Assembly: GCA_944385545.1 (NCBI GenBank)
Contig: CALWXQ010000009.1
Span: 1-44,020, forward strand
Source: an uncultured Oscillospiraceae bacterium
Lineage (GTDB): Bacteria; Bacillota; Clostridia; Oscillospirales; Oscillospiraceae
Length of the DNA: 44,020 bases
Direction: 5' to 3'
Below the pieces are notes generated by a model. It was not told the DNA's origin. It worked only from the letters and a program-made list of their open reading frames with translations, and did not search any database. The position numbers and the translations under genes were made by a program. Below, in pieces: positions 1 through 44,020 of the stretch. The first letter of the stretch is position 1, and each line of letters opens with the position of its first letter.

Positions 1-52
1 TGTTGATATTCTTGACTTTGCCAGGAAAACTTATACTGTCATACTTTGTCGA

Positions 53-427
53 TTACACAGAATTTTCTGGGATCTCGAATTGGGAGATCCTATGCTCCCG
101 GCAATAGTCGCGCACAAAACGGAAGGCCATTGTTCCGATCCCTTTCCTGCGGTATTCCTCCAACAGATACAGCGACTGCAGCCGAAGGGGATCTTTCTTC
201 CGCAAGGTCAGATGCCCGATGTTTTCCGTGCCGTAAACAAGAAAATATACAGCATAGTTCTCGCTGTGCAGGATCATTCGGTTTCGCTCATTGTGAAAGG
301 CATAATCAAAGTGATCGATCATTTCGTCGGGGAAAATACCCCGGTATGTGGTACTCCATGCCCGGCGGCGAAGATCAGACAGCTCCTGCGCTTCCTCCGG
401 TTTTACCGGAACAAATACAATATCCAT
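53..427 (-). CDS. GNAT-family N-acetyltransferase, C-terminus abnormal
   Basis: A 124-residue GNAT acetyltransferase, expected to move an acetyl group from acetyl-CoA to an unknown amine. The start is the ATG at 425-427, preceded by GAAGGAGGAA; an upstream in-frame ATG at 481 has no such site. The acetyl-CoA binding segment is visible as SLYLLEEYRRKGIGTMAFRF (Q/RxxGxG/A type). The protein stops soon after, at FEIPENSV, before the usual last strands and the N..S...Y..GF motif. In the next frame just past the stop the codons read CNRQSMTV, which resembles that missing motif, so the gene may be frameshifted or decaying. Substrate cannot be told. Confidence 0.7.
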   Translation of the reverse strand: MDIVFVPVKPEEAQELSDLRRRAWSTTYRGIFPDEMIDHFDYAFHNERNRMILHSENYAVYFLVYGTENIGHLTLRKKDPLRLQSLYLLEEYRRKGIGTMAFRFVRDYCREHRISQFEIPENSV

Positions 428-613
428 GGTTTCCTCCTTCAGATGCGCATAGGGTCTGGAGGCGCTTCCTCCCGCACGCAAAGCCGGTTAAGGGTGAGAA
501 ACAGGGAGATCAGGAAACAGACCTTCTTGATCGATCCTTTTTCGCAACGCGGCTGGACTTCCCAATCAGGTGGGACATCATCCGTTCCAATAACGTATTA
601 ACAGAAAAAGAAA

Positions 614-633
614 GGCGGGCCGGATGGCCCGCC
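614..633 (-). terminator. Rho-independent terminator of the DUF4430 gene
   Basis: An 8-bp perfect GC stem (GGCGGGCC, loop of four, GGCCCGCC) lies 10 bases past the stop of the DUF4430 gene. On the minus strand it is followed by TTTCTTTTTCTG. Confidence 0.85.
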
Positions 634-642
634 GGGTATGGA

Positions 643-1038
643 TTATCCTTCCGGAACGAAGCTGTATACGGCGCCCTCCGTGACGTCGGTCTGGTCTACG
701 CCGGTGAGGGCGTATTCCCCGTCAATGTAGAAGGCCCAGTATTTCTGATCTTTGTCCCAGTCCAGGGAGATGCCGTTGACGGTGGTGACATACAGGCCGT
801 ACTCGCCCTGCTCACCTTCGATCAGACCTTCGGCCAGCAGCGCCTCACCCACAGTGGCTTTGTCGGTGGTGATGTCGAAGGTGGTTTCCGTCCCCTCCAG
901 ATCGGTAACCACCACCTGGAAGGAAGCGCCCTTGGCTTCTTCGCTGCCATCGCATCCGGTGAAACAAAGTGCCGTAGCCGCAATCAGCACCATACACCCG
1001 ACGAGACACAGCAAACGACGAATGCTGTTGTTCATCAT
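643..1038 (-). CDS. DUF4430 (transcobalamin-like C-terminal domain) lipoprotein, B12-regulated
   Basis: A 131-residue secreted protein. The N-terminus has a basic start, a hydrophobic stretch and the lipobox-like LCFTGC, so it is probably lipid-anchored outside the membrane. The rest (FQVVVTDLEGTETTF ... ATVGEALLAEG ... YWAFYIDGEYALTGVD) matches the DUF4430 fold, which is related to the C-terminal domain of transcobalamin and intrinsic factor. It is transcribed from its own promoter through a cobalamin riboswitch, divergent from an ECF-type B12 operon. This makes a role in catching corrinoids at the cell surface for the neighbouring transporter likely, though that is inference. ATG at 1036-1038 with AAGGAG upstream; a second ATG follows directly. 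Confidence 0.85.
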   Translation of the reverse strand: MMNNSIRRLLCLVGCMVLIAATALCFTGCDGSEEAKGASFQVVVTDLEGTETTFDITTDKATVGEALLAEGLIEGEQGEYGLYVTTVNGISLDWDKDQKYWAFYIDGEYALTGVDQTDVTEGAVYSFVPEG

Positions 1039-1100
1039 AGTATATTCTCCTTATAATATGGTATTTTACGCCCTTGCCCGGTTTCGCAGGCGGGAGTAAT

Positions 1101-1258
1101 GCGCTGCCGGATATTCCGGCTCGGCATAGCTGCGTTCGGCCTTCTCAGCATTCGCCAATGACCAAATCTACCGCTGCGGCGCGGCAGTCGTGAACGCAGC
1201 CGGGATATGCCTTACGGCGACGGACTCGCACAGGATTCGCACCTGTTTCCCCAACAGC
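1101..1258 (-). ncRNA. Cobalamin riboswitch (leftward)
   Basis: Read on the minus strand, the leader begins with GGGGAAACAGGTGCGAATCC, a close match to the conserved GGGAA..GGTG.AA.CC block of cobalamin riboswitches. It continues with a CATTGGCGA..GCTGAGAAGGC block (1139-1160, minus strand), corresponding to the B12-box/GGGAAGG core, and ends with AGCCGGAATATCCGGC, corresponding to the AGyCRGgAgACCyGCC end. No terminator is seen between it and the gene, so control of translation is more likely than attenuation. Confidence 0.88.
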
Positions 1259-1264
1259 AAGGGC

Positions 1265-1293
1265 ATTATATCATACCCGCTAAGAAAAAACAA
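1265..1293 (-). promoter_or_regulatory. SigA-type promoter for the DUF4430 gene and its riboswitch
   Basis: On the minus strand, TTGTTT (1288-1293), a 17-base spacer and TATAAT (1265-1270). Transcription would begin just before the riboswitch. Confidence 0.75.
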
Positions 1294-1312
1294 TCCTTTT
1301 TCGAATTGCGGA

Positions 1313-1341
1313 TTGCATATCGGCGCAAAATGTGGTATGCT
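1313..1341 (+). promoter_or_regulatory. SigA-type promoter for the B12 operon
   Basis: TTGCAT (1313-1318), 17-base spacer, TATGCT (1336-1341). It lies back to back with the leftward promoter, 20 bases between the -35 boxes. Confidence 0.7.
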
Positions 1342-1345
1342 ACGG

Positions 1346-1509
1346 TTGATCCAACAGAAACGGTCAGAGTTAATTGGAATGGGCAAATCCCAACGGTACC
1401 AAGCCGCCGTAGACGGACAGGAAAAGCCGCTTATCCCATTGGCGCAAGCTGAGAAGGGGTAGGCAACACGGCGTCCGGAGTCGGCATACGGACTCTGCTC
1501 CAACACGCC
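1346..1509 (+). ncRNA. Cobalamin riboswitch (rightward)
   Basis: A second, diverged copy of the same aptamer type. The core CATTGGCGCAAGCTGAGAAGG (1437-1457) matches the leftward riboswitch base for base over most of its length. The 5' block TTGGAATGGG..AAATCCCA..GGTACC..GCCGCCGT and the 3' block GGAGTCGGCATACGGACTC align with its counterparts. It sits between a good promoter and the first gene of the cobalamin operon. The 5' block is less canonical than in the leftward copy. Confidence 0.82.
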
Positions 1510-1517
1510 AGACTCTT

Positions 1518-1608
1518 GGGGACGGTCGGGCGGTTCCTTTGTTTACGCGGCCTGCCATCCGGTGGGGGTCTTTGCGTATCCTTCCGTCCCCGAAAGGGGA
1601 CTTTTTTT
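1518..1608 (+). terminator. Riboswitch expression platform: terminator and antiterminator
   Basis: GTCCCC-GAAA-GGGGAC (1586-1601) plus seven T (1602-1608) forms an intrinsic terminator that ends directly at the ATG of ecfT. GGGGACGG at 1518-1525 is perfectly complementary to CCGTCCCC at 1584-1591, so it can act as the competing antiterminator arm. The AAGGGGA that would serve as ribosome site for ecfT lies inside the terminator stem, so translation may be blocked as well. Confidence 0.78.
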
Positions 1609-2478
1609 ATGGCCAGTGACGCCTTCTCCAATTGCCACCCGGCAACGAACGCTGTTTTCTTTGCCGGAGCGATCGGATTTACTGTGGTGCTTCAGCACCC
1701 GCTGTACATTGCCGCCAGCTGCGTGGCGGGGGCGACCTACTATCTGCTGCTGAAGGGGCGGCGGGGGATGGGGATGGTTCTGGGATTGATCCCGGTGTTC
1801 GCCGTGCTGTCTTTGGTGAATCCGCTGTTCAATACCTACGGGCAGCGTGTGCTCTTTACGGTATGGGGCAATCCCTATACCCTGGAGGCCCTGTGCTACG
1901 GCATGGCCATTGCGGGAATGTTTGCTGCGATGATGCTGTGGTTCGGCTGCTACAGCGCGGTGCTCACCAGCGACAAATTCATTTGCCTGTTCGGACGGCT
2001 GATTCCCGCCATCTCCCTGCTGCTGGTGATGGTGCTGCGGATGATTCCCAATCTCCAGCGCCGGGCCAGACAGATCCTGGGCGCCCGAGCCGCCATTGGC
2101 AAAGGGATCTCCGGCGCCGCCGGCACGAAGGAAAAGGTGGCAGGAGGGATGCGGGTTCTCTCCGCGCTGACTGACTGGGCCTTGGAGGGCGGCATTGTTA
2201 CCGGCGACTCCATGCGCTCCAGGGGCTACGGCAGCGGGAAGCGTACCAGCTTCCGGCTCTATCGGATGACCGTTCAGGACTGGGCGCTTATGGCGGCGTT
2301 TGCCGCGTTGGCGGCGGCCACGATTCTTGCGGGAGGGACGGAGGCCGCCTATACGCCGACGCTTTCCATTGCCGCCCCCGGCTGGGGGCTGGCGGCCTAC
2401 GGACTGTATTTGCTGCTGCCGTCGATGCTTCACGGAAAGGAGACGCTGCAATGGTTCATTTCCATATCCAAAATCTGA
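1609..2478 (+). CDS. ecfT: ECF transporter transmembrane component (CbiQ/EcfT family)
   Basis: A 289-residue membrane protein that couples ATP hydrolysis by the EcfA ATPases to the substrate-binding S component. Hydrophobic segments fill the N-terminal half. The cytoplasmic coupling helices show GARAAIG and DSMRSRGYG, which correspond to the two Ala-Arg-Gly-type motifs of EcfT. The start at 1609 follows the T-run of the riboswitch terminator; earlier in-frame ATGs lie inside the leader RNA and are rejected. The 3' end overlaps the ATPase gene by 28 bases. First gene of the B12 operon, so a cobalamin or corrinoid substrate is likely. Confidence 0.88.
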   Translation: MASDAFSNCHPATNAVFFAGAIGFTVVLQHPLYIAASCVAGATYYLLLKGRRGMGMVLGLIPVFAVLSLVNPLFNTYGQRVLFTVWGNPYTLEALCYGMAIAGMFAAMMLWFGCYSAVLTSDKFICLFGRLIPAISLLLVMVLRMIPNLQRRARQILGARAAIGKGISGAAGTKEKVAGGMRVLSALTDWALEGGIVTGDSMRSRGYGSGKRTSFRLYRMTVQDWALMAAFAALAAATILAGGTEAAYTPTLSIAAPGWGLAAYGLYLLLPSMLHGKETLQWFISISKI

Positions 2479-4112
2479 CCTTTCAATATCCCAACAAGAA
2501 CCGGCCCACCCTGGACAGTGTGGAGCTGACCATTGAGAAAGGGGAATTCGTCCTGGTCTGCGGGCAGTCCGGAAGCGGTAAGACCACCCTGCTGCGGCAT
2601 TTGAAATCCGTGCTGACCCCCCATGGCAGCAGGAGCGGTGAGATCCTCTTCGACGGGGCGCCTCTGGCGGAAATGGATCTGCGGGAGCAGGCGGGACGGA
2701 TCGGCTTCGTGATGCAGGATCCTGAGGATCAGCTGGTCACGGACAAGGTCTGGCACGAGCTGTCCTTCGGTCTGGAGAGCCTGGGGACGGAACCGAAGAT
2801 CATGCGCCTGCGGGTGGCGGAAATGGCCAGCTATTTTGGGATCCAAGGTTGGTTCCACCGAGATGTGGCAAGCCTGTCCGGGGGACAGAAGCAGCTGCTG
2901 AATCTGGCCTCCATTATGGCGATGCAGCCCCAGGTGCTGATCCTGGACGAACCCACCAGCCAGCTGGATCCCATTGCCGCCTCCGACTTTCTAAATACCG
3001 TTGCCAAGATCAATACGGAATTGGGTACCACGATTATCATTACCGAGCACCGGCTGGAGGATATCTACCACCGGGCGGATCGGGTTGTGGTGATGGACGA
3101 GGGAAAAGTGATCGCCAATGCGGAACCCAGGAAGGTAGGGAAGCTGCTGTGGCAGCAGTCCCATCCTATGTTCGCGGCGCTGCCTACGCCGGTGCATGTG
3201 TTTTACGCGGCTGAGGGAGAAGGGGAGTGCCCTCTGACCGTCCGGGAGGGACGTCGCTGGCTGACCCGGTCTTTTGAAAACCGGCAGCTGACCTGCCTGG
3301 AGACGGACGGGGAGGAGGGCCAGTGGGAGGACGCGCCCCCTGCGCTGATAGCCAAGGAGCTTTGGTTCCGCTATGAACGAAATGAGGAGGACGTTCTCAG
3401 AGGTGTGAGCCTGACCGTGCCCAAGGGCAGCCTGTTTGCCATTGTGGGCGGCAACGGAGCGGGAAAATCCACCACCTTAAAGGCCCTGTGCGGGGTCTGC
3501 AAGCCTTACCGGGGCACGGTGGAGGTGCTGGGAAGGCCGCTGAAGTCCTATCAACCGGGACAGCTGTACCGCCGGTGCCTGGCCATGCTCCCCCAGGATC
3601 CCAAGAGCCTGTTTGTCAAGGCGACGGTGGGGGAGGATCTGGAAGAAATGACCGGCGACCGGGATCAGATCGCCGGGATCGCCCGGATCTGCGGAGTGAC
3701 CCACCTGCTGGAAGCCCATCCCTATGATCTGTCCGGCGGAGAGCAGCAGCGGGCCGCCCTGGCAAAGGTGCTGCTCACCCAGCCGCAGATCCTGCTGCTG
3801 GACGAGCCTACCAAGGGACTGGACAGCTTTTACAAAAAACAGCTGGCGCAGACCCTGGCGGAGCTGAAGGCCCAGGGAATGACGGTGATCCTGGTCTCCC
3901 ACGATGTGGAGTTCTGCGCGGAATATGCGGATCTGGTGAGCATGTTCTTTGACGGCCAGATTCTGGCAACCCATACTCCCAGAAAATTTTTCGGGCAGAA
4001 CAGCTTCTACACCACCGCGGCCAACCGCATGAGCCGGTGCCTGTTCCAAAACGCGGTGACCACGGAGGATGTGGCCCGGCTGTATCGGAAGAATCAGGAG
4101 GGACGCAGATGA
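2451..4112 (+). CDS. ECF transporter ATPase, two ABC domains fused (EcfA-EcfA')
   Basis: A 553-residue cytoplasmic protein with two complete ABC ATPase domains in one chain. Domain 1 has Walker A GQSGSGKTT (about residues 38-46), signature LSGGQKQ (about 141) and Walker B LILDEPTSQLDP. Domain 2 has GGNGAGKSTT (about 333), LSGGEQQR (about 428) and LLLDEPTKGLD. Most ECF systems use two separate EcfA proteins; here one polypeptide supplies both. The position between EcfT and an S component, with overlapping reading frames, indicates a dedicated (group I-like) transporter rather than a shared energy module. Start ATG at 2451 lies inside the end of ecfT. Confidence 0.93.
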   Translation: MVHFHIQNLTFQYPNKNRPTLDSVELTIEKGEFVLVCGQSGSGKTTLLRHLKSVLTPHGSRSGEILFDGAPLAEMDLREQAGRIGFVMQDPEDQLVTDKVWHELSFGLESLGTEPKIMRLRVAEMASYFGIQGWFHRDVASLSGGQKQLLNLASIMAMQPQVLILDEPTSQLDPIAASDFLNTVAKINTELGTTIIITEHRLEDIYHRADRVVVMDEGKVIANAEPRKVGKLLWQQSHPMFAALPTPVHVFYAAEGEGECPLTVREGRRWLTRSFENRQLTCLETDGEEGQWEDAPPALIAKELWFRYERNEEDVLRGVSLTVPKGSLFAIVGGNGAGKSTTLKALCGVCKPYRGTVEVLGRPLKSYQPGQLYRRCLAMLPQDPKSLFVKATVGEDLEEMTGDRDQIAGIARICGVTHLLEAHPYDLSGGEQQRAALAKVLLTQPQILLLDEPTKGLDSFYKKQLAQTLAELKAQGMTVILVSHDVEFCAEYADLVSMFFDGQILATHTPRKFFGQNSFYTTAANRMSRCLFQNAVTTEDVARLYRKNQEGRR

Positions 4113-4810
4113 GACGATCCAAAGCCGTGAGCCTTCTGATTTTCCTTGCGGCCATTCCGGCTACCTTGTGGCTGGGGATGCGGCTGGAAGGGCGCTGGTA
4201 TTATCTGACCTGCACCCTGGTCATCATCGAGACCATGCTCCCCTTCTTCCTGGCCTTTGAGACCCGGAAACCCCAGGCCAGGGAGCTGGTGCTCCTTGCG
4301 GTGATGTGCGCCCTGGCGGTGGCGTCCCGGGTGGTGGTGCTGATCCCCAATTTCAAGCCAACCACGGCGATTATCATGCTGACCGGCATTGCTCTGGGGC
4401 CGGAGGCCGGCTTTATGACCGGCGCCATCGGCGCGTTTGCCAGCAACTTCTTCTTCGGGCAAGGCCCCTGGACGCCCTGGCAGATGATGGCCTACGGCTT
4501 CGGCGGTTTTCTGGCAGGGATCGTGTTCCACGGGAAAAAGCGGCCCAAGCCGGTGCTGTTGGCGGTGTACGGGTTTTTCATGATCCTGCTGGTGGTAGGG
4601 CCGCTGCTGGACTGCTGCACCCTGTTTACCACCGGAAGCCGCCTGACCTGGCGCTTTGCCGCCACGGTATTCAGCCTGGGATTCTTCTACAACCTGAAGC
4701 ATGCCCTGGCCTGTGCCGTTACCATGCTCCTGGCAGGAAAGCCCCTGCTGGAGAAGCTGGAGCGGCTGGTGAAAAAATACGGCATGATGGATGCCCGGAA
4801 GGAGAGGTAG
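4109..4810 (+). CDS. ECF transporter S component, probable cobalamin/corrinoid binder (CbrT-like)
   Basis: A 233-residue protein with about six membrane spans. It carries the block GPEAGFMTGAIGAFASNFFF followed by GQGPWTPWQMMAYGFGGFLAG, typical of a family of S components found next to CbiQ-type modules, including the B12 transporter CbrT. The ATG at 4109 overlaps the stop of the ATPase (ATGA) and has AGGAGG 6 bases before it. Riboswitch control and the downstream cobT-cobU-cobS genes support cobalamin, cobinamide or a lower-ligand precursor as the substrate. The exact ligand cannot be read from the sequence; an alpha-ribazole importer (CblT-like role) is an alternative. Confidence 0.85.
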   Translation: MRRSKAVSLLIFLAAIPATLWLGMRLEGRWYYLTCTLVIIETMLPFFLAFETRKPQARELVLLAVMCALAVASRVVVLIPNFKPTTAIIMLTGIALGPEAGFMTGAIGAFASNFFFGQGPWTPWQMMAYGFGGFLAGIVFHGKKRPKPVLLAVYGFFMILLVVGPLLDCCTLFTTGSRLTWRFAATVFSLGFFYNLKHALACAVTMLLAGKPLLEKLERLVKKYGMMDARKER

Positions 4811-4813
4811 ATC

Positions 4814-5557
4814 ATGGACAGAGAGAATTGGTATCTGTCCACCATTGACGAACGGGCCGGAGAGGTAGCCCGGAAATACGGCTTGGGGGTGGAGATCGCG
4901 GAATACTGCACCGCCTGGAATATGGACGAGGCGCTGCCCCGCGTGGACGCGCAGGTGCGCAAGACCATTTCCGGTATTCCCAGGAGAATTTTGCATGCCC
5001 CCTTCAATGAGCTGCACCCCTGCGCCATCGACCCGAAGGCCCGCCAATTGGCCCGGAGCCGGTATGCCCGGGCGGTGGAGCTGGCCCGGGACTATGGCTG
5101 CCGAAAGGTGGTCATCCACGGCGGCTTCCTGCCCAATGTGTATTATCCGGACTGGTATGTTCAGGAGTCCGTAACCTTCTGGCGGGATTTCTTGGAGCAG
5201 GTGCCCCAGGATCTGCAGATCGTCCTGGAGAATGTGCTGGAGGACACGCCGCAGATGCAGCTGGGGATTGTTCGGGCCGTTGACGATCCCCGGCTGCGGC
5301 TGTGCCTGGACGTGGGCCACGCCCACGTATATTCCGGAATCCCGGTGACGGACTGGCTGGAAGCCTGGGGGCCGTGGATCAGCCATTTCCATATCCATAA
5401 CAATGCGGGGGCTTGGGACAGCCATTGCCCCTTGGATCAAGGCACCATCCCCATAGGGGAGCTGCTGGCCCGAAGCCGGACCCTTTGTCCGGAAGCAAGC
5501 TATACACTGGAGCTGACGGATGCCCAGCCGTCAGTACGCTTACTGCTGGAGGAATGA
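4814..5557 (+). CDS. Xylose-isomerase-like TIM-barrel protein in the B12 operon
   Basis: A 247-residue protein of the sugar phosphate isomerase/epimerase (AP endonuclease family 2) superfamily. Visible metal-site segments are ILHAPFNELHP, KVVIHGG, IVLENV, LCLDVGHAHVYS and HFHIHNN..DSH.PL..G.IP, with Glu, Asp and His ligands in the expected order. It starts four bases after the S-component gene and its stop overlaps the start region of cobT, so it is made with the cobalamin enzymes. No cobalamin step is known to me for this family. A role in handling a ribose-containing precursor such as alpha-ribazole is only a guess. Confidence 0.8.
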   Translation: MDRENWYLSTIDERAGEVARKYGLGVEIAEYCTAWNMDEALPRVDAQVRKTISGIPRRILHAPFNELHPCAIDPKARQLARSRYARAVELARDYGCRKVVIHGGFLPNVYYPDWYVQESVTFWRDFLEQVPQDLQIVLENVLEDTPQMQLGIVRAVDDPRLRLCLDVGHAHVYSGIPVTDWLEAWGPWISHFHIHNNAGAWDSHCPLDQGTIPIGELLARSRTLCPEASYTLELTDAQPSVRLLLEE

Positions 5558-5559
5558 CC

Positions 5560-6654
5560 ATGGAAGAAACGCTGAGATCTCTGATCCGATCCGTTACGCC
5601 TCTGGATCAGGACGCCATGGCGGCGGCCCGGGCCAGGCAGGCCCGGCTGGCGAAGCCGCCGGGAAGCCTGGGACGGCTGGAGGAACTGTCCGTCCAGATG
5701 GCGGGGATCACCGGGAACGTGTTCAATACGGTGCGAAAGCGGCAGCTGCTGGTTTTTGCCGCGGATAACGGAGTCGTGGCAGAGGGAGTTTCCAGTGCGC
5801 CGCAGTCCGTTACCCTGCAGCAGACGATCAATCTGACCCGAGCCAAAACCGGGGCCAGCGTTTTGGCCAAGCACTTCGGCTGCGATGTGACGGTCTGCGA
5901 TGTAGGCGTTAACGCCGACATCCGGGAACCGGCGGTGCTGAATCGAAAGATCGCCTATGGCACCCGCAACATCGCCAAAGGCCCGGCGATGACCCGGGAA
6001 CAGGCCCTCCGGGCCATTCTCACCGGGGCGGAGCTGGCCAAAGAATCCCGGGCCGATGTGCTGGGGATCGGAGAAATGGGCATCGGCAATACCACCACCT
6101 CCTCTGCGGTGCTGGCTGTGCTGCTGGACGCTCCGGTGGAGACGGTGACCGGCCGGGGCGGCGGGATCACTGACGAGAGCTTCCGGAAAAAGAAGGCGGT
6201 GATTAGTCAGGCCATTGCGGGCAACAGGCCGGATCCGGCGGATGTGGTGGATGTATTGACCAAGGTGGGCGGACTGGATATCGCCGCCATGTGCGGGGCC
6301 TTCCTGGGCGCTGCCGCCGCCCGCCGTCCGGTGGTGATCGACGGTTTTATCTCTGCGGTGGCGGCGCTGTGCGCGGTTCGGCTCTGCCCGCCGGCTCAAG
6401 GATATCTTGTGCCCAGCCACGCCTCTTACGAGATCGGGTATCGGTTGGCTATGGAGGCTTTGGGGCTTCGGCCTATGCTTCTGCTGGATATGCGCCTGGG
6501 AGAGGGCAGTGGATGCCCTCTGGCCTTTTCGGTGCTGGAGGGAGCTTGCGCCGTGATGAATGACATGGCCACTTTCGACCAGGCGGGGATTGACGACGGA
6601 TATCTGGAGCCCATCCGCCGGGGAGATTCGTTTACTGTGGGGGAGCGTACATGA
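5560..6654 (+). CDS. cobT: Nicotinate-nucleotide--dimethylbenzimidazole phosphoribosyltransferase
   Basis: A 364-residue cytoplasmic enzyme that activates the lower ligand base of cobalamin: base plus nicotinate mononucleotide gives the alpha-riboside phosphate. Family motifs are LAKPPGSLGRLEEL near the N-terminus, GIGEMGIGNTTTSSA in the middle and LGEGSGCPLAFSVLEGA near the C-terminus, which carries the catalytic Glu. Length is normal. ATG at 5560 is preferred over the in-frame ATG at 5554 because GGAGGA (5548-5553) sits right against the latter and six bases from the former. The 3' end overlaps cobU. Confidence 0.95.
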   Translation: MEETLRSLIRSVTPLDQDAMAAARARQARLAKPPGSLGRLEELSVQMAGITGNVFNTVRKRQLLVFAADNGVVAEGVSSAPQSVTLQQTINLTRAKTGASVLAKHFGCDVTVCDVGVNADIREPAVLNRKIAYGTRNIAKGPAMTREQALRAILTGAELAKESRADVLGIGEMGIGNTTTSSAVLAVLLDAPVETVTGRGGGITDESFRKKKAVISQAIAGNRPDPADVVDVLTKVGGLDIAAMCGAFLGAAAARRPVVIDGFISAVAALCAVRLCPPAQGYLVPSHASYEIGYRLAMEALGLRPMLLLDMRLGEGSGCPLAFSVLEGACAVMNDMATFDQAGIDDGYLEPIRRGDSFTVGERT

Positions 6655-7196
6655 TCTGTTTTATTTCCGGCGGGGCGAAGAACGGAAAGTCCACCCTGGC
6701 CCAGAATTTGGCGGCAGCCTTATCCCGGGGCGGGAAGCGCTATTATATTGCCACCATGATCCCGGTGGATGAAGAAGACCGGGAGCGGATCCGGCGGCAC
6801 ATTGCCGACCGGGAGGGCATGGAGTTTGAGACCATCGAATGTGGGAAAAATATCCTGTCCTGCCTGGATCAGGCGGATCGGGAGGGAACCTTTCTTCTGG
6901 ACAGCGCTACGGCGCTGCTGATGAACGAACTGTTTCCCGTGGAGCGCAGCTATGCGCTGGATCCCGGGGCTGCGGAGCGGTGTAAACGGGAGCTGGTGGA
7001 ATTTGCCCGGTCTGTCCGCAATGCGGTGATCGTCAGCGACTATATTTATGACGGCGCGGAGGAATATGACGCCATGACGGAGCAATATCGCCGGGGTCTG
7101 GCGGGGATCGACCGGGCCTTGGCCGCGGTCAGTGATGTGGTGGCGGAGGTTGCCGCCGGACAGGTGATCCTGCACAAGGGGGTGCTTCCTGGGTGA
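6651..7196 (+). CDS. cobU: Adenosylcobinamide kinase / adenosylcobinamide-phosphate guanylyltransferase
   Basis: A 181-residue enzyme that phosphorylates adenosylcobinamide and then attaches GMP, giving the GDP-activated form used by CobS. The P-loop GGAKNGKST is at the N-terminus, followed by YIATMIPVDEEDRERIRRHIADR, which holds the His that carries GMP in this family. The gene overlaps cobT at ATGA and cobS at GTGA, so translation is probably coupled. Confidence 0.92.
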   Translation: MICFISGGAKNGKSTLAQNLAAALSRGGKRYYIATMIPVDEEDRERIRRHIADREGMEFETIECGKNILSCLDQADREGTFLLDSATALLMNELFPVERSYALDPGAAERCKRELVEFARSVRNAVIVSDYIYDGAEEYDAMTEQYRRGLAGIDRALAAVSDVVAEVAAGQVILHKGVLPG

Positions 7197-7945
7197 AATC
7201 ATATCTTCACGCCTTCGCCATGTGCCAAAGCATGTTCTGCGCCATTCCCTGCCCCTGGAAGCTGTGGGACGAGAAGGCCAGGGACAAAATGCTGCTGGCG
7301 CTGCCCTGGGTGGGTCTGGAGATCGGCGCTCTGTGGGCGGCACTGGCCTGGCTGACGGCGTATTTGGGCCTGCCGGGGCCGGTGAGAGGGCTTTTGCTCT
7401 GCGCTTTTCCCTATGTGATCACGGGATCCATCCACCTGGATGGGTTCATGGACGTATGCGACGCGGTGGGTTCCTGCCGCTGCGCCGAGCGCCGCCGGGA
7501 GATTCTGAAGGATCCGCACGTAGGCTCCTTCGCGGTGATTGGCCTGGGCCTGGTGCTGCTGAGCCAGTTCGCCCTGCTCGTCTCGGCGGCGGAAGACGCC
7601 GGCGGTGTGTTGCTCCTTCTGCCGGCGGTCAGCCGCTGCTGTTCCGCCCTGGCCATTACCGGCCTGAAGCCTATGCCCACCAGCCAATATGCCGCCCAAA
7701 ATCCGTCCCGAGCCCGGCTTTGGCTGCTGGGGATCCTGCTGGCGCTGCTGTTGGGCGTGGGGGCTTTGCTCCTGGGTGCGGAGGCATTGGCCCTGGCGGG
7801 CTGCGCGGCGGGCTACGGCCTTGCCCTGAGGCGGGGATATCGATCCTTGGGTGGCATGAACGGAGACATTGCCGGATACGCTCTGACCATTGGGGAGCTT
7901 TGCGGCATTGGGACATATGTGGTGACAGCAGGAGGATGGCTATGA
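7193..7945 (+). CDS. cobS: Adenosylcobinamide-GDP ribazoletransferase (cobalamin synthase)
   Basis: A 250-residue integral membrane enzyme that joins adenosylcobinamide-GDP to alpha-ribazole or its phosphate, the last assembly step of the nucleotide loop. Motifs: GSIHLDGFMDVCDAV (usual form G.LHLDGLADT.DA) and ILKDPHVGSFAVIGL (usual form MKDS..G.FG). Several hydrophobic helices follow. It starts at GTG 7193 within the cobU stop. The DGF.DVCDA variant departs a little from the common DGLADTADA but keeps the metal-binding Asp residues. Confidence 0.92.
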   Translation: MKSYLHAFAMCQSMFCAIPCPWKLWDEKARDKMLLALPWVGLEIGALWAALAWLTAYLGLPGPVRGLLLCAFPYVITGSIHLDGFMDVCDAVGSCRCAERRREILKDPHVGSFAVIGLGLVLLSQFALLVSAAEDAGGVLLLLPAVSRCCSALAITGLKPMPTSQYAAQNPSRARLWLLGILLALLLGVGALLLGAEALALAGCAAGYGLALRRGYRSLGGMNGDIAGYALTIGELCGIGTYVVTAGGWL

Positions 7946-8316
7946 TTTTGATCATTGGCGGGGCGTATCAGGGAAAGCTGACTTACGCCATGGAAGTCCT
8001 GGGTATTTCCCGGGAACAGGTGTGCGACTGCCAGCGCGAACCGGTGGATTTTTCCAAACGCTGCATCTGGCACATGGAACAGGCTTGCCTGGCTTGTGTG
8101 GAGAAGGGCGTGGAGCCGAAGGACTATTTTCAGGCCCACCGGGCGCAATGGCAGGACAGTGTTCTGATCTGCCGGGATATTTTCGGTGGGGTGGTACCGG
8201 TAGACGCCACCTGCCGGGAGTGGCGTCAGGCGACGGCCAGACTCTGCCAGTATCTGGCAGGGGAGGCCACCCAGGTCAGCCGGATCTTCTGCGGATTGGA
8301 GCAGCGGCTGAAATGA
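7942..8316 (+). CDS. Small CobU-like P-loop protein
   Basis: A 124-residue protein starting MILIIGGAYQGKLTYA. This resembles the CobU start (FISGGAKNGKST) but the P-loop Ser/Thr after the Lys is replaced by Leu, and the guanylyl-carrying His block is absent. GGAGG (7931-7935) places the start at 7942. Between cobS and cobC, with overlapping stop and start codons on both sides, it is part of the operon. It may be a degenerate paralogue of CobU, a regulator, or a nucleotide-binding partner. Later segments (CDCQREPVDFSKRCIW; WRQATARLCQYL) show no motif I know. Confidence 0.7.
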   Translation: MILIIGGAYQGKLTYAMEVLGISREQVCDCQREPVDFSKRCIWHMEQACLACVEKGVEPKDYFQAHRAQWQDSVLICRDIFGGVVPVDATCREWRQATARLCQYLAGEATQVSRIFCGLEQRLK

Positions 8317-8873
8317 GGCTGTACCTGATCCGCCACGGAAAAACCAGGGCCAACGAAGAACACCGCTACTGCGGCAGCACCGATCTGCCTTTATCCCAGC
8401 GGGGAATGGCGGAGCTGACCGGCTTGGGCTATGAACTGCCCCGGGCCAGGCTTCTCACCAGCGGCATGGCCCGGACGGAGCAGACCCTGGAAGCGCTGTT
8501 CGGCCCGGTGCCTCATGGCGTCGATCCGGGATTCCGGGAGATGGATTTCGGCTGCTTTGAAATGAAAACCTATGAGGAGCTGAAAGAGGATCCCGTCTAC
8601 CAAACCTGGCTCGCCGGGGACAATGAAACCAACGTGCCCCCCGGCGGGGAGAGCGGTGTTCAGATGAGGAAGCGGGTCATCGCTGCCCTGGAGGCGGTGC
8701 TGGATACCGGGGAGGATACGCTGATCGTCACCCACGGCGGAGTGATCGCCGCCATCATGGCGCATTTGTTCCCCGGGGAGGGGAAGAATCGCTATCAGTG
8801 GCAGCCGGAAAACGGACGAGGCTACCGGATCGAAAACGGCAGCTACGCACCCATACCGGAAGAAAACGCATAG
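8313..8873 (+). CDS. cobC: Alpha-ribazole phosphatase-like histidine phosphatase
   Basis: A 186-residue member of the histidine phosphatase (phosphoglycerate mutase-like) family. The catalytic motif LIRHGKTRAN is at the start, the second Arg/Glu region is FREMDFGCFE, and the second catalytic His is in LIVTHGGVIAAI. As the last gene of the cobalamin operon it most likely removes phosphate from alpha-ribazole phosphate or adenosylcobalamin phosphate. ATG at 8313 overlaps the previous stop. The family is broad, so the substrate rests on context. Confidence 0.85.
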   Translation: MRLYLIRHGKTRANEEHRYCGSTDLPLSQRGMAELTGLGYELPRARLLTSGMARTEQTLEALFGPVPHGVDPGFREMDFGCFEMKTYEELKEDPVYQTWLAGDNETNVPPGGESGVQMRKRVIAALEAVLDTGEDTLIVTHGGVIAAIMAHLFPGEGKNRYQWQPENGRGYRIENGSYAPIPEENA

Positions 8874-8901
8874 GCGCAGGACGATTGGTCCTGCGCCTAT
8901 G
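8869..8901. terminator. Terminator between converging cobC and cysK
   Basis: A perfect 13-bp stem (CATAGGCGCAGGA, 7-base loop, TCCTGCGCCTATG) overlaps the cobC stop. On the minus strand it is followed by CGTTTTCT, so it works best for cysK; rightward there is no T-run. Confidence 0.75.
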
Positions 8902-8912
8902 TGTGTGGTCGG

Positions 8913-9845
8913 TTATTCGGAGAAAAGCTTGGTGGACAGGTACCGGTCGCCGGTGTCCGGCAGCAGGGCAACGATGGTTTTGCCCTGGTTTTCGGGCTGT
9001 CTGGCCAGCTCCATGGCGGCCCAAAGGGCGGCGCCGGAGGAGATCCCTGCCAGAATCCCTTCGGTTTTGCCCAGCATGCGTCCGGCTTCGTAGGCGGCTT
9101 CATCGGTGACGGGGATCACCCGGTCATAAACCGTCACGTCCAGAACCTGAGGGATGAAGCCGGCGCCGATGCCCTGAAGCCCGTGGGGGCCGGGCTTGCC
9201 GCCGCTGAGGACGCAGGAGGAAGCCGGTTCCACAGCAACTACGGTGATATCTGGATTCTTCTCCTTCAGATACCGGCCGGTGCCGGTGATCGTGCCGCCG
9301 GTACCTACCCCGGCAACGAAGATATCCACCTGACCCTGGGTATCCCGCCAGATCTCCGGGCCGGTGGTCTCATAGTGGGCTTGAGCGTTGGCCGGGTTGA
9401 CGAACTGGCCGGGGATGAAACTGCCGGGGATCCGGGACGCCAGCTCCTCCGCCTTGGCGATGGCGCCGCCCATACCCTGGGCGCCGTCGCTGAGTACTAG
9501 CTCCGCTCCGTAGGCAGTCATCAGAAGCCGCCGTTCCATGCTCATGGTGTCGGGCATGACGATGATGGTGCGGTAGCCCCGGGCGGCGGCTACGGATGCC
9601 AGACCGATGCCTGTATTTCCGGAAGTGGGCTCAATGATCACACTGCCGGGGCGCAACTTTCCCTGGGCTTCGGCGGCGTCGATCATGGCTTTTGCCACCC
9701 GATCCTTGGCCGAGCCCGCGGGGTTGAAGGCTTCCAGCTTGACCAGCAGTCTTGCCTTCAGACCCTGCGCCCGCTCCACATGGCAAAGCTCCAGCAAAGG
9801 GGTGTTGCCGATCAACTGTTCTGCAGATGTATAAATATTGGGCAT
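8913..9845 (-). CDS. cysK: Cysteine synthase (O-acetylserine sulfhydrylase)
   Basis: A 310-residue PLP enzyme that makes cysteine from O-acetylserine and sulfide. The PLP lysine is in FNPAGSAKDRVA, the substrate loop is TSGNTGIGLA, the phosphate cup is GVGTGGTITGTGRYLK, and the C-terminal GISSGAALWAA and LLPDTGDRYLST segments are as in CysK. The start at 9845 (MPNIYTSAEQLIGNTPLLEL) has GGAGGAAAG upstream; an in-frame ATG at 9914 falls in the promoter. It is a single-gene unit with its own promoter and terminator. Confidence 0.95.
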   Translation of the reverse strand: MPNIYTSAEQLIGNTPLLELCHVERAQGLKARLLVKLEAFNPAGSAKDRVAKAMIDAAEAQGKLRPGSVIIEPTSGNTGIGLASVAAARGYRTIIVMPDTMSMERRLLMTAYGAELVLSDGAQGMGGAIAKAEELASRIPGSFIPGQFVNPANAQAHYETTGPEIWRDTQGQVDIFVAGVGTGGTITGTGRYLKEKNPDITVVAVEPASSCVLSGGKPGPHGLQGIGAGFIPQVLDVTVYDRVIPVTDEAAYEAGRMLGKTEGILAGISSGAALWAAMELARQPENQGKTIVALLPDTGDRYLSTKLFSE

Positions 9846-9884
9846 GGTTCTTTCCTCCAAACAGTCAGAATAATGGATATTCAA

Positions 9885-9914
9885 ATTATAGTCCCCGGGA
9901 GAAGCGTTTGTCAA
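9885..9914 (-). promoter_or_regulatory. Consensus SigA promoter of cysK
   Basis: Minus strand TTGACA (9909-9914), 18-base spacer, TATAAT (9885-9890): both boxes are exact consensus. No T-box or S-box-like leader is visible in the short 5' UTR. Confidence 0.88.
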
Positions 9915-9965
9915 TAGGAGTCTGCCGCCAGATCTGCCGGGAATCGGAAGATCCGGGGAAACCTC

Positions 9966-9994
9966 TTTACATCCCGCTAAAAGCGTGGTAGGAT
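9966..9994 (+). promoter_or_regulatory. Promoter of the LUD-domain gene
   Basis: TTTACA (9966-9971), 17-base spacer, TAGGAT (9989-9994), 25 bases before the start codon. Confidence 0.6.
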
Positions 9995-10018
9995 AAAAGA
10001 AAAAAGGAGTGGTCTGCC

Positions 10019-10657
10019 ATGACGGAACAGGAACGCAAATACTATGAAAAGCGGGGACAGGCGCTGGTCAAGAACCTTCGCGGCCGCCATTTTGAGGCCC
10101 ATTACTGCCCGGATCGGGAGACGGCCCTGGAAAAGGCTCTGGAGCTGATCCCCCGGGGAGCCAGCGTGGGCTGGGGCGGCGCGCTCTCTGCCCAGCAGAT
10201 CGGCCTGATGGAGGCGGTGAAGGCCGGGGACTACCGGGCCATTGACCGGGACAGCGCCGCTTCCCCGGCGGAGCGGGAGCAGCTGATGCGGCAGACGCTG
10301 CTGGCGGATGTGTTTGTCACCGGGGCTAACGCCATGAGTCTGGACGGTCAGATGGTGAACATCGACGGCATGGGTAACCGCCTTTCCGCCATTGCCTACG
10401 GCCCGAAGACCATCCTGGTGATCGCCGGCATGAACAAGGTGACGGACTGCCTGGAGGACGCGGTGACCCGGGCCAGGACGGTGGCGGCGCCTATGAACAA
10501 AATGCGCTTCCCCAATCAGACACCCTGCGAAGTTACCGGCACCTGCGCCGACTGCAAGAGCGAAGAATGCATCTGCAACCAGATCCTCATTACCCGGCAC
10601 TGCCGTCCCGCGGGCAGAATCAAGTTCATCCTGGTGGGAGAGAACCTGGGATTCTGA
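10019..10657 (+). CDS. LUD-domain protein (DUF162/LutC-like)
   Basis: A 212-residue cytoplasmic protein of the LUD family, named for lactate utilisation proteins LutB/LutC. The recognisable blocks are GASVGWGGALSAQQIGL, TGANAMSLDGQMVNIDG, YGPKTILVIAGMNKV and the Cys-rich TPCEVTGTCADCKSEECICN near the C-terminus. The four or more Cys there could bind a metal or an iron-sulfur cluster. It stands alone, without lutA or lutB partners, so lactate oxidation cannot be claimed. AAGGAG precedes the ATG. Confidence 0.85.
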   Translation: MTEQERKYYEKRGQALVKNLRGRHFEAHYCPDRETALEKALELIPRGASVGWGGALSAQQIGLMEAVKAGDYRAIDRDSAASPAEREQLMRQTLLADVFVTGANAMSLDGQMVNIDGMGNRLSAIAYGPKTILVIAGMNKVTDCLEDAVTRARTVAAPMNKMRFPNQTPCEVTGTCADCKSEECICNQILITRHCRPAGRIKFILVGENLGF

Positions 10658-10678
10658 GCGGAAAAGTGGGAAAATCCC

Positions 10679-10707
10679 TTGCCAGAGCGGGCAGAATATG
10701 ATATAGT
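10679..10707 (+). promoter_or_regulatory. Promoter of the GtrA-like gene
   Basis: TTGCCA (10679-10684), 17-base spacer, TATAGT (10702-10707), 72 bases before the start codon. Confidence 0.65.
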
Positions 10708-10779
10708 GGGACACGCTCGGGTAGTTCCGGCCTTTTGGGCGGAACCGGATGGGCAGATCCTCGCAAAGGAAGGTTCCAA

Positions 10780-11190
10780 ATGCGCAAGCTCCGTGGGTTG
10801 ATTGAAAAATACTATGACATTATTTCCTATCTGTTTTTCGGGGTGCTGACAACGGCAGTCAATTATCTGGTGTATATGCCCCTGTATAACCTGTCCGGGC
10901 TTTCCGCTTCGGTCAGCAACGTGATCGCCTGGGTGGTGGCGGTGGCGTTTGCCTACCTGACCAATAAGCCCTTCGTGTTTAAAAGCCATGATTGGTCGGC
11001 AAAAACGGTGATCCCTGAGCTTACCAAGTTTGTCGGATGCCGGGTGGCTTCCGGCTTGTCGGAGACGGCGATTCTGCTTCTGACGGTGGATACCCTGCAC
11101 TGGGATGGGAATATCTGGAAGCTCATCACCAGCGTTCTGGTGGTGGTGCTGAATTACATCGGCAGCAAGCTGCTGGTATTTAAAAAGTAA
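10780..11190 (+). CDS. GtrA-family membrane protein
   Basis: A 136-residue protein with four predicted membrane helices, of the GtrA family. Members are thought to help move lipid-linked sugars or teichoic-acid precursors across the membrane. Typical features: YLFFGVLTTAVNYLVY near the start, AWVVAVAFAYLTNKPFVF in the middle and VLNYIGSKLLVFKK at the end. Start at 10780 (AAGGAAGG upstream). No glycosyltransferase gene is adjacent, so the sugar substrate is unknown. Confidence 0.88.
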   Translation: MRKLRGLIEKYYDIISYLFFGVLTTAVNYLVYMPLYNLSGLSASVSNVIAWVVAVAFAYLTNKPFVFKSHDWSAKTVIPELTKFVGCRVASGLSETAILLLTVDTLHWDGNIWKLITSVLVVVLNYIGSKLLVFKK

Positions 11191-11199
11191 ACATCGGAA

Positions 11200-11232
11200 A
11201 AACCGCGGCAGCCCTCAGGGTCGCCGCGGTTT
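11200..11232. terminator. Bidirectional terminator between gtrA-like gene and aroQ
   Basis: The stem ACCGCGGC / GCCGCGGT is flanked by A-runs on the left and T-runs on the right, so it ends both the rightward gtrA-like transcript and the leftward aromatic operon. Confidence 0.9.
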
Positions 11233-11234
11233 TT

Positions 11235-11666
11235 TCAGCCATATGTCTCTTTCAGGAACAAAACAGCCTCCCGATACCCTTCTAAACCATGACCTTTGAT
11301 GGTTTTCACGCAGGCCATACCGGCGTAGGAGATCCGGCGGAAGGGTTCCCGGGCGTCCACGTCGGAGATGTGGACTTCCACCGCGGGGATGGACACCGCC
11401 TTCAGGGCGTCCAGAATGGCCACGGAGGTGTGGGTGTAGGCGGCTGGATTGATGACGATGCCATCCACTTTCCCATAGGCCCATTGGATCTTGTCTACAA
11501 GATCCCCTTCGTGGTTGGAGTGGTACTGCTCGATTTGGATCTGCTCGGCCTCGGCGGTATCCCGGAGCAGCTTCAGCAGGTCCGCGAAGGTGCTCTTTCC
11601 GTAGATTCCCGGCTCCCGAATGCCCAGCATGTTGATGTTGGGGCCATTGATGACCAGAATGTTCAT
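11235..11666 (-). CDS. aroQ: 3-dehydroquinate dehydratase, type II
   Basis: A 143-residue cytoplasmic enzyme that dehydrates 3-dehydroquinate to 3-dehydroshikimate. Motifs: NGPNINMLGIREPGIYG (with the catalytic Tyr), YHSNHEGDLVDKI, GIVINPAAYTHTSVAI and VEVHISDVDAREPFRRIS. Normal length for type II. It is the last gene of the aromatic operon, and its start overlaps the end of the aroE-aroK fusion. Confidence 0.96.
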   Translation of the reverse strand: MNILVINGPNINMLGIREPGIYGKSTFADLLKLLRDTAEAEQIQIEQYHSNHEGDLVDKIQWAYGKVDGIVINPAAYTHTSVAILDALKAVSIPAVEVHISDVDAREPFRRISYAGMACVKTIKGHGLEGYREAVLFLKETYG

Positions 11667-12889
11667 TGTGTTCCCTCCAAACAGGCCAAGATAGCCGCCG
11701 CGGCCTCAGCCACGGTGCCGTTGTTGTGGATGCTGTGGTCACAGAAGGCTTTGTACAGAGGCTTCCGCCGGTTATACAGCTCCTTCAGGGAAGTTGCCTG
11801 GGACAAGGGCCGTCCTTCCGTGGGCAGCAGAGAAAGCTCCCGCTGCAGCCAGAAGATCCGGCCGTTTTGGCGCAGCAGAGACAGGTTTTCTGCCTGGGTG
11901 ACACAGCCGCCGCCGGTGGCGATGACCAAACCCGACTGTTTTCCCAGCTCTCCCAGCACCCGGGTTTCCAGCTGCCGGAAGCCGGCCTCCCCATCCCGGG
12001 CAAAGATCTCCGGGATGGACATTCCGGCCAGACGGACGATCTCGGCGTCGGCGTCCGCGAATGAACGGTGCATGGCCTGGGCAAGAAACTGCCCCACGGT
12101 GGTTTTGCCGCAGCCGGGCATGCCGATCAGTACCACGTTCCCCACCAGAATCGACATCCTGCGGTGGATGGCGGCGATGAGCCCGTCGTCCAGGGCGGCG
12201 CCGGTGAAGCACTCCGAGGCCTCCTTGGCTTGGGCTACCAGCATCCAAAGACCGTTCTCCCAGGGAAGGCCCATGCTCTGCGCGTCCAGAAGCAGTCGGG
12301 TTCGGGAGGGGTTGTAGACCACATCCAGAACCCCCTCCAGCCGCGGGAACCCCCGAAGATCCACCGGCGACAGGCCGGTGTTGGGATACATGCCCACCGG
12401 GGTGGTGTTGACGATAACGGCGGCGTCGGCGTGGCGGGACAGGTTTTGGTAATTGTTCTCGCCGCTGCGGGAGATGATTACCACCTCCGCCCCAAGATCC
12501 AATAACCCGTTTCTGGCGGCGCAGGAGGCTCCGCCGCTGCCTAAGACCAGGGCCTTTTTCCCGGTCACTTGGATGCCGCTTTTCTTTACCATGGTGATAA
12601 AGCCGAAATAGTCGGTGTTATGGCCGAACAGACTCCCGTCCGGCCTGCGGACGATGGTATTGACGCAGCCCATTTTCCGCGCGGTGGGGGAGAGCTCGTC
12701 CAGGCAGGGAATGACCGCTTTTTTATAGGGCATGGTCACGTTCAAGCCGGTGAAATCCCCGTTTTTTAAGAAATCTGCCAATTCTTCCGGCTCTTTTTCA
12801 AACAAATCGTAGTCGTAAGTTCCCAGGAAGCTGTGGATCACAGGGGAATAGCTGTGTCCCAGCTTCCTGCCTAGCAGTCCGCACCGCAT
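11663..12889 (-). CDS. aroE-aroK: Fused shikimate dehydrogenase - shikimate kinase
   Basis: A 408-residue bifunctional protein. Residues 1 to about 245 are AroE: NVTMPYKKAV with the catalytic Lys, GHNTDYFGF, the NADP loop LGSGGASCAA and NTTPVGMYP. Residues from about 250 are AroK: P-loop GMPGCGKTTVG (about 256), the shikimate site DADAEI, FRQLE and GGGCV, and a lid Arg in TEGRPLS. So it reduces 3-dehydroshikimate and then phosphorylates shikimate. The start at 12889 overlaps the pheA stop; the in-frame ATG at 12952 is inside pheA. No stop or frameshift separates the two halves. Confidence 0.93.
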   Translation of the reverse strand: MRCGLLGRKLGHSYSPVIHSFLGTYDYDLFEKEPEELADFLKNGDFTGLNVTMPYKKAVIPCLDELSPTARKMGCVNTIVRRPDGSLFGHNTDYFGFITMVKKSGIQVTGKKALVLGSGGASCAARNGLLDLGAEVVIISRSGENNYQNLSRHADAAVIVNTTPVGMYPNTGLSPVDLRGFPRLEGVLDVVYNPSRTRLLLDAQSMGLPWENGLWMLVAQAKEASECFTGAALDDGLIAAIHRRMSILVGNVVLIGMPGCGKTTVGQFLAQAMHRSFADADAEIVRLAGMSIPEIFARDGEAGFRQLETRVLGELGKQSGLVIATGGGCVTQAENLSLLRQNGRIFWLQRELSLLPTEGRPLSQATSLKELYNRRKPLYKAFCDHSIHNNGTVAEAAAAILACLEGTQ

Positions 12890-14031
12890 CAGACCACCTC
12901 GGAGTAGCTGCCTAGATATTTGAATTCCTCGCACAGCTCGTCCAGCTCGCACATCAGCTGCACAAATTCCTCGGAGTAGATGGAGGTCTCCAGATCAAAG
13001 TAGAACATGAATTCAAACTCCCGCTCGGGTATGGGGCGGGACTCCAGCTTGGTAACGTTGATTCCCAGCGTGTAAAGCCGGGTCAGGACTTTCGCCAGGG
13101 AACCGGGCTTGTGGCTCAGAACCATCATAATGCTGGTCTTGTCGGAGCCGGGATAGATCTCCAGGTTCTTGCTGATGCAGATAAACCGAGTACGGTTGTT
13201 GCCTTTGTCCTGGATGGAGGCGGCCAGACATTCCAGACCGTACAGCTCGGCACAGGAACGGCTGCTCAGGGCGGCCACGTCGCTGCGGCCGGATTCGGCC
13301 ACCATTTCCGCGGCAATGGCGGTATTGCCCACAGGGATGATGTTGACACCCTGGAGCTGGGAAAGGAAATCTCCGCACTGGCTGATGGCCTGCTCGTGGG
13401 AGTAGATTTCCTTAATATCAGACAGCTTGGTACCGGGATTGACCAACAGGTTGTGATCCACCTTCAGCCGGAAGGTACGGACGATGGAGAAGCTGTGGTG
13501 GATCATCAGATCATAGACCTTTTTCACAGAACCGGCGGTGGAGTTCTCAATGGGCAGGATGCCGTACTGACACATCCCCTGTTCAATGGCGGAGAACACC
13601 GCTTCAAAATTCTTGAAGTAGAGGATGAAGGGATTTTTGAAGATCTTCTCGCAGGCGATCTGGGAATAAGCGCCCTCGACGCCCTGGCAGGCTACCATGG
13701 GCGCCTGGGGGAACAGGTTGGGCGTGGTTTCAATGGCCTGGGTGATCTGCCGGTACAGGGGACTGATGGTCTGGCTGCGCTTGCTTTGGTAGCTGCGGCT
13801 GAGCTCAAAGAGCATGGAATACAGAACACGGGTGTAGTTGGCCATTTCCGGGCCGGCTTTCTTTGCCACATCCTGAAGCTTTTCCCGCTCCCGTACCGGG
13901 TGGTAGATCGGCAGCCGGTGGGCTTTCTTGTAGTCGGCAATTCTGGCGGCAACTTCCATGCGCTGATCAAACAGCCGCACCAGTTGATCGTCAATGCTGT
14001 CCATTTCCTGACGAAGTTCCTTCAGATCCAT
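12889..14031 (-). CDS. pheA: Bifunctional chorismate mutase / prephenate dehydratase (P-protein)
   Basis: A 380-residue enzyme that commits chorismate to phenylalanine. Residues 1-85 form the helical chorismate mutase (LRQEMDSIDDQLVRLFDQRMEVAARIADYK). The prephenate dehydratase follows, with GILPIENSTAGSV and the TRF motif in NNRTRFICIS near residue 280. A C-terminal ACT domain (LSHKPGSLAKVLTRLYTLGINVTKLESRPIP) predicts feedback inhibition by Phe. The gene sits between aroC and the aroE-aroK fusion in an attenuator-controlled operon. Confidence 0.96.
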   Translation of the reverse strand: MDLKELRQEMDSIDDQLVRLFDQRMEVAARIADYKKAHRLPIYHPVREREKLQDVAKKAGPEMANYTRVLYSMLFELSRSYQSKRSQTISPLYRQITQAIETTPNLFPQAPMVACQGVEGAYSQIACEKIFKNPFILYFKNFEAVFSAIEQGMCQYGILPIENSTAGSVKKVYDLMIHHSFSIVRTFRLKVDHNLLVNPGTKLSDIKEIYSHEQAISQCGDFLSQLQGVNIIPVGNTAIAAEMVAESGRSDVAALSSRSCAELYGLECLAASIQDKGNNRTRFICISKNLEIYPGSDKTSIMMVLSHKPGSLAKVLTRLYTLGINVTKLESRPIPEREFEFMFYFDLETSIYSEEFVQLMCELDELCEEFKYLGSYSEVV

Positions 14032-14033
14032 GG

Positions 14034-15125
14034 TTATTTCCTCCTGTTTGTCTGGGTGTTTCCCAGTATCATGTCAAAGACGGCAATGGCTGCCGCGGCT
14101 TCCACCACGGGGACAGCCCTGGGGACGATGCAGGGATCGTGACGGCCCTTCACCACAAGGGGCTGGGCGGTCATTTGGCTGAGGCTGACGCTCTGCTGGG
14201 GGACGGAGACAGAGGGGGTGGGTTTGACGGCCACCTGAAACAGCACCGGCATGCCGGTGCTGATGCCGCCTAGGATGCCTCCGGCGTTGTTGGTTTGGGT
14301 ACGGATCCTTCCGCCCTCCAGAGTAAAGGGGTCGTTGCATTGGCTTCCGCTCATGAGTGCCGTCCGGAAACCGGCGCCAAACTCGATCCCCTTCACAGCG
14401 GGAATGCCATAGACAATGGCGGCGATGCGGCTCTCGATCCCGCCGAACATAGGCTCTCCCAATCCGGCGGGAAGGCCGGTGACGGCGCATTGGATCACGC
14501 CGCCGAGGCTGTCGCCCTGAGCCTTTGCCTGGGCAATCCGCCGGGCCATGGCGGCTCCGGCTTCCGGGGACAGGGTGGGGAAGGGGGATCCCACCTGCTC
14601 CAGCTGAGGGGCTAGGGGGTGAAAGCTCTCCCCGTCGGGAATGCCGCCAATCTGGGCGATGTGGGCGCCGATGCCGATGCCCTCCAGGGCCAGCCACTGC
14701 TTGCACAGTCCGCCGGCGATGCACAGCGGGGCGGTGAGCCGGCCGGAAAAATGACCGCCGCCAGCCGCGTCCTGGTAGCCGCCGTACTTAACCTGGGCGG
14801 TGAAGTCGGCGTGACCGGGGCGTGGGCAGTCTTTCAGATTGGCATAGTCTCCGGAGCGGGTGTTATGATTGCGGATCACGGCGGCAATGGGCGCGCCGCA
14901 GGTATAGCCCTCCAGCAGACCGCTGAGGAATTCCGGCCGGTCTTCCTCCCGCCGGGGGGTGGCCCAATCCCCTTGCCCCGGTGCGCGGCGGTTGAGGAAG
15001 CCTTGCAGGGCCTCTTGGTCTACCGGCAGTCCCGCCGGGATGCCGTCCAGGGTCATGCCGATGGCAGGGCCGTGGGACTGGCCGAAAATGGATAGCTTTA
15101 ACGATTCACCGTAGGTACTGCTCAT
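14034..15125 (-). CDS. aroC: Chorismate synthase
   Basis: A 363-residue FMN-dependent enzyme that converts 5-enolpyruvylshikimate 3-phosphate to chorismate. The N-terminal signature FGQSHGPAIGMTLDGIPAG is plain, followed by RRAPGQGDWATPRREED, RPGHADFTAQVKYG and, near the end, the conserved VVKGRHDPCIVPRAVPV. The start overlaps the end of aroA by 20 bases, so translation is probably coupled. Confidence 0.97.
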   Translation of the reverse strand: MSSTYGESLKLSIFGQSHGPAIGMTLDGIPAGLPVDQEALQGFLNRRAPGQGDWATPRREEDRPEFLSGLLEGYTCGAPIAAVIRNHNTRSGDYANLKDCPRPGHADFTAQVKYGGYQDAAGGGHFSGRLTAPLCIAGGLCKQWLALEGIGIGAHIAQIGGIPDGESFHPLAPQLEQVGSPFPTLSPEAGAAMARRIAQAKAQGDSLGGVIQCAVTGLPAGLGEPMFGGIESRIAAIVYGIPAVKGIEFGAGFRTALMSGSQCNDPFTLEGGRIRTQTNNAGGILGGISTGMPVLFQVAVKPTPSVSVPQQSVSLSQMTAQPLVVKGRHDPCIVPRAVPVVEAAAAIAVFDMILGNTQTNRRK

Positions 15126-16299
15126 AGCGTCCTCCTAACCGTCGGTATTCCCCGAGGAAATGGGGATAGGATTTTTCAATGCATTCCACGCCCAGAATGG
15201 TCACCGCCTCACGGCACACCGTGGCGGCGATGGCAGCGGACATGGCGATGCGGTGGTCGTTGGCGCTGTCCACGATCCCGCCCCGCAGTCCGGTGCCTCG
15301 GACGGTCAGAGTGTTCTCGTCAGCCTCCGCCGTTCCGCCCAAGGCTTCCAGCATGGCGATCACCGAGGCCACCCGGTCGGACTCTTTCAGCCGCAGACGG
15401 CGGATATCCGTAAACACGGCTCCGCGGCGGCAGGCGGCGACCACAGCCAGAATGGGAACCAGATCCGGGATGTCCCCGGCGGAGATGGTAAGAGGGGCCT
15501 CCAGGCCGGGCAGCAATTCCGTCACCGCCCGATCCCCCTGGGGAGAGTCCGGACACAGGTTTTCCACGGTTACGGGATTGCCCATTGCCTGGGCGGCCAG
15601 GAAGAAGGCGGCGTTGCTCCAGTCGCCTTCCACCACCAGCCGTCCCGGAGAACGGAAGGGGCCGGGGGCGACGCGCAGACCGTCGGTATCTTTACCGAAA
15701 AGCTTCATGGCCCGCTGGGTCATGCGGATATACGGAAGGGATTCTGCCTTCCCGGTGAGGTGGATGCGGCTTTCGTCCGGAAGAAGGGCCGCGGCAAAGA
15801 GAAGTCCGGTGATGAACTGGCTGGAGACGCCTGCGTCCAGGGTGAAGTCTCCCGGTCGCAGACGGCCCCGGCAGCGGATGGCATAGGCGGTGGGCCGGGA
15901 GAGGATACAGCCCATGCGCTCCATTTCCTCCCACAAGGGGGACAATGGCCGCTGGGGAAGCCGTCCCTCCAGGGTAAAGGTAGCGTCTGCCCCCAAGGCT
16001 CCCGCAATGGGGAGCAGGAAGCGCAGGGTGGAACCGCTTTCCCTACAGGGAAGCACCGGCATGTCCGGTACGGTTTGCACAGGAGTGACGGAGTAGCCGC
16101 CTTCCTCACGGGTGATCCGGGCGCCCAGCGCCTGAAGGCAGGCGCAGGTGGCTTCGATGTCCCGGTTGGTCTGGGGACAGACCAAATCGGTGGGCTGTTC
16201 CGAAAAGGCGGCGCAGATCAGCAGCCGGTGGGCCTGAGACTTGGAGGGGATGGCGCTGACGCTGCCTTGCAAAAGACCGGGGGTGATGGTAATGTCCAT
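15106..16299 (-). CDS. aroA: 3-phosphoshikimate 1-carboxyvinyltransferase (EPSP synthase)
   Basis: A 397-residue cytoplasmic enzyme that adds the enolpyruvyl group of PEP to shikimate 3-phosphate. Visible motifs are SKSQAHRLLI, the PEP site RESGSTLRFLLP, SSQFITGLLFAA, RRLRLKESDRV and NDHRIAMSAAI. The start at 16299 is chosen because GAGGAAGG lies about 10 bases before it; the ATG at 16317 would place that site inside the gene. Its start lies one base past the aroB stop. Confidence 0.95.
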   Translation of the reverse strand: MDITITPGLLQGSVSAIPSKSQAHRLLICAAFSEQPTDLVCPQTNRDIEATCACLQALGARITREEGGYSVTPVQTVPDMPVLPCRESGSTLRFLLPIAGALGADATFTLEGRLPQRPLSPLWEEMERMGCILSRPTAYAIRCRGRLRPGDFTLDAGVSSQFITGLLFAAALLPDESRIHLTGKAESLPYIRMTQRAMKLFGKDTDGLRVAPGPFRSPGRLVVEGDWSNAAFFLAAQAMGNPVTVENLCPDSPQGDRAVTELLPGLEAPLTISAGDIPDLVPILAVVAACRRGAVFTDIRRLRLKESDRVASVIAMLEALGGTAEADENTLTVRGTGLRGGIVDSANDHRIAMSAAIAATVCREAVTILGVECIEKSYPHFLGEYRRLGGRYEQYLR

Positions 16300-16300
16300 A

Positions 16301-17353
16301 TCAAAGCCCTTCCTCAATCCACGAAAGCACCTGCGCGACAGGGGTGGGCAGGATGCTGCAACGGCCGACGCACCGGGGAACGATGAGATTCACGGTGCCT
16401 CCGGCCCGCTTTTTGTCGTTGAGGGTGTACGCGTACAATTCCCGGGCAGAAAAGCAGATCCTTATAGGAAGGTCGAACCGGGATAACAATGCCAGGATCC
16501 GGCGGCTGTCCGCCTCCGGACACAGACCCCGCTTCACGGCTGCCCTGGTAATGATGGCTATGCCCGCTGCCACGGCCATGCCGTGGGAGACGGAGAAAGC
16601 GCTGGCGGCCTCAATACCGTGGCCAAAGGTATGGCCCAGGTTCAGCTTCATGCGCGCGCCGGTGTCGAATTCGTCCTCCATGACCACATCCCGCTTCAGC
16701 TCCACACATCGGGCGATCACGTTCTCCCGGTGAAAATCCGGGCCGTGGGCCTCCAAATGGGCAAACAGGGCCGGATCATAGAGAATGCTGTATTTGATGA
16801 TCTCGCCGCAGCCGTCTCGGAAGACGGTTTGCGGCAGGGAAGCCAGCAGATCCGTATCGCACAACACCAAAGACGGCTGGAAGAAGGCCCCGGCCAGATT
16901 TTTCCCTTCAGGCAGATCGATGGCGGTCTTGCCGCCCACCGAGGAGTCCACCGCCGCCAGCAGGGTGGTGGGGAGCTGGATCAGTCGGATACCCCGCAGG
17001 AAGCAGGCGGCGGCAAATCCCGCAAGATCGCCCACCACGCCGCCGCCCAGGGCGACCATCAGATCTGACCGGGTCAGGCCGTTTTTGGCCAGAAAGTTGA
17101 GAAGATCCAGGAAAACGCTGCCGTTTTTGCTGGATTCTCCGGCGGGAAACACATAGCTGATTACGGAAAAACCAGCGGCGTTCAGGCTTTCCTCCGCAGC
17201 CGCGCCGTAGAGGGGGAAAACATTGGAGTCGCTGACGATACACACTTTCTCTGCCCTGCCCAGGGTGGCTGCTGCCGTCCCCAGGGTCGAAAGCAGCCCC
17301 GGGCCGATGCGGACTTCATAGCTTCTTGAGGCATTGACGGCAACGGTTTTCAT
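16301..17353 (-). CDS. aroB: 3-dehydroquinate synthase
   Basis: A 350-residue NAD- and metal-dependent enzyme that cyclises DAHP to 3-dehydroquinate. Family blocks: GGGVVGDLAGFAAACFLRG, QLPTTLLAAVDSSVGGKTAID, the metal Glu in RDGCGEIIKY, and the metal His residues in LNLGHTFGHGIEA and VSHGMAVAAG. Normal length. The start overlaps the tyrA stop. Confidence 0.97.
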   Translation of the reverse strand: MKTVAVNASRSYEVRIGPGLLSTLGTAAATLGRAEKVCIVSDSNVFPLYGAAAEESLNAAGFSVISYVFPAGESSKNGSVFLDLLNFLAKNGLTRSDLMVALGGGVVGDLAGFAAACFLRGIRLIQLPTTLLAAVDSSVGGKTAIDLPEGKNLAGAFFQPSLVLCDTDLLASLPQTVFRDGCGEIIKYSILYDPALFAHLEAHGPDFHRENVIARCVELKRDVVMEDEFDTGARMKLNLGHTFGHGIEAASAFSVSHGMAVAAGIAIITRAAVKRGLCPEADSRRILALLSRFDLPIRICFSARELYAYTLNDKKRAGGTVNLIVPRCVGRCSILPTPVAQVLSWIEEGL

Positions 17354-18180
17354 CCGTCCACCTCCTCCTTTCTTTGCTTTCCTTCCTCCAGCAGCGCCGT
17401 CAGGGCGGCTTCGTCGTCGGCTGCAATGGCGCCGTGGTAGGCTTGCAGACTTTGGATATAGTGCTCCAGTTCAAACAGAACATTGTCCTTGTTTTCCAGA
17501 AACAGCTCCGCCCACATGCGGGGATTCAGCCAGGCCACCCGGGTCAGATCCCGGTAGCTTCCGGCAGAGAAGCCCTTGTGATCCAGGGCGGTAGGGGACT
17601 TGATAAAAGCGTTGCTGAGGATATGAGGCATCTGGGAGGTAAAGGCGATCATCCGGTCATGCTCCTGGGCGGTGGTCACGGAGAAGGCGCCGAAGCGGCA
17701 GGGCTTCAGAGATTCCTTTACCCGATCCAGCAGGTACATATCGTCGAACACCGGCGGCACCAACACCATGGGCGCCCCCGCGAACAGATCCCCCCGGCTG
17801 TACTTGAAGCCGGAGAAATGAGAACCGGCCATGGGATGTCCGCCCACAAAGGTAAAGCCGTATGCTTCCGCCAAAGGGAAGCACCGGGCGCAGATGTGCC
17901 GTTTGGTGCCGCAGCAGTCCAGAACCAGAGCGTCCCTGGAAACAAGGGGCGCCCAGCGTTCCAGCCAGTGGGCGCTGCCGGCGGGGTAGATGGCAAGCAG
18001 GATCAGCTCGCACCCGGGAATGGAGGTTTCATCCAGCTTCCCGTGGACGGCTCCGGCCAAAATGGCGAAGCTGAGCATGGCCTCATCCTGCTCCGCGGCG
18101 TAGACGGTGTGCCCTGCCATGGCATAGGCTCTGGCCAGGGAGCCGCCGATAAGCCCCAGGCCCAGGATGCCCACATTCAT
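17350..18180 (-). CDS. tyrA: Prephenate dehydrogenase
   Basis: A 276-residue NAD(P)-dependent enzyme that commits prephenate to tyrosine. The nucleotide fold is GILGLGLIGGSLARAY at the N-terminus; GGHPMAGSHFSGFKYS and the TSQMPHILSNAF segment are family marks. No ACT or chorismate mutase domain is present, unlike PheA here, so Tyr feedback probably acts elsewhere (DAHP synthase or attenuation). The start overlaps the DAHP synthase stop. Confidence 0.94.
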   Translation of the reverse strand: MNVGILGLGLIGGSLARAYAMAGHTVYAAEQDEAMLSFAILAGAVHGKLDETSIPGCELILLAIYPAGSAHWLERWAPLVSRDALVLDCCGTKRHICARCFPLAEAYGFTFVGGHPMAGSHFSGFKYSRGDLFAGAPMVLVPPVFDDMYLLDRVKESLKPCRFGAFSVTTAQEHDRMIAFTSQMPHILSNAFIKSPTALDHKGFSAGSYRDLTRVAWLNPRMWAELFLENKDNVLFELEHYIQSLQAYHGAIAADDEAALTALLEEGKQRKEEVDG

Positions 18181-19178
18181 ACGATGGCCTCCCGGATCTT
18201 ACGCACCTTGTGGCACACCTCATGGAACTGATGGGGGGTCAGGGACTGGGCGCCGTCGCACAGAGCGCAGGCGGGATTGTTGTGTACCTCGATCATGATG
18301 CCGTCCGCACCGGCGGCGGTGGCGGCGTAGGCCATGGGGGGCACCAGCTCGGCTTTGCCGGTGGCATGGCTGGGATCCACCACCACCGGCAGATGGCTCA
18401 GCTTGTGCAGCACGGAAACCGCGGACAGATCCAAGGTGTTCCGGGTGGTGGTCTCAAAGGTGCGGATGCCCCGTTCGCAGAGGATCACTTGTTCGTTGCC
18501 CTCGCTCATGATGTATTCCGCGCTCATCAGCAGCTCCTGGAGGGTGTTGGCCAGACCGCGCTTGAGAAGGATCGGCTTCTGGGTTTTGCCCAACTCCTTC
18601 AGCAGGTCGAAGTTCTGCATATTTCTGGCGCCTACCTGGATAATGTCCACATCGGCGAACAAGTCCAGGGTATTGATGTTCATGATTTCTGTGACGATGG
18701 GAAGTCCCGTGGCCTTTTTGGCCTCCAACAGCAGCCGGATGCCCTCGCCCTTCATGCCCTGGAAGGCGTAAGGTGAGGTGCGGGGCTTGAAAGCGCCGCC
18801 CCGGAGGAGGTTGGCCCCGGATTCCTTCACAGACTGGGCCACGGCAATGATCTGCTCCTCAGATTCCACGGAGCAGGGGCCGGCGATCATGGCAAAGTAT
18901 CCGCCGCCGATGCGCACATGGCCTGCCTGAATGATGGTGTCCTTGGGGTGGAACTTCCGGTTGGCTTGCTTAAACGGCTCAGAGACGCGCTTTACGCTTT
19001 CCACCATTTCCAGACTTTTCAGCAGCTCCATATCCACCCGGCTGGTATCGCCGATAAGACCCAGGACGGTGACCTCCGCGCCTTTTGAAACATGGACGTC
19101 CAGATTCATATGCTTGAGCCAATCCACCAAATGCTGCATTTGGGCGGGAGTGGTGCCCTGCTTGAGAATTGCGATCAT
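18177..19178 (-). CDS. aroF: DAHP synthase (type I-beta) with N-terminal ferredoxin-like regulatory domain
   Basis: A 333-residue enzyme for the first step of aromatic synthesis, joining PEP and erythrose 4-phosphate. Residues 1-70 (MIAILKQGTTPAQMQHLVDW and on) form the ferredoxin-like domain seen in allosteric type I-beta enzymes, where Tyr or Phe inhibits. The barrel has MIAGPCSVESEEQI, RGGAFKPRTSPYAFQG, LLKRGL, LCERGIRTFE and VVDPSHATG. The start at 19178 has AGGAG upstream; longer in-frame starts run into the terminator. It is the first structural gene after the attenuator. Confidence 0.95.
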   Translation of the reverse strand: MIAILKQGTTPAQMQHLVDWLKHMNLDVHVSKGAEVTVLGLIGDTSRVDMELLKSLEMVESVKRVSEPFKQANRKFHPKDTIIQAGHVRIGGGYFAMIAGPCSVESEEQIIAVAQSVKESGANLLRGGAFKPRTSPYAFQGMKGEGIRLLLEAKKATGLPIVTEIMNINTLDLFADVDIIQVGARNMQNFDLLKELGKTQKPILLKRGLANTLQELLMSAEYIMSEGNEQVILCERGIRTFETTTRNTLDLSAVSVLHKLSHLPVVVDPSHATGKAELVPPMAYAATAAGADGIMIEVHNNPACALCDGAQSLTPHQFHEVCHKVRKIREAIV

Positions 19179-19197
19179 AAGATTTCCATCTCCTAAC

Positions 19198-19231
19198 AAA
19201 AAATGCGCCGCACGGGCAATTCGTGCGGCGC
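19198..19231 (-). terminator. Attenuator terminator of the aromatic operon
   Basis: On the minus strand a perfect 10-bp stem GCGCCGCACG / CGTGCGGCGC with a 7-base loop is followed by A and six T. It lies between the leader peptide and aroF and would stop transcription before the structural genes. Confidence 0.92.
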
Positions 19232-19279
19232 TTAAAAATACGGTTTCAGTTCCAGAGCATTCTTTGCAGCACAAATTGC
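19216..19279 (-). promoter_or_regulatory. Antiterminator pairing of the aromatic operon leader
   Basis: GCAATTTGTGCTGC (19266-19279, minus strand) can pair with GCCGCACGAATTGC (19216-19229) over 13 of 14 positions, counting one G-U pair. The second segment holds most of the left arm and the loop of the terminator, so the two structures exclude each other. Confidence 0.82.
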
Positions 19280-19310
19280 TATTACTTTTTTACGGTAAAA
19301 AAGTAATAGC
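19278..19310 (-). promoter_or_regulatory. Leader hairpin over the Tyr/Phe codons
   Basis: A perfect 14-bp inverted repeat (GCTATTACTTTTTT / AAAAAAGTAATAGC, 5-base loop) covers the codons Ser-Tyr-Tyr-Phe-Phe of the leader peptide and its stop. It corresponds to the 1:2 (pause) hairpin of a classical attenuator. Confidence 0.8.
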
Positions 19311-19350
19311 TGTAAAAGAAAAAGACGGCTGCGCAGTGCATCGATTTCAT
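19282..19350 (-). CDS. Phe/Tyr-rich leader peptide of the aromatic operon
   Basis: A 22-codon reading frame begins at the ATG 19348-19350, with GGAGG (19359-19363) eight bases before it, and ends in TAA. From residue 9 it reads VFFFYSYYFFTVKK: five Phe and three Tyr within nine residues, and no Trp. It lies in the transcribed leader, followed in order by an antiterminator and a terminator. Known analogues are PheL and similar leader peptides of enterobacteria. Ribosome stalling at Phe or Tyr codons would leave 19266-19279 free to form the antiterminator. A ribosome that reaches the stop would cover it and allow termination. So the operon should be on when Phe-tRNA or Tyr-tRNA is short. Confidence 0.88.
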   Translation of the reverse strand: MKSMHCAAVFFFYSYYFFTVKK

Positions 19351-19383
19351 GAAAGATGCCTCCATGTACGGGAACTATAGACA

Positions 19384-19412
19384 AGTATACCACGGTGGGT
19401 GGATGATTGCAA
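19384..19412 (-). promoter_or_regulatory. Promoter of the aromatic amino acid operon
   Basis: Minus strand TTGCAA (19407-19412), 17-base spacer, TATACT (19384-19389). Transcription would start about 15-20 bases before the leader-peptide ribosome site. Confidence 0.82.
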
Positions 19413-19533
19413 GAGGAAATCAAAAAAATGCGTAAATTTCCTGAGGAAACGGGAATCGTACCCGGTTTATTGGACGGAACCTGTGATAAGCTGATACCGG
19501 CAAAGGAAGCATACTGAATCAGGAGGCGTAGCT

Positions 19534-21672
19534 ATGGAATATTTGGATCAGCTTAACGAACAGCAGCGGGAAGCGGCGGTTACCACAGAAGGGTATATCC
19601 GGGTGGTGGCGGGGGCCGGTTCCGGAAAAACGAAAACCCTGACCGCCCGGTACATGTATCTGGTGGATCAGCTAGGGATCTCTACGGCCAATATTCTGTG
19701 CGTGACCTTTACCAATAAGGCCGCGGCAGAGATGAAAAAACGGATCCGCCGCCAGCTGCCGGATCAGGATCTGGGGCGGATCACCACCTTCCACGGCTTT
19801 TGCGTGGGGCTTCTGAAGGAGGACTGCCATGTGGTGCAGTATCCGTCCACCTTCATCGTCCTGGACGAGGAGGATAAGGAGACGATGCTCCGGGGCGTCT
19901 TCGCGGATCTGGGAATCACCAGCCGGGAGCTGACCGTCAAGGAGGCGGTGGATCACATCGGCTGGCGCAAGGGCGGACGGGGCTATGTAAAGACTCTGAT
20001 TGGGGATCCGGAGGAGCTGCGGCGGTTGGCGGACGCCGCGACTACCCTGAAGGATAAGGTGATGTACCGGTACTTCTGGGAGCAGCGCAAGTGCTACGGG
20101 CTGGACTTTGACGACCTGGTTTATTTTACCCTGTACATCTTGCAGCAGGACGGCCCCACCCGGGAGAAGTGGCAGCAGCGGCTGGAATATGTGATGGTGG
20201 ACGAGTTTCAGGACATTGACAAGGATCAGTATGCCCTGGCGGATATTCTGTCCGGCTATCACAAGAATCTGTTTGTGGTGGGGGATCCGGATCAAACCAT
20301 CTACACCTGGCGGGGCGCGGACGTGAAATTCATTCTGGAATTTGACAGCCGCCATAGAAATGTGAAGACCATTTATCTCAACACCAATTACCGCTCCGTT
20401 CCTCAGATTCTGGCGGCCTCCAACGCCCTGATCGACAAGAATCGGGACAGGCTGAAAAAGCGGCTCATATCTGTTCGGCCGGATGCCCGGAAGCCCCTGT
20501 ATTTCCACGGAAAGACCGGCCAGCTGGAAGCGGACTGGATCACTGCCAATATGCGCGCCCTTCATGAAGGCGGCATGCCCTACAACGCCATGGGCGTGCT
20601 GTACCGGGCCCATTATGTTTCCCGGACGGTGGAAGAGTCCCTGATCCGCAATAAGATCCCCTATGTGCTCTATTCCGGTGTGGAATTTTACAAGCGCAAG
20701 GAAATCAAGGATGTGTTGTGCTATCTGCGGATGATCTACTCCGGGGACGACATCAGCTTTCTGCGAACGGTCAACGAGCCCCGCCGGGGGGTGGGACGCA
20801 CCCGGATCGCGGCGCTGAAGGAATTCGCCGGGATGAACCGGTGCAGCCTCTATGAAGCGCTGGAAGCGAACCTGGAAACGGATCTGTTCCGGCGGAGCAA
20901 GGCCAGGGAATACGTCCGACTGGTGGAAAAGTACCGGGCCATTTACGACGGGATGGATCTGACGGATCTGCTGGCGGGGATCCTCAGCGAAAGCGGCTAT
21001 GAGGATATGCTACGCTCCTGCGGGGAGGAAGAACGCCTGGATAACCTGGCCGAGCTGAAGCAGGCCATTTACGACTTCTCCCGAAAAGCCGGGGAGGAGG
21101 TCAGCCTGGGGAATTATCTGGATCACGCCGCCCTATTTACCAATATGGATCAGACGGAAAAGGCTCAGGCGGTGAAGCTGATGACCGTTCACGCCGCCAA
21201 GGGTCTGGAATTCCCGGTGGTATTCCTGTGCGGCCTGTCCGAGGGAGTCTTCCCTGGGAAACGGGCCAACACCCGAGAAAAGCTGGAGGAGGAGCGGCGG
21301 CTGTGCTATGTGGCCTTCACCCGGGCCAGGGACCGGCTGTTCCTGTCCGACGCGGCAGGGAGCAATTATGACGGCTCCTTCCGCTATCCCAGCCGGTTCC
21401 TGTTCAACGCGGAGAAGGAACATGTGGAATACGCGGTGCCGTTGGATCCGGAGCTGGAGGAGCGGGCGTTGGAGCAGATCCGCAGGACGGAAGATCCCCG
21501 AACTGCCGCTGGCCGGGGCGATGACCTGACAGGAAGGCGGGTGAGACATCCGGTGTTCGGCGAGGGCGTCGTTATCGGCATTCCCAGAGATCGGGAAGGG
21601 GTCATCGTCCAGTTCGATTCCGTGGTGACCCCCAGAACCTTCGGCCCCGGGGCAAACATCACCTATTTGTAA
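19534..21672 (+). CDS. pcrA: ATP-dependent DNA helicase PcrA/UvrD
   Basis: A 712-residue superfamily 1 helicase that unwinds DNA 3' to 5' in repair and replication restart. Motifs: Q motif LNEQQREAA, Walker A VAGAGSGKTKT (about residues 28-38), FTNKAAAEM, Walker B VDEFQDID, GDPDQTIYTWRGA, NYRS, TVHAAKGLEFPVVFL and YVAFTRARDRL. The C-terminus carries a small Tudor-like tail (GRRVRHPVFGEGVVIGI...VQFDS), as in PcrA. GGAGG lies before the ATG. It is transcribed divergently from the aromatic operon. Confidence 0.93.
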   Translation: MEYLDQLNEQQREAAVTTEGYIRVVAGAGSGKTKTLTARYMYLVDQLGISTANILCVTFTNKAAAEMKKRIRRQLPDQDLGRITTFHGFCVGLLKEDCHVVQYPSTFIVLDEEDKETMLRGVFADLGITSRELTVKEAVDHIGWRKGGRGYVKTLIGDPEELRRLADAATTLKDKVMYRYFWEQRKCYGLDFDDLVYFTLYILQQDGPTREKWQQRLEYVMVDEFQDIDKDQYALADILSGYHKNLFVVGDPDQTIYTWRGADVKFILEFDSRHRNVKTIYLNTNYRSVPQILAASNALIDKNRDRLKKRLISVRPDARKPLYFHGKTGQLEADWITANMRALHEGGMPYNAMGVLYRAHYVSRTVEESLIRNKIPYVLYSGVEFYKRKEIKDVLCYLRMIYSGDDISFLRTVNEPRRGVGRTRIAALKEFAGMNRCSLYEALEANLETDLFRRSKAREYVRLVEKYRAIYDGMDLTDLLAGILSESGYEDMLRSCGEEERLDNLAELKQAIYDFSRKAGEEVSLGNYLDHAALFTNMDQTEKAQAVKLMTVHAAKGLEFPVVFLCGLSEGVFPGKRANTREKLEEERRLCYVAFTRARDRLFLSDAAGSNYDGSFRYPSRFLFNAEKEHVEYAVPLDPELEERALEQIRRTEDPRTAAGRGDDLTGRRVRHPVFGEGVVIGIPRDREGVIVQFDSVVTPRTFGPGANITYL

Positions 21673-21704
21673 AAGCGGGGATTGCGCCGCCTGCCGGAAA
21701 ACAA

Positions 21705-21730
21705 TTTGCCCAGCCTGACGGCTGGGCAAA
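21705..21730. terminator. Terminator between converging pcrA and vanZ-like gene
   Basis: A perfect 11-bp stem TTTGCCCAGCC / GGCTGGGCAAA with a TGAC loop. On the minus strand it is followed by TTGTTTTCC, so it serves the leftward unit best. Confidence 0.75.
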
Positions 21731-21784
21731 CATGATACGGCAGAAAATAAGCCGCGAACGCGGCGGAGACGGCGGGGCGCCGGT

Positions 21785-22375
21785 TTAGGAGACGATGGCC
21801 CACACCAGAGGGGACAAAAACGGTTGTAATAAAAACATCACCCCGAAGGTGACCCCTCCAATGAGGAAGACCTCCCGTGTGTTCTCCTGGGCGGGCACCA
21901 CCGGCTGGAAGCAGACTATGATCCGGCCTACGCACCATCCGGCCAGAGCTCCGACGGTATTGGTCATCAGGTCATTGATATCCGTGGCCCGGTAGGTAAA
22001 GATCTGCAGGACCTCAATCAACAGGGAAAACATCAGACCAAATAACAGCGTCCAGAGAAGTTTTTGAAACCGCCGCCACAAAACCGGTAGGAAAACCCCC
22101 AGGGGAACGAACAGAAGCACGTTCAAAAGGCTGTTCATGTAGTCAGAGAACATATAGGCGAAGGGAACCAGGTTGATGCGCAGATCAAACCGGATATACC
22201 GGATATCCGGCAGTCCCACCACGGTGTAAACGCCGGACAGGTACACTGCAAACAGGAAATACAGGGCCGACCGCCGGGGGTTATGAAAGCGGGTTTTGTC
22301 CAGCGCCCAGATCAGGGGGAGCAGCACCAGGGAAGCAATGGCGGCTTCCAGGAACATGATGTACATTCTGGCCAT
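21785..22375 (-). CDS. VanZ-like membrane protein
   Basis: A 196-residue protein with about five membrane helices and the VanZ-family pattern: NLVPFAYMFSDY, LNVLLFVPLGVFLPVL and LIEVLQIFTYRATDINDLMTNTVGALAGW. VanZ itself gives low teicoplanin resistance, but most members are of unknown role in the envelope, so resistance should not be assumed. The start at 22375 (ATG) has GGAG 9 bases upstream; a TTG at 22390 is possible. It follows the phospholipase-like gene by 15 bases, so they form a two-gene unit. Confidence 0.85.
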   Translation of the reverse strand: MARMYIMFLEAAIASLVLLPLIWALDKTRFHNPRRSALYFLFAVYLSGVYTVVGLPDIRYIRFDLRINLVPFAYMFSDYMNSLLNVLLFVPLGVFLPVLWRRFQKLLWTLLFGLMFSLLIEVLQIFTYRATDINDLMTNTVGALAGWCVGRIIVCFQPVVPAQENTREVFLIGGVTFGVMFLLQPFLSPLVWAIVS

Positions 22376-22390
22376 TGTGGCACACTCCAA

Positions 22391-22939
22391 TCAAATAGGC
22401 TTGGCAAACAAAACCGCCAGAACGCAGCAGCACGCGGACAGAATGAACTGGGTATCGGTGCGGATATCCGCGGGCCGGGTCTGATACTCCCGGTGGTAGT
22501 TGTAAATGGCCTCCATAACGGTTCGGGCTGTTTCGGGATTGATTTGGGGATCCTCCTGAAGGTAGCGCAGGAAATGGTGCTGCATGGCGGCTTCATATTC
22601 CCGATGCTCGTTCAGGTCGGTGCCGAAGGTGTCGTTGTGGGCGGAGGTGAAGGCATCCGCGGTATAATGGATGAGCTTTCCCAAGGTATAGTAATCAAAC
22701 AGGTGGAGGTTGCTGCGGTGCTCCAGACGGCTGGAGATGCGGCGCATAAAACGGCGGGCGTTTTTGTAATTGTGCCCCCGCAGCCATTGGTGACGAATGG
22801 AACCTTTGAGGTATGTAGCGGGATTTCTGTCCGGCTCGATGCATCCGAGCAAAAAGGCTTGCTGATTGCGACGAGATACATGGCTCATGTAATGCTGCAC
22901 CAGGTATTTTCCCAGACATTGATGGCTTTTTCCGCGCAT
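22391..22939 (-). CDS. Zinc-dependent phospholipase C-like protein
   Basis: A 182-residue member of the zinc-dependent phospholipase C family. His and Asp positions expected to bind zinc are visible in GKYLVQHYMSH, GKLIHYTADAFTSAHND and EYEAAMQHHF. There is no signal peptide, unlike secreted alpha-toxins, so a cytoplasmic role is more likely and toxin activity should not be inferred. A C-terminal hydrophobic stretch (FILSACCCVLAVLFA) may anchor it to the membrane. Start at 22939 with AAGGAG upstream; a longer in-frame start at 22984 lacks one. Confidence 0.75.
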   Translation of the reverse strand: MRGKSHQCLGKYLVQHYMSHVSRRNQQAFLLGCIEPDRNPATYLKGSIRHQWLRGHNYKNARRFMRRISSRLEHRSNLHLFDYYTLGKLIHYTADAFTSAHNDTFGTDLNEHREYEAAMQHHFLRYLQEDPQINPETARTVMEAIYNYHREYQTRPADIRTDTQFILSACCCVLAVLFAKPI

Positions 22940-23074
22940 GAATTTGCTCCTTGTCGTTGGTATTTCCCCGGGATTATAGCACATTTTTCAGAGAAATGTG
23001 TGAACAACAGAAGAAATCGGAGATACGCATAACCTTTACGCCTGAGGGAGGGCGGCATTTGTAAAAAATAACAA

Positions 23075-23109
23075 GGAGGCGTATCCGGCACAGGGCCGGA
23101 TACGCCTCC
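23075..23109 (-). terminator. Terminator of the kinase-like gene
   Basis: A perfect 15-bp stem GGAGGCGTATCCGGC / GCCGGATACGCCTCC lies just past the kinase stop. On the minus strand TTGTTATTTTTT follows. Confidence 0.88.
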
Positions 23110-23115
23110 GGGGGA

Positions 23116-26076
23116 TCATTCGGTAATGGTGAAGTCCAGGGAAGTGACCAGGCTGCCGTCAAAATAGACGCTTACATTGTAATTGCCTGGGGTCGTGGGG
23201 GCTTGGGGAAGATTCAACTCGCCATAGTGGTTATTGCCGCCGTACCAGATGTCCTTCCAGATCAGCTTTTCCTGAGAGGCCAGGGAGGGAAGCACGTTGC
23301 CGTAGCCGTCCCGGATTACGTACAGAGCTTCCATTTGGGTGCCGGGAAGGTAGAAGTTGGTGTCGGTTTTCAGACCGATGGAAATGGCTTCGCCGGAGTG
23401 GAAGCTGTTGGTGACGGCGTCGCTTCCCACACTGTCAAAGCGCCAATTCTCCTCCTCAGGCCGCTTCAGCAGGCTTGCCGTAATGTCCTGGGCGGTCAGA
23501 CCGTTGCCTTCAAAGGCCGGGCCTTCGGGACAGGTATAGGTCTGGAGATTGTTGAAGATGGAAACCGCGTCTGCCGTCTGAATGGTGAACTGATAGTTGG
23601 CGCCGGGCAGTTTTGGGGAAATGGTGGCGGAAGCCTCCGCGCATTTCATGACGTTTTCGCTGCTGCTGCCGTCAACGGTGTACATCAGCAGCCAGCCGGA
23701 GGCCGGAGCGGTGCCGGTGAACTCCCACTGGATTCCCAGAGAAGACACGTCAGAGGTGTCGGCGTGGAAGGCCGTGATGCTGATGGGGTTGGCGGTGATG
23801 CTGGCCCGGGCGGGCTGGGTCATGCCCGCGGCAGTGACCTCCACTGTGTAGCTGACGGTGGAGTCAATGCCGGTCAGCAGCACCTCCGTATCGTGGACGG
23901 TGAGCTGCTCCTCGTAGCCGTCTGCGTTGTAGCAGCGAACGGTCCAGCTGTCCACCACAATGTCGCCGGGAGAATTCCAGCGGATGGTCAGGTCGCTGCC
24001 GCCGTTGGAGACGATGGTCAGATCCTGGGCCAGAATCAGCCGGGTGACCATGTACTCCAGGGAGGTGATTCCGCTCAGGGACAGGTCTTCTCCGGCGTCC
24101 AGGGTGAAGGTGTAGACCTTGCCCACATTCAGATCCTCCAAGGTAATGGAGTGGCCGGTAAAGGTTTTGCGCTGGGCTTCCTCACCCTCGGCCTGGCAGA
24201 TCAAGGCCCATTCCTCCGGTTCCTCGCCGTCCACCGTGAAGTTCAGCATCACCGAGCCGTCCTCTTGGCCGGCTACGGCGGTGAAGGTGACGATGCTGGT
24301 GGTGGTGTCGGTGGTGAAGACTTCGGAGGTCTGCCCTACCAGGGCGTGGAAACCGTCGATGTGCAGCTCAATTTTGTACATGGTGTTGGGCTGAAGGCCG
24401 GTGAACACCGCCTGATTGGCCACCACCTGCTGGGTGGAGACATTGCCGTAGTTGTCCGCGCAGGTAACGGACAGCAGGGCGTTGTCCGTTTGCGTATCAA
24501 TGTTCACCGTCAGCTGGTTTCGTTCGCCTACAATGGAGATGCTGTCAATGCGCTGTAAGTAGAGATTTTGATAGAGCCAGAAGGCGCCGGCGCCGATCCC
24601 TGCCAGGATCAGCAGCGTCAGCAGGGTGCTCAGAATCTTTTTCGACCGTTTCTTTGCCTTATCGGAAACAAAGCCCTTACGACCTTTTTTCTTTTTTTTC
24701 GGCTCAGGCTCCGGCTGCGCAGGCTCCTCCGGAGGCAGATCCAAAAGCGTGTCCGCATCCTCAGGCTCATCCTCTTTGATGAAGGCGAAGGGATCCGTGG
24801 GTTCCGGGATCTCCGGGATCTGGGGCACGACCACAGTCTGGGGCGTTTCGTGAGAGATCAGGTCGTCGGCCTTTGCCATGATCCGGGAGAGTTCGTCGGA
24901 CATCTCATGGGGCTGGAGGGCCTCGGCGTCCTCCTCGCCGGGAAGGGTTTCGTCCTCGGCAGGCAGGGAAGGCGCCGCCTCCTGTTCGGGTTCGGCAGCG
25001 TCCGCCTCGTCCGAAGGCGCTTCCTCAACGGGGGTGGCTTCGTCAGCGTCCTGGGGAGGGGGAACCGGCTGCACGGCTTCCGCCGGAGCCAACTGCTCCG
25101 GCCCGGCATCCTCCGGCGCCGGCTCGTCCGCCGGGGGGGTGCTGGGGATATCCGGCTCCACATCCAAAGGCATGTGGACGGTGATGGGCACGTCGTTTAC
25201 CGCGTTGCGCTGCATGTAATTGACCAGAGCGTGGCCCAGATCCTTGGGATCGTCCCATCGTTGGGCGGGATCCGGATGGATGGCCTTCATAATGATCTCC
25301 GCCAGCTCGTAATCCGCGTTCACCGGGGAGGGAAGCGGCGTATCCGGGGCCTTGCCCTGGAAGGGGAGCTGACCGTCGTTGTACAGCTGATACAGGATCA
25401 TGCCCACGGCGTAGGTATCCACTGTCAGGTTCAGGGAGGCCATGGGATCGTGAAGCTCCGGCGGGGTGTACAGGCTCCGATACTTGTCAGGCAAAGCGGT
25501 GTAGCGCATGGCGTCGAGCATGACGAAGCCCAGGTCGCCGATGCGGTACTCCTTCTTTGCGGACATGAAAATGTTGCTGGGCTTCAGATCCACATACAGC
25601 GCTCCGGCCTGACGGCATACGGACAGTGCCGAGCACAGATCCAGTCCCAGGTTCATGGCCTCCAGATGGGTTACGGGATTGCGGCGAACATACTTCTCCA
25701 GAGATCGCTTGTAGCTGCCCACCAGGCAGATCTCGTAGCCCAAGCGGCGCTTGGTGATGGGCTCCATCTGCCAGCCGTCATAGGAAAGGAAGCCGTCCAG
25801 GGCGGACAGAGTTTTTAAAAGCTCTGCCTCTTTCATAATGTCTTCGCCCTGCCTGCGGAAGTAGTCCATGGCGTCCGCAGGATCCCGGTAAGCACCGGCA
25901 ATCAGCAGCGCGTCCAGCTGGGCTTGGGAAGGCGGAACGGTGATGATTTTGACGATGTATTTTTTATCGGATTTTTCCTTTATTGCGGGACAGCAGCGGA
26001 CACCGTTGTGTTCGCTCATTGGGGGGCCCATGGAGAACCCGTCCAGCAAAGGAGAAATGAGATTAGAATCTGACAA
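23116..26076 (-). CDS. Membrane protein kinase-like protein with extracellular Fn3-like modules
   Basis: A 986-residue protein. Residues from about 30 to 290 are a Ser/Thr kinase-like fold: IVKII with Lys43, YVDLKPSN (161-168) in place of HRDLKPEN, DLG (181-183) in place of DFG, TPPE in place of APE, then WDDPKDLGHAL. The Gly-rich loop is not clear. An acidic, Pro-rich linker (about 300-460), a Lys-rich stretch and one membrane span (about 481-503) follow. The extracellular half (about 505-986) has about four Fn3-like beta modules and a C-terminal beta domain; PASTA repeats are absent. The start is TTG at 26076, with GGAGG 8 bases upstream. Catalytic Lys, Asp and Asn are kept, so activity is possible but unproven. 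Ligand and targets are unknown. Confidence 0.82.
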   Translation of the reverse strand: MSDSNLISPLLDGFSMGPPMSEHNGVRCCPAIKEKSDKKYIVKIITVPPSQAQLDALLIAGAYRDPADAMDYFRRQGEDIMKEAELLKTLSALDGFLSYDGWQMEPITKRRLGYEICLVGSYKRSLEKYVRRNPVTHLEAMNLGLDLCSALSVCRQAGALYVDLKPSNIFMSAKKEYRIGDLGFVMLDAMRYTALPDKYRSLYTPPELHDPMASLNLTVDTYAVGMILYQLYNDGQLPFQGKAPDTPLPSPVNADYELAEIIMKAIHPDPAQRWDDPKDLGHALVNYMQRNAVNDVPITVHMPLDVEPDIPSTPPADEPAPEDAGPEQLAPAEAVQPVPPPQDADEATPVEEAPSDEADAAEPEQEAAPSLPAEDETLPGEEDAEALQPHEMSDELSRIMAKADDLISHETPQTVVVPQIPEIPEPTDPFAFIKEDEPEDADTLLDLPPEEPAQPEPEPKKKKKGRKGFVSDKAKKRSKKILSTLLTLLILAGIGAGAFWLYQNLYLQRIDSISIVGERNQLTVNIDTQTDNALLSVTCADNYGNVSTQQVVANQAVFTGLQPNTMYKIELHIDGFHALVGQTSEVFTTDTTTSIVTFTAVAGQEDGSVMLNFTVDGEEPEEWALICQAEGEEAQRKTFTGHSITLEDLNVGKVYTFTLDAGEDLSLSGITSLEYMVTRLILAQDLTIVSNGGSDLTIRWNSPGDIVVDSWTVRCYNADGYEEQLTVHDTEVLLTGIDSTVSYTVEVTAAGMTQPARASITANPISITAFHADTSDVSSLGIQWEFTGTAPASGWLLMYTVDGSSSENVMKCAEASATISPKLPGANYQFTIQTADAVSIFNNLQTYTCPEGPAFEGNGLTAQDITASLLKRPEEENWRFDSVGSDAVTNSFHSGEAISIGLKTDTNFYLPGTQMEALYVIRDGYGNVLPSLASQEKLIWKDIWYGGNNHYGELNLPQAPTTPGNYNVSVYFDGSLVTSLDFTITE

Positions 26077-26101
26077 ACAGATCGCCTCCTTTTACCCATC
26101 T

Positions 26102-26130
26102 ATCATAAAATAAAATGGAAAAAAAAGCAA
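26102..26130 (-). promoter_or_regulatory. Promoter of the kinase-like gene
   Basis: Minus strand TTGCTT (26125-26130), 17-base spacer, TATGAT (26102-26107). Its -35 box is 11 bases from that of the divergent promoter. Confidence 0.68.
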
Positions 26131-26141
26131 CACTTTTGTAG

Positions 26142-26170
26142 TTGTAATCTTTGGTAATGCGTGGTATAAT
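26142..26170 (+). promoter_or_regulatory. Promoter of the zinc-ribbon/Big-domain gene
   Basis: TTGTAA (26142-26147), 17-base spacer, exact TATAAT (26165-26170). Confidence 0.75.
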
Positions 26171-26219
26171 GTCAAAAATATTGATACCGACACGGTATCC
26201 GTATTGGAGGAATGAATTG

Positions 26220-27275
26220 GTGAGCAAGATTATCTGTGACATCTGCGGCACGACCTATCAGGATACGGCGGAGTGCTGCCCAATTTGCGGCTTTTCCCGG
26301 GACGCCGCCAGCGCCCTGCTGAGCGAAAGCCTGATTGACGCGGAAGATGATGTCAAAGCACGTGGCGGACGGTTTTCCGCAAAGAAGAAAAAGCAGATTT
26401 TCGATTACGATGAAGCGAACTCCGAGCCGGGGTATCCGGATCAGGAGGATGGCCCCTATGAGGAGGACGAGGAGGAATATTCTCAGGCGCCCCGGCATAA
26501 TACAGGCGCTGTGGTTTTCCTGACGGTGCTGATCGCGGTGCTGCTGTTGGCGGCTGGATTTCTGCTGGTGCGCTTTTACCTTCCCAACATGGGCGGCGAT
26601 ACGAGCCTGGATATGCCGGTGGGCGAAACCCAGGAGCAGACAGCCGACACCACGGGATATGCCATCCCCTGCACCAACCTGGTATTGACCAGCGGCAAGG
26701 CGGAACTGACCAACGAGGGCAATTATCATCTGCTGAACGTGATCGCCCTGCCGGAAAACACCACGGATAAGATCGTCTATACATCCGCCGACGAGAGCAT
26801 CGCCACTGTCAGCGAAAGCGGCCGCATCACCGCTGTCTCTGAGGGAGAGACGGTAATCTACATCACCTGCGGCAATATCCAGCAGACCTGCTCCGTGGTC
26901 TGCCGGTTCACCCCCCAGACCCAGCCCACCCAGGAGACCGAGCCCCCTGTGCAGACCACCGCGCCCCAGGAGACAGACCCCACCGAAGGAACGGCTCAGA
27001 CCACTGAGGCCACGGAAGCCACCACCGGGGTGGAGATTGATCCCAACGTGGAGCTGAAGCTGCAGAAGACGGACATTATGCTGGGCGTCTACTATGAGTA
27101 CCAGCTGAAGCTGGATTGCGAGCTGGAACAGGACGCGGTCACCTGGACTTCGGAGCATCCCCATATTGCCAGCGTTGACGATAAGGGTGTGGTCAAGGCG
27201 CTGAAGAAGGGCATCACATCCATCAAAGCAACCTACGGCGACCAGGAAGTCAGCTGCATCGTTCGTTGCGGCTAA
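26220..27275 (+). CDS. Zinc-ribbon membrane protein with extracellular Big-type Ig domains
   Basis: A 351-residue protein. The N-terminus has a zinc ribbon (CDICGTTYQDTAECCPICGF). A charged linker rich in Asp and Glu comes next, then one membrane span (AVVFLTVLIAVLLLAAGFLL). Outside lie two Big_2-like modules, each ending in the usual pattern (ATVSESGRITAVSEGETVIY; ASVDDKGVVKALKKGITSIK), separated by a Thr/Gln/Glu/Pro-rich linker. The start is GTG at 26220, ten bases past GGAGG; TTG at 26217 is also possible. It is divergent from the kinase-like gene. No enzyme motif is present; a structural or sensing role is likely. Confidence 0.82.
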   Translation: MSKIICDICGTTYQDTAECCPICGFSRDAASALLSESLIDAEDDVKARGGRFSAKKKKQIFDYDEANSEPGYPDQEDGPYEEDEEEYSQAPRHNTGAVVFLTVLIAVLLLAAGFLLVRFYLPNMGGDTSLDMPVGETQEQTADTTGYAIPCTNLVLTSGKAELTNEGNYHLLNVIALPENTTDKIVYTSADESIATVSESGRITAVSEGETVIYITCGNIQQTCSVVCRFTPQTQPTQETEPPVQTTAPQETDPTEGTAQTTEATEATTGVEIDPNVELKLQKTDIMLGVYYEYQLKLDCELEQDAVTWTSEHPHIASVDDKGVVKALKKGITSIKATYGDQEVSCIVRCG

Positions 27276-27278
27276 AAT

Positions 27279-27310
27279 ATACGGCAGCTCTTTTTCCAGA
27301 GCTGCCGTAT
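27279..27310. terminator. Terminator between the zinc-ribbon gene and the DUF378 gene
   Basis: A perfect 13-bp stem ATACGGCAGCTCT / AGAGCTGCCGTAT with a 6-base loop, between converging genes. T-rich sequence flanks both ends (CGTTTA rightward; TTTTAG leftward). Confidence 0.82.
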
Positions 27311-27313
27311 CGT

Positions 27314-27517
27314 TTATTCACCTTCGATGACCGCTTTTCTGCGAAACAGGAAAGAGATGCACCACAGGCCCGCCAGGCCGACGATGCTGTAGATCAGGCG
27401 GCTGAACAGTGTGCCGCTGCCGCCGAACAGCCACGCCACCAGGTCAAACTGGAAGATTCCTACCAGTCCCCAGTTGACGCAGCCGATGATGGACAGGATC
27501 AAAGCAAGGGTATCCAT
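27314..27517 (-). CDS. DUF378 small membrane protein
   Basis: A 67-residue protein with two membrane helices (ALILSIIGCVNWGLVGIF and a second around LIYSIVGLAGLWCISFLF), matching the DUF378/YuzA family (pattern NWGLVG.F..DLVA.LFG). No function is known. The start is the ATG at 27517, with GGAGG 11 bases before it; the ATG at 27535 overlaps that site. Confidence 0.85.
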   Translation of the reverse strand: MDTLALILSIIGCVNWGLVGIFQFDLVAWLFGGSGTLFSRLIYSIVGLAGLWCISFLFRRKAVIEGE

Positions 27518-27591
27518 AAATCCACAAACCTCCATTTCAACATTTGGATGTGGATAGGATGTACAGCTTTTCCGATTTTATCAGGACAGGA

Positions 27592-27620
27592 TTGCAAAAA
27601 ACAACGCTTTAGACTATAAT
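27592..27620 (+). promoter_or_regulatory. Promoter of ispE
   Basis: TTGCAA (27592-27597), 17-base spacer, exact TATAAT (27615-27620), 36 bases before the start codon. Confidence 0.78.
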
Positions 27621-27656
27621 GACAGAAAACCTTGTAACATTAGAGAGGGAACATCT

Positions 27657-28514
27657 ATGACGACATTGTATGAACCTGCTTACGCCAAGCTGAATCTGAC
27701 GCTGGACGTTCTGGGAAAACGGGAGGACGGCTATCACGATCTGCAAAGCGTGATGCAGACCATTTCCATTCGGGACGATGTGGAGATTGACGTGGGTACC
27801 GGCAAGGATTGGACGCTTCTGTGCTCCATGGAGGGCATTCCCACCGATGAAAGGAATCTGGCGATGAAGGCGGCAAGGGTGTACTGCGACGCCATGAAGA
27901 AGGATCCCCAGGGCCTGGAGATCCGGATTACCAAGCGCATCCCCTCCGGCGCGGGAATGGGCGGCGGCAGCGCCGACGCCGCGGCGGTGCTTCGGGCGCT
28001 GAACCGGCACTACGGGCAGCCCCTTTCTGTGCTGGCCCTGGCGGAGCTGGGGGCTCAGGTGGGCAGCGACGTGCCCTTCTGTACCCTGTGCGGTACGGCT
28101 ATGGTGGAAGGCAGAGGAGAGCGGCTGCGCAAGCTGCCGGATATGCCCGACTGCGTCTTTGTGGTGTGCAAGCCGGAGTTCTCCGTCTCCACACCGGAGC
28201 TGTATGCCAGGATCGATGCCGTGGCCATCCCCATGCGTCCGGACAACCGGGCCATGGAAAGCGCTCTGCTGGCCGGGGATCTGGGGGCGGTGGCGGAGCA
28301 GGTATACAACGTATTTGACCCGGTGGTCACGGCGGAGCATCTGGAGCTGAACTATATCAAGTCCATTTGCAACAGCTACGGCTCCCTGGCCCAGCAGATG
28401 ACTGGCTCCGGTTCCGCGGTGTTCGCGATCCTGCCCAATTTTGAGTATGCCGCCGTGGTGTGCAATATGCTCAAGGAGAACTATCCGCAGGTCTATATCG
28501 CCAAACCTGTATAA
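27657..28514 (+). CDS. ispE: 4-diphosphocytidyl-2-C-methyl-D-erythritol kinase
   Basis: A 285-residue GHMP kinase of the MEP isoprenoid pathway. The N-terminus AYAKLNLTLDVLGKREDGYHDLQSVMQ and the ATP loop PSGAGMGGGSADAAAVLRALN are standard; GSDVPF and MTGSGSAVFAI near the C-terminus complete the family pattern. The gene has its own promoter and terminator. It indicates that isoprenoids are made by the MEP route. Confidence 0.96.
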   Translation: MTTLYEPAYAKLNLTLDVLGKREDGYHDLQSVMQTISIRDDVEIDVGTGKDWTLLCSMEGIPTDERNLAMKAARVYCDAMKKDPQGLEIRITKRIPSGAGMGGGSADAAAVLRALNRHYGQPLSVLALAELGAQVGSDVPFCTLCGTAMVEGRGERLRKLPDMPDCVFVVCKPEFSVSTPELYARIDAVAIPMRPDNRAMESALLAGDLGAVAEQVYNVFDPVVTAEHLELNYIKSICNSYGSLAQQMTGSGSAVFAILPNFEYAAVVCNMLKENYPQVYIAKPV

Positions 28515-28528
28515 TTTTGCCAAAAGCT

Positions 28529-28567
28529 GCCCATACTGATGGTAATTCAGTATGGGCGGTGTTTTTT
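28529..28567 (+). terminator. Terminator of ispE abutting the spoIIR start
   Basis: A perfect 11-bp stem GCCCATACTGA / TCAGTATGGGC (7-base loop), then GGTG and six T. The T-run ends at the base before the spoIIR ATG. Confidence 0.82.
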
Positions 28568-29179
28568 ATGGGAAAATTGGTAAGAAATCTCATGCTATGC
28601 CTGCTTCTGGCGGCGGGCGTATGGTGCGGGACGCTATTGGCAGACCGGCAGCGGCTCAATGAGGAGCTGATCCGGCTGCATGTGGTGGCAAATTCTGACA
28701 GCCGGGAAGATCAGCAGGTCAAGCTCCTGGTTCGGGACGCGGTGCTGCAAAGCATTCAGGAGGATCTTGCCGGGATCGCCGACGTGGAAGCCGCCAAGGC
28801 ATATCTGCAAGAGAATCTGCAGGTAATCCGCGCCGCGGCACGGAAGACGCTGGAGGCAGCGGGCTTTGACGGGGATGTGACGGTGAGCCTGTGCCGGGAA
28901 GCCTTTGATACCCGGGTCTATGATACCTTTACCCTGCCTGCCGGGATCTACGACGCGCTGCGCGTTACCATTGGCAGCGGGGAGGGACATAACTGGTGGT
29001 GCGTGGCCTTTCCGGAATTGTGTCTGCCCCAGACGGAGGAAGGCTTTGCCGATGCCGCCGCCGGAGCCGGCTTTTCCCCATCGCTGCGGGGAGCCCTGAC
29101 CGGGGAAGAAGAACATCATGTGCGCTTCTACTTCCTGGATCTGCTGGGCAGGCTGGAGAATTCCCTGTTCGGCCAATAA
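28568..29179 (+). CDS. spoIIR: Stage II sporulation protein R
   Basis: A 203-residue secreted signalling protein. In Bacillus it is made in the forespore and triggers SpoIIGA to process pro-sigma-E in the mother cell. An N-terminal signal or membrane segment (LMLCLLLAAGVWCGTLL) is followed by the family mark LIRLHVVANSDSREDQQVKL and by GEGHNWWCVAFPELCLP. The ATG at 28568 lies directly after the T-run of the ispE terminator, so the gene is probably read from a sporulation promoter inside ispE or close by; none could be assigned with confidence. The only SD-like sequence is GGCGG, in the 3' arm of that hairpin. Confidence 0.93.
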   Translation: MGKLVRNLMLCLLLAAGVWCGTLLADRQRLNEELIRLHVVANSDSREDQQVKLLVRDAVLQSIQEDLAGIADVEAAKAYLQENLQVIRAAARKTLEAAGFDGDVTVSLCREAFDTRVYDTFTLPAGIYDALRVTIGSGEGHNWWCVAFPELCLPQTEEGFADAAAGAGFSPSLRGALTGEEEHHVRFYFLDLLGRLENSLFGQ

Positions 29180-29187
29180 CTGCCGCA

Positions 29188-29216
29188 TTGCGCCGGAGGG
29201 GAAAATGTGATATGAT
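29188..29216 (+). promoter_or_regulatory. Promoter of addBA
   Basis: TTGCGC (29188-29193), 17-base spacer, TATGAT (29211-29216), 22 bases before the addB start codon. Confidence 0.6.
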
Positions 29217-29238
29217 GGCGGAAAAAGGAGGTGTCCCT

Positions 29239-32200
29239 ATGCTGCGACTGCTGCTGGGAAAAGACTGGACAGCCAATCGGGAGGAGATCCTTCGCCGCAT
29301 TGCCGGGGATATCCGCCAGCGGAAGGAAAACCGGATCCTGATGGTTCCGGAGCTGATCAGCCATGAAACGGAGCGGCTGCTCTGCGCCGCCGGAGGTGAT
29401 ACCGCCAGCCGGTATGCGGAGGTGCTGTCCTTTACCCGGCTGGCCCGAAGGGTTTCGGATACCATGGGAAGCGCCGCCAGGGAATGTCTGGACAACGGAG
29501 GACGGGTGGTGGCCATGGCGGCCACGGCACGTCAGCTCAGCAGCCGGTTGAAGGCCTATGCCGCGGTGGAGACCAGACCGGAGTTTCTCACCGGCCTGAT
29601 CGACGCGGTGGATGAGTTCAAGCGCTGCTGCATTACCGGACGGGATCTGAGCTTGGCCGCGGCCCAGACCCAGGGCAGCCTGGCGCAGAAGCTGGAGGAG
29701 CTGTCGCTGCTTATGGAGGGCTATGACAGCCTGTGCAGCCGGGGCAAGCGAGATCCCCGGGATCAGATGACCTGGCTCCTGGAGCAGCTGGAGGCAGGCA
29801 GCTTTGGAGAAGACCATGTGTTTTACATAGACGGATTCCCGGACTTTACCCGGCAGAATCTGGCGATCTTGGAGCATTTGATAAAGGTATCGCCTTGTGT
29901 AACGGTGAGCCTTACCTGTGACCGGCCGGATACCGTTTTGCTGGCCTTTGAGAAAGCGGCCCAGACCGCCCGGGAGCTGCTGCTGTGTGCCCGCCGGGCC
30001 GGAGTGGAGGCCCACATGGAAACAGTCCCCCAGCGGCAGACACCTGCGGCCCGCGTCCGGGAACGGATCTTTCAGGGAAGCATCGTCCAGGGAGAGGCAA
30101 AGGGGAAGCTGTTCGCCTATCGTGCCGGAGACCCCTACCGGGCGTGCCTGCACGGGGCGCAGCAGGTTTTGGAGCTGGTGAACAAAGGATGCCGCTACCG
30201 GGATATCGCCCTGGTGTGCACGGATATGGGGGTGTATCAGCCCCTGGCGGAGCTGATCTTCCACCGCTTCCACATCCCGCTGTACCGATCCGGTACGGAG
30301 GAAATTTTGCACAAAAATGTTATGTCTACTGTTTTAACGGCCCTGGACGCGGCGTTCAGCGGCTTTGATCAGCGGATGACCCTGGGTTATCTGCGCTCAG
30401 CCCTGTCTCCCATCAGCCCGGACACCTGTGACCAAATAGAGAATTATGCCATTGTCTGGGGGATCCGGGGACAGAAATGGACAGTGGATTGGGAAAATCA
30501 CCCCCAGGGCCTGGGAGGCATATGGCGCGAGGAAGACAGGCAGCTGCTCGGACAGCTCAACCAGGCCCGGGACGCCGCGATCACGCCCTTGGTGCGTTTG
30601 CGCCAGGGGTTCCGGGAGGCGGCGGACCTGCGGGGGCAGGTGACGGCGCTGTATGGCTTTCTGGAGGAGATCGGCCTGGAGCGGCGGCTTGCCCGGATAG
30701 CCGGGGAACTGGACGCCGCGGGAGACAACCGGGAGGCCCAGATTCTGAACCAGCTTTGGGAGATCCTGCTGTCGGCTCTGGAGCAGATGTATGACGTACT
30801 GGGCCAGACCCATTGGGAGCCGGAGCAGTTTACCCGGCTGCTGCGGCTGCTCCTGAGCCAGTATGATGTGGGCACCATCCCGCCGGTGCTGGACGCGGTG
30901 CAAATGGGGCCGGTGGGCGCCATGCGCTGCAACCGGCAGAAGCATCTGATCCTGCTGGGAGCGGAGGAAGGGAGTCTTCCCGGCTATACCGGTTCCGTCG
31001 GTGTGCTCACTGACCAGGAGCGCACGATCCTGCGAGGATTGGGCGTTCCCTTGACCGGCGGCGCCATGGAGGGCATCCAGGCAGAATTCGCGGAGATCTA
31101 TGGGGTCTTCTGCGGCGCCGAGGAATCCATTCAGGTCTACTGCGCCGGGGAGCAGCCTTCCTTTGTGTTCCGGCGGCTGGCTCAGATGGCGGGAGGCGAG
31201 ACGGAGGCGGAGCCGGAGCTGGGCTTTGCCCGGGCGGACGGCTTTGAGGCCGGAGCCTTCCTGGCCCGGTGGGAGGCCCGGGATGCTGCGGCGCGGCTGG
31301 GCGTTCTGGAGGGGTATGAGCAGACCCGCAGGCGGCGGGATTATACCCTGGGCCAGGTGCGCCCGGAAACCATCCGACGATTATACGGACAGACGCTGAA
31401 TCTGTCTGCCTCACAGATCGACCGGCAGGCGGAGTGCCGCCTGTCCTATTTCCTGAAATACGGACTGCGGGCCAAGGAGCGGAAGGAAGCGACGGTGGAT
31501 CCCGCGGAATTCGGCACCTATGTCCACGCGGTTTTGGAGAACACCGCCCGCTGTATCCGGGATCTGGGGGGCTTTCATCAGGTATCCCTGGAGCAGACCC
31601 TGGAGCTGGCCCACCGGTTCAGCGACGAATATGCCCGGCAGCGCTTCAGTCAGCTGGAGTCCCAGCGAATGCGCTACCTGTTCCGCCGGAATGTGCGGGA
31701 ACTGGATATGGTGGTGCGGGAGCTATGGCAGGAGCTGCGGGAATCCCTGTTCGAACCGGCGGATTTCGAGGTGAATTTCGGGAACGGGGAGGGCCTGCCT
31801 CCCATTCCCATCCCCAATCAGGGCATGAACGCCATTTTGCGCGGGTTTGTGGATCGGGTGGATACCTGGAACGGCGGCGGCAGCGTCTATTACCGGGTGG
31901 TGGATTATAAGACCGGAAAAAAGGATTTTGACTACTGCGATGTATTCAACGGCGTGGGGCTGCAAATGCTGCTGTACCTGTTCGCCCTGCGCGACAGCGG
32001 CCACCAGGGCCTGGGCCCGGGCCCCATTCCTGCGGGGGTGCAGTATTTTCCCGCCCGGGCGCCCTTCCTTTCGGCGGAGGGAAAGCTCACCCCGGAGGAA
32101 GCGGAGGAGGCCAGGAAGGACGAGCGCAAGCGCAAGGGCCTTCTCCTGTCCGACCAGGCGGTGCTGAAGGCCATGGAGCCGGGAGACCGCCCCAAACGGC

Positions 32201-32499
32201 TGAGCTACACCATTGCCAAGGACGGCAGTCTCACGGGAGATCTGGCGGATCGGGATCAGATGAAGCTGCTGGAGGGATATGTGTTCCACGTCCTAGCCAA
32301 AACAGTGGAGGATATCGCCTCCGGCCGTGTGGACGCCAACCCGTATACCCGGGGCACCAGACACAGCGCCTGCGCCTTCTGCCCCTACGGGCAGGTGTGC
32401 CATGAGGCCACGGTGGAGGGACGGCGCAATTACAAAGCCATGTCCGCCCAACGGTTCTGGGAGGAAGTGGAAAAGGAGATGAACAGCCATGGCGGATAA
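29239..32499 (+). CDS. addB: ATP-dependent helicase/nuclease subunit B
   Basis: A 1086-residue subunit of the AddAB enzyme, which resects double-strand breaks for RecA-dependent repair. The C-terminal nuclease has the lone Cys in QAECRLSYFLKYG (about residue 732), VVDYKTGKK (about 887) and the Cys cluster CAFCPYGQVC (about 1045), which together would hold a 4Fe-4S cluster. The N-terminus MLRLLLGKDWTANREEILRR lacks the usual G..GSGKT Walker A seen at this place in Bacillus AddB. The start at 29239 has AAGGAGG upstream; longer in-frame starts run into spoIIR. It overlaps addA by 11 bases. Confidence 0.93.
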   Translation: MLRLLLGKDWTANREEILRRIAGDIRQRKENRILMVPELISHETERLLCAAGGDTASRYAEVLSFTRLARRVSDTMGSAARECLDNGGRVVAMAATARQLSSRLKAYAAVETRPEFLTGLIDAVDEFKRCCITGRDLSLAAAQTQGSLAQKLEELSLLMEGYDSLCSRGKRDPRDQMTWLLEQLEAGSFGEDHVFYIDGFPDFTRQNLAILEHLIKVSPCVTVSLTCDRPDTVLLAFEKAAQTARELLLCARRAGVEAHMETVPQRQTPAARVRERIFQGSIVQGEAKGKLFAYRAGDPYRACLHGAQQVLELVNKGCRYRDIALVCTDMGVYQPLAELIFHRFHIPLYRSGTEEILHKNVMSTVLTALDAAFSGFDQRMTLGYLRSALSPISPDTCDQIENYAIVWGIRGQKWTVDWENHPQGLGGIWREEDRQLLGQLNQARDAAITPLVRLRQGFREAADLRGQVTALYGFLEEIGLERRLARIAGELDAAGDNREAQILNQLWEILLSALEQMYDVLGQTHWEPEQFTRLLRLLLSQYDVGTIPPVLDAVQMGPVGAMRCNRQKHLILLGAEEGSLPGYTGSVGVLTDQERTILRGLGVPLTGGAMEGIQAEFAEIYGVFCGAEESIQVYCAGEQPSFVFRRLAQMAGGETEAEPELGFARADGFEAGAFLARWEARDAAARLGVLEGYEQTRRRRDYTLGQVRPETIRRLYGQTLNLSASQIDRQAECRLSYFLKYGLRAKERKEATVDPAEFGTYVHAVLENTARCIRDLGGFHQVSLEQTLELAHRFSDEYARQRFSQLESQRMRYLFRRNVRELDMVVRELWQELRESLFEPADFEVNFGNGEGLPPIPIPNQGMNAILRGFVDRVDTWNGGGSVYYRVVDYKTGKKDFDYCDVFNGVGLQMLLYLFALRDSGHQGLGPGPIPAGVQYFPARAPFLSAEGKLTPEEAEEARKDERKRKGLLLSDQAVLKAMEPGDRPKRLSYTIAKDGSLTGDLADRDQMKLLEGYVFHVLAKTVEDIASGRVDANPYTRGTRHSACAFCPYGQVCHEATVEGRRNYKAMSAQRFWEEVEKEMNSHGG

Positions 32500-35400
32500 A
32501 CTGACGCCCCAACAAGCCCAGGCGGTGGAGAACCGGGGCGGTAAGCTGCTGGTATCCGCCGCTGCCGGTTCCGGCAAAACCAAGGTATTGGTGGATCGGC
32601 TTTTAAGCTACCTGACCGATCCCGGGGATCCGGCGAATCTGGATGAGTTTCTGATCATCACCTATACCAAGGCTGCGGCTTCGGAGCTGCGGGGAAAGAT
32701 CGCCGCCAAGCTCACGGAGCGCATCGCCCTGGAGCCGGATAACCGGCACCTGCAAAAGCAGATGCAGCGGCTGTTTCTGACCAAGATCTCCACCGTTCAC
32801 GGCTTCTGCGGGGATGTGCTGCGCCAGTACGCCTACCGGTTGGACATTGCCGCAGACTTCCGGGTGGCGGATGAAAACGAATGCCGGGAGCTGCGGGAGC
32901 GGGTGCTGACAGATCTTCTGGAGCGCGCCTATGAGACCGCCGGGGAGGATCCGGAATTTTGCGCTTTTGTGGATACCCAGGGGCTGGGCCGGGACGACCG
33001 GCTGGTGCCTCAGCTCATCGAGCAGGTATTCGACAGCGCAAGATGCCATTTGGATCCCGAGGCTTGGCTGGAAAAATGCCTGGAGGACACCCGGGCCGAG
33101 GCCATCAGCGACGCCGCCGGAACGGTCTGGGGCGCCTATCTGATGGAGGATCTGCGCCAATGCCTGGACAGCCATATCCAGGTGCTGAGCCGCTGCGCCG
33201 AAGACCTGGACGCCTGCCAGGGGATGGAGAAGCCCGCGCAGAATCTGCGCCAGACCCTGCTTGACCTCCGGGAGCTTCGGCAGGCGAAGACCTGGGATGA
33301 GGTGGCGCGGTGGGGGAGCATTGACTACGGCCGCTTGATCTTCCCCAGGAAGAATCCGGATGAAGGGCTGAGCCAGCGGGTGAAAGCGGCCCGGAATGCC
33401 TGTAAAAAAGCCTTGGAGAAGAAGCTGCGCAGCTTTTCCGATCCCTCTGCCCAGGTTCTTGAGGATCTGGCGCGGACCGCATCCGGCACCAAAAGTTTGG
33501 TCGCGCTGGTCAAAGCCTTTGCCGGAGCTTACGAAACCGTAAAGCGGGGATACCGGATCCTGGATTTCGGCGACCTGGAGCATAAAATGCTGGAGCTGCT
33601 TCTGGGCCGCTCCCGCAGCGGCCCCACGGCGGCGGCTGCGGAGATTGCCGGACGTTTTCGGGAGATCCTGGTGGACGAGTACCAGGACTCCAACCCGGTG
33701 CAGGACGCCATTTTCACGGCGCTCACGGACAAACGCCAGAATTGCTTCCTGGTGGGGGATGTGAAGCAGTCCATATATCGCTTCCGCCTGGCGGATCCGG
33801 GGATCTTCCTGGAGAAATATCACCGGTTCCTGCCGGCGGAGCAGGCCCTGCCGGGCCAGGGGCGGAAGGTGCTTCTGAGCCATAATTTCCGTTCCGGCCC
33901 GGAGATCATTGAGGCGGTCAACCACGTCTTCCGGCGCTGTATGCGTCCCCAGGTGGGGGGCCTGGCCTATACAGAGGCGGAGGCGCTGCGGGAGGGGATT
34001 GCCCGCCAACCCCTGCCGGATCCGGCGGTGGAGCTGTATGCTCTGGAGGTTCGGGAGGACGCCTATGGCGAGGAGGCGGCGTTTGTGGCGGAGCGGATCC
34101 TTAAGATGCTCACCCAGGGAACCCTGGTGCGGAAAAACGGGGATCTGGCCCCGGTGGAGCCGGAGGACATTGTGATTCTGCTCCGCTCTCCCGGCAGCGC
34201 CGGCGCCGTCTTCCAGCGGGCGCTGGAGGCCAGAGGCATTCGATGCGCCGCGGGAGGCGGTACGAACCTGCTGCAAACGGAGGAGATCGGTACCTTCCTG
34301 GCATTTTTGCAGACCATTCTGAACCCCCGGCAGGATATCCCACTGGTGGCGGCGCTGGCCAGCCCGGTCTTCGGATTTACCGCCGACGAGCTGGCCTCCA
34401 TTCGGGCTGAGCAGAAAACCGGCAGCATTTACGACGCCCTGTGCAGGGAGGATTCTCCAAAAGCGCGGGAATTCCTTACGGTGCTTGAACAGCTGCGCCG
34501 GGAGGCCCGCCGGGGCACCCTGACCCAGCTGCTGGAAAAGTGCCTGAACCTGACCCGGCTGGACAGCGTCTATGCCGCTATGCCGGGGGGCGAGGCGAAG
34601 CGTGCCAATTTGCAGACCTTTTACCGGCTGGCGGCGGATTTTGAGAAGGGAAGTCCCCGGGATCTTGCCCAATTTCTGGAGCATCTGCGGATCCTGGAGG
34701 AAAACGGCGGCCTGGTGACCGATGCGGCCAATGCCGGGTGCGTCAGCATTATGAGCATTCACAAGTCCAAGGGACTGGAATTTCCTGTGGTGTTCCTGGC
34801 GAATCTGTCCAGAAAATTCAACCAGGAGGATCTGCGGGGCCAGATCCTTTGCGATAAGGAGCTGGGCCTGGGTCTGTCTGTGGCGGATACCCAGACACGG
34901 ATCCGGTATCCGTCCCTGGCAAAACGGGCCATTGGCGTCAAAATGGCGGCGGAAAGCGTCTGCGAGGAAATGCGGGTGCTGTATGTAGCCATGACCCGTC
35001 CAAAAGACCGGCTGATCATGACCTATGCCTCCCGAAGCCTGGAAGCGGAGCTGGAGCAGATCGCCCTGCGCATGGATCCGGATGACGGAGAACTGCTGTG
35101 CCGGGAGGCGGTTTGCTTTGGCGATTGGGTGCTGCTGGCGGCCATGGGACGGGTGGATGCCGGAGAGCTGCATACTCTGGGCGGACGTCCCGCCCGGACA
35201 GAACAGGGAAGTTTTCCCTGGAAGATCCGGGTCACCCAGGCGCCGGTGGAGGAGGGGCAGGCACAGACGCAGACAGGCCCTGCCGACGCCATGCCGGAGG
35301 GAGTCGTCGGGATGCTGAAAGAGGCCCTGGCCTTCCGGTATCCCCATGAGGCAGCCACCCAGGCTCCATCCAAGCAGACGGCCACCGGACGCAAGGGCCG

Positions 35401-35998
35401 GGTAAAGGACGCGGAAGCGGCAGAGGATACCCAGGCGCCCAAGGATCCGGTACGCGCCTGGCGCCGCCCCGCCTTCCTGGATGGGCAGACCGGGGGAAAG
35501 GCCCGGGGCAGCGCAGTCCACGCCGCCATGCAGTATCTGCGCTACGGGTGCTGCGGCAGCGTCCAGGAGGTGGCCGGGGAAGTGGAACGGCTGGTGGAGC
35601 AGGGCTTTTTGACCCGGGAGCAGGGGGATCTGGTGGACTGCGGCGCCATCGCCCGGTTTTTCGATACCCCCATCGGCAGAAAGCTCCGTCGGGGAGCGCC
35701 TTGTGTCCGGGAATTTAAGTTCTCCATTCTGGACGACGGAAGCCATTACGGCGACGGTTTGGAGGGAGAGCGGGTCTTGTTGCAGGGCGTGGTGGATTGC
35801 GCCCTGATGGAGGAAGACGGGATCACCGTAGTGGATTTTAAAACCGACGCGGTGACGGAACAGACGCTGGCGAAGGCGGCGGCGGGATACGCGGTTCAGG
35901 TGCGCACCTACGGCGAAGCCCTGAGCCGGATCTATGAAATGCCCATCAAAGCCCAATACCTGTATTTCTTCGCCCTGGATCGCTTCGTGGAAGTGTAG
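32489..35998 (+). CDS. addA: ATP-dependent helicase/nuclease subunit A
   Basis: A 1169-residue UvrD-like helicase with a C-terminal RecB-type nuclease. The Q motif is LTPQQAQAV, Walker A is SAAAGSGKTKVL (about residues 23-34), Walker B is VDEYQDSN, and GDVKQSIYRFRLADP, HNFRS and SIHKSKGLEFPVVFLANL follow. The nuclease motif VVDFKTD lies near residue 1115. It drives unwinding and cuts one strand in the AddAB complex. Ends 20 bases before a strong hairpin. Confidence 0.95.
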   Translation: MADKLTPQQAQAVENRGGKLLVSAAAGSGKTKVLVDRLLSYLTDPGDPANLDEFLIITYTKAAASELRGKIAAKLTERIALEPDNRHLQKQMQRLFLTKISTVHGFCGDVLRQYAYRLDIAADFRVADENECRELRERVLTDLLERAYETAGEDPEFCAFVDTQGLGRDDRLVPQLIEQVFDSARCHLDPEAWLEKCLEDTRAEAISDAAGTVWGAYLMEDLRQCLDSHIQVLSRCAEDLDACQGMEKPAQNLRQTLLDLRELRQAKTWDEVARWGSIDYGRLIFPRKNPDEGLSQRVKAARNACKKALEKKLRSFSDPSAQVLEDLARTASGTKSLVALVKAFAGAYETVKRGYRILDFGDLEHKMLELLLGRSRSGPTAAAAEIAGRFREILVDEYQDSNPVQDAIFTALTDKRQNCFLVGDVKQSIYRFRLADPGIFLEKYHRFLPAEQALPGQGRKVLLSHNFRSGPEIIEAVNHVFRRCMRPQVGGLAYTEAEALREGIARQPLPDPAVELYALEVREDAYGEEAAFVAERILKMLTQGTLVRKNGDLAPVEPEDIVILLRSPGSAGAVFQRALEARGIRCAAGGGTNLLQTEEIGTFLAFLQTILNPRQDIPLVAALASPVFGFTADELASIRAEQKTGSIYDALCREDSPKAREFLTVLEQLRREARRGTLTQLLEKCLNLTRLDSVYAAMPGGEAKRANLQTFYRLAADFEKGSPRDLAQFLEHLRILEENGGLVTDAANAGCVSIMSIHKSKGLEFPVVFLANLSRKFNQEDLRGQILCDKELGLGLSVADTQTRIRYPSLAKRAIGVKMAAESVCEEMRVLYVAMTRPKDRLIMTYASRSLEAELEQIALRMDPDDGELLCREAVCFGDWVLLAAMGRVDAGELHTLGGRPARTEQGSFPWKIRVTQAPVEEGQAQTQTGPADAMPEGVVGMLKEALAFRYPHEAATQAPSKQTATGRKGRVKDAEAAEDTQAPKDPVRAWRRPAFLDGQTGGKARGSAVHAAMQYLRYGCCGSVQEVAGEVERLVEQGFLTREQGDLVDCGAIARFFDTPIGRKLRRGAPCVREFKFSILDDGSHYGDGLEGERVLLQGVVDCALMEEDGITVVDFKTDAVTEQTLAKAAAGYAVQVRTYGEALSRIYEMPIKAQYLYFFALDRFVEV

Positions 35999-36019
35999 CC
36001 GTCCGTCCGGTTTGGAAAG

Positions 36020-36066
36020 AACCAAGGAAGCGGGCCTCCCACAGTGGGAGACCCGCTTCCTTGGTT
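36020..36066. terminator. Long hairpin between addA and the Asn/Gln-rich gene
   Basis: A 22-bp stem with one mismatch (starts AACCAAGGAAGCGGG, ends CCCGCTTCCTTGGTT; 3-base loop) between two converging genes. Its right end meets the stop of the small gene. The leftward side is followed by CTTTCC; neither side has a long T-run. Confidence 0.75.
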
Positions 36067-36197
36067 CAGCGGCTGGTCTTGTTCTGGTTGGCGTTCTGGT
36101 TCTGGTTGCTGTTCTGATTCTGGTTCTGGGTCTGATTCTGGGTCTGGTTGCTGTTCTGAGTCTTATTCTGAGTCTTATTCTGATTCTGGTTATTCAT
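36066..36197 (-). CDS. Small Asn/Gln-rich protein behind spoVAE
   Basis: A 43-residue protein made almost only of Asn, Gln, Lys, Thr and Ser (start MNNQNQNKTQNKTQNS; end NANQNKTSR). The ATG at 36197 has GGAGG eight bases before it, a strong and properly spaced site, so it is probably real rather than a chance repeat frame. It follows spoVAE by 59 bases on the same strand, so it may be co-expressed late in sporulation. The composition recalls gamma-type small acid-soluble spore proteins, which are rich in Gln and Asn, but no sequence motif of that family is seen and the repeat is shorter. Confidence 0.65.
   Translation of the reverse strand: MNNQNQNKTQNKTQNSNQTQNQTQNQNQNSNQNQNANQNKTSR
36078..36195. 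repeat. Degenerate short repeat coding the Asn/Gln tract
   Basis: Imperfect repeats of TTCTGGTTC/GGTTGCTGTTCTG type, about 6-12 bases long, fill this stretch on the plus strand. They encode the repeating Gln-Asn-(Lys/Gln)-Thr pattern on the minus strand. Such a tract may change length by slippage. Confidence 0.7.
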
Positions 36198-36256
36198 TTT
36201 CTTTTCCTCCGCATGATTACTCACGGCCTTGCCGCTACAGTAGCTTTCCCAGCTTT

Positions 36257-36613
36257 TCAAGATTTATCCTTGGCTTTGAAAAGAAAGCCGGCGATGAGAC
36301 CGGCGAGGATCGCCGCCGTGATGCCGCCGGCGGAGGCCTTCAGACCGCCGGTGAAGATCCCCAGGAAGCCGTCCTCGGCCACAGCCTCCCGGACGCCCTT
36401 GGCCAGGGTGTTGCCGAAGCCGGTGAGAGGAACGGAAGCGCCGGCCCCGGCGAACTCTACCAAAGGTGCGTAAACCCCGACGGCTCCCAGAAGCACTCCG
36501 GCCACCACATAACCTACCAGGATCCTGGCTGGGGTCAGCTTGGTTTTATCCATGAGCACCTGGCCGATGAGGCACAGCAGCCCGCCTACGAGAAACGCTT
36601 TGATATAGTCCAT
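36257..36613 (-). CDS. spoVAE: Stage V sporulation protein AE
   Basis: A 118-residue protein with about three to four membrane helices, part of the SpoVA channel that moves dipicolinic acid into the forespore and out at germination. Family marks: the YIKAFLVGGLLCLIGQVLMD start, LTPARILVGYVVAGVLLG, and GASVPLTGFGNTLAKGVREAVAEDG. It starts 3 bases after the spoVAD stop. Confidence 0.94.
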   Translation of the reverse strand: MDYIKAFLVGGLLCLIGQVLMDKTKLTPARILVGYVVAGVLLGAVGVYAPLVEFAGAGASVPLTGFGNTLAKGVREAVAEDGFLGIFTGGLKASAGGITAAILAGLIAGFLFKAKDKS

Positions 36614-36616
36614 AGC

Positions 36617-37633
36617 TCAACGGCCTCCTGTAATGCTGACGGCGTGGCATACGCCGGGAATGGGCAGCCCCTGCTGGGTGGAGGTGGGAGAGAGCAGAGC
36701 GCCGGTGCCGCAGAACAGGATCTTCTTCAACTTGCCGGCGCTTAATTCTCCCAGAAGATACCCGCATAAGGTGATGGCGCTGCAGCCGCACCCCGAGCCG
36801 CCGGCGTGAACGTCCTGTTGGGTGTTGTCGAATACCAGGTTACCGCAGTCGGTGAGCTTGCCGCCAAGGCTGACACCATCCCGACGGGCAAGCTCCAGGA
36901 GCATCTCCTTGCCAAGCTGCCCCAGATCTCCGGTGACGATGAGGTCAAAATCCTCCGGCGCGGTTTTTAAATCATCAAAGTGCGCCCGGATGGTAGAATA
37001 GGCGGCAGGTGCCATGGCGGCGCCCATGTTGTTGGCGTCCTTGATGCCCAGGTCGGTTACGGTACCCACAGTGCAGGCGGTGATCCGGGGGCCGCTGCCG
37101 CTTTCGCAGACCAAGGCGGCGCCGGAGCCGGTGACAGTCCACTGGGCGGTGGGCGTCCGCTGGCCGCCGTAGCCCAGGGGAAACCGGTACTGCCGCTCCG
37201 AGGAAGCAAAATGGGAGGAGGTCATAGCCACCACCTTCCCCGCAAAACCGCCGCCTACCGCCATGGAGGCCATGAGCAGACTTTCCGCCATGGTGGAGCA
37301 GGCGCCGTACAAACCCAGGTGGGGAACGCCCAGATTCCGCAGCGTAAACGATGAGCCGATGCACTGGTTCAGCAGATCGCCGGAAAAGACCAGATCGAAT
37401 TCCTTCATGCCCATACCGGCCTTTGCCGCCAGCTTTTTCAAAGCCTGCTGCTGCATATACTTTTCCGCCTGTTCCCAGGTTTTTTGACCGAAATAAGTGT
37501 CCCGGTTTTTGATATCGAAGGTATGCCCCAAGGGGCCTTCGGATTCTTTTTTTCCGGCAACGCTGGCCCAGGTGGTGATGACCGGCGGAACCTCCAGGGA
37601 GAAGCTTTGCCTTCCACGCTTGCGATTTGCCAT
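36617..37633 (-). CDS. spoVAD: Stage V sporulation protein AD
   Basis: A 338-residue thiolase-fold protein that binds dipicolinic acid within the SpoVA system. Typical stretches: PPVITTWASVAGKKESEGPLG, SGDLLNQCIGSSFTLRNL, YGACSTMAESLLMASM, SSHFASSERQYRFPLGYGGQRTPTAQWTVTG and GGSGCGCSAI. Only an imperfect ribosome site (GAAGGTG) precedes the ATG at 37633. spoVAC, usually just upstream, is not here; about 270 bases of noncoding DNA and an unrelated gene lie there instead. Confidence 0.95.
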   Translation of the reverse strand: MANRKRGRQSFSLEVPPVITTWASVAGKKESEGPLGHTFDIKNRDTYFGQKTWEQAEKYMQQQALKKLAAKAGMGMKEFDLVFSGDLLNQCIGSSFTLRNLGVPHLGLYGACSTMAESLLMASMAVGGGFAGKVVAMTSSHFASSERQYRFPLGYGGQRTPTAQWTVTGSGAALVCESGSGPRITACTVGTVTDLGIKDANNMGAAMAPAAYSTIRAHFDDLKTAPEDFDLIVTGDLGQLGKEMLLELARRDGVSLGGKLTDCGNLVFDNTQQDVHAGGSGCGCSAITLCGYLLGELSAGKLKKILFCGTGALLSPTSTQQGLPIPGVCHAVSITGGR

Positions 37634-37845
37634 AGATGCACCTTCTTTTTGTTTTCGCTAAGGAAACGCTGAATCAATCGTCTGCGGCTGAGCTGCAGAT
37701 CGTTTTGCCCCATCCGCGCAGTTTAAAAAAGTGGGGAATACATACAGGATTCCTTCACTTCTTGCCGATTTCATCAGATCTTCCCTAGTATGCGCCGATC
37801 CGGTGTTTGACATGCACGCTGGATTGGATCGGAAACCGCAGAAAC

Positions 37846-37885
37846 CAAAAATCTGCCGCCCTCCCAAAAATCGGGAGGGCGGCAG
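37846..37885 (-). terminator. Terminator of the GerMN lipoprotein gene
   Basis: A perfect 13-bp stem CTGCCGCCCTCCC / GGGAGGGCGGCAG with a 7-base loop. On the minus strand it is followed by ATTTTTGG. It separates the lipoprotein gene from spoVAD. Confidence 0.88.
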
Positions 37886-37904
37886 TCATTTCGTTGGGTT
37901 ATCC

Positions 37905-38420
37905 TTAAGAGAAGAACTCCAGAGGCGTGTCATAAATGGCGTGACCGGATTCCAGGATCTGGCCGTTTTCGGTGACGGTCATGGCTTCGGCGCCGTAGGC
38001 GGTGAGGTAGGTGTTCACCAGACTGCCCAGGAGCATGGTTTCGCCGGCGGTGCCGGTGGAACGCAGATGGGTGCCGAAGGCGTTATTCAGATCCAGATAC
38101 AGCTGGGTATCCTCCTGCCGGAAGGAGAGAACCTCTACATCGGAAGGAATGGCACCGGCGCTGATCAGGGCCGAAAGAATGGTCTTTTCGTCAATGCCGG
38201 ACACGGTCACATCCATCTGCTCAAAGCCAGTGGCATCCGCGTTGGGGCAGAAGACGGTTACGGTCTGCTCCGGGATGGTGGTCGGGACTTCGGTTTGGGC
38301 GGCAGTGGTTTCCACCGCCGCAGGCTCTGTAGTTACAGGGGTTGTGGCAGAAACCGGGGCTTGGGCCTTGCAGCCGGTAAGCACCAGGCAGCAAAGCAGC
38401 AAGAGAATTTTCTTAATCAT
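37905..38420 (-). CDS. GerMN-domain lipoprotein
   Basis: A 171-residue lipoprotein: signal segment MIKKILLLLCCLVLTGC with a clear lipobox, a Thr/Pro/Ala-rich linker, and then a GerMN domain (from about residue 55; segments EKTILSALISAGAIPSDVEVL, LYLDLNNAFG, LLGSLVNTYLTAYGAEAMTV). GerMN domains occur in GerM and other sporulation and germination proteins of the cell surface. Start at 38420 is the methionine before the signal; GGAG is 12 bases upstream, and an in-frame ATG at 38507 is less likely. It lies downstream of the SH3b gene on the same strand. Confidence 0.85.
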   Translation of the reverse strand: MIKKILLLLCCLVLTGCKAQAPVSATTPVTTEPAAVETTAAQTEVPTTIPEQTVTVFCPNADATGFEQMDVTVSGIDEKTILSALISAGAIPSDVEVLSFRQEDTQLYLDLNNAFGTHLRSTGTAGETMLLGSLVNTYLTAYGAEAMTVTENGQILESGHAIYDTPLEFFS

Positions 38421-38526
38421 AAGTAAAATTACTCCAGTAGTCAGAATATTTGTTGTTTGGGTACCTCTGATGAAATCGGCAAGAGCTGATGCCGAGAACT
38501 TTGGCATAAGATGCTGACCAGGTACC

Positions 38527-39870
38527 TTAGTCCAGATCCACGTAGGTCATGGAGATCCAACCTTCGTCGATATTACCCCAGGTGGTGTCGCCTACGGTTA
38601 CTTCGTACAGGATGGTCACAACATCGCCGAAATACAGCGCGCCTACGGAGGAATAGTTGGTTCCGGGGCCGCTGCGGATGTTCAGCTCGTCGGCGTTGAC
38701 GGTGCCGGTTTTGCTCTCGCCGCTGTCGGTGCCGTCCAGACGGACATAGTCCATAGAGATCCAGCCCTTACTGGTGCAGCCCCAGGTAACGTCGCCGTAA
38801 GTAAACTGCTCCAGGATGGTAACGTGCTCGCCGGCGGCGTAGGAGCCAACGGAAGTGTAATTGGTACCCGGACCGCTGCGGATGTGCAGGGTGGTGGAGA
38901 CGTCGACAATACCCGCCGCGGTGTTGGTGCCGGTGGTGCCGTCCTGATAGACGTAGCTCAGGGAGATCCAGCCGTCCTTGGTCCGGCCCCAGTTGCCGCT
39001 CTTTTCATAGATTTCGACTCTGGCGCCGTAGGACAGACTACCTACCCGATCGCTGTCCTTGGTGGCGTCGGCGCGGATGTTCAGTTCCTTGGCAATGACG
39101 ATGCCCTTGGCAATCACGGAGGTGCTGCCGTTGCCGGAGGTATTATCGTCTCCGCTGTCGGTGCCGCTGCTACCGGTGGAGCCGCTGGTGTTGACATAGT
39201 CCAGACTGACCCAGCCGTCGCTGGTGCGGCCCCAGCCGTCGGAGATCTCCAGAATGGTGATTACGTCGCCCTTGCTGTAGCCGCCGATGATCTCGCCGGA
39301 GGGCGTTTTGCGGATGTTCAGGGTGTTGCCGGTGACGACGCCCTTCAGGTTCAGGTTGGAGCTGCTTTCATTGTCAGAACTGCCCTCACTGCCGGTGCTG
39401 CCCTCCTGGCTCCCGGCAGGCGTGGTGGTATCGCTGGCATTGGGATCATCCGAGGGGATATCCATTTCCACATAGTCCATGACGATCCAGCCGGTCTCCG
39501 GGGAGGTGATGTAGCCCCAGGTGTAGCCCGCCGCGGTCTGCTGCTGCAGGATCTCCACCCGATCGCCGGCGGCCAGGTTGCCCTTAGCATAGGCGTCCCG
39601 GCTGGGGTTGCTGCGAATAACGACCTGCTGGGTAACGGTGCCGGTATTCTCGTTGACCAGCTGCGTCTCCTCAGGTACGGTGTCGACGGGGTCAGTGGCG
39701 GTGGGATCGGTGGTTTCAGACAGATTCGGCAGGAAACTGTCGGATTCATCGCTGGGGACTGTGCTGTCGTCGGGTCCGCCGAAGCAGCCGGCCAGAAGGG
39801 TGCATGCAAGGCATATCGCAAGGGTTATGCTCAGCGATTTGCGGAGCTTTTTAGCATTGGAGAAATACAT
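38527..39870 (-). CDS. Lipoprotein with five bacterial SH3 (SH3b) repeats
   Basis: A 447-residue lipoprotein with signal segment SLSITLAICLACTLLAGC, an acidic Ser/Thr-rich linker and five SH3b repeats. The repeats carry patterns such as LNIRKTPSGEIIGGYSKGD, LNIRADATKD, LHIRSGPGTNYTSVG and LNIRSGPGTNYSSVG, each ending in WG...GWISM.YV. Gly/Ser/Asp-rich spacers join them. SH3b domains commonly bind peptidoglycan or surface proteins. No catalytic domain is present. It is transcribed from a near-consensus promoter. Confidence 0.9.
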   Translation of the reverse strand: MYFSNAKKLRKSLSITLAICLACTLLAGCFGGPDDSTVPSDESDSFLPNLSETTDPTATDPVDTVPEETQLVNENTGTVTQQVVIRSNPSRDAYAKGNLAAGDRVEILQQQTAAGYTWGYITSPETGWIVMDYVEMDIPSDDPNASDTTTPAGSQEGSTGSEGSSDNESSSNLNLKGVVTGNTLNIRKTPSGEIIGGYSKGDVITILEISDGWGRTSDGWVSLDYVNTSGSTGSSGTDSGDDNTSGNGSTSVIAKGIVIAKELNIRADATKDSDRVGSLSYGARVEIYEKSGNWGRTKDGWISLSYVYQDGTTGTNTAAGIVDVSTTLHIRSGPGTNYTSVGSYAAGEHVTILEQFTYGDVTWGCTSKGWISMDYVRLDGTDSGESKTGTVNADELNIRSGPGTNYSSVGALYFGDVVTILYEVTVGDTTWGNIDEGWISMTYVDLD

Positions 39871-39905
39871 GGCGTTACCTCACTTTCGTCTCATTTCTCG
39901 ACCAT

Positions 39906-39935
39906 ATTATAACTGGAAACAGGGGGCGTTGTCAA
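39906..39935 (-). promoter_or_regulatory. Consensus promoter of the SH3b lipoprotein gene
   Basis: Minus strand TTGACA (39930-39935), 18-base spacer, TATAAT (39906-39911), both exact. Confidence 0.85.
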
Positions 39936-39994
39936 TACTGTAAGAATTTCTTAATAAAAATCAAAGAAACATGGTGCTTTTTTCCAAGTTTCCC

Positions 39995-40024
39995 TTGACA
40001 AGTCCACTGCCGAAATGGTAAAAT
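39995..40024 (+). promoter_or_regulatory. Promoter of the T-box leader and cysS-polA
   Basis: TTGACA (39995-40000), 18-base spacer, TAAAAT (40019-40024). Confidence 0.75.
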
Positions 40025-40030
40025 AACGCG

Positions 40031-40232
40031 GAATCAAATATCGCGTTGAACGGAAAGAGTACCGCAGAGTATGAACCATCAGAGAGTCCCGGCCGCAGGC
40101 TGGAAGCCGGGATTGGAGAAGGGCGGGAAGGTGCGTCCGGGAGCGAATGCCGGCAAAAAGTGATAAATGAGAGTGGAACCGCGGCAAAGACCGCCTCTTG
40201 TGCCAGAATGTGTGGTATGAGAGGCTTTTTTT
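40031..40232 (+). ncRNA. T-box leader, specifier TGC (Cys)
   Basis: A tRNA-sensing leader upstream of cysS. The T-box core AGAGTGGAACCGCGG is at 40170-40184. Stem I carries AGAGAGTCCCGG and GGCTGGAAGCC. In the specifier loop, GAGTA faces GGAAGGTGCG; helices CCGC/GCGG above and CGGA/TCCG below place TGC (40132-40134) as the specifier codon, matching cysteine. The terminator has arms GCCTCT (40193-40198) and AGAGGC (40220-40225), extended by wobble pairs, and T-run 40226-40232. Uncharged tRNA-Cys should favour readthrough. Confidence 0.92.
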
Positions 40233-40338
40233 GTTGCATATACTGTTAAGACGTATGGAATACCGGCGAGAGTTCCCGGCCGGGAAAAGGAGCCGGTCAC
40301 GGCTTATGCCTGACGATGATTATTAGGAGGAAAGCATT

Positions 40339-41754
40339 ATGTATCTTTATAACTCTGCATCGCATAAAAAGGAACTGTTTGTGCCGAAGGATCCCAACCT
40401 TGTGAAGATGTATACCTGCGGCCCTACGGTGTACCACTATGCCCATATCGGCAACCTGCGCACGTATATTATGGAGGATGTGCTGGAGAAGGCCCTGCGT
40501 TACCTGGGATACCCTGTCAAGCGGGTGATGAACATCACTGACGTAGGCCACCTGTCTTCCGACGCGGATACCGGCGAGGATAAGATGGTCAAGGGCGCCA
40601 AGCGGGAGCATAAGACCGTTATGGAGATCGCCCGGTATTATACCGACGCTTTCTTCTCCGACTGCGATAAGCTGAACATCAAGCGGCCTGACGTGGTGGA
40701 GCCTGCCACCAACTGCATCGACGAATATATCCATATGGTGCAGACCCTGCTGGAGAAGGGAAGCGCCTACCTGGCTGGAGGAAATGTGTATTTTGACACA
40801 TCCACCCTGGAAAAATACTATGTATTCAACGACCACGATGAGGAGGATCTGGCCGTGGGCGTCCGGGAGGGGGTTGAGGAGGATACCAATAAGAGAAACA
40901 GGAACGACTTCGTCCTTTGGTTTACCAAGTCTAAGTTTGAGGATCAGGCCCTGAAATGGGACTCTCCCTGGGGCGTGGGCTATCCCGGCTGGCATATCGA
41001 GTGCTCCTGCATCTGCATGAAGCACCTGGGAGAAGATCTGGATATCCATGCCGGCGGCATCGACAATGCCTTTCCCCACCACACCAATGAGATCGCCCAG
41101 TCCGAGAGCTTCCTGGGACACCCGTGGTGCCATTACTGGTTCCACGTCCACCATCTGAATACGGACTCCGGAAAAATGTCCAAGTCCAAGGGGGAGTTTT
41201 TGACGGTCTCCCTGCTGGAAAAGAAGGGGTATGATCCCATGGCCTACCGGCTGTTCTGCCTGCAAAGCCATTACCGCCGGAACCTGGTGTTCTCCTGGGA
41301 GAATCTGGACAACGCGGCGGTGGCCTATGATAAGCTCATTGCCCGGATCGCCGCCCTGAAGGAGGAGGGGCCGGTGGAACAGGAGGTCTTCGATCAGCTG
41401 AAGCAGCGCTTTGTCAACGCTTTGAACGGGGATGTGAATACATCCGTGGCGGTGACGGCCCTTTACGATGTTCTGAAGGCCAAGTGCGGCGACGCCACCA
41501 AGCTGGCGGTGCTGCAGGATTTTGACCGGGTGCTGTCCCTGAACCTGCTTTCTGCCGCCCAGGCGCTGCGGGTAAAGCAGACCCGGGAGGAAGCTGCCCA
41601 GCAGGATCCCCAGATTGACGCCCTGGTGCACCGGCGCACCCAGGCAAAAAAGGAGAAGAACTTTGCCGAAGCGGATCGGATTCGGGATGAACTGAAAGCC
41701 AGAGGCATTGAGATTATCGACACCCCTCAGGGGACAAAGTGGAGAAAAGTATGA
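40339..41754 (+). CDS. cysS: Cysteinyl-tRNA synthetase
   Basis: A 471-residue class I synthetase that charges tRNA-Cys. The zinc site begins with TCGPTVY, the HIGH motif is HIGN (about residue 35), the second zinc block is WHIECSCICMKHLG, and the KMSKS loop is KMSKSKG (about 279). The C-terminal part ends with EADRIRDELKARGIEIIDTPQGTKW, the usual cysS ending. AGGAGG precedes the ATG. It is controlled by the Cys T-box and its stop overlaps the polA start. Confidence 0.97.
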   Translation: MYLYNSASHKKELFVPKDPNLVKMYTCGPTVYHYAHIGNLRTYIMEDVLEKALRYLGYPVKRVMNITDVGHLSSDADTGEDKMVKGAKREHKTVMEIARYYTDAFFSDCDKLNIKRPDVVEPATNCIDEYIHMVQTLLEKGSAYLAGGNVYFDTSTLEKYYVFNDHDEEDLAVGVREGVEEDTNKRNRNDFVLWFTKSKFEDQALKWDSPWGVGYPGWHIECSCICMKHLGEDLDIHAGGIDNAFPHHTNEIAQSESFLGHPWCHYWFHVHHLNTDSGKMSKSKGEFLTVSLLEKKGYDPMAYRLFCLQSHYRRNLVFSWENLDNAAVAYDKLIARIAALKEEGPVEQEVFDQLKQRFVNALNGDVNTSVAVTALYDVLKAKCGDATKLAVLQDFDRVLSLNLLSAAQALRVKQTREEAAQQDPQIDALVHRRTQAKKEKNFAEADRIRDELKARGIEIIDTPQGTKWRKV

Positions 41755-44020
41755 AGCTCCTGATTCTTGACGGAAACAGCGTTATCAACCGGGCATATTT
41801 CGGCGTAAAGCCCCTGACCAATCGGGAGGGGCTTTACACCCATGCCATTTACGGCTTCCTGAACATCCTGGAGCGGATGGAGAAGGAGGAGCAGCCGGAG
41901 GCTGTGTGCGTGGCCTTTGACCTCCACGGCCCTACCTTCCGCCACCTGCGGTATGACGGCTATAAGGCCAACCGCCACGGCATGCCCGAGGAGCTGGCCC
42001 AACAGATGCCGGTTATGAAGGACGTCCTCCGGGCTATGAACATTCCCATTTACCAGTGTCAGGGATGGGAAGCCGACGATGTGATCGGCACTGTGGGGAA
42101 GATCTGCTCCCAGGCGGACTGGGAGTGCGTGATTGTCACCGGCGACCGGGACAGCCTCCAGCTCATCAATGAAAATGTCCACGTGAAGCTGGTCATCGCC
42201 AAGCCTGGCCAGACCACCGCGACCTTGTACACCCCCCAGGTCTTCCGGGAGGAATACGGCTTTGAGCCGAAGACCCTGATCGATCTGAAGGCCCTTATGG
42301 GGGATCCCTCGGACAACATCCCCGGCGTTGCCGGCGTTGGCCCGAAAACAGCCAAGGAGCTGCTAGCGAAGTTCGGCAGCCTGGACGGGGTCTACGAGCA
42401 TCTGGACGATCCTTCCATCCGGCCCAAGCTTCGGGAGAAGCTGGAGGCGGACAAAGACAATGCCTATCTGTCCTACGAGCTGGCAACCATCCGGCCGGAA
42501 GCGCCCATTACCTTCGCACCCACGGATGCCATTGTGCAGCCCTACGACCGGGCGCGGCTGTATGAGTTGTTCCAGAAGCTGGAATTCGTCCGTCTGATTG
42601 ACAAATACGGCCTGCGGGGCGCGGAACGGGAAGCGGCTGTGCCGGCTGCGAAGGCCGTCTCCCTTCCCCGAAGGGAAGCCATGCCCCGGGAGACCGGCTG
42701 CTGTGCCGTCTATCTGGCGGAGGATGGCAGCATCGGCCTTGCCTGGGAGGACGGTGTCTGCGCCCTGACGCCCCTGGAGGTTCAGGTGAGCGCCATCGAT
42801 CTGACGGGGAAGGAACTGATCCTTCACGACAGCAAGACGCTGATGCACGCGCTGGAAGAACGGGGGATTGGCTTCGGAGTCTGTGCCTTCGATACGGCTC
42901 TGGCTGCTTACGACCTGAACCCCTCCCAATCGGACTATCCTGTGTCCAAGCTGGCAACCAACTTCCTGGGGCTCAGCGTGGACGACCAGGACGCCGCCGC
43001 CTGTGCCGAAGCGGTTTGGAATCTGCGGCCGGTGCTGGCGGAACAGCTGGGCAAGGACGGCATGGAACGCCTGTACTGGGACATGGAGCTGCCTCTTTGT
43101 GAGGTTTTGTACCGGATGGAGCGCCGGGGCATTTCTATCCACCGGGGCCAGCTGGAGCAGTTCGGCGCCATGCTCACCCAGCGGATCGCCGATTGTGAGC
43201 GGGTGATCTTCTCTTATTCCGGGGAGGAATTCAACATCAATTCCACCCGGCAGCTGGGACAGCTGCTGTTTGAAAAGCTGGGGCTGCCCCCGGTGAAGAA
43301 GACCAAGACCGGCTATTCCACCAACGCTGAGGTATTGGAAAAGCTGGCGGGAAAGCATCCTATCATTCCTGCCATTATGGACTACCGGCTGCTGATCAAG
43401 CTGAAAAGCACCTATGCCGACGGCCTGATCAAGCAGATCCGATCCGACGGGCGGATCCACACCACCTTCCAGAACCTGGTGACGGCTACCGGACGGCTGT
43501 CCTCCACGGAGCCGAATCTGCAGAACATTCCTGTGCGCAGCGACCTGGGAGCGGAGATCCGGAAGATGTTTGTACCCGAACCGGGACATGTGCTGGTGGA
43601 CGCGGATTACAGCCAGATTGAGCTGCGGGTGCTGGCCCACATTGCCAAGGACGAGACCATGCGGCAGGCGTTCCGCTCGGGAACGGATATCCATACGGCA
43701 ACGGCTTCCCAGGTGTTCGGAGTGCCGGTGGAGCGGGTCACTGCCTTGCAGCGCCGCCATGCCAAGGCGGTGAACTTCGGCATCGTCTACGGCATTTCGG
43801 AATTCTCTCTGGCGGAGGATATCGGCGTCAGCCGTTACGAGGCCAGGGACTATATCGACAGTTATCTGAACAACTACCGGGGCGTCCGGGCGTATATGAA
43901 GCAGGTGGTGGAGGAGGCCAAAGACCGGGGCTATACCCAGACCCTTTACGGCCGCCGCCGGTATATCCCGGAGCTGAAAAGCAGCAACTTCAACGTCCGC
44001 AGCGGCGCGGAGCGGATCGC
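41751..44020 (+). CDS. polA: DNA polymerase I (cut by the window end)
   Basis: 756 complete codons are visible. Residues 1 to about 290 are the 5' nuclease domain (LLILDGNSVINRAYFGV, GWEADDVIGTV, TGDRDSLQLI, GDPSDNIPGVAGVGPKTA). The middle region has no DxE pair at the expected 3'-5' exonuclease site, so proofreading is probably lost, as in Bacillus-type Pol I. The polymerase part shows TATGRLSSTEPNLQNIPVR, motif A DADYSQIELRVLAHIA and motif B RRHAKAVNFGIVYGI; motif C lies beyond the window. It overlaps the cysS stop (ATGA), so it shares the Cys T-box transcript. Confidence 0.94.
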   Translation, partial: MKLLILDGNSVINRAYFGVKPLTNREGLYTHAIYGFLNILERMEKEEQPEAVCVAFDLHGPTFRHLRYDGYKANRHGMPEELAQQMPVMKDVLRAMNIPIYQCQGWEADDVIGTVGKICSQADWECVIVTGDRDSLQLINENVHVKLVIAKPGQTTATLYTPQVFREEYGFEPKTLIDLKALMGDPSDNIPGVAGVGPKTAKELLAKFGSLDGVYEHLDDPSIRPKLREKLEADKDNAYLSYELATIRPEAPITFAPTDAIVQPYDRARLYELFQKLEFVRLIDKYGLRGAEREAAVPAAKAVSLPRREAMPRETGCCAVYLAEDGSIGLAWEDGVCALTPLEVQVSAIDLTGKELILHDSKTLMHALEERGIGFGVCAFDTALAAYDLNPSQSDYPVSKLATNFLGLSVDDQDAAACAEAVWNLRPVLAEQLGKDGMERLYWDMELPLCEVLYRMERRGISIHRGQLEQFGAMLTQRIADCERVIFSYSGEEFNINSTRQLGQLLFEKLGLPPVKKTKTGYSTNAEVLEKLAGKHPIIPAIMDYRLLIKLKSTYADGLIKQIRSDGRIHTTFQNLVTATGRLSSTEPNLQNIPVRSDLGAEIRKMFVPEPGHVLVDADYSQIELRVLAHIAKDETMRQAFRSGTDIHTATASQVFGVPVERVTALQRRHAKAVNFGIVYGISEFSLAEDIGVSRYEARDYIDSYLNNYRGVRAYMKQVVEEAKDRGYTQTLYGRRRYIPELKSSNFNVRSGAERI

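Follow-up and report, generated by a model that had tools for sequence, protein, structure and literature searches.

In the window, by which we mean the whole 44,020-nucleotide stretch of contig CALWXQ010000009.1 (uncultured Oscillospiraceae bacterium) that was analysed, the region upstream of aroF reads as a ribosome-mediated attenuator of the trp/pheL type. We put the probability of this reading at about 0.9. Judged from the sequence, the element would sense the charging of Phe-tRNA, and probably of Tyr-tRNA as well, and would control an operon for the shikimate pathway and for Phe and Tyr synthesis. Comparative and computational evidence supports the short reading frame, the promoter-like site, three mutually exclusive pairings, the terminator and the association with aroF. 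The predicted leader is not isolated: it recurs across the order and extends to further orders of the same class.

Architecture of the leader and its operon

The leader lies between a divergent helicase-like gene (19534-21672, plus strand) and aroF. Because this neighbor is divergent, the terminator of the leader does not serve it. Direct reading of the minus strand, to which all leader and operon coordinates refer, gives from 5' to 3' a promoter-like site, GGAGG, a short ORF, a hairpin (P1), an antiterminator arm, and a terminator. The promoter-like site (19384-19412), TTGCAA and TATACT separated by 17 nt, has 9 of 12 matches and a TG before the −10. The Shine-Dalgarno sequence GGAGG (19359-19363) precedes a leader ORF of 22 codons, MKSMHCAAVFFFYSYYFFTVKK (19282-19350; ATG at 19350, TAA at 19284-19282, then TAG), which gives, on sequence, a short translatable frame with its own ribosome-binding site and start codon. 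The codons before the Phe/Tyr run contain GCAGCCG (19326-19332), the 5' strand of a lower stem indicated by the fold and by the swap test described below; in the fold of the window, this strand and the 3' half of the antiterminator arm are able to form a duplex. P1 (19278-19310), the 1:2 hairpin, covers the Tyr/Phe codons and the stop codon and is indicated by the fold and by covariation. It has 15 bp, whereas the preliminary description had counted 14.

The antiterminator arm GCAATTTGTGCTGC (19266-19279; direct reading and swap test) pairs at 13 of its 14 positions, one of them G-U, with the left arm and loop of the terminator, whose loop AATTGCC thus also takes part. The intrinsic terminator itself is a GC-rich hairpin of 10 bp (19205-19231), indicated by sequence and covariation, with a directly read U tract of six T after an A (19198-19203). 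It stands before the first gene, with 19 nt between the end of the U tract and the aroF ATG (19178). The fold of the window leader is 4.6 SD below dinucleotide shuffles. Direct reading confirmed the promoter-like site, the GGAGG, the 22-codon peptide, the 13/14 pairing of the arm, and the six-T terminator that had been described beforehand.

The gene order behind the leader is aroF-tyrA-aroB-aroA-aroC-pheA-aroEK-aroQ, and the mechanical ORFs overlap or sit at most 2 bases apart. The first gene encodes DAHP synthase (aroF, 18177-19178; ferredoxin-like domain and DAHP_synth_1), followed by prephenate dehydrogenase (tyrA, 17350-18180; Pfam PDH_N and PDH_C, with NCBIfam models below their cut-offs), 3-dehydroquinate synthase (aroB, 16301-17353; TIGR01357 above its cut-off), EPSP synthase (aroA, 15106-16317, mechanical ORF start; TIGR01356 at 264 bits, cut-off 287) and chorismate synthase (aroC, 14034-15125; above cut-off). 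Then come a chorismate mutase - prephenate dehydratase with an ACT domain (pheA, 12889-14031; Pfam PDT, CM_2, and ACT), a fused ORF of shikimate dehydrogenase and shikimate kinase (aroE-aroK, 11663-12952, mechanical start; Pfam Shikimate_dh_N and SKI) and a type II 3-dehydroquinate dehydratase (aroQ, 11235-11666; family-model and Pfam matches). Several NCBIfam scores fall under their strict cut-offs, and the Pfam domains tested, in the five of the eight proteins given to Pfam, are above theirs. The set comprises the shikimate pathway with the Phe and the Tyr branch, and these domain assignments bear out the eight-gene aromatic operon noted earlier.

Recurrence of the leader before aroF

Eighty-six genomes of the same genus have aroF. 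We examined 36 upstream regions from the genus and found the leader in 34; G010 and G034, whose aroF genes are divergent, have none by the criterion used. The nearest named relatives of the window genome are uncultured, many of them Oscillospiraceae and one a Faecousia sp. A motif search found a Phe/Tyr-rich ORF together with the arm in 56 of the first 59 aroF loci, which comprise 34 of the genus and 25 of other genera of the family, the window included; arm conservation is partly selected for, because the arm pattern was handwritten after viewing the sequences and received literal additions. No leader was found before aroF in three of the 25 family loci outside the genus (L036, L038, and L039). 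These three belong to one genus, of which L035 and L040 have the leader. By eye, an open frame appears to reach aroF in the three loci, so a leader could sit further upstream.

A criterion without the arm asked for a short ORF in the 450 nt upstream in which 6 or more of 10 residues are Phe, Tyr, or Trp. Such an ORF precedes aroF in 63 of the 80 named loci (56 of 73 once 7 repeat loci are excluded), compared with 4 of 1333 other ORF upstreams of the same named loci and 1 of 400 shuffles, so that end-product codons are clustered in the ORF; 17 of the 80 loci lack one. Six loci (L122, L128, L132, L144, L149, and L156) are titled Bacteroidaceae, Thermoguttaceae, Lentisphaerae, or Kiritimatiellae. 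Their aroF is 63-69% identical to that of the window, close to clostridial, so the titles may be wrong.

We built a covariance model, R1, from the 56 leader cores and searched 394 genomes of the order with strict filters, which lose weak matches. R1 matched in 47 genomes, seven of which had fed the model (G000, G001, G006, G021, G107, G151, and G197). Forty-six matches lie just before aroF (L060-L089 except L072; L035; L238-L253), and 39 of these places are new. The remaining one, L072, has the leader MKFAASANLYFGYSYFYFYFAKVKAICDAQQRKSA before an ABC transporter (coordinates 1501-1603 and 1752-2753), ahead of an ABC_sub_bind (PF04392) binding protein and a permease, which suggests that the attenuator has also moved to an amino acid transporter. 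Among the named loci, 43 of 80 matched R1 on the coding strand at E up to 0.05, 36 of them new. L036, L038, L039, L235, and L236 gave no match to R1. The preliminary description had called such a leader unusual. Such ribosome-driven control is considered rare among its clostridial relatives; the leader recurs in many of them.

A scan for other amino-acid-rich leaders with a terminator before 308 ORFs (400 kb of the same-genus genome G055, plus the window) returned only the aroF leader of G055; the window leader was missed because a long mechanical aroF ORF starts inside it.

Beyond these loci, the same criterion called leaders in 12 of another 20 genomes from the window's family (18 of other genera, plus G010 and G034), chosen among lower-identity matches. 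It also called leaders before 24 of 40 aroF genes in other families of the class, sampled at one or two per family, and before 8 of 20 in other classes of the phylum. The only control for these two samples is mononucleotide shuffles (23/800 and 4/400, respectively), since the 4/1333 control comes from the named loci; one locus (L202) is only 120 bases long, and called ORFs such as those of L206, L207, and L259 may be chance. At E up to 0.01, R1 recognizes 16 of these 60 loci from the class and phylum samples. Part of the spread is thus recognizable homology, and the remainder may be convergence or chance. A search for known RNA families in 20 upstream regions, those without a called leader and a few doubtful ones, matched only at L216, a class relative with a T-box (235-502) before aroF in place of the peptide leader, that is, a switched sensing system.

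Pairings and covariation

For the statistical analyses we used 77 leaders, consisting of the 34 of the genus, 22 more of the first 59 loci, and 21 that the order-wide search supplied. In each case the leader is the best-scoring ORF, with a predicted start. Duplicates (L060-L063, L069, and L078) and L072 are outside the set, and L036, L038, L039, L075, and L082 were dropped because the arm pattern failed, although L075 and L082 do have leaders. The choice of terminators took no account of the arm (L047 was a manual correction), and like is set against like in the swap tests.

In the swap test, pairing partners were exchanged among the 77 loci in 20000 permutations per pairing. The arm with the left arm and loop of the terminator gave −17.1 kcal/mol for native partners and −13.4 for swapped partners, P1 gave −10.63 and −8.62, and the lower stem, in which the 3' half of the arm pairs with codons preceding the Phe/Tyr run, gave −10.55 and −8.92. 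None of the 20000 permutations was as good as the native pairing in any of the three cases. Ten composition-shuffled controls showed differences from −0.36 to +0.46, one of them with a z of −2.05 (126/5000), and three decoy regions showed +0.04 to +0.25. The antiterminator pairing and the terminator are mutually exclusive. The lower stem beside P1 would hide part of the arm, much as the trp model has it. The geometry proposed beforehand is supported but had overlooked this stem.

Compensatory changes in the stems, suggested earlier as a check, are present. On the 77-row alignment A2, 8 of 12 pairs of P1 changed on both sides, which none of 500 shuffles reached, and 48 cells were changed on both sides compared with 16.2 in shuffles (0/500 reach 48) and 3-11 in slid versions; the related sequences are not independent, and changed cells count sequences rather than events. 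Thirty of the 48 cells fall at one pair; there, the Tyr codon TAT is mostly turned into Phe TTT through its middle base, with a matching change on the other strand. The terminator covaries in four of five measures, the exception being the number of pairs with both-side changes, which was not beyond shuffles (9 vs 7.5; 75/500). Arm-terminator position −13 is CG in 53 cases, TA in 18, GC in 2, AT in 1, and TG in 1, and position −7 is GC in 53, CG in 9, TA in 6, AT in 5, and others in 2; this pair table takes the best duplex of each sequence and is biased in favor of pairing.

Coding and promoter signals

Each of the 77 leaders carries no fewer than 2 Phe and 2 Tyr codons (the ORF caller required at least 5 Phe+Tyr), so the Phe/Tyr frame is conserved among relatives as the preliminary description had anticipated. 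In the codons up to 14 nt before the arm, the 77 loci hold 360 TTT/TTC, 293 TAT/TAC, and 8 TTA/TTG, part of the Phe/Tyr codons lying also in the hairpin. The ratio of 360 to 8 makes the U-rich stretch look like codons and not just U-rich RNA. A broad SD-like pattern precedes 73 of the 77 leaders, the starts having been chosen partly by SD. A looser promoter pattern precedes 74 of the 77, compared with 133 of 1540 shuffles. The predicted transcript start in the window lies upstream of 19350, in agreement with the earlier proposal.

The ORF ends before the arm in 49 of the 77 loci, beyond it in 27, and inside it in 1. In the window's genus it stops before the arm, and a ribosome at the stop codon would reach over the arm. 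In L041, L048-L050, L055, L057, L066, L071, and others, the ORF runs through the arm, often as ..VKxIxAA... In those 27 loci the arm is thus both coding and regulatory.

Computed switch and proposed mechanism

We computed the antiterminator probability with a ribosome mask at different positions. Over the 77 leaders the mean was 0.71 with the mask at the Phe/Tyr codons, 0.39 with no ribosome, and 0.08 with the mask at the stop codon; the last value is partly a product of the design, in which a mask at the stop overlies the arm. For leaders with a stop far past the arm, we put the mask on the arm itself. The probability was higher for the stalled than for the absent ribosome in 67 of 77 leaders and higher for the stalled ribosome than for one at the stop in 76 of 77. 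For the window leader it was 0.85-0.96 stalled, 0.77 without a ribosome, and 0.03 at the stop. With the antiterminator favored at 0.77, readthrough might occur even on a transcript that is not translated, which departs from the textbook case. In the full transcript the terminator is favored both without a ribosome (0.94) and with a ribosome at the stop (0.95). As the terminator wins thermodynamically once fully transcribed, the switch must be kinetic and chosen as the RNA emerges. In this model, ribosome position can flip the switch, and the state without a ribosome is not clearly "off" in the window.

The proposed mechanism would run as follows. When charged tRNA is plentiful, the ribosome would reach the stop codon or, in some relatives, translate through the arm. 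A ribosome at the stop would cover the antiterminator arm, and the terminator would form. When the Phe/Tyr codons are hungry, the ribosome would stall on the 5' side of P1, opening P1 and the lower stem. The freed arm could then pair with the emerging left arm and loop of the terminator, and the polymerase would read through into aroF. From this arrangement we infer both the response to starvation and the timing between ribosome and polymerase.

Transcription-translation coupling

Such a switch needs a ribosome near the polymerase. The claim that transcription and translation are uncoupled in Firmicutes reportedly goes back to Johnson et al. in 2020 and is known to us through a review. According to passages of that review, the B. 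subtilis polymerase often outruns the ribosome, short stop-to-terminator distances predict the same for Firmicutes, and ribosome-mediated attenuation is reduced in Firmicutes. In 400 kb of G055 (L276-L295), we found 47 terminators after 323 ORF ends at a median of 8 nt, 32 of them within 12 nt. The corresponding figures for E. coli K-12, from 300 kb, were 29 after 258 ORF ends at a median of 26 nt, 6 of them within 12 nt (Fisher p 0.0001); the comparison used mechanical ORFs and a simple scan, with E. coli as sole comparator. In a slightly different scan, all 18 terminators at 14 syntenic family loci were within 12 nt, and these non-independent loci were left unused. Across 65 other named loci, that scan placed terminators at a median of 19.5 nt, 33% of them lying within 12 nt, so the uncoupling signature holds for the genus and is not shown order-wide. 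For the 77 leaders the distance from their own stop to the terminator has a median of 49 nt, unlike the ordinary genes of G055.

So the genus shows the uncoupling signature yet appears to keep, at this locus, a switch that depends on the ribosome. Uncoupling of this kind would count against the proposed mechanism. At slightly under even odds, we tentatively suggest that Phe/Tyr attenuators before aroF form a family that is widespread and in part ancestral in Clostridia and that functions despite the uncoupling signature of the genus. If this is true, the leader must have a local means of synchronizing polymerase and ribosome, such as a pause at P1, and ribosome-controlled transcription would be compatible with uncoupling across the genome in the phylum. 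Given the signature in the genus, the element makes coupling in Clostridia directly testable.

Alternative explanations

The leader may in practice sense only Phe-tRNA, with the Tyr codons of minor importance; we think this variant of the best explanation unlikely, though worth serious consideration. Phe outnumbers Tyr in the leaders (mean 5.1 vs 3.9 per leader), and the C. glutamicum AroR leader peptide, with Phe-Tyr-Phe, is reported in a review passage to answer Phe limitation and not Tyr limitation (PMC11802643). However, every one of the 77 leaders keeps its Tyr codons, Tyr and Phe codons swap at one P1 position with a compensating change, and the operon holds both tyrA and pheA. From codons and operon, Tyr is probably sensed as well. 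Stalling could also have a cause other than hungry Phe/Tyr codons, as in nascent-peptide arrest or a general sensor of translation stress. The C-terminal part of the leader is well conserved in the genus (YYYFF..KK), and excerpts of the literature describe drug-inducible leader ORFs in Gram-positive bacteria. Across genera, though, the leaders differ widely in how many Phe and Tyr they contain and in what sequence, and 46 of the 47 R1 matches precede aroF, the other one an ABC transporter, which makes an arrest peptide or stress sensor highly improbable.

If the polymerase outran the ribosome, the leader could not register translation early enough, and the hairpins might be a plain partial terminator or a target of a protein or tRNA. 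This would agree with the terminators of G055, 32 of 47 starting at most 12 nt from the stop compared with 6 of 29 in E. coli, and with the description of Firmicutes as largely uncoupled in the passages of the review. We nevertheless regard it as improbable, since leader ORFs and Phe/Tyr codons would not stay together with covarying arms under uncoupling, and since the leaders' median of 49 nt departs from ordinary G055 genes. A T-box or other known riboswitch has a negligible probability. The genome does have 12 T-box matches, 4 of them above the Rfam cut-off, and the class relative L216 carries one before aroF, but the leader gave no T-box match even at E up to 10. With 12 T-box matches in the same genome, one of them before cysS, the leader is no substitute for missing T-boxes. 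Across these comparisons, we retain ribosome-mediated attenuation by Phe/Tyr codons as the best explanation.

At family cut-offs, Rfam returned nothing at the leader. Relaxing to E up to 10 gave 14 rows, none reaching its family cut-off. The best was Hrs10, an sRNA on the opposite strand (26.2 bits, cut-off 108), and the next-best were microRNA models on the hairpin, below cut-off and taken as chance. Phe_leader (RF01859) matched weakly on the same strand at 19325-19198 (18.9 bits, cut-off 55). Elsewhere in the window, a T-box-like leader on the plus strand (40037-40201; 61.3 bits, missed at the Rfam cut-off of 93) precedes an ORF (40339-41754) that by eye reads like cysteinyl-tRNA synthetase (cysS), and a cobalamin riboswitch lies on the minus strand at 1090-1276 (40.2 bits).

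Comparison with known systems

The comparative evidence strongly supports a classical ribosome-driven switch that spans a whole order, most of whose members are uncultured gut bacteria, and reaches past it. In this phylum such control is generally ascribed to T-boxes and riboswitches, and the polymerase has been inferred to outpace the ribosome. The element is a compact natural system for asking if, and by what means, the two stay synchronized in Clostridia. It also leads to the prediction that these bacteria adjust their synthesis of aromatic amino acids to the charging of Phe- and Tyr-tRNA.

The E. coli pheL and trpL attenuators work by the 1:2 / 2:3 / 3:4 logic. The leader described here resembles pheL (RF01859) and trpL in its peptide rich in the product of the pathway, and differs in having both Phe and Tyr codons, in controlling the whole pathway, and in missing the RF01859 cut-off. 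T-boxes bind tRNA directly. The T-box (RF00230) is likewise a means of amino-acid/tRNA control in Firmicutes, but it has no match at the leader. Staphylococcus aureus and Bacillus belong to the class Bacilli. Their leader-peptide attenuators, as far as the passages describe them, are also from Firmicutes and concern other amino acids and genes: a leucine-rich attenuator of S. aureus ilv, supported by suppressor mutations (PMC5794164), and predicted His leaders of Bacillus hisS*/hisZ (PMC2965389). Passages of the latter paper state that, to its authors' knowledge, none had previously been shown outside Proteobacteria and Actinobacteria (PMC2965389). For Actinobacteria, the cited passage reports no conserved upstream elements of Phe/Tyr operons as of 2005 (PMC1262725), and among Shewanella candidates a passage lists aroF as a Tyr-tRNA-sensing attenuator (PMC2659441). 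In the passages located from a survey of 104 RNAs, an element of this type does not occur (PMC2864571).

In searches of the open-access literature we found no published clostridial Phe/Tyr attenuator, which agrees with the earlier remark that no described example was known in this group; outside the group there is a described relative, aroR of Corynebacterium glutamicum. This aroR-aroF attenuator was reportedly described by Neshat et al. in 2014. According to the cited passages, the aroR leader stands before aroF, contains Phe-Tyr-Phe, and is ribosome-mediated (PMC11802643, PMC4046766); the review passage has it respond to Phe and not to Tyr (PMC11802643). By these descriptions it is similar to the leader reported here in placing a peptide with Phe and Tyr ahead of a DAHP synthase operon, and unlike it in being actinobacterial and in having three aromatic residues named, compared with nine here. 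The uORFC-13-1 motif before aroF of Acholeplasma is similar in that passages describe a predicted uORF with Phe codon(s) and a terminator (PMC8632094). Compared by that description, it comprises 24 sequences from Acholeplasma and environmental samples, with a U run coding at least one Phe and no Tyr mentioned in the cited passages (PMC8632094). The mechanism is a known one, and the clostridial element is a new and widespread representative of leader-peptide attenuators.
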